NCBI GenBank assembly: GCA_903878415.1
Contig: CAIRHO010000069.1
Coordinates: 1-39,786 of the forward strand
Origin: an uncultured Actinomycetes bacterium
Lineage (GTDB): Bacteria > Actinomycetota > Actinomycetes > Nanopelagicales > Nanopelagicaceae
Reading direction: 5' to 3'
DNA: 39,786 nucleotides
The translations under genes were made by a program, and so were the position numbers. The notes under the pieces are model-generated. The model was not told the DNA's origin. It made no database searches and saw nothing but the letters and a program-made list of their open reading frames with translations. Shown here in pieces: positions 1 through 39,786 of the stretch (its first letter is position 1; each line of letters starts with the position of its first letter).

Positions 1-1
1 A

Positions 2-481
2 ATAATTGGAAACCCTCTTCTAGATCAAGAGATTAGAAACCAACTAAGAGAGATACGTATTGAGAGTTCGCGAATAACAGCTGCGTTACGAAATGAAGTG
101 CTAGCACTCTTAAATGAAAAAAATAACTTTAACGAGATAATTCGAGAGAGATTCTCTAATTCAAATATCGAACTCCAAATGCAAGATGCAATCCCCTATT
201 TTCCCCCTAATATTGCTACACATATGAATAAATTAATAATGGAGATTGCAAATAATTGCATTGCCCATTCCAGCGCTACTATTTTTTCAATCAATTGGCG
301 GATCATAGATTCAGATTGCGAAATCGTGCTGGCTGATAATGGAAAGGGCGGCGCATCTCAGAAATCAGCCCATTTTGGTATACCAAGTATTGCAAAGCGA
401 GCTCTAGATATTGGTGCGAGAATAGAGAAAATTGATTCAAGCCACGGCGTTACATACATCCTTTTAATTCCGTGTAGCTAA
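2..481 (+). CDS. Sensor histidine kinase, C-terminal part (5' end outside window)
   Basis: The reading frame is open to the left edge, so this is the end of a longer protein. What remains is a coiled linker (LREIRIESSRITAALRNEV) followed by an ATPase domain of the NarX/NreB/DesK type: an N box with EIANNCIAHS and a G1 box with DNGKGG. Kinases of this family autophosphorylate a histidine and pass the phosphate to a LuxR-type regulator. The stop codon overlaps the start of the response regulator gene (TAATG), so the two are translationally coupled and form a cognate pair. The signal sensed cannot be told because the sensor domain lies outside the window. Confidence 0.85.
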   Translation: MIGNPLLDQEIRNQLREIRIESSRITAALRNEVLALLNEKNNFNEIIRERFSNSNIELQMQDAIPYFPPNIATHMNKLIMEIANNCIAHSSATIFSINWRIIDSDCEIVLADNGKGGASQKSAHFGIPSIAKRALDIGARIEKIDSSHGVTYILLIPCS

Positions 482-1095
482 TGATTCAAGTCCTAGTAAT
501 TGATGATCACGCCCTGGTTAGAGAAGGTTTGAAACGTGCATTAATGCAAGACCCTAAAGTTAAAGTTATTGGCGAAGCAGCTTCGAAGAAGGAAGCATTT
601 GCACAAATTGCTCACCACAATCCAGATGTAATAGTAATTGACTTACACCTTCCAGATGGAAGTGGTTTAGACATAATCCGTTGGGCACGTAGTAATTCTA
701 AGAAAATTGGAATTGTAGTTTTAACTATGTCAGATATGCCCGAATATATTGTGGCTTCACTTGATGCCGGAGCAAGCGCTTTTGTAGAAAAAATATCCCC
801 AACAAGTGAAGTAATAGCTGCGATTTATCATTCAGCAAAAGCTCCACTTTCCTTCACTACTCGAAGATTGTCAGATGTACTTGCGGTTAAGAAAGAACGT
901 CACGGATTGACTGGACGCGAAATTGAAGTTTTGGAACTATTGCCGCTAGGCGAAACCGTTACGGAGATGGCGTTAAATCTCTTTGTCAGCGAGTCAACGA
1001 TTAAGACACATATTTCGGCGATTTATCGGAAATTTGAAGTTAATAATCGGATGCAAGCGATAAATATTGCTCGCAAAAAAGGCTTACTTAAATAG
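481..1095 (+). CDS. NarL/FixJ-family response regulator
   Basis: A complete 204-residue two-domain regulator. The N-terminal receiver domain (about 1-120) has the acidic pair D8-D9, phosphoacceptor D54 in VIVIDLHLPDG and K104. The C-terminal LuxR-type helix-turn-helix (about 140-204) contains LTGREIEVLELL and SESTIKTHISAIYRKF. It would be phosphorylated by the kinase encoded just upstream and bind DNA as a dimer; its targets are not visible. The last 12 bases overlap the convergent glycosyltransferase gene. Confidence 0.9.
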   Translation: MIQVLVIDDHALVREGLKRALMQDPKVKVIGEAASKKEAFAQIAHHNPDVIVIDLHLPDGSGLDIIRWARSNSKKIGIVVLTMSDMPEYIVASLDAGASAFVEKISPTSEVIAAIYHSAKAPLSFTTRRLSDVLAVKKERHGLTGREIEVLELLPLGETVTEMALNLFVSESTIKTHISAIYRKFEVNNRMQAINIARKKGLLK

Positions 1096-2247
1096 AATTT
1101 TATTAAATCTATCTGACCAAATATCCCAGTTCCATTCGTCATTTACCCAACGGTTTCCATAGCTGCCCATCTCTTTCTGCAGTGTTGGATTTGTCAGAAT
1201 TCGAATGGCTGCATCTGCAATTTCATCAACGCTATTTCCATCCACTAAAAACCCGGTCTTGCCTTCGATCAAAGCTTCAGGTGCGCCGCCAGAATTACCC
1301 ACAATTGTTGGGATACCGCAGGCGCTTGCCTCCAAATAAACAATTCCTAAGCCTTCAACTTCCAAACCACCTAAACGATTACGAGCCGGCATTGCAAAAA
1401 GATCTCCTAGCGCAAAATATTTAGGTAAATCCTCATGCTGAATTCGACCTGCAAAAAATACATGACTACTCATTTTATGTTTCAAAACTAATGCTTCAAT
1501 TTCTTTTTTATATGGTCCAGTGCCAACAAGTAGAAGAGCAGCGTTAGGTACTTTTTCTAGAATTTTAGGTAGCGCTTCGATTAAACGATCTTGACCTTTT
1601 CGATGCACTAACCGCCCGACAGAAACTATTGTTTGGCGGCCGTGAATTCCAATTTCAGTTGCTAGCGATTGGTCTCGTTCGCTTGGAATAAAATGCAAAA
1701 TATCGATTCCTGGCAAAATTTTCACAAGTTTATTTTTCGATTCGATGCCCAGCGCCTTAGCGACTGCATCACCGGTGTAGCCAGTTAAATAAGTTAAAGA
1801 ATCCACATTCTTGGCAATAAATTTTATAATCCATTTGAAAGGGTAAATTTTGGCCCACCAAACTTCGTGCCCCTGAGTCATTGCGACAATATTTTTAGCC
1901 CCGGCTTTTCTTAGGATGGGCGACATAGCTGCAAGTGGTGCTGCGCTGCCAAACCAGACCCTTTCAATCTTCTCGCTCTGCAAAATTCGTTTTGCAGCGC
2001 TATTTACTCGCGGAGTTGGCAACAAGACCTTCATGCGGTCTCTAATAACTTTTACGCCGTACTCGCGGAGCCAGTAAGCATCATATTCTTCGGTATCGCC
2101 TTGATTTGATGTGTAAACAATTGTTTGACCTTTTGGAATCCGCTCTAATAATCCAATGATGAAAGTTTCAATACCGCCAGCTCGCGGTCCAAAGTCATTG
2201 GTTATTAGGAGAACTTTCTGATTGTTATAAACGGATGGCTCCTGCAA
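1084..2247 (-). CDS. pimB: GT4 glycosyltransferase, PimB'-like mannosyltransferase
   Basis: A GT-B fold retaining glycosyltransferase. The N-terminal part has the donor-side motif NDFGPRAGGIETFI; the C-terminal half has VSVGRLVHRKGQDRLIEAL and the nucleotide-sugar EX7E region around LEASACGIPTIVGNSGGAPEA. The closest familiar relative is PimB' of mycobacteria and corynebacteria, which adds the second mannose to phosphatidylinositol monomannoside from GDP-mannose at the inner membrane face. Its place directly after an NlpC/P60 gene matches that locus and is the main reason for the name; donor and acceptor are inferred. The start is uncertain: homology begins at KVLLITNDF and only TTG codons lie upstream, at 2247 (chosen, GGGA ten bases before it) and 2283. 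Confidence 0.75.
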   Translation of the reverse strand: MQEPSVYNNQKVLLITNDFGPRAGGIETFIIGLLERIPKGQTIVYTSNQGDTEEYDAYWLREYGVKVIRDRMKVLLPTPRVNSAAKRILQSEKIERVWFGSAAPLAAMSPILRKAGAKNIVAMTQGHEVWWAKIYPFKWIIKFIAKNVDSLTYLTGYTGDAVAKALGIESKNKLVKILPGIDILHFIPSERDQSLATEIGIHGRQTIVSVGRLVHRKGQDRLIEALPKILEKVPNAALLLVGTGPYKKEIEALVLKHKMSSHVFFAGRIQHEDLPKYFALGDLFAMPARNRLGGLEVEGLGIVYLEASACGIPTIVGNSGGAPEALIEGKTGFLVDGNSVDEIADAAIRILTNPTLQKEMGSYGNRWVNDEWNWDIWSDRFNKILFK

Positions 2248-3226
2248 ATCGTTTTGATCCCAAGCTAGATCCGAAGCTAACAACTTTTACCCGAGAACCA
2301 GGTCTAGGAGCATGCACCATTTTCCCACCGCCAAGATAAATTCCAACGTGAGATATCGGCTTACCAAAAAATACTAAATCTCCAGGTAGTAATTTATTTC
2401 GGGCAACTGATTTTCCATAATGTGCTTGCGCGCGCGACGAGTGCGGCAACGAAACTCCCGCTGCTTGAAATGCTCTCATAGTTAAACCAGAGCAATCCCA
2501 TTTAATTGGGCCGGCGGCACCAAAAACATATTTATCGCCGATTTGTTTTAGCGCAAAACGAAGCGCAATTCCAGCGCGACCGGAAATTTTATTTGCACTT
2601 TCGGCATCTATAAGTGAACTCTTTTGATCGGCATCTTCAGAAGCGAGTTGAGCTGCCAAAATTCTTTCCCGGTCCGCTTTCTCTAATTTCGCCAACAATT
2701 CTTCAGCTTGGGCTAATTTGCTTTGCGCCGCATTCATTTGAGCGGTTAACCGTGCCTGGGTTGCTTTTACTAAAGCTAACTTGTCGTTGACCGTAAGAGT
2801 GGTTGCAGTAAGACGTTGGGTCGCGGCGGTAAAATTTCTAAGCTGAATTGATTTCTTTCGCGTAATTGCATCTAGCGAACCTGCTGAAGATAAGAAGAGA
2901 GTTGGATCTGAAGAAAATAGTAGCTCTAGGCTTTGGCTTAATCCACCAGATTTATATTGGGCGATAGCAATCGAACTAAGGGATTTTTGTAGTTCGCTTA
3001 CATTGCCTTGTTGGGTAGCAGCTTTAGCTTGTACCGACTTTAAAGTTTTATTTAATTTACCTAATTCAACTTTTGCAGCTTGGGCTCCTTCAGCAGCCAT
3101 TGCTGCTTCTTCCTGTAGAGCTTCGACCTTTGCCTGAACATCTTTAAGATTCGCGGCATTTGCATTCGGAACGAAAGCTAAAATCATGGCTCCGCTAATG
3201 AGCCATACCCAAATTCGAGCCGCCAT
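2225..3226 (-). CDS. Exported NlpC/P60 peptidoglycan endopeptidase with coiled-coil region
   Basis: The protein begins with a signal peptide (hydrophobic WVWLISGAMILAFVP, then an AxA-like site). A long Ala/Gln/Lys-rich coiled coil follows (about residues 25-195), then a C-terminal NlpC/P60 domain with catalytic Cys in WDCSGLTMRAF, DLVFFG and His in SHVGIYLGGGKMVHAP. The order resembles RipA-type hydrolases that cut peptidoglycan stem peptides during division; the coiled coil would hold the enzyme inactive or bring it to a partner. ATG 3226 is preferred over the upstream TTG and GTG because GGTGAG lies seven bases before it. A long structured leader precedes the gene. Confidence 0.88.
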   Translation of the reverse strand: MAARIWVWLISGAMILAFVPNANAANLKDVQAKVEALQEEAAMAAEGAQAAKVELGKLNKTLKSVQAKAATQQGNVSELQKSLSSIAIAQYKSGGLSQSLELLFSSDPTLFLSSAGSLDAITRKKSIQLRNFTAATQRLTATTLTVNDKLALVKATQARLTAQMNAAQSKLAQAEELLAKLEKADRERILAAQLASEDADQKSSLIDAESANKISGRAGIALRFALKQIGDKYVFGAAGPIKWDCSGLTMRAFQAAGVSLPHSSRAQAHYGKSVARNKLLPGDLVFFGKPISHVGIYLGGGKMVHAPRPGSRVKVVSFGSSLGSKRFAGAIRL

Positions 3227-3529
3227 CAATGTTCTCACCAAAAGAGGCTAACGAGGTCGAGCCTTCAAGCTCAAGCCGGGAGCGTCAAATAGCCTGTGAG
3301 TTACCACCAAAACGTAGCGGCGGCACCAGTCCACGTGAGGAAAGGAGTGCAAGTGCAGAACTTTCAGGCTCGGAGAGCTCTTGGTGGCGATTTGGGAGTG
3401 GATTTAATAGAACAGAGATGACGCAATCATGACAAGCGAAATCTCGCGCGGTGCAGGTGTTGCAATCAATGATCATGTCAAAAGGGTATGGCCGACCACT
3501 GACATGAATTGAATATCTATCATGGGGTC
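3227..3529 (-). promoter_or_regulatory. Structured leader of the NlpC/P60 gene, possible c-di-AMP (ydaO-yuaA) riboswitch, and divergent promoter region
   Basis: This is one of the longest non-coding stretches in a very compact window. Read on the minus strand it can form several helices: AGCCTG with CAGGCT (about 70 bases apart), an alternative CGAGCC with GGCTCG, and GCCGCC with GGTGGT. The 3' part (TCCCGGCTTGA, then GCTCGACCTCGTTAGC) and the earlier GGTGGTAACTC resemble, in order, conserved stretches of the ydaO-yuaA class as I remember it. That class binds c-di-AMP and commonly controls cell-wall hydrolase genes in actinobacteria. The match is partial, so the class is a hypothesis; the RNA structure itself is more secure. 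Confidence 0.42.
3518..3523 (+). promoter_or_regulatory. -10 element TATCAT for a leaderless start
   Basis: TATCAT ends six bases before GTG 3530. There is no usable Shine-Dalgarno sequence, so transcription and translation probably begin together. Confidence 0.5.
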
Positions 3530-4033
3530 GTGAAGCAATTAGTTCGAGCCAATCTAGTTATCGGAATCGATGGCTCAACCACGCTAAATGGCGGTTCTAA
3601 AGGCTTAAGTTCCAGAACCGATCGCGATCGCTTTCATGCGATGCGGAAAGAATTTGATGTCATCCTGATAGGCGGCGAAACCGCTCGGAACGAACCATAT
3701 GGCAAAACTCCGATTCCACTTGTGGTGATTTCAAGGAGTTCCACAGTCCCAGTAATGGTTGCTGCCAACCCCATGCTCAATTTGTGGAACATCTCGCCGG
3801 AAGTGGCTATAAAAAAATGCCAAGCTGAAATTGGCAAAAAAGTTTTGATCGAAGGTGGACCCAATTTTTTAAAGGCCGCGCTCCCCTGGATTGATGAAAT
3901 CTCAATTACTAGAGCGAATGTTTCAGAGGGCGAAAACCAAATCGATTTAGATAGCCTGATTAAAGATTTCTCGCTAATTAGCGAAACTTCAACTGGTGCA
4001 GAAAAATATCAATTATTTAAGCGAATCAATTAG
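3530..4033 (+). CDS. RibD C-terminal-domain reductase (dihydrofolate-reductase fold)
   Basis: A single RibD_C domain of about 167 residues: ANLVIGIDGSTTLNGGSKG at the N terminus, DRDRFHAMRKEFDVILIGGETARNEPYG in the middle (the lR..sDavlvG..T.r.E pattern) and KVLIEGGPNFLKA near the end, typical of the NADPH site. Relatives reduce the ribosylaminopyrimidine intermediate of riboflavin synthesis, but many stand-alone actinobacterial members have unknown substrates. There is no deaminase domain and no other rib gene nearby, so the substrate is left open. GTG 3530 is chosen over TTG 3509 because TATCAT lies at -12. The gene overlaps the convergent transporter gene by 8 bases. Confidence 0.75.
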   Translation: MKQLVRANLVIGIDGSTTLNGGSKGLSSRTDRDRFHAMRKEFDVILIGGETARNEPYGKTPIPLVVISRSSTVPVMVAANPMLNLWNISPEVAIKKCQAEIGKKVLIEGGPNFLKAALPWIDEISITRANVSEGENQIDLDSLIKDFSLISETSTGAEKYQLFKRIN

Positions 4034-4868
4034 CTAGCGAAATCATCGCTACTCCAACAATCGCAAAGAGAATTCCTAAATATTGCACTTTATGTAACCG
4101 CTCGTGCAGAAACTTAAAAGCTAATATTGAAGTCACAATTGGAAAAAGTGATCCAAGAACCATAGCGATTGAAACTAAGCCTTTTGTAGTAGCAATTCCC
4201 AATAAGTAATTTGCTAAGAAATCGGCGAAACCTATGAAAGCTAGCATCGGTAAATCTTTTAATTTAAACCCACCTATTTGCCGATATCGGAGTGCAATCA
4301 ATAGACAAATTGAAACTGAAGTTACCCGCATCATTGTCATAGTAAGAAGTGGACTCTGTTCAGAACCTTTTGCCATAAAAGTTAACGCAATACCAAAACC
4401 AAATGTTGCACCTAACGCAAAAAGAAGTGGTTTTACTGGTAAGCCATTATTAAGTTCTGGTCCGCTTGCGCAAAATCCCCCAATTAAAGCAATTACCATC
4501 CCAAGTAATTGCAACCGTAATGGCCGCTCGCCTCCAATTAGCGCAACCGTGAATGGCAAGAGTGCGCCAAGGGAACTAATTGGCGATACAACTCCCATGC
4601 GTCCTGTTGCTAACCCGGCATAAAAAGAAGTTAACCCTAAGAAGCCTGCGATACCCGCAACAATTCCGGGTAAGAAATATCCATTCCAATCAAGTGTTGG
4701 CGCTACATAAGATCCGGATATCAAAACTATTGTCACTCCAAAAAGCAAGCCAATTGATTGTGATACGCCAGTAACTGCAATTGATTTAAATCGCTTCGAA
4801 AGATTGCCGCCGATAAAATCAGCAGTGCCCCAGAGCACACTTGAAACCAAAGCTAATAGCGATCCCAT
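4026..4868 (-). CDS. EamA-family (DMT superfamily) membrane transporter
   Basis: A 280-residue protein that is hydrophobic throughout, with about ten membrane segments in two repeated EamA halves. The first half opens with LLALVSSVLWGTADFIGG, the second around LLFALGATFGFGIALTFMAKG, and the end (FLHERLHKVQYLGILFAIVGV) carries the familiar HE..... G..L...G pattern. Family members move small metabolites such as amino acids, purines or drugs, usually outward; the substrate cannot be deduced here. Its promoter region is shared with the divergent DUF3000 gene; a TAGCCT hexamer lies 14 bases before the ATG. Confidence 0.85.
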   Translation of the reverse strand: MGSLLALVSSVLWGTADFIGGNLSKRFKSIAVTGVSQSIGLLFGVTIVLISGSYVAPTLDWNGYFLPGIVAGIAGFLGLTSFYAGLATGRMGVVSPISSLGALLPFTVALIGGERPLRLQLLGMVIALIGGFCASGPELNNGLPVKPLLFALGATFGFGIALTFMAKGSEQSPLLTMTMMRVTSVSICLLIALRYRQIGGFKLKDLPMLAFIGFADFLANYLLGIATTKGLVSIAMVLGSLFPIVTSILAFKFLHERLHKVQYLGILFAIVGVAMISLAN

Positions 4869-4919
4869 AACGACGTAGGCTACCGCTCGCGCCTCCCTTA
4901 AATGGTAGCCAACTACTTT

Positions 4920-4925
4920 TACCCT
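4920..4925 (+). promoter_or_regulatory. -10 element TACCCT for a leaderless start
   Basis: TACCCT lies at -12 to -7 relative to ATG 4932, with no ribosome binding site between. It decides the start of the DUF3000 gene. Confidence 0.5.
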
Positions 4926-4931
4926 TATCTA

Positions 4932-5513
4932 ATGAGTCAACCAGTGAAATTCACTAAATACGATAAGTATTTTGATGACTTTGTGCTGCAAATGGAAACC
5001 TTTGTGCCTCGTTCAGAGATTGAATTAGAAGAGGTTCCAGCCCCGCAAAAATTAGCGCCACGAGCTTATGCAGTTGTTGGTGATGTGGCTTTAGATGAAA
5101 ATGATGATGTTGCTACCGGTCGATTTGTACTGCTACTGAATCCAGATGGCGAAGATGCATGGGATGGAAATTTTAGATGCGTAACATTTGTACGCGCTGC
5201 AATTGATTCCGAGATGGCAAGTGACCCGATGCTCGCTGAAGTTGGTTGGTCCTGGTTCTTAGAATCGCTCTCAAAAGCTGGTGCAGAATTTCGTGCGCCG
5301 AGTGGAACCGTAACTCGGGTTGCCAGTAAATCTTTTGGTCAACTTGTTGGAACAGATGATGACTCCGAAATTGAAATTCGAGCATCATGGACTCCAACCG
5401 AAGCATCACAATTGATGTTGCATGCAAAAGCTTGGATGGAACTATTAGCTGTTACATCAGGGCTCTCACCACTTCCGGAAGGTGTTAGCTCACTCGGGCA
5501 AAATCGTCGCTAA
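4932..5513 (+). CDS. DUF3000 family protein
   Basis: A conserved actinobacterial protein of unknown function, recognisable from LEEVPAPQKLAPRAYAVVGDV, ATGRFVLLLNPDGEDAWDG, DPMLAEVGWSWFLE, APSGTVTRVASKSFG and the EIRASWTPTE block. It is soluble, acidic and has no signal peptide. DUF3000 genes habitually precede an RNase D gene, and here its stop codon overlaps the rnd start (TAATG), so both are made from one transcript; a role in RNA metabolism is only suggested by this. ATG 4932 is preferred over ATG 4902 because of the -10 hexamer just before it. Confidence 0.85.
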   Translation: MSQPVKFTKYDKYFDDFVLQMETFVPRSEIELEEVPAPQKLAPRAYAVVGDVALDENDDVATGRFVLLLNPDGEDAWDGNFRCVTFVRAAIDSEMASDPMLAEVGWSWFLESLSKAGAEFRAPSGTVTRVASKSFGQLVGTDDDSEIEIRASWTPTEASQLMLHAKAWMELLAVTSGLSPLPEGVSSLGQNRR

Positions 5514-6811
5514 TGGCTAAACCTTTACTGAAGCCTTTTGGTGGCACGCCACGGATAATTTCCACTGATGCTGCATTAGCAGATGCTGTTGCCGAAATAA
5601 TCTCTGGCTCAGGGCCAATCGCAATCGATGCCGAACGAGCTTCTGGATATCGCTATAGCCAACGTGCATATCTAATCCAAATAAAACGTCGGAACGGTGG
5701 GCTCCATTTAATAGATCCGATTTCATTCGCCAGTTCCGATATTGCAAAATCATTAATTAAAGATCTAAATGTTGCACTATCTGAAGTCGAATGGGTAATT
5801 CACGCAAGTACGCAGGACTTGTCATGCTTACGTGAATTTGGCTTAGAGCCAAAACACTTATTTGATACTGAATTAGGCGGCAGATTGGCAGGTTGTGAGC
5901 GAGTTGGATTAGGGCCGCTTACAGAAGCGCTCTTAGATTTAACGTTAGCAAAAGAACATAGCGCTGTTGATTGGTCATACCGGCCCTTACATCCAGAGTG
6001 GCTTAACTATGCCGCACTTGATGTAGAAGTGTTACTTGATTTACGAGACGCGATTGAAAATTTACTTAATGAGCAAGGAAAATTAAATTGGGCGAAAGCA
6101 GATTTTGCAGCAATACTCGCTGCGCCGCCACCACCTCCCCGTAAAGATCCTTGGCGCCGAACTTCTGGAATGCATAAAGTTAAGAACCGCAGAGATCTTG
6201 CAATAATTCGCGAACTTTGGTTTGAACGCGATCGCATCGCAAAAGATATTGACTTAGCGCCGGGTAAAGTTTTAAATGATGCTCTAATCGTGGAGGTCGC
6301 AATCGCGAAACCAAATTCGTTGGAAGATTTCCAGAAAATTCCGATAATTTCTAATCGACTCCGAAGTGAAGAACAGAAGCGTTTTATTCCAGATTGGTTT
6401 GGCGCAGTTGAGCGAGCGCAACATTTATTGGAATCTGAATTACCTGAAAGTAAATCTTTTACCGATGCAATGCCACCAGTAAAAGTATGGCGGGATAAAT
6501 TTCCACTTGCATTTGCACGGCTTTCGCATGCGCGATTTGCGGTTGCCAATTTGGGAATTGAATTGGCGATTCCAACTGAAAATTTAATTTCACCAGAGAT
6601 AATCCGAAGGATTGCTTGGTTAAGCCAGAGCGATACCGCTTTAATTGGTGATAGCGCTCGTATCTCAGAACGGATGGTTAGCTTTGGTGCGCGGATTTGG
6701 CAGGCAGAATTAACTGCCGAACTTGTTGCAGCGGGGCTAACAAACGATCAACCATTGGAGCTGCCTGAGCCAGTCGAGCTAAAAGAGCCCTCATCTGAGT
6801 CTGAAACGTGA
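5513..6811 (+). CDS. rnd: Ribonuclease D-like 3'-5' exoribonuclease with HRDC domain
   Basis: The N-terminal DEDD exonuclease domain (about 15-190) shows Exo I as IAIDAERASGYRYSQRAYLIQI with both acids, Exo II in WVIHASTQDLSCL, and Exo III as LNYAALDVEVLLDL with Tyr and Asp. An HRDC domain follows (about 220-300, NRRDLAIIRELWFERDRIAK), and a further C-terminal region matches the actinobacterial form, which is longer than E. coli RNase D. The family trims the 3' ends of tRNA precursors and other stable RNAs using two metal ions. It is translationally coupled to the DUF3000 gene. Confidence 0.9.
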   Translation: MAKPLLKPFGGTPRIISTDAALADAVAEIISGSGPIAIDAERASGYRYSQRAYLIQIKRRNGGLHLIDPISFASSDIAKSLIKDLNVALSEVEWVIHASTQDLSCLREFGLEPKHLFDTELGGRLAGCERVGLGPLTEALLDLTLAKEHSAVDWSYRPLHPEWLNYAALDVEVLLDLRDAIENLLNEQGKLNWAKADFAAILAAPPPPPRKDPWRRTSGMHKVKNRRDLAIIRELWFERDRIAKDIDLAPGKVLNDALIVEVAIAKPNSLEDFQKIPIISNRLRSEEQKRFIPDWFGAVERAQHLLESELPESKSFTDAMPPVKVWRDKFPLAFARLSHARFAVANLGIELAIPTENLISPEIIRRIAWLSQSDTALIGDSARISERMVSFGARIWQAELTAELVAAGLTNDQPLELPEPVELKEPSSESET

Positions 6812-6815
6812 TTGC

Positions 6816-6843
6816 AATTACGCAACACTTAAGTTGCGTAATT
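6816..6843. promoter_or_regulatory. Perfect 11-bp inverted repeat over the -35 region of the FTR1 gene
   Basis: The arms AATTACGCAAC and GTTGCGTAATT are separated by acttaa. The repeat lies four bases after the rnd stop codon. Its right arm contains TTGCGT at the position expected for a -35 element, 18 bases before TAGGCT (6858-6863). This is the usual place for a repressor operator. A terminator for rnd is the alternative, but no T run follows on the plus strand. Confidence 0.6.
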
Positions 6844-6857
6844 CCACTCCCCACTTA

Positions 6858-6863
6858 TAGGCT
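6858..6863 (+). promoter_or_regulatory. -10 element TAGGCT of the FTR1 gene
   Basis: TAGGCT lies at -12 to -7 from ATG 6870. GGAG is present but only two bases from the ATG, too close for a normal ribosome binding site, so a leaderless transcript is likely. Confidence 0.5.
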
Positions 6864-6869
6864 GGAGCC

Positions 6870-7682
6870 ATGTTAAGCACCTTCTTAATAGCACTCCGCG
6901 AAGGCCTGGAAGGCTCGCTGATAATTGGTATTTTGGTTGCTTACTTAATCCGTACCAACCGCCGTAACCAGCTCTGGCCGCTTTGGAGTGGAGTAAGCGT
7001 GGCCCTAATCGGCAGTTTTGGATTTGGCGCATTTCTCTCGTTTACATCAAATGAACTAACACCTCGCGGTGAGGAACTTTTTGCCGGCACGACTTCATTG
7101 GTTGCAGTGGCGATGGTAACTTGGATGGTTTTTTGGATGAAACGAAGCGCACGAAATCTCCGCGGCGAACTTCAGGACAAGATTGATCAAGCCCAAGCCG
7201 TAGGTGCATTCGCTATAGCAGGCGCTGCTTTTTTCGCAGTCGCTCGAGAAGGTTTAGAGACTGCGCTCTTTGTTTATTCGAATTTCAAAACTGTTTCGAG
7301 CGATAGCGCTCCAACAATTGGTCTAGTCGCAGGATTAGCGGTCGCAATTGCTCTTGGATTTTTGATTTACAAGCAATCAATAAAATTAGATCTCGGGAAA
7401 TTCTTCTTGGTTACTGGCGTTGCTTTAATAGTTGTAGCGGGTGGCGTTCTTTCGTATGGAATCCATGAGTTACAGGAATTTGGTCTTCTTCCTGGTCCAG
7501 ATGCATTTGCTTGGAATTTAACTAATTGGATTTCAACCGATTCGATTCCGGGAGCTTTGCTTGCTGGCACGATCGGCTTTGATACCACTACTTCTTGGCT
7601 ACAGCTCTGCTTCTGGGTCGCCTATCTTGGCGTGGTAATTCCGCTCTATGTAAAACCAATAAAAGCCGTAATACCTGCTTAA
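6870..7682 (+). CDS. efeU: FTR1/EfeU-family iron permease
   Basis: A 270-residue polytopic protein with about seven membrane segments. It carries the two RExxE signatures of FTR1 permeases: R10-E14 in LREGLEGSLI and R126-E130 in AREGLETALF, each within a membrane helix. FTR1/EfeU proteins take up iron across the membrane, in bacteria usually as part of EfeUOB with a periplasmic cupredoxin-like protein and a haem peroxidase. Neither efeO nor efeB is adjacent, so this copy works alone or with unlinked partners. A perfect palindrome over its promoter suggests repression, plausibly by metal; the regulator is unknown. Confidence 0.88.
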   Translation: MLSTFLIALREGLEGSLIIGILVAYLIRTNRRNQLWPLWSGVSVALIGSFGFGAFLSFTSNELTPRGEELFAGTTSLVAVAMVTWMVFWMKRSARNLRGELQDKIDQAQAVGAFAIAGAAFFAVAREGLETALFVYSNFKTVSSDSAPTIGLVAGLAVAIALGFLIYKQSIKLDLGKFFLVTGVALIVVAGGVLSYGIHELQEFGLLPGPDAFAWNLTNWISTDSIPGALLAGTIGFDTTTSWLQLCFWVAYLGVVIPLYVKPIKAVIPA

Positions 7683-7707
7683 CCTCACACCTCGCCACAT
7701 TCACTTT

Positions 7708-7729
7708 TAGGTTACCGACAGGTAACCTA
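7708..7729. promoter_or_regulatory. 9-bp inverted repeat upstream of fadA, candidate operator
   Basis: TAGGTTACC and GGTAACCTA are exact complements separated by gaca. The left arm contains TAGGTT, a fitting -10 hexamer with a start point near 7720, so a bound repressor would block the fadAB promoter. The form is typical of TetR-family operators that control fatty acid genes. Confidence 0.6.
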
Positions 7730-7755
7730 GGGGCAACTGCTGAGAAGAGGATGAG

Positions 7756-8961
7756 ATGGCAAATACGCCAAATTCACTTAACACCGTCGTGCTAGTCGAT
7801 GCCGTGCGAACTCCATTTGGAAAAGCTGGAAGTTTATACGCAGGTACTCGAGCCGATGACTTAATGGTTCGTTGCATTCGTGGTTTGCTAGAACGCAACC
7901 CCTCTGTCCCAACAAATTCAATCGATGAAGTCGCCATCGCTGCCGCAACGCAATCTGGCGATCAAGGAATGAACATTGGACGAAGTGCTGCCCTCCTCGC
8001 TGGTCTTCCAAATACGGTACCTGGATATTCCATTGATCGTTGGTGCGCTGGCGCGATGACTGCTGTTACAACAATTTCCGGTGCAATTGCGATGGGACTT
8101 TATGATTTAGCAATTGCTGGCGGTGTTGAACATATGGGCAACCACCCAATGGGCGAAGGTATCGATCCAAACCCTAGATATTTGGCGGAGAAGATTGTTG
8201 ATGGTGATGCGTTAAGTATGGGAAATACTGCAGAACGATTACATGATCGATTTCCGCATTTAACAAAAGACCGTGCTGATAAGTATGCACTTAATTCTCA
8301 ATTTAAAACTGCCGCTGCTTACGCTGCTGGAAAAATCCAACCAAATTTAATTCCAATGGCAACTCGAAGTGCAGAACTTGGTTGGGGCGTAGCAACAGTT
8401 GATGAACCACCACGACCTGGCACAACTCTGGAAGCTCTTGCTGCTTTAAAAACACCATTCCGAGCTGCCGGCAGAGTTACCGCTGGCAACGCCGCTGGTT
8501 TAAATGACGGTGCGACCGCTGCCCTACTTGCAAGTGAATCAAAAGCTAAGGAATTAGGTTTAACAGTTAAGGCAAAATTGGTTTCATTTGCTTTCGCTGG
8601 TGTTGAACCAGAGGTAATGGGATATGGACCAGTCCCCGCAACTATTAAAGCGCTCGCTAAAGCTGGCTTAAAAATTGAAGATATCGGCCTCTTTGAAGTT
8701 AATGAAGCTTTTGCAATTCAAGTAATTGCATTCTTAGATCATTTCGGTATTGCAGATGATGATTCTCGAGTAAATATTTACGGTGGCGCAATTGCTGTTG
8801 GTCATCCTCTCGCATCATCGGGAGTTCGCTTAATGTTGAATTTAGCTGAGGGTTTCAAAGAGCGCCCAGAAGTGCAATATGGAATAACAACTATGTGCAT
8901 CGGTCTCGGCATGGGTGGCACAGTTATTTGGGAAAATCCAAACTTTAATGGAGGTAAATAA
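7756..8961 (+). CDS. fadA: Acetyl-CoA acyltransferase (3-ketoacyl-CoA thiolase)
   Basis: A 401-residue thiolase catalysing CoA-dependent cleavage of 3-ketoacyl-CoA, the last step of each beta-oxidation round. The nucleophile Cys97 is in DRWCAGAMTAV, His350 in GGAIAVGHPLASSG and the acid/base Cys381 in CIGLGMGGT; NEAFAIQ is also present. The start ATG 7756 has AAGAGG five bases upstream. The next gene encodes the hydratase/dehydrogenase that makes its substrate and begins six bases after this stop, giving a classical fadAB operon behind a palindromic candidate operator. Confidence 0.95.
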   Translation: MANTPNSLNTVVLVDAVRTPFGKAGSLYAGTRADDLMVRCIRGLLERNPSVPTNSIDEVAIAAATQSGDQGMNIGRSAALLAGLPNTVPGYSIDRWCAGAMTAVTTISGAIAMGLYDLAIAGGVEHMGNHPMGEGIDPNPRYLAEKIVDGDALSMGNTAERLHDRFPHLTKDRADKYALNSQFKTAAAYAAGKIQPNLIPMATRSAELGWGVATVDEPPRPGTTLEALAALKTPFRAAGRVTAGNAAGLNDGATAALLASESKAKELGLTVKAKLVSFAFAGVEPEVMGYGPVPATIKALAKAGLKIEDIGLFEVNEAFAIQVIAFLDHFGIADDDSRVNIYGGAIAVGHPLASSGVRLMLNLAEGFKERPEVQYGITTMCIGLGMGGTVIWENPNFNGGK

Positions 8962-8966
8962 TTATT

Positions 8967-11075
8967 ATGAGCGAGATCAAACTTCCAGAAGGTGCTCGTG
9001 AAGAAGTAATAACTAACGCTCTGGTACGAGAAATCGATTTAAGTGCTTTTGGTGCCAAAGGAACGTTATCTCTAATAACTTTAGACAATGGTCAAGATCA
9101 TAACCGACCAAATACTTTTGGTCCGAAATCTCTTATGGCACTTAATGAAGCAATCACTCTTGCTGAGGAAAGCACCTCAGTTGCAATCGCTATCACCGGC
9201 AAACCTTTTATTTTCGCTGCCGGCGTAGATTTAACTGGATTGGTCTTTCTGCAAGAGCGTTCTCAATCTCTTGCAATTGGCAAACTTGGTCACGATGTAT
9301 TTCGTAGACTTGCCGAGAGCAACAAACCCACTTTTGCATTTATAAATGGGTTAGCTCTAGGTGGCGGTTTAGAAGTTGGTTTGCACTGTAAGTATCGGAC
9401 TGTGGCATCAACTGCATTTACTGCGCTTCCAGAATGTTTTCTAGGACTAGTTCCAGGTTGGGGCGGCGCAACAATATTGCCAAAACTAATTGGTCCAGAG
9501 AATGCAATTCAAGTAATAATTTTAAACTCATTAAATAACAACACCATGATGAAAGCTAAAGATGCGCTGACCCTAGGTGTGGCGGATGCGGTTTATGAAC
9601 CAGCTGATTTCCTTGAGAAATCAATTGGATTTGCAGCAAATATCATCTCTGGAAAAGTTAAGATTGAGCGTAAAGATTTCAGCAAAGACGACGCAGCTTG
9701 GACGAACGCAATTGCAACTGGAAAAGCCGCAGTAGCGAAGAAATACGGTGGCGCAGATATTGCAGCACCTGCTCGTGCACTTGAATTAATTGCCGCAGCA
9801 AGAAGTAACTCCTTGGGTGAAGGTTTTGATGCTGAGGACCAAGCACTCGCTGACCTAACTATGAGCAACCCGCTCCGCGCTTCGTTATATGCATTCAATT
9901 TAATGCAGAAGAAACGTAAAAAAGTAGAAGGAGCTCCTAAACCGGCGTTAGCTCGAAAAGTCGCAAAAATTGGCGTTGTTGGTGCTGGTTTAATGGCATC
10001 GCAACTCGCTCTAGTGATGGTTCGAAATTTGAAAGTACCAATTGTCATGACTGATTTAGATCAAGATCGCGTAACTAAAGGCGTTGCTTGGGTTCATGCC
10101 GAACTTGAGAAGTTGGTTTCAAAGAAGCGAATGAGCGCGGAATCAGCTAGACGGCTTGCACTATTAGTTACCGGCTCGATTGATCAAAATGTTTTCGCAA
10201 ACGCAGATTTTGTAATTGAAGCAATATTTGAAGAACTCTCGCTTAAACAGGAGTTGTTTAAAAAACTCGAAACAATTGTTACTCCTGAATGTGTCCTTGC
10301 CACAAATACTTCATCTCTATCGGTCGAGAAGATGACAATCGGACTAAAGAACCCAGAGCGAGTTATTGGTTTTCACTTTTTTAATCCAGTAGCGATTATG
10401 CCCTTACTCGAAGTCGCTCGGACAACTACTACCGACGATGCAACTACCGCAACCGCCATTAGCGTTGGCAAAGAATTAAAGAAAACAATGATCATCTGTA
10501 AAGATGCCCCAGGATTTGTGGTTAATCGCCTACTAACTCGTTTCATGGGTGAAGTGACCGATGCCATGGATGAAGGCACTCCCCCAGATGTTGCGGATAA
10601 CGCAATGAAATCGCTGGGTTTCCCGATGTCGCCGTTCCAACTTCTTGGATTAGTTGGTCCAGGTGTAGCTCTGCATGTTGCAGAGACCTTGAATGCCAAT
10701 TTAGGACCGCGCTATCGAATCTCTCCTACGATGCAACGCTTAGTAAGAGAAAATGTAAAAACTTTCTATATTAAAAATGATGATGGAACTTTCGCGGCAA
10801 ACCCTGCAGCGCTTGCACTGATTGAAAAGGGAAACCAACCTTCAACGTCAGAAGAGGTAAAACTGCGAGCACTTAATGCGCTAGCCGAAGAAGCACGCAT
10901 GATGCTTGATGAAGGCGTTGTTTCTTCTGCTGCTGAAATAGATTTATGTATGTTGCTTGGCGCTGGTTGGCCAATGCATCTTGGCGGAATCTTGCCTTAT
11001 CTAGATCGCGAAGGAGTAAGCGAATCAGTTACTGGGAAGCACTTTCATCCGCCCGGAGTTGCTTCATTGGCTTAG
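8967..11075 (+). CDS. fadB: Bifunctional enoyl-CoA hydratase / 3-hydroxyacyl-CoA dehydrogenase
   Basis: A 702-residue two-part enzyme for the middle steps of beta-oxidation. The crotonase domain (about 20-230) has the oxyanion-hole stretch [12 protein letters not shown] and candidate catalytic acids E136 and E156 ([13 protein letters not shown]). The dehydrogenase part (about 333-620) opens with the NAD loop [11 protein letters not shown] and has H470 in GFHFFNPV, E482 in LLEVAR and [12 protein letters not shown]. The usual GLMG of the NAD loop is GLMA here. GGAGG lies upstream at 8950-8954. Its last 47 bases overlap the 3' end of dxs on the other strand; the FadB tail ([10 protein letters not shown]) is the conserved one. 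Confidence 0.94.
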
Positions 11076-12972
11076 CCTTCAAGCCACTCTCTTCTCCTTC
11101 ATCCAAAGAACTATTCCATTCAACCAAAGATCTAGTTATGGTTTTTACAGTAATTCCAATTTCTTCTAAAATCTGATTTCTTTTACCATGTTCAAAAAAT
11201 TGCAACGGCACGCCGATTGAATGTATTGGAATATTCAAATTTATCTCTCGGAACATCTCTGAAATAGTGCTGCCAATTCCGCCATGCTTAATGCCATCTT
11301 CGATTACAACAACGCTCTTATACCGTTGTGCCATTGTTACTAAAGATGTAGGCAACGGTTTTACCCAACGCGGATCAATCACAGTTACCCCAACGCCTTC
11401 GCGGTAAGCCTGGCCAGCCGCATCAACTGCAACTTGAGCCATTGCGCCAACACTAATTAGCAATACATCAGCGCTCTCACCGCGATATAAAACATCAATG
11501 CCATCACGGCGTTCAAAAGCTGGGATATCTTGTTGAACCGCTCCTTTCGGAAAACGGAGCAAAGTTGGTCTATCTGAAATATCCATCGCTTCACGTAAAG
11601 TTTCTCGTAACCGAGCGCCATCTCGTGGTGCCGCAACACAGAGAGTTGGCACAATTCCCGTTAAAGCTAAATCCCACATTCCGTTATGCGACGGCCCATC
11701 ATCGCCAGTAATTCCAGAACGATCCAATACAAAAGTGACGCCAGCTTTATGTAGCGCTACATCTAAAAGCAATTGATCAAATGCGCGGTTTAAAAAAGTT
11801 GAATAAACTGCAACTACTGGATGTAATCCAGCAAATGCCATTCCGGCCGCGGCAGTTGTCGCATGTTGCTCCGCAATTCCGACATCAATAGTTCGTTCCG
11901 AAAATTCATTCTGGAATGCATCTAAACCGGTAGGTCCCAACATCGCAGCAGTGATTGCAACAATGTCTTTACGTTCGCGACCTAGCTCTACCAAAGCCGC
12001 AGAGAAGACACTTGTCCAAGAAGTTGCAGACTTGGCAAGTGGTGTACCAGTTTCCGGATCAACAATTCCTACGGCATGAAATTTCTCCGCTTCATCGTTA
12101 ACTGCTGGTCCGTGACCACGACCTTTCTCAGTAATCACATGAACAATTACTGGAGCGGAAAACTTCTTTGCTCTCTCCAAAGTGCTTTCAAGGGCTGCAA
12201 TATCGTGGCCATCTATTGGCCCTAAGTATTTAAGTCCCAAATCTTCAAACATTCCTTGAGGTGCAACGATATCTTTAATTCCTTTTTTCATTCCGTGCAA
12301 AGTTTCGTAAATTGGATGTCCAACTACAGGTGTTTTTTCTAGTACACCTTTACCCCAATCTAAAAATTTTTCATAACCTTGAGTTGTTCGGAGCGTTAAT
12401 AAATGCGCCGCTAAACCACCAATAGTTGGCGAATAGGAACGAGCGTTATCATTAACCACAATTACTAATTTCAAATCTTTCGATGCGGCGATATTATTTA
12501 GCGCTTCCCATGACATGCCACCAGTTAGCGCGCCATCCCCGACGACTGCGACAACTGTTCGATCTTGCTCACCTTTAATGGCAAAACCGCGGGCAATACC
12601 ATCCGCCCAAGAAAGCGCTGTTGAAGCATGAGAATTCTCTATAACATCATGCTCGCTCTCGCTCCGATTTGGATATCCAGCAATACCGCCGCGTTGTCGT
12701 AAATTTTCAAAACCAGCGATACGTCCGGTGAGCATTTTATGTACATAAGATTGATGTCCAGTATCGAAAAGAATTACATCTTTAGGCGATTTAAATACCC
12801 GATGCAGTGCGACCGTTAACTCAACAACTCCTAAGTTTGGGCCAAGGTGGCCACCGCTCTTCGAGACTTTTTCAATTAAGAAGTCGCGGATTTCGCTTGA
12901 TAGTTCGCCAAGTTGCGCGATATTTAATTTCAACAAATCTTCCGGTGAATTTATCTGCGAAAGTAAAGTCAT
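11029..12972 (-). CDS. dxs: 1-deoxy-D-xylulose-5-phosphate synthase
   Basis: A 647-residue thiamine-diphosphate enzyme that condenses pyruvate with glyceraldehyde 3-phosphate, the first step of the MEP isoprenoid pathway. Seen are the N-terminal [16 protein letters not shown], the ThDP-binding [18 protein letters not shown] ... NDN motif, the transketolase-like middle domain ([36 protein letters not shown]) and the C-terminal domain ([13 protein letters not shown]). A tail of about 25 charged residues beyond the usual end is encoded antisense to the end of fadB. The start overlaps the end of the aconitase gene (ATGA), so both are co-transcribed. Confidence 0.96.
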
Positions 12973-15623
12973 AACAAAGATCGCAATACATATTGCATAA
13001 TTCCGCCATGGCGGAAGTAATCCGCTTCGCCTGGGGTGTCGATACGTACCTTTGCGGTAAAGCTCTTGCCATCGGCCGTGACTCTTACTTGGGTAGGCGT
13101 CTTACCCTCATTGAGTTCCATGATTCCAGAGATTACAAATTCTTCTGTGCCAGTTAGTCCGAGCGAAGTAGCGTTTTCACCGTCATGGAACTGCAATGGC
13201 AATACACCCATTCCAATCAAATTAGATCGGTGAATTCGCTCAAAAGATTCTGCGACGACAGCACGAACACCTAATAGCGCCGTACCCTTTGCAGCCCAGT
13301 CTCGGGAAGATCCAGATCCATACTCTTTACCTGCCAAGATAACTAGTGGCACGCCAGCGTTTTGGTAAGCGGTAGATGCGTCAAAAATACTTTCTGGTTC
13401 ACCGTTATTTAAGAAATTACGGGTGAACCCACCTTCAACGCCGTCAAGAAGTAAATTTTTCAATCGGATATTCGCAAAAGTTCCGCGAATCATAACTTCA
13501 TGGTTACCGCGGCGCGAACCATAAGAGTTGAAATCTCTGCGATCAACACCATGAGCTGCTAAATACTTTCCAGCAGGTGAATCCGCTTTAATATTTCCGG
13601 CCGGAGAAATGTGATCGGTTGTTACAGAATCCCCTAAAATCGCTAGAACTCTTGCGCCAGAAATATCAGTAACTGGCTTTGGGTTTCGTGGCATGCCATC
13701 AAAGTAAGGCGGCTTGCGAACATATGTAGATTCCGCATCCCATTCGAATACTTTTCCAGTTGGTGTTGATAATGACTGCCAGCGATGATCACCTTCAAAT
13801 ACGCTCGCATAATCTTTAGTAAACATATCGCTTGAAATTGAGGAATCAATAACTGCTTGAATTTCCGAAGGGGTTGGCCAAATATCTTTTAAAAACACTG
13901 GATTCCCGTTTGAATCTTGCCCAAGTGGATCCGTATCAAAATTATGATCCATTGTTCCCGCTAGAGCGTATGCAACAACAAGTGGTGGTGACGCAAGATA
14001 ATTCATTTTTACATCAGGACTGATTCTGCCTTCAAAATTTCGATTTCCAGATAGAACGGCAGTAACTGCTAAATCATTATCATTAATAACTTTACTAATT
14101 TCTATTGGTAGCGGGCCAGAATTGCCGATACAAGTTACACAACCATACCCAACTAGATTAAAACCCAATTTTTCTAGATACTCCGTTAAACCAGATTTGT
14201 CATAGTAATCAGTGACAACTTTAGAACCTGGCGCTAACGTGGTTTTTACCCACGGTTTACTAGATAGTCCTTTTTCTACTGCTTTTTTTGCCAACAAACC
14301 AGCGCCAATCATTACGCTTGGATTTGAAGTGTTTGTACAAGAAGTAATCGACGCTATTACTACCGCACCATTTGAAATTGCACTTTCTTTACCATTACGT
14401 TTAAAAGCGACCGGTTTTTGATTGGTCTTATCAGATAAATAACTAGGCAAACTTTTTCCAAATGAGCTTTTGGCATCAGTTAATGAAACTCGATCTTGTG
14501 GACGTTTTGGTCCAGCAATCGAAGGTACAACAACTCCTAAATCCAATTCTAAACTTTCCGAGAATCTTGGAGTGAGGCTTGGATCATGCCAAATACCTTG
14601 ACGCTTTGCATATGCCTCTACTAGCGCAATTTCATTCTGTTGTCGCCCAGTGAGTTTCAAATATCGGAGCGTCTCTTCATCTATTGGGAAAATTGCACAA
14701 GTTGAACCATATTCTGGCGACATATTTCCGATGGTTGCTCTATTTGCCATAGGTAGAGCAGTGACGCCTGGGCCATAAAATTCCACGAATTTTCCGACGA
14801 CGCCATGTTTTCGTAGCATTTCGGTAATTGTTAAATCTAAATCTGTTGCAGTTGTTCCGGTTGGTAATGAACCACTTAATTTGAAACCAACCACTCTTGG
14901 AATCAACATAGAAACTGGTTGTCCGAGCAGCGCGGCTTCAGCTTCAATGCCGCCTACTCCCCAACCCAATACTCCCAAGCCATTAACCATTGTTGTATGT
15001 GAATCTGTGCCAACAACCGTATCTGGATAGGCTCGTATTTCACCTGCTACTTCGCGAACCATCACTACTCGCGCTAAATATTCAATATTAACCTGGTGCA
15101 CAATTCCAGTTCCTGGTGGCACAACTTTAAATTCATCAAATGCGCTCTGCCCCCAACGCAAGAACCGGTAACGCTCTTGGTTCCGTTCATATTCAATATC
15201 GGTATTTTGTGAGAATGAATCTTTGGTTCCGAATACATCCGCAATGACTGAGTGATCAATTACTAATTCTGCTGGCGCTAATGGGTTTACTTTTGCTGGG
15301 TCGCCACCTAAATCCACGATCGCTTCCCGCATTGTTGCTAGGTCAACTATGCAAGGCACTCCAGTGAAATCTTGCATGATTACACGGGCTGGCGTGAATT
15401 GAATTTCAGTATCTGGTTCGGAATCAGGGTTCCAATTGGCTAACGCTGAAATCTGCGAAGCGGTGATGTTGGCGCCATCTTCGGTACGGAGCAAGTTCTC
15501 TAAGAGAATTTTTAAGCTAAAAGGAAGAGTCGCGGCACCGGCAAGCTTTTTAATATCAAAGATCTGGAACTGCTTGCCAGCCACATCAAGCGTGCTCTTT
15601 GATTTAAATGAATCTTGGCTCAT
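12969..15623 (-). CDS. acnA: Aconitate hydratase A
   Basis: An 884-residue aconitase of the AcnA/IRP type, interconverting citrate and isocitrate in the TCA cycle. The [4Fe-4S] ligands are C429 ([12 protein letters not shown]), C495 and C498 ([13 protein letters not shown]). Substrate-binding stretches include [21 protein letters not shown] and the C-terminal swivel domain has [20 protein letters not shown] lies at -12 to -7 from the ATG, so the message may be leaderless, although that AGGA could also serve as a ribosome binding site if transcription starts further up. It leads a two-gene operon with dxs. Confidence 0.96.
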
Positions 15624-15629
15624 GGTGTA

Positions 15630-15635
15630 ATCCTA
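15630..15635 (-). promoter_or_regulatory. -10 element TAGGAT of the aconitase gene
   Basis: TAGGAT read on the minus strand lies at -12 to -7 from ATG 15623, consistent with a leaderless start. Confidence 0.45.
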
Positions 15636-15694
15636 TCGAGCCACGCATTAATGGCTCAATTTAAGTGGCGGCCAAGGTGGGCTGCCTCGCTTTT

Positions 15695-16858
15695 CTAGGC
15701 GATTTTAAGGAAGCGCGCCACACATTCAATATGTTGAGTCATCGGGAAAAGATCAAAACTTTGTATCCCATCTAATTTATATCCCAATTCAACTAAGTAA
15801 GTTGCATCGCGAGCTAGCGATGCAGGATCACAAGAAACATAAACAATTGCCCGCGGTTCAAGTTTGGCCATAGCGTTAACTACATCTTTCCCAGCCCCTG
15901 ACCTAGGTGGATCCAACAAAATTAAATCAGCCCTTTTAAACTTTGAAAGAGATCGTTCAACTTTTCCTTCTACAATTTCAACAATTTGATCTTCTGCGAA
16001 AATTCGCTTCGCATCAATAATCGCTCCAGCATCCAATTCAATTAAAGTAACCCGTCCGGTATCAGTCACTTGCGTTGCAAGTGCTGCCGTAAATAAACCG
16101 ACCCCGCCGTATAAATCAAAGACATGATCACCAGCGCGGACTCCTAAATAGCCTAGAACACTATTGGTCAATACTTCTGGGGCTTGGATATGGCTCTGCC
16201 AAAATGAAGTTGGAGATATTGAAAAATTCTTATTAAGAACTTGCTCGTCAATCAGATCAAAATTTTCTCTGCCTTCAATCGCAACAAATTGCTTTCCAGT
16301 CTGAGAAATTGCAACTTCTACTTTTGCGCCAACTGGCAACTTAGTTTGATTAATTGAATCCAAATCCATGCGTTCATCCGCAATCAAACATTTCGATATT
16401 GGAATTAAGTTATGACTCCGAGCGCCATAAAGCGCGACTTTCCGTTCTGGATTTACTGTGAAATCCATTCGAGTTCGCCATCCCAAACCATTTGCAGGAT
16501 CTACTCCGATAACTTCCACATCGACTTCCATTTTAGCCACTCTGCTAAATTGTTCTTTTACAATCTGACTTTTTAATTTTCGCTGGGCCGAGATCTCTAT
16601 ATGTTGGAAGTCGCACCCACCGCAACCACCTGGTCTTGCTAAATTGCAAGGTGCGCTAACTCTGTCAGGTGAAGCCTTAAGTATTTCTATTGCTAGGCCA
16701 CGTGCAAATTTTGAAGTTACATCAGTAATTTCTGCGATTACTTCTTCACCAGGAATTGCATACCGGAGAAAAATAACTCGGCCATCATGCCTCGCAACGC
16801 AATGTCCGCCGTGGGCAATTCCGCCAACGGTAACTGTTATTCGATCTCCCACGTTCAC
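15695..16858 (-). CDS. TrmA/RlmC/RlmD-family RNA (uracil-5-)-methyltransferase
   Basis: A 387-residue SAM-dependent methyltransferase that puts a methyl on C5 of uridine in tRNA or 23S rRNA. An N-terminal TRAM domain (about 1-60) binds RNA. Four cysteines fit the [4Fe-4S] site (C71, C79, C82 in CNLARPGGCGGCDFQH, and C157). The methyltransferase domain shows DLYGGVGLFTAALA, LDPPRSGAG and the catalytic C343 in YVSCDPASLARD. The exact target base cannot be told. GTG 16858 is the start; TAGGGT lies at -12, so the message is probably leaderless. Confidence 0.9.
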   Translation of the reverse strand: MNVGDRITVTVGGIAHGGHCVARHDGRVIFLRYAIPGEEVIAEITDVTSKFARGLAIEILKASPDRVSAPCNLARPGGCGGCDFQHIEISAQRKLKSQIVKEQFSRVAKMEVDVEVIGVDPANGLGWRTRMDFTVNPERKVALYGARSHNLIPISKCLIADERMDLDSINQTKLPVGAKVEVAISQTGKQFVAIEGRENFDLIDEQVLNKNFSISPTSFWQSHIQAPEVLTNSVLGYLGVRAGDHVFDLYGGVGLFTAALATQVTDTGRVTLIELDAGAIIDAKRIFAEDQIVEIVEGKVERSLSKFKRADLILLDPPRSGAGKDVVNAMAKLEPRAIVYVSCDPASLARDATYLVELGYKLDGIQSFDLFPMTQHIECVARFLKIA

Positions 16859-16864
16859 ATGGCG

Positions 16865-16870
16865 ACCCTA
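16865..16870 (-). promoter_or_regulatory. -10 element TAGGGT of the RNA methyltransferase gene
   Basis: Minus-strand TAGGGT lies at -12 to -7 from GTG 16858; no Shine-Dalgarno sequence is present. Confidence 0.5.
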
Positions 16871-16913
16871 TGGCTTCGTGCGCGTAAATGTCATACTCGC
16901 GCCGTTAAAGGTG

Positions 16914-16919
16914 TAAGTT
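16914..16919 (+). promoter_or_regulatory. -10 element TAAGTT of the first trkA gene
   Basis: TAAGTT lies at -13 to -8 from GTG 16927. Together with the opposite-facing TAGGGT it makes a compact divergent promoter of 68 bases. Confidence 0.45.
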
Positions 16920-16926
16920 CTCCTTT

Positions 16927-17589
16927 GTGCATGTTGTGATTATGGGATGCGGTCGAGTTGGTTCAACTCTGGCTAAGGAATTGGAATTAGCTGGCCATAC
17001 CGTCGCAGTTATTGATCAAGATCGCGAAGCATTTCGCCGACTCGGCGCAGATTTCAAGGGCCAAACTGTTGCCGGTGTTGGATTCGATCGCGACACTTTA
17101 ATTGATGCCGGAATCGAGAGAGCAGAAGCTTTTGCAGCTGTTTCAAATGGCGACAATTCCAACATTATTGCAGCAAGAGTTGCACGAGAGACTTATGGAA
17201 TTTCAAATGTAGTTGCAAGAATTTATGATCCCGGCCGAGCTGAAATTTACCAACGCCTTGGTATCCCTACAGTTGCAACTGTTTTGTGGACGACCGATCA
17301 AATTTTGCGAAGGCTTAGCCCCGATGGTTCCAGGTCAGAATGGCGTGATGCATCTGGCGTTGTAAAACTCTGTGAAATGCATATCCATAAAGATTGGTTC
17401 GGAAACCCAATTTCACTTATAGAGAGTGTTACGCCTTCCAGAGTTGCATTTCTGACTCGACTTGGTGAAGGAATGATTCCAAATGAACATACTGTCTTAC
17501 AAGAAGGCGACCTAGTACATGTCATGGTTGCTGAGAAAGATGTTTCAACAACTGAAGTAGCACTATCTAAATCACCGGTGTCCGCATGA
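16927..17589 (+). CDS. trkA: TrkA-family potassium uptake regulator (CeoB-like)
   Basis: A 220-residue cytoplasmic RCK protein: an N-terminal Rossmann domain with the nucleotide loop MGCGRVGSTLA and the acidic strand end VIDQD, then a C-terminal TrkA_C domain (about 135-215). Such proteins gate a membrane potassium channel in response to nucleotides. It is the first of two TrkA genes overlapping by ATGA, like CeoB and CeoC of mycobacteria. No potassium channel gene lies in the window, so the membrane partner is unlinked. Confidence 0.9.
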   Translation: MHVVIMGCGRVGSTLAKELELAGHTVAVIDQDREAFRRLGADFKGQTVAGVGFDRDTLIDAGIERAEAFAAVSNGDNSNIIAARVARETYGISNVVARIYDPGRAEIYQRLGIPTVATVLWTTDQILRRLSPDGSRSEWRDASGVVKLCEMHIHKDWFGNPISLIESVTPSRVAFLTRLGEGMIPNEHTVLQEGDLVHVMVAEKDVSTTEVALSKSPVSA

Positions 17590-18245
17590 GAGTTGCGATA
17601 GCTGGAGCTGGCAATGTTGGTCGTGCGATTGCTCGCGAACTTATTAGTAATGGACATCAAATATTATTAATAGATAAGGACCCAAAGGCGCTAAAAATGG
17701 AGAGCGTCCCAGAAGCTGAATGGCTCCTTGCTGATGCCTGCGAAATCACATCTTTAGATAAAGCTAGATTGGATTCATGCCAAGTACTTGTTGCAGCAAC
17801 TGGAGATGACAAGGTCAATTTAGTTGCCTCCTTATTAGCTAAAACTGAATATGGAGTTCCGCGAGTTGTAGCAAGAATCAAACATCCAAAAAATGAATGG
17901 CTCTTTGATTCTTCTTGGGGCGTAGATGTCGCAGTATCAACGCCAAGAATTATCGCTGCTCTTGTCGAGGAAGCTGTAAGCGTCGGAGATGTTGTCCGTT
18001 TGTTCTCGCTGCGAGCTGGTAAAGCTAATCTTGTAGAGATAACACTTCCGGATAATTCAAAGTGCTGCGGTAAAACCGTAAGCGAAGTAGAACTACCAGT
18101 TGGCTCAACTCTGGCTGCAATTGTGCGTGATGGTCAAGTAATAACCCCACAGCCGCATGAACTCTTTGCATCTGGAGATGAATTGATATTTGTTGCAACG
18201 GCTGAAGCGGAATCTAAATTGAAAGATTGCTTCGTTACAATTTAA
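17586..18245 (+). CDS. TrkA-family potassium uptake regulator (CeoC-like)
   Basis: The second, 219-residue TrkA protein: Rossmann loop AGAGNVGRAIARELISNGH with LIDKD, a conserved VNLVASLLAKTEYGVPRVVARIKHP region, and a C-terminal TrkA_C domain (about 135-215, ending FASGDELIFVATAE). Two half-size RCK proteins probably assemble into one hetero-oligomeric gating ring. It is translationally coupled to the first trkA gene. Its 3' end overlaps the convergent DUF3159 gene by 11 bases. Confidence 0.9.
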   Translation: MRVAIAGAGNVGRAIARELISNGHQILLIDKDPKALKMESVPEAEWLLADACEITSLDKARLDSCQVLVAATGDDKVNLVASLLAKTEYGVPRVVARIKHPKNEWLFDSSWGVDVAVSTPRIIAALVEEAVSVGDVVRLFSLRAGKANLVEITLPDNSKCCGKTVSEVELPVGSTLAAIVRDGQVITPQPHELFASGDELIFVATAEAESKLKDCFVTI

Positions 18246-18846
18246 GTTTTGGACCATTCTTAATAATTAACCAAGTTGTCCAACCTGTTGCGAAGAAAAG
18301 TGGATAACCCATAATTAGTCGCGCAGTTCCAAGCAAATTTACATTGCCGGCTCGATATAACGGATATTGCACAATTAAACGAGAAACGAACAGCCCGACC
18401 CAGAGCCAACTCGCTTGTGCGTACATTTTCTTTCGCTCTGGGTGTTTACGCCAAATAAAGTTCTCACCAAAAATTGGACCGAGCACAACACCGATAATCG
18501 GCCATCCGACCAATATTGATAACGTGTAAACAATGCCGTAAACCAAGTTTGTAATTAAGCCAGGTAAGTAAAAATCTTCAGCTTTGCCAGTGCTTCTTGA
18601 GAACCAGAAACAAATTCCAACTCCAATTACCCCTGAAAGCGCATTTTGGATGGTCTCACGTCTAGCCAATCGAAAAATTGTAATTGCAGCTGAAAGCGCC
18701 AATGCGTAAGTAGCAGAGAGCGATAAATTATGAGAAATGTTAAATGCTATTAAGAAAACTAGTGCGGGAATTCCGGAATCAATTAACCCTTTTACGCCAC
18801 CTAGAGCCGCGAGAATTTTCGCTTTCTCTTCATGGTTCTCGCTCAA
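18235..18846 (-). CDS. DUF3159 family membrane protein
   Basis: A 203-residue actinobacterial integral membrane protein with about five or six segments and short charged loops. DUF3159 is recognised from [60 protein letters not shown] and [15 protein letters not shown]. Function is unknown. In many actinobacteria it sits beside trkA genes and dut with a DUF3710 gene between; DUF3710 is not here. It follows dut with a 4-base ATGA overlap. Confidence 0.85.
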
Positions 18847-19277
18847 GATTTACCTGTAGATCCGAAGCCACCATCGCCGCGACCAGAACCTGGCAATCCA
18901 TCAACCTCCACAAATTCTGCCCGTTCAACTTTCTGAATTACTAATTGAGCAATTCGATCGCCGCGTTTACCATGGAAAGTTTCGTGTAAATCATGGTTAA
19001 TCAGAATTACTTGTAATTCACCGCGATATCCCGCGTCAACAGTCCCTGGCGTATTAACCATAGATATTCCGGATTTAATTGCCAAACCGGATCTTGGATG
19101 TACTAATGCGACATAACCATCAGGCAACGCAATTGCAATGCCAGTTGGGATTAAAGCACGGGCGCCAGGTGCTAATTCAAAATCAATTCGAGCATAAATG
19201 TCAGCGCCGGCATCGCCACCTTTTGCATATTTAGGTAGTGGTAAATCTTTATCCAAACGAGTTATTAGTAATTTCAT
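18843..19277 (-). CDS. dut: Deoxyuridine 5'-triphosphate nucleotidohydrolase (dUTPase)
   Basis: A 144-residue trimeric dUTPase that hydrolyses dUTP to dUMP and pyrophosphate, keeping uracil out of DNA and feeding dTMP synthesis. All five motifs are present: [39 protein letters not shown] and the flexible C-terminal [13 protein letters not shown]. Length is normal. It overlaps the thioesterase gene before it and the DUF3159 gene after it by four bases each. Confidence 0.97.
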
Positions 19278-19858
19278 GGATTAATCTCGAAATCTGGATC
19301 AACGAAAGCTAATAACTCTGGATGTTTTGCTACGTGATCTAAATATTCTTTTGGTGCATTATTTAGAAAGTGGTTCATAGGAACGACAACATATAGAGAT
19401 GCTGCGGTAACTGCAATTGGACCATCGGTTGAATTCAATCTGCCTTCTGCGGTTGCGTAAACTTTCCGGTTAACTTGTCCGGTAATGCGCGCACTTATAT
19501 GTAAAATGCTCCCCATTGGCACTGGCCTTAGAAAATCAGTTTCTAACCGAGCTGTAACAGCTGGAGCTCTTATTAACCACATTAATTTCCCGAGCGCCTC
19601 GTCAAAAGCTAGCGAAAGCAATCCACCGTGAGCCAGACCAGGAGCACCTTGATGGTTTTCAGTAACGGTAAAAGTTGCAGTTAGATCCATCTGCTCGCCA
19701 GCCGTTGCAACAAGATGCAATCCAGTTGGATGTAAATCTCCGCAACCAAAACAGTGACCAAAGTGCGATGGAATAATCGAACCAGGTGGCGGCGCTTTAG
19801 GATGGCGCTCTGGTACTTGCGCACCCGCCGGCGGAATTGTGCTCGCAACTCGACTCAT
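19274..19858 (-). CDS. PaaI-family hotdog thioesterase
   Basis: A 194-residue protein with a PaaI/THEM4-type hotdog domain (about 40-165). It has [15 protein letters not shown] near the N terminus and [17 protein letters not shown], the usual hGG..DE active-site region, followed by [20 protein letters not shown]. The family hydrolyses acyl-CoA thioesters; chain length preference is unknown. It heads a three-gene run with dut and DUF3159. TAATCT at -12 points to a leaderless transcript divergent from DUF3093. Confidence 0.83.
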
Positions 19859-19864
19859 GCCAGA

Positions 19865-19870
19865 AGATTA
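19865..19870 (-). promoter_or_regulatory. -10 element TAATCT of the thioesterase-dut-DUF3159 operon
   Basis: Minus-strand TAATCT lies at -12 to -7 from ATG 19858, with no ribosome binding site. Confidence 0.5.
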
Positions 19871-19884
19871 CTCCAGCAATCAAG

Positions 19885-19890
19885 TACCTT
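19885..19890 (+). promoter_or_regulatory. -10 element TACCTT of the DUF3093 gene
   Basis: TACCTT lies at -13 to -8 from ATG 19898. Only 39 bases separate the two divergent start codons, so both -10 elements share this space. Confidence 0.45.
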
Positions 19891-19897
19891 CCTACCC

Positions 19898-20359
19898 ATG
19901 AGCGCTCCAATTTCAGGCGGTGTCAAAATCTTATTTAGCGAAAAAATCCGTTGGAGCATAGGGCTTTGGTTCTTTATGGTTTTCATTATCGGTTCGATTA
20001 ATATCGCTATCTGGGCCGCTTTTGGAAATAATCCAACCCAATTATCGCTATCAATAACTTCTTTAATTTTGATTTTGGCTTGGATTATGAGCACCCTCGA
20101 GAACAAAGTTACCCCCGACCAATTAACAAGTGGGAATTTTAAGATTTCCAGAGAACACATAATTAAAGTGACGCCGTTAGGTAAAACGGAAATGCGATTA
20201 ATTAGCGGAGTGAATTGTGATCCAGCTGCGCATTTAGAATTAAGATTTTGGGTTCATACCGGAGTCAAAATTGAGATTGCAGACCCTAAAGACCCAACGC
20301 CATACATTTTATTATCGACCAAGAAATATAATGAGTTAAGCGCAATCCTGACAGATTGA
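19898..20359 (+). CDS. DUF3093 family membrane protein
   Basis: A 153-residue protein with two hydrophobic segments near the N terminus (IGLWFFMVFIIGSINIAIWAAF and LSITSLILILAWIMSTL, about residues 20-70) and a soluble beta-rich C-terminal part. DUF3093 is assigned from this layout and its position between DUF4193 and the dut operon, which is its standard actinobacterial place; the sequence match is modest. Function is unknown. The frame is open further upstream, but ATG 19898 has the -10 element and the upstream residues read like antisense of the thioesterase gene. The last 24 bases overlap DUF4193. Confidence 0.72.
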   Translation: MSAPISGGVKILFSEKIRWSIGLWFFMVFIIGSINIAIWAAFGNNPTQLSLSITSLILILAWIMSTLENKVTPDQLTSGNFKISREHIIKVTPLGKTEMRLISGVNCDPAAHLELRFWVHTGVKIEIADPKDPTPYILLSTKKYNELSAILTD

Positions 20360-20632
20360 TTTAGCACCTTCACCGCGAGCGAGTTGGGAATGGTGCTGCA
20401 CTAAGAAACAACGAGAACAGGTAAATTCATCAGTCTGCTTTGGCACAACTCGTACTGCTAATTCTTCACCGGATAAATCAGCGCCAGGAAGTTCAAGATT
20501 CTCGGCAGCTTCTTCTTCGTCAATATCTACTTGTCCCGATTGAGCATCAGAACGACGAGCTTTAAGTTCCTCAAGGGATTCTTCGTGAAGTTCTTCATCG
20601 GTTTTTCTCGGGGTGTCGTAATCGGTTGCCAT
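20336..20632 (-). CDS. DUF4193 zinc-ribbon protein
   Basis: A small 98-residue acidic protein conserved in actinobacteria. The N-terminal part is charged and low-complexity (MATDYDTPRKTDEELHEES, then an Asp/Glu-rich stretch); the C-terminal part has a zinc ribbon with CSRC and CQDC pairs. It is probably cytoplasmic. Function is unknown; the resemblance to regulators that bind RNA polymerase is only architectural. GGTGAG eight bases before the ATG is a fair ribosome binding site. It overlaps DUF3093 by 24 bases at the 3' end. Confidence 0.87.
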   Translation of the reverse strand: MATDYDTPRKTDEELHEESLEELKARRSDAQSGQVDIDEEEAAENLELPGADLSGEELAVRVVPKQTDEFTCSRCFLVQHHSQLARGEGAKSICQDCA

Positions 20633-20681
20633 GGATCTCTCACCTCGCCTTCATTCTCGCAAATCATCAAAAATCTACTTA

Positions 20682-20697
20682 ACCCCTTAAAGGGGGT
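20682..20697 (-). terminator. Possible terminator hairpin after the desaturase gene
   Basis: CCCCTT and AAGGGG face each other with a single A between. On the minus strand the stem is followed after about ten bases by TTTTT. It lies between the desaturase stop and the DUF4193 start. The U run is too far from the stem for a good intrinsic terminator. The rest of the 158-base spacer has weaker nested stems (ACAGA/TCTGT, GACAC/GTGTC) but no gene. Confidence 0.3.
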
Positions 20698-20790
20698 ACG
20701 GGGCGGACACTCCCACAGATGTACTCTCTCTGTCATACCAACCTTCGGCGTGTCGAGATTATTCCCCGCCTATGAAACTGTGAATCTGCC

Positions 20791-21753
20791 TTAAATTCGA
20801 ATTGGGTTCTGTCCGCGAGCAATTAACCGCTCAAAGTGAGCATCACGTCTCTCTTCAAAGCGGTTTGATTCCTTTTTAGCACTGGCTAAGAAATCTACGA
20901 TTTCATCGCGTGCTTTTAAACCATCTCCAGATAAGTCACTTCGGTCATAAATATTCCAGGCTCGTAAAACTGGTGCAATTACATCGTCAAGGTGTTGCGG
21001 TAAATCGTAAATTCCAGCTAGCGCAATCTGCACTGATTTACGTCCAAAGCCTGGAAGTTCGTGGCCAGGCATTTTAAAGTCAGTTACCACATCAGCGATA
21101 GCCCGCATTGATGCATTTGGCTCCATATCTAGCGCTGCACCAAGTAAATTTCGATAAAAGAGCATATGTAAATTCTCATCTAAGGAGACCCGAGTCAACA
21201 TCTGCTCGCAAATTGGATCATCTGAAATCTTTCCGGTATTACGGTGGGAAATTCGAGTCGCTAGCTCCTGAAAACTAACATAAGCAACGGTATGCAACAT
21301 GTCGTTATCGTAAGAAGTTTCAAAACCGATTTGCATATGTGCCATTCGAAGGTCTTCGAGTTCAACAGGATCAACACCTCGGGTGGCCATTAAATAATCG
21401 CGCAACACAATGCCGTGCCGATTTTCTTCTGCAGTCCATCGATTGATCCAAGTTCCCCATGCGCCATCACGACCCATAGATAGTGCAATTTCAGTGTGAT
21501 AGCTCGGTAAATTATCTTCAGTTAATAAATTTAAGACTAAAGAGTCCTGTGCAATTGCAGTCAATTTAGAATCTTTAGCTTCCCACGCATCGCCATTCAA
21601 TGGGCCAGGAAAATTCTTGCCTTCGCTCCAAGGCACATACTCGTGCGGATACCAATCTTTTTGAACGGCAAGGTGTCGATCTAATTCTTTGCCAACGATT
21701 GGTTCTAGGTCGCGGATGAGCCGAGATTGAATTGCTGGATCAATTGCAGTCAT
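20791..21753 (-). CDS. Acyl-ACP desaturase (soluble di-iron type)
   Basis: A 320-residue soluble fatty acid desaturase of the plant stearoyl-ACP / mycobacterial DesA family, which introduces a cis double bond using a di-iron centre, oxygen and ferredoxin. The metal ligands are visible: E79, E110 and H113 in EENRHG, E163, and E193 with H196 in DENLH. It is helical, ferritin-like and has no membrane segment. An excellent GGAGG lies six bases before ATG 21753. Two tandem palindromes just upstream indicate tight control. It follows the trmD cluster but probably has its own promoter. Confidence 0.9.
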   Translation of the reverse strand: MTAIDPAIQSRLIRDLEPIVGKELDRHLAVQKDWYPHEYVPWSEGKNFPGPLNGDAWEAKDSKLTAIAQDSLVLNLLTEDNLPSYHTEIALSMGRDGAWGTWINRWTAEENRHGIVLRDYLMATRGVDPVELEDLRMAHMQIGFETSYDNDMLHTVAYVSFQELATRISHRNTGKISDDPICEQMLTRVSLDENLHMLFYRNLLGAALDMEPNASMRAIADVVTDFKMPGHELPGFGRKSVQIALAGIYDLPQHLDDVIAPVLRAWNIYDRSDLSGDGLKARDEIVDFLASAKKESNRFEERRDAHFERLIARGQNPIRI

Positions 21754-21769
21754 CTTTTCCTCCGTTAAC

Positions 21770-21799
21770 TTACGCTAGCGTAGGTTACGGTACCGTAGG
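21770..21799. promoter_or_regulatory. Tandem 15-bp palindromic operator upstream of the desaturase gene
   Basis: Two copies lie side by side: TTACGCTAGCGTAGG (21770-21784) and TTACGGTACCGTAGG (21785-21799). Each contains a perfect 12-bp palindrome, and their centres are exactly 15 bp apart. The two copies differ at only two positions, and these are symmetry-related, so each stays palindromic. Minus-strand TACGGT within the second copy could be the -10 element. This arrangement fits a repressor binding as two dimers, most likely TetR family. Confidence 0.72.
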
Positions 21800-21813
21800 T
21801 TAAAGGGCTACTT

Positions 21814-22500
21814 TTAATCGCCTCTGGCGTTTTGGCTTCTGATCTCTGCTTGTTCTAAGCGCCACTTTGCAATTGCGCCGTGATTTCCAGAGGTCAATAC
21901 CTCCGGAACCTGCAAGCCACGCCATTCCGGTGGCTTAGTGAAAGTTGGATACTCGACTAAGCCAGCTTCGTTATGTGATTCTTCAATTAAAGATTCTGGG
22001 TTTCCAATGACGCCAGGAATCAACCGAACGACCGCTTCAGTAATAGCTAACGCGGCTACTTCCCCACCGTTTAATACATAATCCCCGATTGAAACTTCAT
22101 GAACTCGCACTTTTGGCTGGCTCTGATAAAAAGTTGTAACTCGAGAATCGATGCCTTCATATCGCCCACACGCGAAAATTAAATGCTCGGATCTAGCGAA
22201 TTCGGTCGCCATTTTTTGGCTGAATTTCTTGCCGGCCGGTGTAAGAATTATTAAATCAGAGATAGTTTGCGATGTTGGCAATACTGAATCAATAGCATCG
22301 CCCCAAACCTCAGCTTTCATCACCATTCCGGCTCCGCCACCATAAGGGGTGTCGTCTACGGTGTGATGGTTATCGTCGGTAAAGTCGCGTAAATTAAGAA
22401 TTGCGAAATCGATTAAACCACTCTCTTTAGCCTTGCCAATCAAAGATAATTCAAGTGGCGCAAAATACTCAGGGAAAATTGTGATTGCTGATATTTTCAT
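21814..22500 (-). CDS. trmD: tRNA (guanine37-N1)-methyltransferase
   Basis: A 228-residue SPOUT methyltransferase forming m1G37 next to the anticodon of tRNAs reading CNN codons, which prevents +1 frameshifts. Seen are DDTPYGGGAGMVMKAE, LTPAGKKFSQ, CGRYEGIDSRV and the knot region SIGDYVLNGGEVAALAITEA. The start overlaps the end of rimM by four bases. In most bacteria rplS (L19) follows trmD; here the desaturase gene is found instead. Confidence 0.97.
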   Translation of the reverse strand: MKISAITIFPEYFAPLELSLIGKAKESGLIDFAILNLRDFTDDNHHTVDDTPYGGGAGMVMKAEVWGDAIDSVLPTSQTISDLIILTPAGKKFSQKMATEFARSEHLIFACGRYEGIDSRVTTFYQSQPKVRVHEVSIGDYVLNGGEVAALAITEAVVRLIPGVIGNPESLIEESHNEAGLVEYPTFTKPPEWRGLQVPEVLTSGNHGAIAKWRLEQAEIRSQNARGD

Positions 22501-22997
22501 AATAAACCTTCTGGCGGTGTAACAACTATCCGCTTATTCTCAATATCAACCTCTGGCACGATCGCATCCACAAATGGAATTAACTTCTCTACCCCATCAG
22601 CAAGTATCACCAAAGTGTCCTGCCCCACTGAACTCAAAACATCTTTCACGACGCCAACTTTGCGGCCATTTTCTAGGAATACTTCGCATCCGATAATTTG
22701 AGAAATATGAAAGCTATCATCGCCATCAGATTCACTAGCAACATCAACATCTGCTATTAGCAAAACGTCGCGAAGCTTTTCGACCGCAGTTCGGTCAGGT
22801 ACGCCAGCAAAGGAAAGTAAAAGTGTGCCGTTATGAACCCGGCCAGAAGTAATAGTGAGCGGTCCCTTTTTTGAAGGCTCTGTCTGCAAAATTGCACCTA
22901 CCGCGAGCCTTGAATCAGGATCATCTGTTCGAACTTCGATTGTGGCTTCGCCACGAATTCCATGCGCACGACCAATTCGGCCGACGACAAGGAGCAT
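22497..22997 (-). CDS. rimM: Ribosome maturation factor RimM
   Basis: A 166-residue two-domain assembly factor for the head of the 30S subunit, which binds S19. The N-terminal RimM domain (about 1-85) starts VVGRIGRAHGIRGEATIEVRTDDPDSRL. The C-terminal PRC-barrel domain (about 92-166) has IIGCEVFLENGRKVGVVKDVL and the LIPFVDAIVPEVD end. It lies between khpA (two bases before) and trmD (four-base overlap) in one operon. Confidence 0.95.
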   Translation of the reverse strand: MLLVVGRIGRAHGIRGEATIEVRTDDPDSRLAVGAILQTEPSKKGPLTITSGRVHNGTLLLSFAGVPDRTAVEKLRDVLLIADVDVASESDGDDSFHISQIIGCEVFLENGRKVGVVKDVLSSVGQDTLVILADGVEKLIPFVDAIVPEVDIENKRIVVTPPEGLL

Positions 22998-22999
22998 GG

Positions 23000-23239
23000 T
23001 TATCTAGCCTCGTCGGCCTCGATGAGATCAACGCGAACACTTCGGCCAGCAATCGCTGAAACAACTGTCCGTAGCGCTTTCGCAGTACGACCATTTCTGC
23101 CGATTACTTTGCCAATATCTTCCGGGTGTACTCGAACTTCAAGAGTTGTACCGCGGCGATGATCTTTTTCGGAGATAACAACCTCTTCAGGATTATCAAC
23201 GATACCTTTTACAAGATGTTCTAGAGCTTCATCAATCAT
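23000..23239 (-). CDS. khpA: KH-domain RNA-binding protein KhpA
   Basis: A 79-residue protein that is a single KH domain with the GxxG loop in GKVIGRNGRTAKALRTVV. KhpA usually pairs with KhpB (Jag) and binds many RNAs; in Gram-positive bacteria it affects cell division and elongation. The rpsP-khpA-rimM-trmD order is standard for actinobacteria. Two bases separate it from rpsP. Confidence 0.93.
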   Translation of the reverse strand: MIDEALEHLVKGIVDNPEEVVISEKDHRRGTTLEVRVHPEDIGKVIGRNGRTAKALRTVVSAIAGRSVRVDLIEADEAR

Positions 23240-23241
23240 CG

Positions 23242-23784
23242 TTACTCCGCTGGAGTTTCTGCAACAACTTCGGCTGGAGTTTCTGCAACAACTTCGGCTG
23301 GAGTTTCTGCAACAACTTCGGCTGGCGCTTCTGCAACAACTTCGGCTGGAGTTTCTGCAACAACTTCGGCTGGTGCGTTCTTCGCTGCTAATTTTTCAGC
23401 GGCGCGCTTTTTCATTGTGGTTGCGCCATCTTTTGGCTCATCCATAGCTTTCTTAACTGCAGCTTCATAAGCTTCACGCTTATGTGGTTTAGCTGCTGCA
23501 ACTTTTAGCGTTCCTTCGCTACCTGGTAAACCCTTAAATTTCTGCCAGTCACCTGTAACTTTTAAAATTGCCTCCACAGCAGGTGTTGGAAGTGCGCCGA
23601 CTGTTAACCAATACTGTGCTCGCTCAGATTTAACTTCAATGAAAGAAGGTTCTTGTCCTGGTGAGTATCGACCGATCTCTTCAATCGATAGACCATTTCT
23701 AGCTTTACGTGAATCTGAAACAACAATTCGGTAGTGCGGTGTGCGAATCTTTCCGAAACGCATCAATCTAATTTTTACGCCCAC
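23242..23784 (-). CDS. rpsP: 30S ribosomal protein S16 with repetitive C-terminal tail
   Basis: The first 80 residues or so are a normal S16 ([53 protein letters not shown]). About 100 residues of Lys/Ala-rich and then Ala/Glu/Pro/Val-rich tail follow, ending in repeated PAEVVAET units. Tails on S16 are common in actinobacteria; this one is encoded by nearly identical DNA repeats. GTG 23784 is the start: AAGGAG lies nine bases before it, and S16 proteins begin at this point. Confidence 0.95.
23249..23368 (-). repeat. Five tandem 24-base repeats in the rpsP tail
   Basis: Five head-to-tail 24-base units; four are identical and the fourth along the plus strand (23321-23344) differs at two bases. 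Each encodes the octapeptide PAEVVAET or its variant PAEVVAEA. A partial sixth copy continues at 23369. Identity at the DNA level implies recent expansion by slippage or unequal exchange. Confidence 0.93.
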
Positions 23785-23876
23785 TAGGGGTTTCTCCTTG
23801 AAAGTAATCGAACCAGCAGAGTTCAACTCGAGTGGGTATTCGAGCGAGCAAAGTAGTTCTAGGTTTATTTAATCCG

Positions 23877-23898
23877 ACGAGAGGTAGAGGGCTCTCGT
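23877..23898 (-). terminator. Weak hairpin between ffh and rpsP
   Basis: ACGAGAG and CTCTCGT form a 7-bp stem with an 8-base loop about 55 bases after the ffh stop codon. An A/T-rich stretch (GGATTAAATAAACC) follows on the minus strand but has no U run, so termination of ffh is only possible. Confidence 0.3.
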
Positions 23899-23952
23899 AC
23901 AGGTGGCTAATCTTGCCATCAAGCGCGGGAAAGCCCAAACTGGCCGATAGCC

Positions 23953-25434
23953 CTACTCCTGAGCCCGTTTCGCCGGGTTTCCGGAGCGTGATTTCTTCTT
24001 ATTTGGCAAATTATTTGGCAAATTTTTTGGCAAATTTTTTGACAGAGGTTTTCGAAGACCAGCGGATTGTTGCGCTGAGATTGAATTAGCCATTCCAGCT
24101 GGCAGGCCAGGAATTGATCCGCCGTTTCGCATTGTTTTCATCATTTTCTGAGCTGCACTAAATCTATCAACCAATGAATTCACTTCTTTAACGCTCCGAC
24201 CACTTCCATTAGCAATTCGCAATCTTCGCGATCCATTGAGAATTTTTGGCTCGCGACGTTCAGTTGGTGTCATTGATTGCACAATTGCTTGGGTTCTTAC
24301 AATTTCGCCTTCATCAAAATTTTCCAATTGTTTTTTCATGGCGCCAGAATTCGCCCCAGGCAACATTCCCAGCAATTTAGACATTGAGCCCATTTTTTTC
24401 ATCGCTTGCATTTGTTCTAAGAAATCTTCTAGAGTGAAATCATCACCTTCTGCAAATTTTGCTTCCAATTTCGCTGCTGTATCGCCATCAAATGCCCTTT
24501 TCGCTTGTTCAGCTAAAGATTGAATATCTCCCATTCCTAATATTCGAGAAGCCATCCGATCGGGATAAAAGAGATCGAAATCTTGCAATTTTTCTCCCGT
24601 AGATACAAACATAATTGGCCGCGCAGTTAACTGTGCAATTGAAAGCGCAGCGCCACCTTTTGCATCGCCATCTAATTTAGTTAATGCAACACCATCAAAA
24701 CCAACGCCATCTAAGAATGCCTGCGCTGTCCTTACCGCATCTTGACCAATCATTGAGTCAACGACGAAAATAATTTCATCGGGATTAATCGCATCTCGAA
24801 TTGCCTTAGCCTCGTTCATTAATTCAATATCAACGCCAAGTCGGCCAGCAGTATCCACAATTACAATGTTATGAAATTTCTCCCGGGCGAACGCAACACC
24901 ATCGCGAGCGACCTTGATTGGATCCCCAACTCCATTGCCAACTTCAGGTGCGAAAACTGGAACTTTCGCATTTGTTGCTACAACAGACAATTGGTTTACC
25001 GCATTTGGACGCTGCAAATCTGCAGCAACAAGTAACGGGGTATCTCCTTGGGATTTGAAATAATGCGCCAACTTTCCAGCGAGCGTTGTTTTTCCAGAAC
25101 CTTGTAATCCCGCCAACATAATTACAGTTGGTGGGTTTTTAGCCAACCGAATTCTTCGGGCAGTACCACCGAGAATTGAAATGAGCTCTTCATTTACAAT
25201 GGCAAAAATTGCCTGCGATTGGTTGGTGCTCTGTCTTAGTTCAGGGAGCGCTGCTTGAGCCCGCTCGTTAACTTTGGCTACAAAAGATTCGGCTACTGCA
25301 AGGGCTACGTCCGCATCTAGAAGTGCTTTGCGAATTTCACCGCACATCTCATCGATATCGCCCGATCCAATGCGCCCTCGATTACGTAAGGCAGAGAATG
25401 CGCTAGCAAACTTCCCAGTCAGTGAATCGAACAT
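23953..25434 (-). CDS. ffh: Signal recognition particle GTPase Ffh
   Basis: A 493-residue SRP54 protein that binds signal sequences emerging from the ribosome and delivers them to FtsY. An N domain (1-100) precedes the G domain with GLQGSGKTT (109-117), DTAGRLG and TKLDGDAKGG. The methionine-rich M domain (about 300-450) has GKMLPGAN-like MLPGANSGAMKK and the RNA-binding SRRLRIANGSGRSVKEVN. The tail is Asn/Leu/Pro/Lys repeats. TAGGAT at -13 suggests a leaderless message. No SRP RNA gene was recognised nearby. Confidence 0.97.
   Translation of the reverse strand: MFDSLTGKFASAFSALRNRGRIGSGDIDEMCGEIRKALLDADVALAVAESFVAKVNERAQAALPELRQSTNQSQAIFAIVNEELISILGGTARRIRLAKNPPTVIMLAGLQGSGKTTLAGKLAHYFKSQGDTPLLVAADLQRPNAVNQLSVVATNAKVPVFAPEVGNGVGDPIKVARDGVAFAREKFHNIVIVDTAGRLGVDIELMNEAKAIRDAINPDEIIFVVDSMIGQDAVRTAQAFLDGVGFDGVALTKLDGDAKGGAALSIAQLTARPIMFVSTGEKLQDFDLFYPDRMASRILGMGDIQSLAEQAKRAFDGDTAAKLEAKFAEGDDFTLEDFLEQMQAMKKMGSMSKLLGMLPGANSGAMKKQLENFDEGEIVRTQAIVQSMTPTERREPKILNGSRRLRIANGSGRSVKEVNSLVDRFSAAQKMMKTMRNGGSIPGLPAGMANSISAQQSAGLRKPLSKNLPKNLPNNLPNKKKSRSGNPAKRAQE
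23999..24046 (-). repeat. Four imperfect 12-base repeats in the ffh tail
   Basis: On the plus strand the units are ttatttggcaaa twice, ttttttggcaaa, then the degenerate ttttttgacaga. They encode NLPN/NLPK tetrapeptides at the Ffh C terminus. In-frame and within coding sequence. Confidence 0.85.
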
Positions 25435-25441
25435 AGCGCGA

Positions 25442-25447
25442 ATCCTA
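25442..25447 (-). promoter_or_regulatory. -10 element TAGGAT of ffh
   Basis: Minus-strand TAGGAT lies at -13 to -8 from ATG 25434 in the 58-base spacer after glnB. Confidence 0.45.
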
Positions 25448-25492
25448 CTATTTCAGTCGAGCTACTATCCCGCGTCCAAATTCGGCTATTTC

Positions 25493-27132
<1,640 letters not shown>

Positions 27133-27230
27133 CTGTTATTCCTTGCCCCAATATTGGGTTTGGCCACGATTCTCACCGTTGAGATAGGTTAAGGATGGCG
27201 TGCTTCTATTACGGAGAAGGGCAAGGAATC

Positions 27231-27246
27231 GTTTCAGGAAAGTGAC
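27231..27246 (-). promoter_or_regulatory. GlnR-type box upstream of amtB
   Basis: On the minus strand GTCAC, six bases, then GAAAC: an exact fit to the actinobacterial GlnR pattern GTnAC-n6-GAAAC. A further GTAAC lies 20 bases upstream, in the last bases before the ftsY stop, but its second half is poor. amtB-glnB is a classical GlnR target, which strengthens the call. Confidence 0.72.
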
Positions 27247-27262
27247 ACTTCGCCCGGTTTTG

Positions 27263-28102
27263 TTACAGGCTCGTTAAATCTTCCAGGTACTTCACGGATT
27301 CAAAGCGCGCGAAATCGGTGAGGGTTTCGCCAGTTCCAATGAACTTGATCGGCAAATCCAAAGCCGCCTCAGTCGCGATCGCGATTCCGCCCTTGGCGCT
27401 GCCATCCAATTTGGTAACAATCAAGCCAGTCACACCAACGCTCTCATTAAATATTTGCGCTTGGGCTAACCCATTTTGCCCAGTCGTGCCGTCCAACACG
27501 AAAAGCACTTCATTGACTGGAATTATTTTTTCAACAACTCGCTTCACTTTTTCGAGCTCGGCCATCAAATTATCCTTTGTATGCAATCTTCCAGCAGTGT
27601 CAATAATCAAATAATCAAATTTCTCTGTTATCGATCGCTTGGCTGCATCGAAAGCAACTGCAGCAGGATCCGCACCATCATTTCCAAAAACAACCGGAAT
27701 CCCTAACCGCTCTCCCCAAGTTTGAATTTGGGCAACTGCCGCTGCTCTAAAAGTATCAGCTGCGGCAATCATTACTTTTCGATTCTCATTCTTTAAATAA
27801 TTAGCAAGCTTTGCCGCGCTAGTAGTTTTTCCAGTCCCGTTAACACCAACAATCAAAATTACGGTTGGTTTCTCGCTATCGTACGAAATTTCTCTGGACT
27901 TATTAGATAACGACTCTGAAAGAGTTCTTTTAACAGAGTCCAAAAAATCTTCGTTTTTTCTAGATTTTGAGTTTTCGATAATTTTTTTTGCAACACCTGC
28001 ACCTAAGTCTGCTTCAATTAACAATGATTCAAGTTCTAACAGGTCTAGCGTAGAGATATCATTTCGCGAAATTTTTGCAAAAAGTTTTTTAAATAAACTC
28101 AT
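27263..28102 (-). CDS. ftsY: Signal recognition particle receptor FtsY
   Basis: The 279-residue SRP receptor GTPase that docks Ffh-ribosome complexes at the membrane. The N domain begins almost at once (FKKLFAKISRNDISTLDLLE); the G domain has GVNGTGKT (86-93), the TFRAAAVAQIQ insertion-box region, DTAGRLHTKDNLM and TKLDGSAKGG. The acidic A domain or membrane anchor typical of other FtsY proteins is absent, so the short N-terminal helix must do the membrane contact. It begins eight bases after smc. Confidence 0.96.
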   Translation of the reverse strand: MSLFKKLFAKISRNDISTLDLLELESLLIEADLGAGVAKKIIENSKSRKNEDFLDSVKRTLSESLSNKSREISYDSEKPTVILIVGVNGTGKTTSAAKLANYLKNENRKVMIAAADTFRAAAVAQIQTWGERLGIPVVFGNDGADPAAVAFDAAKRSITEKFDYLIIDTAGRLHTKDNLMAELEKVKRVVEKIIPVNEVLFVLDGTTGQNGLAQAQIFNESVGVTGLIVTKLDGSAKGGIAIATEAALDLPIKFIGTGETLTDFARFESVKYLEDLTSL

Positions 28103-28110
28103 GACAAGCT

Positions 28111-31100
28111 TTAAACGGTTTCAGGTTCGACTTCGCGCAAGCGTTGCGAAATAACCTCAGACACGCCATCTCCTCGCATGGTCACACCATAAAGCGCATC
28201 ACCGATTTCCATTGTGCGCTTTTGGTGCGTGATGATAATTAACTGCGAAGCGGCACGAAGTTCTTCCAATACACCGAGCAATCGACCTAAATTTGTGTCA
28301 TCAAGTGCTGCTTCAACTTCATCCATTACATAGAACGGACTTGGTCGCGCTTTAAAGATTGCTATCAATAGCGCAACCGCAGTTAAAGAACGTTCACCAC
28401 CAGAAAGCAATGAGAGGCGCTTAATGCGTTTTCCAGGTGGTCGGGCTTCGACATCTACACCAGAAGTTAACAAGTCATCTGGATTGGTAAGAATTAATCG
28501 GCCTTCACCGCCGGGGAATAATCGAGCAAAAATAATTTCAAATTCGCGGGCGGTATCTCTAAATGCCAGCAAGAAAATTTCCTGAACTTTGTCATCTACC
28601 TCTTTAATAATATCTAGCAAATCTTTACGCGACTTCTTCAAATCCTCTAACTGTTCGGCTAAATAACGGAGCCGTTCCTCCAAGGCTGAATACTCCTCCA
28701 GCGCTAATGGATTAATTCGGCCAAGCAAAGCTAGTTGACGCTCTGCGCCAGCCAATCGTTTCTCTTGTTGATCTCTGCGGTAAGGAATTAAATCACCTTG
28801 AATTATTTCGCCAGTATCTGTTTCAATAAAAGTGGGTACATCTTTCTCTGGGTTATATTCAGAGAGAAGCACTGATATATCTACGCCATATTCTTCAACT
28901 GCTCGATCTTCCAATTGTTCGATTCGCAAACGTTGTTCTGCTCTTGCAATTTCATCCCGGTGCACACTTGAAGTTAATTGTTCTAATTCAATAGCTAATT
29001 CTCTAATTTGGCCACGAATTGCCAGAGTTTCACCTTCACGCGCACTTCTTGCATTTTCTAATCGCTCGCGTTCGGCTGCTGCCCTTGAAATAGAAACTTC
29101 AATTTGAATCAACGCTTCGTACGCCGTATCTGCAATGGTTTGGGCAGTCACTGCACCACGAGCACGCGCCTCGCGTCGAGAAATACTTCTAGATGCTGCT
29201 TCGCGTTCGTTTCTAGCCGCAGTTTCAAGATCAGAAGCCCGACGAGTAATTGCAGCAACACGCTCTTCTTCGGTTCGAAGTTTCAATCGAGCTTCAACTT
29301 CCATAGCTCGAGATGTAGCAACACGGGAGCGCAGCGATTCCAGCGCTGCGGTATCAGGTTCTTTCGCCTCTTCTTTGTTATTGAATTTTGCCTCTGCAAT
29401 TCCAAGTTCGCGACGATCAGTTTCAATTGAGATTGAAGCTTCGACAATTACAGCTTTCAATCTTTCAATTTCAGCTAACGCACTCTTTACCCCTTGACCA
29501 GCTGCTGCCATCTGCTCTGCAATTCCAGCCATCTTGGCATCAGATTCATTTAATTTCGCTAACGCAACTTCGAAATTAGCTTGCAGGGTTCTTAGATTTT
29601 CTTCGGAGCGAGACAATTCAAACTTTAAGCGATCGGTCAAATGGGAGCAGTTAGTAAAATCGGATTCCGCATCAGAAATCATTGCGTTGATTTCAATTAA
29701 AGAGTTTTTGACGGTCGAACCGCCACGAGCTCTTGACTGCGAAACAATATCTCCATCACGCGTGATTGCAGTTACGGAAGCATTAGCAGCGACAATCTCT
29801 TCGGCTTCCGCGAGTGAGTCGGCGGCTACATAGCCATTTAATAGGGCTGGTAAAACTCTTCCAAGTGATGAAGATGAAACCTTGTTAGCGAGCGGCGTAA
29901 GTCCAGCGGGAAGTTGCATAATCGCGATTTCGGGCGAACCGATAATTAGCACATCCGCACTACCGGCGCTTTCAGATTTTAAATAAGCCAGCGCAGATAC
30001 AGCACCTTTTAGGTCGGCTACAACAATGGCATCTGAGAGCGTTCCTAACGCAGCTGCAATTCCTTTTTCCCAGCCGTTCTCGATTGAAATTAATGAAGCT
30101 AGTGATCCACGAACTTCAATTCCCTTAGTGTTTGTTAGTAGCGCTCCGCTACCGTCTCTATGCATGGTTGCTTGTCTTAGCGCATCTAATTTCGCTTCAG
30201 CACCACTCTTATCTCGTTCCGCCTTATTTAACTCAGCCGTAATTCTTTCTAATTCGCTTTTAGCCTTATTTAAATCACCTTTACTGCTTTCAAAATTTGC
30301 ATCAAGGTTTAGTTCGCCGGCACCAAGTCCAGCAATTTCACTCTCTAAAGTTGCGAACTCGTGTTGGGCGTGGTCAGCTCGTTCTTGCGCTTGGTCTTTC
30401 GCACGCGAAAGCCGAGTAATTTCTGCGCTACCGCTTTCAATTCGAGAATTTAAACTCTTAATATGGCCTTCTTGACGCGCAGTTCCTTCTCGTAAATCAG
30501 CAATTGCGCGGAGTGCTGCGGCAACCGCGTCTTCTTCTGCTTTTAACGAATTTTCTAATTCTGAAAGTTGGTTACTCGCGCTAAGCAATTCATTTCTAGA
30601 TCTTTCAAGGTTAGTATTTAAAATTGCTTCTTCAGCTCGAAGTACTTTAGCTTCTTGCTCCAACGCGACTGGGTCTCGTCCGCTTGATCTTGCCTCTTCC
30701 GCCTCTTCCGCCAAAAATCGGGCGCGCTCAGAAGCTAAATTTTGGGTTCCTCTAAGTTTTTCACGATGTGATGTTAATTGGTAATAATTATCTTGCGCAT
30801 TAGCTAATTCTGGATTTTCAATTGCGGATATTTGATCAATTTCAATCTCGCGATTGCGCAACCTCTCTAAATCATTATCGACGATTGTTTTACGAGCGCG
30901 TAGCGATGTTTCGTCTGCCACCTCAGCATTGATTGTAGATTGCAACGCAATTAGATCGTCAGCAAGTAAACGTAACCGGGCATCGCGAACATCGGCTTGG
31001 ATTGTTGCGGCCTTCTTGGCAACCTCGGCTTGCTTGCCGAGCGGTTTTAGTTGGCGCCGAAGTTCAACCGTTAAATCTTGAATCCGAGCTAAGTTTCCTT

Positions 31101-31653
31101 GCATTGAATCTAATTTTCGCAGTGCCTTCTCTTTACGTTTTCGATGCTTAAGAACGCCGGCGGCCTCTTCGATGAAACCACGTCTCTCATCTGGATTCGC
31201 TGTAAGAATTGCATCAAGTTGGCCTTGACCGACTATCACGTGCATTTCGCGACCAATACCGCTATCGCTAAGCAGCTCCTGAATATCTAGTAAGCGTGCA
31301 TTCTCACCATTTATTTGATATTCGCTCTGCCCGTTACGAAAAAGAATTCGAGAAATAGTTACTTCGGTGTAATCAATTGGAAGTGCGCCATCAGTATTAT
31401 CGATTGTTACAGAAACTTCAGCGCGACCTAGTGGAGCTCTGCCGGAAGTGCCTGCGAAAATAACATCTTCCATTTTTCCACCGCGTAAACTTTTTGCCCC
31501 TTGTTCACCCATAACCCAAGCGAGTGCGTCTACTACGTTGCTCTTCCCTGATCCGTTTGGTCCAACTACGCAGGTAATGCCGCGCTCGAATCTAAGCGTC
31601 GTAGGAGCAGCAAAGGACTTAAAGCCCTTCAAGGTCATGCTCTTCAGATACAT
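28111..31653 (-). CDS. smc: Chromosome segregation protein SMC
   Basis: A complete 1180-residue SMC ATPase that, with ScpA and ScpB, compacts and separates chromosomes. The head has Walker A GPNGSGKS (31-38), the C-terminal half-head LSGGERSLTAVALLIAIF signature and Walker B with YVMDEVEAALDD. Two long coiled coils flank a hinge (about 500-640, with TNTKGIEVRGSLASLISIEN). TAGGTT at -12 suggests a leaderless message. scpA and scpB are not in the window. Confidence 0.97.
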   Translation of the reverse strand: MYLKSMTLKGFKSFAAPTTLRFERGITCVVGPNGSGKSNVVDALAWVMGEQGAKSLRGGKMEDVIFAGTSGRAPLGRAEVSVTIDNTDGALPIDYTEVTISRILFRNGQSEYQINGENARLLDIQELLSDSGIGREMHVIVGQGQLDAILTANPDERRGFIEEAAGVLKHRKRKEKALRKLDSMQGNLARIQDLTVELRRQLKPLGKQAEVAKKAATIQADVRDARLRLLADDLIALQSTINAEVADETSLRARKTIVDNDLERLRNREIEIDQISAIENPELANAQDNYYQLTSHREKLRGTQNLASERARFLAEEAEEARSSGRDPVALEQEAKVLRAEEAILNTNLERSRNELLSASNQLSELENSLKAEEDAVAAALRAIADLREGTARQEGHIKSLNSRIESGSAEITRLSRAKDQAQERADHAQHEFATLESEIAGLGAGELNLDANFESSKGDLNKAKSELERITAELNKAERDKSGAEAKLDALRQATMHRDGSGALLTNTKGIEVRGSLASLISIENGWEKGIAAALGTLSDAIVVADLKGAVSALAYLKSESAGSADVLIIGSPEIAIMQLPAGLTPLANKVSSSSLGRVLPALLNGYVAADSLAEAEEIVAANASVTAITRDGDIVSQSRARGGSTVKNSLIEINAMISDAESDFTNCSHLTDRLKFELSRSEENLRTLQANFEVALAKLNESDAKMAGIAEQMAAAGQGVKSALAEIERLKAVIVEASISIETDRRELGIAEAKFNNKEEAKEPDTAALESLRSRVATSRAMEVEARLKLRTEEERVAAITRRASDLETAARNEREAASRSISRREARARGAVTAQTIADTAYEALIQIEVSISRAAAERERLENARSAREGETLAIRGQIRELAIELEQLTSSVHRDEIARAEQRLRIEQLEDRAVEEYGVDISVLLSEYNPEKDVPTFIETDTGEIIQGDLIPYRRDQQEKRLAGAERQLALLGRINPLALEEYSALEERLRYLAEQLEDLKKSRKDLLDIIKEVDDKVQEIFLLAFRDTAREFEIIFARLFPGGEGRLILTNPDDLLTSGVDVEARPPGKRIKRLSLLSGGERSLTAVALLIAIFKARPSPFYVMDEVEAALDDTNLGRLLGVLEELRAASQLIIITHQKRTMEIGDALYGVTMRGDGVSEVISQRLREVEPETV

Positions 31654-31659
31654 GGGGAA

Positions 31660-31665
31660 AACCTA
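31660..31665 (-). promoter_or_regulatory. -10 element TAGGTT of smc
   Basis: Minus-strand TAGGTT lies at -12 to -7 from ATG 31653 in a 65-base spacer after mutM, giving smc-ftsY their own promoter. Confidence 0.5.
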
Positions 31666-31718
31666 TCGCCCCAGCCCGCAAAGTTCGGGTCTTTCCGAGC
31701 GCTTGTCGGGTTTCTCAC

Positions 31719-32576
31719 CTATTTTCGTTTTATTCCTCTTTTTGACTCCCGCTTTACCTGACACTTTGGGCAGAAATGTGATGACCGATTCGCGAACGCA
31801 ATTCGGCGGATTTCGCTCCCGCACCTTGAACATGCTTCACCATCTTGCCCATACGCCGAAAGTTCAATGTCGAAATATCCACTCTCGCCATTTACATTCT
31901 TATATTGCTCATCAAATGAGGTGCCACCAACTTTCAGCGCGGCTCTCATTACAGCAGCTGCAGAATCTAGTAATCGATCCAACTCGCCATTAGTCAATCC
32001 AGAGCACTCTCGCTCTGGATGAATTTTTGCCAGCCAAAGTGATTCATCTGCATAAATGTTTCCGACTCCGCTCATGATTTCTTGATTTAACAGAGCGCGT
32101 TTAATCTCGGTCTTACGGTTTAATAAATCTCTCTTAACTGATTCGCGATTAAAATTAGGATCAAAGATATCGAGCGCAATATGAGCAGCAGAGTTTGGAA
32201 TTCCGGCGTTACTTTGATCCACGCTTAGCCAGCCAAAAGTTCGTTGATCAATGAACCGGACTTCAAAATCTTTGGAGTTCAAATTGATTCGCACTCTCAA
32301 ATGTTTTTCTGGTGCAGATCTCTTTTCCCGAACTAGGAACTGACCGCTCATCCCAAGGTGTGCGAGTAAAACTTCGGGTCGGTTCAACTGCATCCATAGA
32401 AATTTTCCACGTCTGTTGACGCTTAAAATTTTAGATCCAGTCAAAGAATCGAGCGGGGCAATAGATTTTGGATTTGTTGCTCTTGAGTGAAAAACTTCTA
32501 TGCCAGTTATTTTCTTTCCTACAATGCTTCGTTCTAAACCAAGCCGAACCGTTTCTACTTCTGGTAACTCAGGCAC
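31719..32576 (-). CDS. mutM: Formamidopyrimidine-DNA glycosylase
   Basis: A 285-residue DNA repair glycosylase/AP lyase that removes 8-oxoguanine and formamidopyrimidines. The mature N terminus is PELPEVETVRLGLER, where Pro is the nucleophile and Glu the acid. The middle has MSGVGNIYADESLW of the helix-two-turn-helix, and the C-terminal zinc finger has CSRCG and CPKC. It overlaps the end of rnc by eight bases, the usual actinobacterial rnc-mutM-smc-ftsY order. Confidence 0.96.
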   Translation of the reverse strand: MPELPEVETVRLGLERSIVGKKITGIEVFHSRATNPKSIAPLDSLTGSKILSVNRRGKFLWMQLNRPEVLLAHLGMSGQFLVREKRSAPEKHLRVRINLNSKDFEVRFIDQRTFGWLSVDQSNAGIPNSAAHIALDIFDPNFNRESVKRDLLNRKTEIKRALLNQEIMSGVGNIYADESLWLAKIHPERECSGLTNGELDRLLDSAAAVMRAALKVGGTSFDEQYKNVNGESGYFDIELSAYGQDGEACSRCGSEIRRIAFANRSSHFCPKCQVKRESKRGIKRK

Positions 32577-33255
32577 TTTCGTTTGCGCTAGAAAGTTCTT
32601 CGTAAGCTATGCGCGCTGCAATTTGTTCAGCTTCACGTTTACTTTTTCCATGTCCCTCTGGATAAGTTTTTCCGTTTACAACAACTACTGCTATGAAATC
32701 TTTATCGTGATCTGGTCCAGATTCACTTACTTGATACTCGGGCGCGTTTAGTCCCGCAGCTGCAGCTAATTCTTGTAGCGCAGTCTTACCATCTAAGCTA
32801 GCACCACGTTCTAGCGCCTCGGCGATTACGCCTTCCATAAGCCGTAATACAACTGCAGTTGTAACTTCATAGCCGTGGTCTAAATAAATCGCACCAACAA
32901 GAGCCTCAAAAGCGTCTGCCAAAATTGAGTTCTTATCCCGGCCGCCGGTATTTTCTTCGCCTTTTCCAATTTTTAAATTTTCGCCAAGTTTTAAATCACG
33001 TGCAATCTGGGCGAGCGCTCTCATATTTACTACGCCAGATCGGAGTGGTGACAATCGACTTTCATCTAGATCGGGAAATCTTTCATAAAGTGCTTCTGTT
33101 ACAACTAAACCTAAAACGCTATCGCCAAGAAATTCCATGCGCTCATTGGTTGGCAAGCCGCCGGATTCATAGGCAAACGAACGGTGAGTAAGCGCTAGAT
33201 CAAGTAGATCTTCTCTTATCGAGATCCCTAGCTTTTCAGCTAATTGGGAATTCAG
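32569..33255 (-). CDS. rnc: Ribonuclease III, apparently starting at CTG
   Basis: RNase III cuts double-stranded RNA in rRNA precursors and regulatory duplexes. The signature NERMEFLGDSVLG holds the catalytic acids, DAFEALVGAIYLD gives the second acidic site, and a double-stranded RNA-binding domain ends the protein (ALQELAAAAGLNAPEYQV). The conserved first helices (LAEKLGISIREDLLDLALTHRSFA) lie before the first ATG, GTG or TTG (TTG 33156) in this frame, which stays open back to a stop inside rpmF. The only plausible initiator is CTG 33255, with AGAGG seven bases before it, giving 228 residues, a normal length. The start codon itself is inference. Confidence 0.9.
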   Translation of the reverse strand: MNSQLAEKLGISIREDLLDLALTHRSFAYESGGLPTNERMEFLGDSVLGLVVTEALYERFPDLDESRLSPLRSGVVNMRALAQIARDLKLGENLKIGKGEENTGGRDKNSILADAFEALVGAIYLDHGYEVTTAVVLRLMEGVIAEALERGASLDGKTALQELAAAAGLNAPEYQVSESGPDHDKDFIAVVVVNGKTYPEGHGKSKREAEQIAARIAYEELSSANESA

Positions 33256-33257
33256 AG

Positions 33258-33431
33258 TTAAACCTCTAGAACTTGGCGGCGGTTATAAGTTCCGCACGTT
33301 GGGCAAGCAGTATGTTGCAATTTTGGTTGTTGGCATTGATCGCAAGTTGCAATTGCAGCTGGTGTTGTCTTCCATTGGCTGCGACGGGAACGCGTGCGCG
33401 AGCGGGACATCTTTCGCTTTGGTAGTGGCAC
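33258..33431 (-). CDS. rpmF: 50S ribosomal protein L32 (zinc-binding form)
   Basis: A 57-residue L32: PLPKRKMSRSRTRSRRSQWK followed by a zinc site with C30, C33, C43 and C46 (CDQC, CPTC). GTG 33431 is the start; AAGGAG lies six bases before it, and the open frame further upstream has no homology. It sits between the DUF177 and rnc genes, as usual, and its stop is three bases from the proposed CTG of rnc. Confidence 0.96.
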   Translation of the reverse strand: MPLPKRKMSRSRTRSRRSQWKTTPAAIATCDQCQQPKLQHTACPTCGTYNRRQVLEV

Positions 33432-33510
33432 TTTGTTCTCCTTGTTATAACGGCAATCTTTTACGAGGGCGTAAGTATCCCCTATCGGGCGGGTATTTGT
33501 AAAAACGAGG

Positions 33511-34119
33511 CTATTTCTCGGTTGCCCCCGGGCTCTCCCCGTTCGAACCCTCCCAATTTGCCAATCCAGTCCAGCGAGCGTCAATAACCTCATGTGCGTG
33601 ATCGTCTGGTAACAATTCCCATTTTTCACCGCAAGTTACACAAAGTCCCTCGCACTCTTCATCGCAGAGCGGGTTAATTGGCAGCGCCAGAACAATCGCG
33701 TCACGAATCGGTGTCTCCAAATTTAGATAATCCCCCACTAGAAAAAAAGCATCATCAATATCAAGTTCATCGCCTGCTTCTTGCTCGCGCTTAGATTTCT
33801 GCTTTCGGTCGCCCTTAACTTCATATTCGTATAATTCTTGGAACATTTGATTAATCGGAAAGGTAATTGGATCTAAACATCGAGTGCATTCGCCAATGCC
33901 AGTTGCATGAACTTGGCCAGTTGCCAGAATACCTTCATCAACTGATTCCAATCTCAGCCCTAACGAAACCGAGCTGCCAGCCGGAACTGATAGCAATGGA
34001 ATTCCCAGATTTTCAATTAATTTAATTTCAAGCGCAGCTTCACGCATTTCGCCAGCGCGGCGCGGCAAATCATGTGCATTATAGAAAAATGGCGAATTTG
34101 TATTAATTTTCATCGACAT
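33511..34119 (-). CDS. YceD/DUF177 family protein
   Basis: A 202-residue DUF177 protein. It has the characteristic CTRCLDPITFPINQMFQELYE and, further on, DLNPLCDEECEGLC-like NPLCDEECEGLCVTCGEKW with four cysteines that may bind zinc. The family is almost always encoded before rpmF and is linked to 23S rRNA and 50S biogenesis; the exact role is unsettled. Two ATG codons, 34119 and 34113, are possible starts and neither has a clear ribosome binding site. Confidence 0.9.
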   Translation of the reverse strand: MSMKINTNSPFFYNAHDLPRRAGEMREAALEIKLIENLGIPLLSVPAGSSVSLGLRLESVDEGILATGQVHATGIGECTRCLDPITFPINQMFQELYEYEVKGDRKQKSKREQEAGDELDIDDAFFLVGDYLNLETPIRDAIVLALPINPLCDEECEGLCVTCGEKWELLPDDHAHEVIDARWTGLANWEGSNGESPGATEK

Positions 34120-34129
34120 GATTTATAAG

Positions 34130-34606
34130 TTAGTCGCGCAGTTGCGAAAGTACATCTTTATCGCTCGCCCCTGCAAGACGATCTCTTCCTCTATTAATGG
34201 CTTCCAAAGTCTTATTCAAGATTACCTCAAGAGTTGCAAGCCTTGAATCGATATATGCATCGACTTCTTCACGCTGTGCATCTGCCTCTAATTTATTTTC
34301 ATCGAGTATTAGCGCTGCTTGTTCACGCGCAGATGACACTATTGCTGTCTGCTCTACCATTCGCGAAACCTCTTCGCGTGCATGTGCGATTAATTGTTCG
34401 GCGCTTGCTTGACCATCTTCAATAATTGCATCGCGACTTGCTAATAGATCTTGCGCTGATTCTAAATCTCGAGGCAACGCTGCTTTAACTTCATTCAATA
34501 TCTCCAGAAGTTCGCCGCGATGGACTACACATGATGCAGAAAGCGGAACTGAACGGGCTTCTTCAACTGTTGTAATTGCTGAAAGTAACTTCTCAATTGC
34601 GTCCAT
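34130..34606 (-). CDS. SepIVA-like coiled-coil cell division protein
   Basis: A 158-residue soluble protein, almost entirely helical. A short DivIVA-like N-terminal segment is followed by a long coiled coil rich in Ala, Glu, Gln and Arg (about 45-145), ending in LNKTLEAINRGRDRLAG. The position before DUF177, rpmF and rnc matches Rv2927c/MSMEG_2416 (SepIVA), a septum-site coiled-coil protein needed in mycobacterial division. The name rests on context and architecture. ATG 34606 is preferred; ATG 34615 would lie deeper inside coaD. Confidence 0.72.
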   Translation of the reverse strand: MDAIEKLLSAITTVEEARSVPLSASCVVHRGELLEILNEVKAALPRDLESAQDLLASRDAIIEDGQASAEQLIAHAREEVSRMVEQTAIVSSAREQAALILDENKLEADAQREEVDAYIDSRLATLEVILNKTLEAINRGRDRLAGASDKDVLSQLRD

Positions 34607-35090
34607 GTTCACCATTTTCCAATAAACGTGCTTTTACTAGGGTCAATACTTTTGGTGGGATTAAGGCTGAAACATCGCCACCGTAAGTTGCAATCTCTTT
34701 AACGAGCGATGAAGAGAGAAATGAATAAGCTGGAGTCGTTGCCATAAACAAAGTATCAACCTCTTTTAATTGCAAGTTCATTTGTGCCATTTGAAGCTCG
34801 TAATCAAAGTCACTGACGGCGCGAAGTCCCTTAACGATGGCAGATACTTCATGCTCCATGCAGAAATCAACCAATAACCCAGACCAAGAATCTACTTTTA
34901 CATTCTTATATTTAGCCGTAACCTCAGTAATCATCTCAATTCGTTCTGCAACTGTGAAAAGGCTTGCCTTTGTTCTATTAACTAGAACTGCGATGATCAC
35001 CTCGTCAAATAAACCACTGGCGCGTTCGATTACATCCAGATGACCATATGTAATCGGGTCAAAAGATCCAGGGCAGACAGCGCGCTTCAT
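34593..35090 (-). CDS. coaD: Phosphopantetheine adenylyltransferase
   Basis: A 165-residue hexameric enzyme making dephospho-CoA from 4'-phosphopantetheine and ATP, the fourth step of coenzyme A synthesis. It has CPGSFDPITYGHLDVI (the nucleotidyltransferase TxGH motif), VKGLRAVSDFDYELQMAQMN and SSSLVKEIATYGGDVS. It overlaps the SepIVA-like gene at its 3' end. TAGCGT lies at -12 before the ATG, so the message may be leaderless. Confidence 0.97.
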   Translation of the reverse strand: MKRAVCPGSFDPITYGHLDVIERASGLFDEVIIAVLVNRTKASLFTVAERIEMITEVTAKYKNVKVDSWSGLLVDFCMEHEVSAIVKGLRAVSDFDYELQMAQMNLQLKEVDTLFMATTPAYSFLSSSLVKEIATYGGDVSALIPPKVLTLVKARLLENGEHGRN

Positions 35091-35096
35091 GTGAAA

Positions 35097-35102
35097 ACGC
35101 TA
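35097..35102 (-). promoter_or_regulatory. -10 element TAGCGT of coaD
   Basis: Minus-strand TAGCGT lies at -12 to -7 from ATG 35090 in the 28-base gap after rsmD. Confidence 0.45.
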
Positions 35103-35118
35103 GCAACAAATCGCGCGC

Positions 35119-35694
35119 TTATCCATTTTGTGAGGGAATTCCATAGTAAATCACGGCGTGACCATATTTTCTTACCTTCAATTCGCTTAGGCCGGTCGGC
35201 CATAAAAATGGTTTGCCTTTTGAAGCCCGTTCAACTGCAATAATTGAGGTTGATTTTAAAAATTTGTTCTCGATTAGCGCTTCTAAGTCATTAGTAACTA
35301 AATCATTTGCTAGTTCATATGGCGGATCTATGAAAACCGCATCGTATTGGATTGAAATATTAGTTTTAAGAAATCTTGCAACCGATGAATTAAATACTTG
35401 GAAACTTCCAGACCCAACTATTTTTTCGAATAATTCCAAATTACTTTCTGCAACTTTTACAGCGCTCTCTTCGCTTTCAACCGCATGTACTAGCCCTGCT
35501 CCCCTAGATAGCGCTTCTGCACTCACTGCGCCGGAACCCGCATATAGATCTAAAAAATATTTATTATTAATTCCACCAAGCTCCGATTCCAAAGAAGAGA
35601 AAAGCGCCTCGCGCGCTCGATCGGAAGTTGGTCTGGTATCGCCAATTGGCGAAATAAGGTTCCGCCCTTTTGCCATGCCCGCAATAATTCGCAT
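35119..35694 (-). CDS. rsmD: 16S rRNA (guanine966-N2)-methyltransferase
   Basis: A 191-residue Rossmann methyltransferase. It opens with MRIIAGMAKGRNL and TRPTSDRAREALFSSLE, binds SAM with FLDLYAGSGAVSAEALSRGA and has the catalytic DPPYEL motif in VFIDPPYEL. RsmD methylates N2 of G966 in 16S rRNA late in 30S assembly. It lies between recG (18 bases, with GGGAG as ribosome binding site) and coaD, the common order. Confidence 0.94.
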   Translation of the reverse strand: MRIIAGMAKGRNLISPIGDTRPTSDRAREALFSSLESELGGINNKYFLDLYAGSGAVSAEALSRGAGLVHAVESEESAVKVAESNLELFEKIVGSGSFQVFNSSVARFLKTNISIQYDAVFIDPPYELANDLVTNDLEALIENKFLKSTSIIAVERASKGKPFLWPTGLSELKVRKYGHAVIYYGIPSQNG

Positions 35695-35712
35695 TCGATT
35701 ATTCTCCCAGAG

Positions 35713-37962
35713 TTAGCGTTTATCGATAAATGCTGCGCTTTCCAGCGCTTGCAATTCTTCTACTTCAATTTTTAGCAATGGGTTAGCTGACAACTCTGGA
35801 TCTTGATCAATTAAATTAGTTGCAATCTCACGTGCGCTCTCAATAAGTTCTTCATCTCGCAACACCCTTAATAACCGTAGATGCGACCTCACGCCCGATT
35901 GTGATGCACCGAGCACGTCACCTTCTCTTCGTTGTTCTAAATCAATTCTGCTTAATTCGAATCCATCTAACGTTGCGGCCACTGCATTTAAACGCGCCAT
36001 CGCCGGGCTTTCCGGAGCAGCTTTCGAAACTAGCAGACAGAGCCCAGGTGCACTTCCGCGACCTACTCGACCTCTTAATTGGTGTAACTGCGAAACTCCG
36101 AATCGGTCTGCATCCATAATTACCATCATCGTTGCATTTGGTACATCCACTCCGACTTCAATAACTGTCGTTGAAATCAGTACATCTATTTCGCCGCGGG
36201 AAAACTCAGACATAGTTTGATCTTTAACTTCTGCCGGCAAACGTCCGTGTAAAACCGCAATTCTAAGACCTTTCAAAGCACCTTGTCCTAAAAGTGGATA
36301 TAACTCAGAGACTGAAGCCATCGGAAACTTTTCATTTTTATCATTTTCTAAATCTTCATCATCGTCATCGCCGCTTAATCGCTTTGCACGAGCTAGCGCT
36401 TCTGCGCTAAGTCCAAGTGAATTCATAGCATCTTCAGTTGAGTCATTCTCTGCAATTCTCGGTGCCACGATGTAAACCTGATGACCGTTTGAAACTTCTT
36501 CGCGAATTCTCTGCCAAGCTCTCTCAATAAAACCAGGCTTTTCTAATTCCGGTATTACGTGAGTTGTAATTGGGGATCTTCCAGCAGGTAACTCTCGGAG
36601 TGTCGACACATCTAAATCTCCAAATACCGTCATTGCAACTGTTCTAGGAATTGGAGTCGCAGTCATAACTAAGACATGCGGTGGATTTTTTGCTTTAGCG
36701 CGAAGCGCGTCTCTTTGCTCAACACCAAATCTATGTTGTTCATCAACCACAATTAAACCTAAATCCTTAAATTCCACATTGTCGCTTAGTAGTGCATGCG
36801 TGCCAATTATTATTCCGGCTTCACCGTTTTGCGCTTTTTGTAAGGAATCTTTTCGGGCTGCGCCACTTTGCGATCCAGTTAATAAAACTATTTGGGTGCC
36901 ACGTTCATCGCCTCCGATTTGGCCAGCGTTAGCTAAATCTCCCAACAAATTATGGAACGAGCGAAAATGCTGCGCTGCTAAAACTTCGGTCGGAGCCAAT
37001 AACGCAGCTTGGCCACCAGAATCTATAACTGCCAACATTGCCCTCAAAGCGATTATTGTTTTACCGGAACCAACTTCACCTTGCAATAATCGATACATCG
37101 GATGCTGCGCTGCTAGATCTTCTTCAATTTCTTTTGAAACTTCAACCTGACCCACAGTCAACTTGAATGGCAGTCGCTCATCGAACGCTTCATGAAGACC
37201 GCCCGATCTAACTTTGCGAGATTCTGTAAAGAGCTTATGCAACTCAACTCTTCGCAAAACCAGCAATAATTGCAGAAGTAGCGCCTCATCAAAAGTTAAC
37301 CGTTTTCGCGCTAACTCTGCACTTTCCGGCGACTCGGGGTTATGAACTTGGACAAATGCTTCATGCAGAGTGGGGAAACCTAATTTTTCTTTTATTGCTA
37401 TTGGTAAGTAATCTGGAATCTCTTCTAAAGCTTCTACGGCCATCGCAGTGCATTGCGCAATTTTCCATGAAGGCAACTTCGCAGTGGCTGGGTACATTGG
37501 TAAGTACTTACCTGCAAAATCTCCAATCGCAGAATCAACATCATTACCATCGGGAATAAGTTGATAATCTGGGTGTGAAAGTTGTCGCTTCCCTTTATAT
37601 AATCCGACTTTGCCCGCAAATAAACCTTGTCGTCCAGATTGCAATTCCTTTTCGCGCCATGCTTGATTAAAAAATGTTAGTGATAGTTTTGCTCTTCCAT
37701 CAGTAACAATAACTTCCAGTATGCCGCCTTTGCGTCCTGGAATTTTCCGCACTTTTGCGCTTTCTATCTCTGCAAGAATCGTTACTTCTTCGCCTTCAGC
37801 CAACCCTTGAATATCAGTCAGTTCACCTCGAGCCACATACCTACGTGGGTAATGCCGGAGTAGATCTCCAAGAGTTTCAATTCCAAGTTGGGTGATAAGA
37901 ACTTTTGCAGTCCGGTCGCCAACGACCTTAATTATCGGAAGATTCAAAATACCGTTGGCCAT
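35713..37962 (-). CDS. recG: ATP-dependent DNA helicase RecG
   Basis: A 749-residue branched-DNA helicase that rewinds and reverses stalled forks and processes recombination intermediates. An N-terminal wedge/OB region (about 1-180) binds the fork. The motor has GEVGSGKTIIALRAML (Walker A), VDEQHRFGVEQR (a DEQH box), VMTATPIPRTVAM, ISTTVIEVGVDVPNA and QLRGRVGRG. An acidic insert (DDDDEDLENDKNEK) occurs in the second motor domain, as in other actinobacteria. GGAGAG precedes the ATG. It is divergent from rpmB. Confidence 0.97.
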   Translation of the reverse strand: MANGILNLPIIKVVGDRTAKVLITQLGIETLGDLLRHYPRRYVARGELTDIQGLAEGEEVTILAEIESAKVRKIPGRKGGILEVIVTDGRAKLSLTFFNQAWREKELQSGRQGLFAGKVGLYKGKRQLSHPDYQLIPDGNDVDSAIGDFAGKYLPMYPATAKLPSWKIAQCTAMAVEALEEIPDYLPIAIKEKLGFPTLHEAFVQVHNPESPESAELARKRLTFDEALLLQLLLVLRRVELHKLFTESRKVRSGGLHEAFDERLPFKLTVGQVEVSKEIEEDLAAQHPMYRLLQGEVGSGKTIIALRAMLAVIDSGGQAALLAPTEVLAAQHFRSFHNLLGDLANAGQIGGDERGTQIVLLTGSQSGAARKDSLQKAQNGEAGIIIGTHALLSDNVEFKDLGLIVVDEQHRFGVEQRDALRAKAKNPPHVLVMTATPIPRTVAMTVFGDLDVSTLRELPAGRSPITTHVIPELEKPGFIERAWQRIREEVSNGHQVYIVAPRIAENDSTEDAMNSLGLSAEALARAKRLSGDDDDEDLENDKNEKFPMASVSELYPLLGQGALKGLRIAVLHGRLPAEVKDQTMSEFSRGEIDVLISTTVIEVGVDVPNATMMVIMDADRFGVSQLHQLRGRVGRGSAPGLCLLVSKAAPESPAMARLNAVAATLDGFELSRIDLEQRREGDVLGASQSGVRSHLRLLRVLRDEELIESAREIATNLIDQDPELSANPLLKIEVEELQALESAAFIDKR

Positions 37963-38125
37963 GCTTCATTCTCTCCGAAAAGATAGCGATTTCCCCGCTG
38001 AAACTTGGCGCGACTTGGGCAAATTGGCGAAAGGTGCGCCCTTCAGGCTAATCTTGCCCCCGCTTCACTAACTCCCCTCAAACCTTGAGGGTTAAAGAAA
38101 TCAACATCACGCAGGGAGAAATACC
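37963..38125 (+). promoter_or_regulatory. Divergent recG/rpmB spacer with rpmB promoter and leader hairpin
   Basis: TAATCT (38049-38054) is a fitting -10 element for rpmB. A perfect 7-bp hairpin (CCCTCAA, loop ACC, TTGAGGG) at 38075-38091 lies in the resulting leader, and GGGAG (38115-38119) is the ribosome binding site. No T run follows the hairpin, so it may be a stability or regulatory element rather than a terminator. Confidence 0.45.
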
Positions 38126-38311
38126 GTGGCATCGACATGCGACATCTGTGGCAAGGGCCCCAGCTTTGGTAACAATGTTTCGCACTCAAAACGACGCACT
38201 CGCCGCCGCTGGAATCCAAATATTCAACGCATCCGCACCCTCGTTGGTGGATACACAAAGCGCCAAAATGTTTGCACTTCATGCATGAAAGCGAACAAAG
38301 TCTCCCGTTAA
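38126..38311 (+). CDS. rpmB: 50S ribosomal protein L28 (zinc-binding form)
   Basis: A 61-residue L28: STCDICGKGPSFGNNVSHS, then KRRTRRRWNPNIQRIR and CTSCMKANKVSR. The CDIC and CTSC pairs mark the zinc-binding form. GTG 38126 follows a good GGGAG. A DAK-domain gene often separates rpmB from recG in actinobacteria but is missing. Its stop is one base from the convergent thiL stop. Confidence 0.96.
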   Translation: MASTCDICGKGPSFGNNVSHSKRRTRRRWNPNIQRIRTLVGGYTKRQNVCTSCMKANKVSR

Positions 38312-38312
38312 T

Positions 38313-39251
38313 TTAGAAGTGGGAATACCCAACTTCTTTCGGCAGTTCTCTTCCAAGTAATTCTACGTAATTTTTGCCGAGCGCTTTTACGGTTCCAATT
38401 TTAAAAGCCCCATGATTTTCATAGTCAGAATCTGCTGGAACTGTCGCCAAGAATTGATGGTCTTCGCCACCACTTAAAATCCAATCCCAATGGTCCGATG
38501 AAATTTCTCCGCCTAATTTCGCAATCTCGGAAAATCCTGCAAGTTTAGAAATTAATTCTGGATCAACCTCTAAGGTGAGGCTACTTGCCTTACCAATATG
38601 GTTCGCCTCAGATAACAAACCATCGCTTACATCGCACATAGAATTTGCAACCAAAGCTAGTTTCTCAGCACTTGAATATGGCGGATTAGGTTTCTTAAAT
38701 TGCGAAATAGCTCTATCTGAATTAGTCAGACCACGTTGCAATAAATTTAATCCAGCTTTCGACCAACCAGTTAGTCCAGTAGCTACAACTACATCTCCAA
38801 GTTTCGCACCACTGCGCTTCACCGGTTTAGCCGTTGTACCAACTGCGGTTATTGTGATCATTATTTTCTCTGAACTTGATAAATCGCCACCGATTACTTG
38901 AGCACCAACTAAGTCTGCTTCTGCTGCAATTCCTTCAGCTAATTCAAAAATCTCATCGCTGGCACCTTTTGGAATTGCCGCTGCAACCAAGAGAAACTTT
39001 GGCACTCCTCCCATTGCGTAAACATCAGCGAGATTAGCTGCTGCTACTTTTGCGCCGATTTCACCGAGGCTAGACCACTCTCTTTTGAAATGAATCCCTT
39101 CAATAGCGCAATCCGTTGTAAGTATTAGCGGCTCGTTTGTTGGAGCAATGACCGCGCCATCATCACCAATACCTAGAATCAAATCTTTTGAATAGCGCCG
39201 GTCGCGCGCGAATATTGCTGCGATCCGCTCGAGAATCTCACTCTCATTCAT
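38313..39251 (-). CDS. thiL: Thiamine-monophosphate kinase
   Basis: A 312-residue AIR-synthase-fold enzyme that phosphorylates thiamine monophosphate to thiamine diphosphate, the cofactor used by Dxs and others. Seen are the N-terminal GIGDDGAVIAP, TTDCAIEGIHF, the Mg-binding AAANLADVYAMGG, VIGGDLSSSEK and CDVSDGLLSEANHIG, and ILSGGEDHQFLATVP near the end. Length and motifs are complete. No TPP riboswitch is seen upstream. It is convergent with rpmB. Confidence 0.95.
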   Translation of the reverse strand: MNESEILERIAAIFARDRRYSKDLILGIGDDGAVIAPTNEPLILTTDCAIEGIHFKREWSSLGEIGAKVAAANLADVYAMGGVPKFLLVAAAIPKGASDEIFELAEGIAAEADLVGAQVIGGDLSSSEKIMITITAVGTTAKPVKRSGAKLGDVVVATGLTGWSKAGLNLLQRGLTNSDRAISQFKKPNPPYSSAEKLALVANSMCDVSDGLLSEANHIGKASSLTLEVDPELISKLAGFSEIAKLGGEISSDHWDWILSGGEDHQFLATVPADSDYENHGAFKIGTVKALGKNYVELLGRELPKEVGYSHF

Positions 39252-39369
39252 GCGCGCTTTTGCCTACTTTCGTTTTACTGAAAATAACTAGTTCCCTTGG
39301 ATAGCCTAGATGCGCTAGGGTCGGAAACGCACAGCAAGTAGAAGATTAGCCAAACGGAGGAATGAAAAC

Positions 39370-39606
39370 ATGTCAGTACAGGCCTACATCTTGATTCAAA
39401 CTGAAGTCGGCAAGGCCAGCAGCGTTGCTAGAGCAGTATCTGCAATTTCGGGAGTAACTATCGCCGAAGGTGTAACTGGTCCATACGATGTAATCATGCG
39501 TGCTGAATCTCCAAGCATGGAAGATTTTGGTCGAGTTATTCTTTCAAAAGTTCAGGCAGTACCTGGAATTACTCGAACCCTTACTTGCCCAGTAACTTCG
39601 CACTAA
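39370..39606 (+). CDS. Lrp/AsnC ligand-binding (RAM) domain protein without HTH
   Basis: A 78-residue protein that is only the effector-binding domain of Lrp/AsnC regulators: AYILIQTEVGKASSVARAVSAI, GVTGPYDVIMRAES and VQAVPGITRTLTCPV. It has no DNA-binding helix-turn-helix. Stand-alone versions form rings and bind amino acids or related ligands; several actinobacteria keep one near thiL. GGAGG lies ten bases before the ATG, and TAGGGT (39316-39321) is a plausible -10 element. Its partner is unknown. Confidence 0.88.
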   Translation: MSVQAYILIQTEVGKASSVARAVSAISGVTIAEGVTGPYDVIMRAESPSMEDFGRVILSKVQAVPGITRTLTCPVTSH

Positions 39607-39634
39607 ATGTAAATTGCTTTTTAGTTAAATCCAC

Positions 39635-39640
39635 TACGCT
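39635..39640 (+). promoter_or_regulatory. -10 element TACGCT for the last gene
   Basis: TACGCT lies at -12 to -7 from ATG 39647, with no ribosome binding site, suggesting a leaderless message. Confidence 0.45.
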
Positions 39641-39646
39641 TATTTT

Positions 39647-39786
39647 ATGCGCAAGATTCTTTGGTTTACGATTTTTGTCTTCACCACGGCATTTCTGCCA
39701 CATGTAAATGCAGCAACCAATCTGGGTTCACCAATCGCGCTGAAAGCTTGGAATGAACTTCAGAAGAATTCCCCTAAGACATATTC
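39647..39786 (+). CDS. Exported protein, N-terminal part (3' end outside window)
   Basis: The frame is open to the right edge. The 46 visible residues begin with a signal peptide: MRK, a hydrophobic core (ILWFTIFVFTTAFLP) and a likely cleavage after HVNA. The mature part starts AATNLGSPIALKAWNELQK. I do not recognise the family; DUF3515 proteins are found near thiL in other actinobacteria, but too little is visible to say. Confidence 0.6.
   Translation, partial: MRKILWFTIFVFTTAFLPHVNAATNLGSPIALKAWNELQKNSPKTY

Follow-up and report, generated by a model that had tools for sequence, protein, structure and literature searches.

The tandem palindrome at positions 21770 to 21799 is very probably the double operator of an Rv1019-type TetR repressor of desaturase expression that acts in trans, its binding, repression and effector being predicted. 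As judged from sequence comparison, fatty-acid desaturation in this uncultured member of the Nanopelagicaceae is most likely controlled by a TetR-type repressor with its gene at a separate genomic location, through a site that is widely conserved in the class. What was directly observed is the site and its conservation, the association with desaturase and partner genes, and the joint occurrence with one TetR.

The tandem lies in the 60-bp gap between trmD and a desaturase gene, 16 bp upstream of the desaturase ATG, in the window, i.e. the whole stretch of 39,786 nucleotides that was analysed. The features of the region are as follows.

20791..21753, minus strand: soluble acyl-ACP desaturase gene, the putative target (320 aa; match to FA_desaturase_2, PF03405, E 2e-73)
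21759..21763, minus strand: GGAGG, read from the sequence as the desaturase ribosome binding site, located between the start codon and the operator
21770..21784, no strand assigned: operator unit 1 (predicted), core TACGCTAGCGTA at 21771-21782
21785..21799, no strand assigned: operator unit 2 (predicted), core TACGGTACCGTA at 21786-21797, its centre 15 bp from that of unit 1
21814..22500, minus strand: trmD, upstream of the desaturase gene and codirectional with it; the 60-bp gap follows the trmD stop codon

As the preliminary description had stated, 21770-21799 reads TTACGCTAGCGTAGG TTACGGTACCGTAGG, two adjoining 15-bp units that differ solely at positions 6 and 9 (C..G in unit 1 and G..C in unit 2), and each unit contains a perfect 12-bp palindrome (21771-21782 and 21786-21797). 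The GGAGG ribosome binding site is also present in sister genomes. Within the trmD–desaturase gap, a promoter scan detected no sigma-70-like promoter and a terminator scan no terminator-like site. Separately, the stretch 23260-23380 of the window holds repeats of about 24 bp (GGAGTTTCTGCAACAACTTCGGCT), arranged head to tail, in a minus-strand reading frame (23242-23826), giving an Ala/Glu/Val-rich tail.

The rarity of the element was assessed in the window and in the genome. Perfect 12-bp palindromes number 24 in the window, against 13 +/- 3.4 in Markov shuffles, and the pair at 21770-21799 is the only one with members 12-20 bp apart, an arrangement found 0.02 times per window in the shuffles. 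In the 1.36-Mb genome (approximately 90% complete) there are exactly two copies of TTACGNTANCGTA, both at 21770-21799. The degenerate pattern YTACGN4CGTAR yielded a total of 11 matches in the genome against 13 in the reversed control, and thus the tandem arrangement alone is unusual. The nine remaining matches all fall within open reading frames, one of them in glmU near the TetR gene considered below, and were rejected as further operators.

The preliminary description took the paired change between the units as strong evidence of selection for symmetry, and this argument did not survive. The test set comprised all TACGN4CGTA-NNN-TACGN4CGTA tandems in the loci fetched, 58 unique sites; as these were gathered by requiring the TACG-N4-CGTA frame, the informative positions are the four inner ones, those of the linker and those flanking the tandem. 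The outer pair of inner bases was complementary at a frequency of 0.27 versus 0.33 in shuffled columns, the inner pair at 0.20 versus 0.33 and both pairs together at 0.07 versus 0.11, and the window was alone among the 58 in having two perfect palindromes in one tandem. The closest relatives, G002 and G004, carry TACGCTATCGTA at the same place and G001 carries TACGGTGCCGTA, so that the symmetry is broken in all three. No sign that pairing is under selection was seen in the inner palindrome bases, and the symmetry-preserving change was discarded as evidence. The conserved element is TACG-N4-CGTA twice, 15 bp apart, and the perfect palindromes of the window are best regarded as a coincidence superimposed on this frame.

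Conservation of the frame itself bore out the preliminary description, which had proposed a palindromic operator in two copies at 15-bp spacing with a possible lipid-related role, and would have been refuted by a lack of conservation before desaturase orthologues together with an absence of other genomic sites. The site is retained before orthologous desaturases of congeners, of three further genera in the family and of other families in the class, and the predicted double operator recurs before desaturase-type genes class-wide: of 198 genomes of the class, 108 carry the exact tandem, the reversed-pattern control being mostly zero. Other genomic sites are indeed absent from the window genome (approximately 90% complete), but in relatives the sites are abundant. 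By tblastn classification, 60 of 63 unique tandems (those for which sequence was available, not a random sample) stand directly upstream of a desaturase, reductase or NMO-family gene. The downstream gene encodes a membrane desaturase (PF00487) in 36 cases, an acyl-ACP desaturase in 11, a DesA3-type desaturase in four, a ferredoxin-type reductase in five and an NMO-family protein (PF03060) in four, with no such gene in three; at most 100 bp separate the majority of tandems from the gene start. The PF03060 (nitronate monooxygenase-like) genes follow the tandem directly in four genomes (L127:3347-3373, L129:3156-3182, L136 and L218). The three tandems with other or unassigned neighbours are at L134, L220 and L221. 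That at L134 (G074) adjoins what may be an acyl-CoA ligase gene, while those at L220:1858 (G115) and L221:1913 (G205), both from one family, precede secreted-looking, repeat-rich proteins rather than lipid genes.

The distribution of the site points to one regulator. In many relatives a TetR gene forms one operon with the desaturase gene preceded by the tandem; in the mapped loci the two genes are adjacent and codirectional. For 31 of the 36 membrane-desaturase tandems, the locus includes the orthologous TetR gene. The window genome encodes three TetR proteins, and the orthologue of the operon TetR is encoded on a different contig, flanked by ispE and glmU (G000:C28; L053:7270-8010, minus strand), with about 59-69% identity to members from across the class. 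Its recognition-helix region, VSKPxxYEHFG, is nearly invariant in 43 TetR orthologues. Among family genomes with the desaturase and this TetR, the site is present in 14/14 (12 exact, two with one mismatch), whereas among the 43 that have the desaturase but in which this TetR was not detected, the exact core is absent throughout and a single genome matches with one mismatch. The association is significant by genome (Fisher p 2e-12, a value that overstates the evidence because the genomes are related) and by genus (4/4 vs 0/6, p 0.005). This agrees with the earlier proposal of a TetR-type regulator acting in trans, as the ispE-glmU TetR tracks the site within the family and, in the window genome, is encoded on another contig. 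The accompanying expectation of a TetR gene with its own copy of the site held in part: the window genome has no tandem copy at the ispE-glmU TetR gene, but in many relatives regulator and target share an operon behind the site.

In the window genome (approximately 90% complete) no match to the PF00487 desaturase was found, though the ispE-glmU TetR is kept; nor was an NMO gene that could serve as a second target, or a reductase partner carrying the tandem. The same reduced arrangement is seen in G028, from another family, in which the TetR is present, a PF00487 match is lacking and the tandem precedes an acyl-ACP desaturase gene.

A connection to mycobacteria is suggested by the TetR Rv1019, which, by the title of a 2022 paper (10.1111/febs.16647), is reportedly a negative regulator of the Rv3230c-Rv3229c (desA3) operon. 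In the Mycobacterium-like genome G027, the orthologue of the ispE-glmU TetR is 59-61% identical to the window-genome protein and has glmU and an Mfd-like gene as neighbours, a setting which we take to be that of Rv1019 in the M. tuberculosis gene order. The putative Rv1019 orthology of the TetR is based on this synteny in G027 and on the M. tuberculosis gene order. G027 has tandems before both reductase and DesA3-type desaturase genes; these are separate tandems (L122:3595 and 4815), preceding a ferredoxin-type reductase gene and the adjacent desaturase gene, respectively, so that the two genes may be controlled individually. The window in turn has two TAC-N6-GTA sites, 15 bp apart and directly upstream of a fatty-acid desaturase gene (PF03405). 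A comparative study of 2012 had predicted clusters of two to three TAC-N6-GTA palindromes, closely and evenly spaced, upstream of Rv3229c, Rv3230c and Rv2524c (fas), and tied the motif to gene clusters induced by palmitate (PMC3388012).

An AlphaFold2 model of the TetR, built from 24 orthologues (pLDDT 82.6, pTM 0.77), found its best match in M. tuberculosis FasR (6o6o, 6o6p and 6o6n; 32-34% identity), which binds long acyl-CoA (PMC7382501). As the structural match is an acyl-CoA sensor, an acyl effector is plausible for the ispE-glmU TetR, and by analogy acyl-CoA may be its signal.

We propose that two repressor dimers would bind the two TACG-N4-CGTA sites. With centres 15 bp apart, or about 1.4 helical turns, they would sit on roughly opposite faces of the helix. 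TetR bound just upstream of the ribosome binding site, on an operator that would overlap the promoter as we place it, is predicted to hold down transcription of the acyl-ACP desaturase gene, the repressive sense being borrowed from the title on Rv1019. Long-chain acyl-CoA or acyl-ACP probably alters DNA binding, so that desaturation would follow membrane demand.

Other readings were weighed against this repressor model. That the palindromes arose by chance, or form a structural element such as a terminator with no dedicated binding protein, is hardly credible. Single perfect 12-bp palindromes are, as mentioned above, not rare in the window, and single sites lack genome-wide enrichment; however, adjacent pairs are hardly expected in a window of this size, no terminator-like site was found in the gap, and the recurrence of the same tandem before the same gene types in many families already contradicts chance. 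A distinctly unlikely reading is that the TetR acts at the tandem as an activator rather than a repressor, as FasR does for fas. M. tuberculosis FasR is indeed described as an activator (PMC7382501), and the model match makes the window TetR its structural neighbour. Against this, only 16 bp separate the operator from the start codon, and the majority of tandems are no more than 100 bp from the gene start, a position more usual for repression. Moreover, the title on Rv1019 names a negative regulator.

We regard it as very unlikely that the tandem is instead bound by the FasR orthologue, on the grounds that both TetRs are FasR-like and both sites share TAC-N6-GTA. The window genome does encode a FasR orthologue (G000:C38; L054:7410-8057, plus strand), the recognition-helix regions are alike (SKPVLYQHF versus SKPVIYEHF), and the mycobacterial TAC-N6-GTA motif also spans the fas promoter (PMC3388012), its fas sites presumably being FasR sites. 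However, FasR-like second matches occur in family genomes both with and without the site, so that FasR does not track it; in contrast, the ispE-glmU TetR does, and shares an operon with its targets. Furthermore, the oligonucleotide crystallised with M. tuberculosis FasR contains ACTCGCCAGTA, a loose fit to the TAC-N6-GTA frame and not TACGN4CGTA (PMC7382501). FasR was thus set aside as the regulator on both distribution and site sequence.

A second motif was found in the same gap. The sequence ACTCGCGAGTAAC, which resembles the M. tuberculosis FasR oligonucleotide, occurs in the trmD–desaturase gap with at most two mismatches in 25 of 43 family genomes without the TetR and in 0 of 14 with it, the latter having at least four mismatches. 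Loci with ACTCGCGAGTAAC upstream of the desaturase start are L026, L028, L033, L047, L175, L178, L181, L182 and L192-L204. Similar FasR-like sites precede thiolase genes (L245, L232) and an acyl-CoA dehydrogenase-like gene (L243), as named by eye from the translations. Across genomes the pattern was no more frequent than its reversed control, and its matches in birA fall in the conserved codons SYWRV; for both reasons the motif is suggestive only. Control of the desaturase may have passed between paralogous acyl-CoA-type TetR sensors, the Rv1019-type TetR being lost and FasR-like ACTCGCGAGTAAC replacing TACGN4CGTA in the same gap, an idea that we hold tentatively and would not yet favour. In such a hand-over the TAC-N6-GTA frame would have been kept, with mainly the inner bases changed. 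Since the pattern does not exceed its control, the hand-over of sensors is a lead and not a result.

With the Rv1019-type assignment, an orphan TetR conserved next to ispE/glmU across much of the class acquires a likely site and target. The assignment also suggests that the desA3 circuit of mycobacteria is one branch of a more ancient desaturase regulon of actinobacteria. In the streamlined window genome this regulon appears to be reduced to a single operator, offering a clean case for the joint retention or loss of operator and repressor. The tandem and its TetR also constitute a testable handle on the adjustment of membrane fluidity in bacteria that are hard to culture.

Several known systems resemble the one described here. 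MadR (Rv0472c) is likewise a TetR-family protein exerting acyl-CoA control over genes of the acyl-ACP desaturase family (desA1/desA2), but its consensus, TCTGTGxxxxxxxGT, is unlike the window site and is absent from the 60-bp trmD–desaturase gap, and MadR was excluded as the regulator by this difference in motif. DesT of Pseudomonas, a TetR protein that regulates an operon for an acyl-CoA desaturase, follows a similar control logic; it is set beside our system as an analogy only, and no membership is implied. FasR (Rv3208) is the closest relative of the window TetR in solved structure and in sequence, and its system also has several inverted repeats in one promoter and the TAC-N6-GTA frame. 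However, it belongs to a separate orthologous group (approximately 31% identity) of which the window genome has its own member, its site has other inner bases (ACTCGCCAGTA), and it is described as an activator of fas-acpS. The closest counterpart is the Rv1019/desA3 system, with the same palindromic frame, evenly spaced clusters before desaturase (desA3) and reductase genes, a TetR beside glmU and action in trans, the last predicted here. It differs in that its target is the membrane-bound DesA3, in contrast to the soluble acyl-ACP desaturase encoded after trmD, and in that the window genome has a single tandem, with no reductase partner bearing the site found there. A relative of both repressor and site is thus already known in the Rv1019-type circuit common to mycobacteria; the window element is most likely a further operator of this type, placed on a soluble desaturase and with its regulator gene remote from every target in the streamlined window genome.
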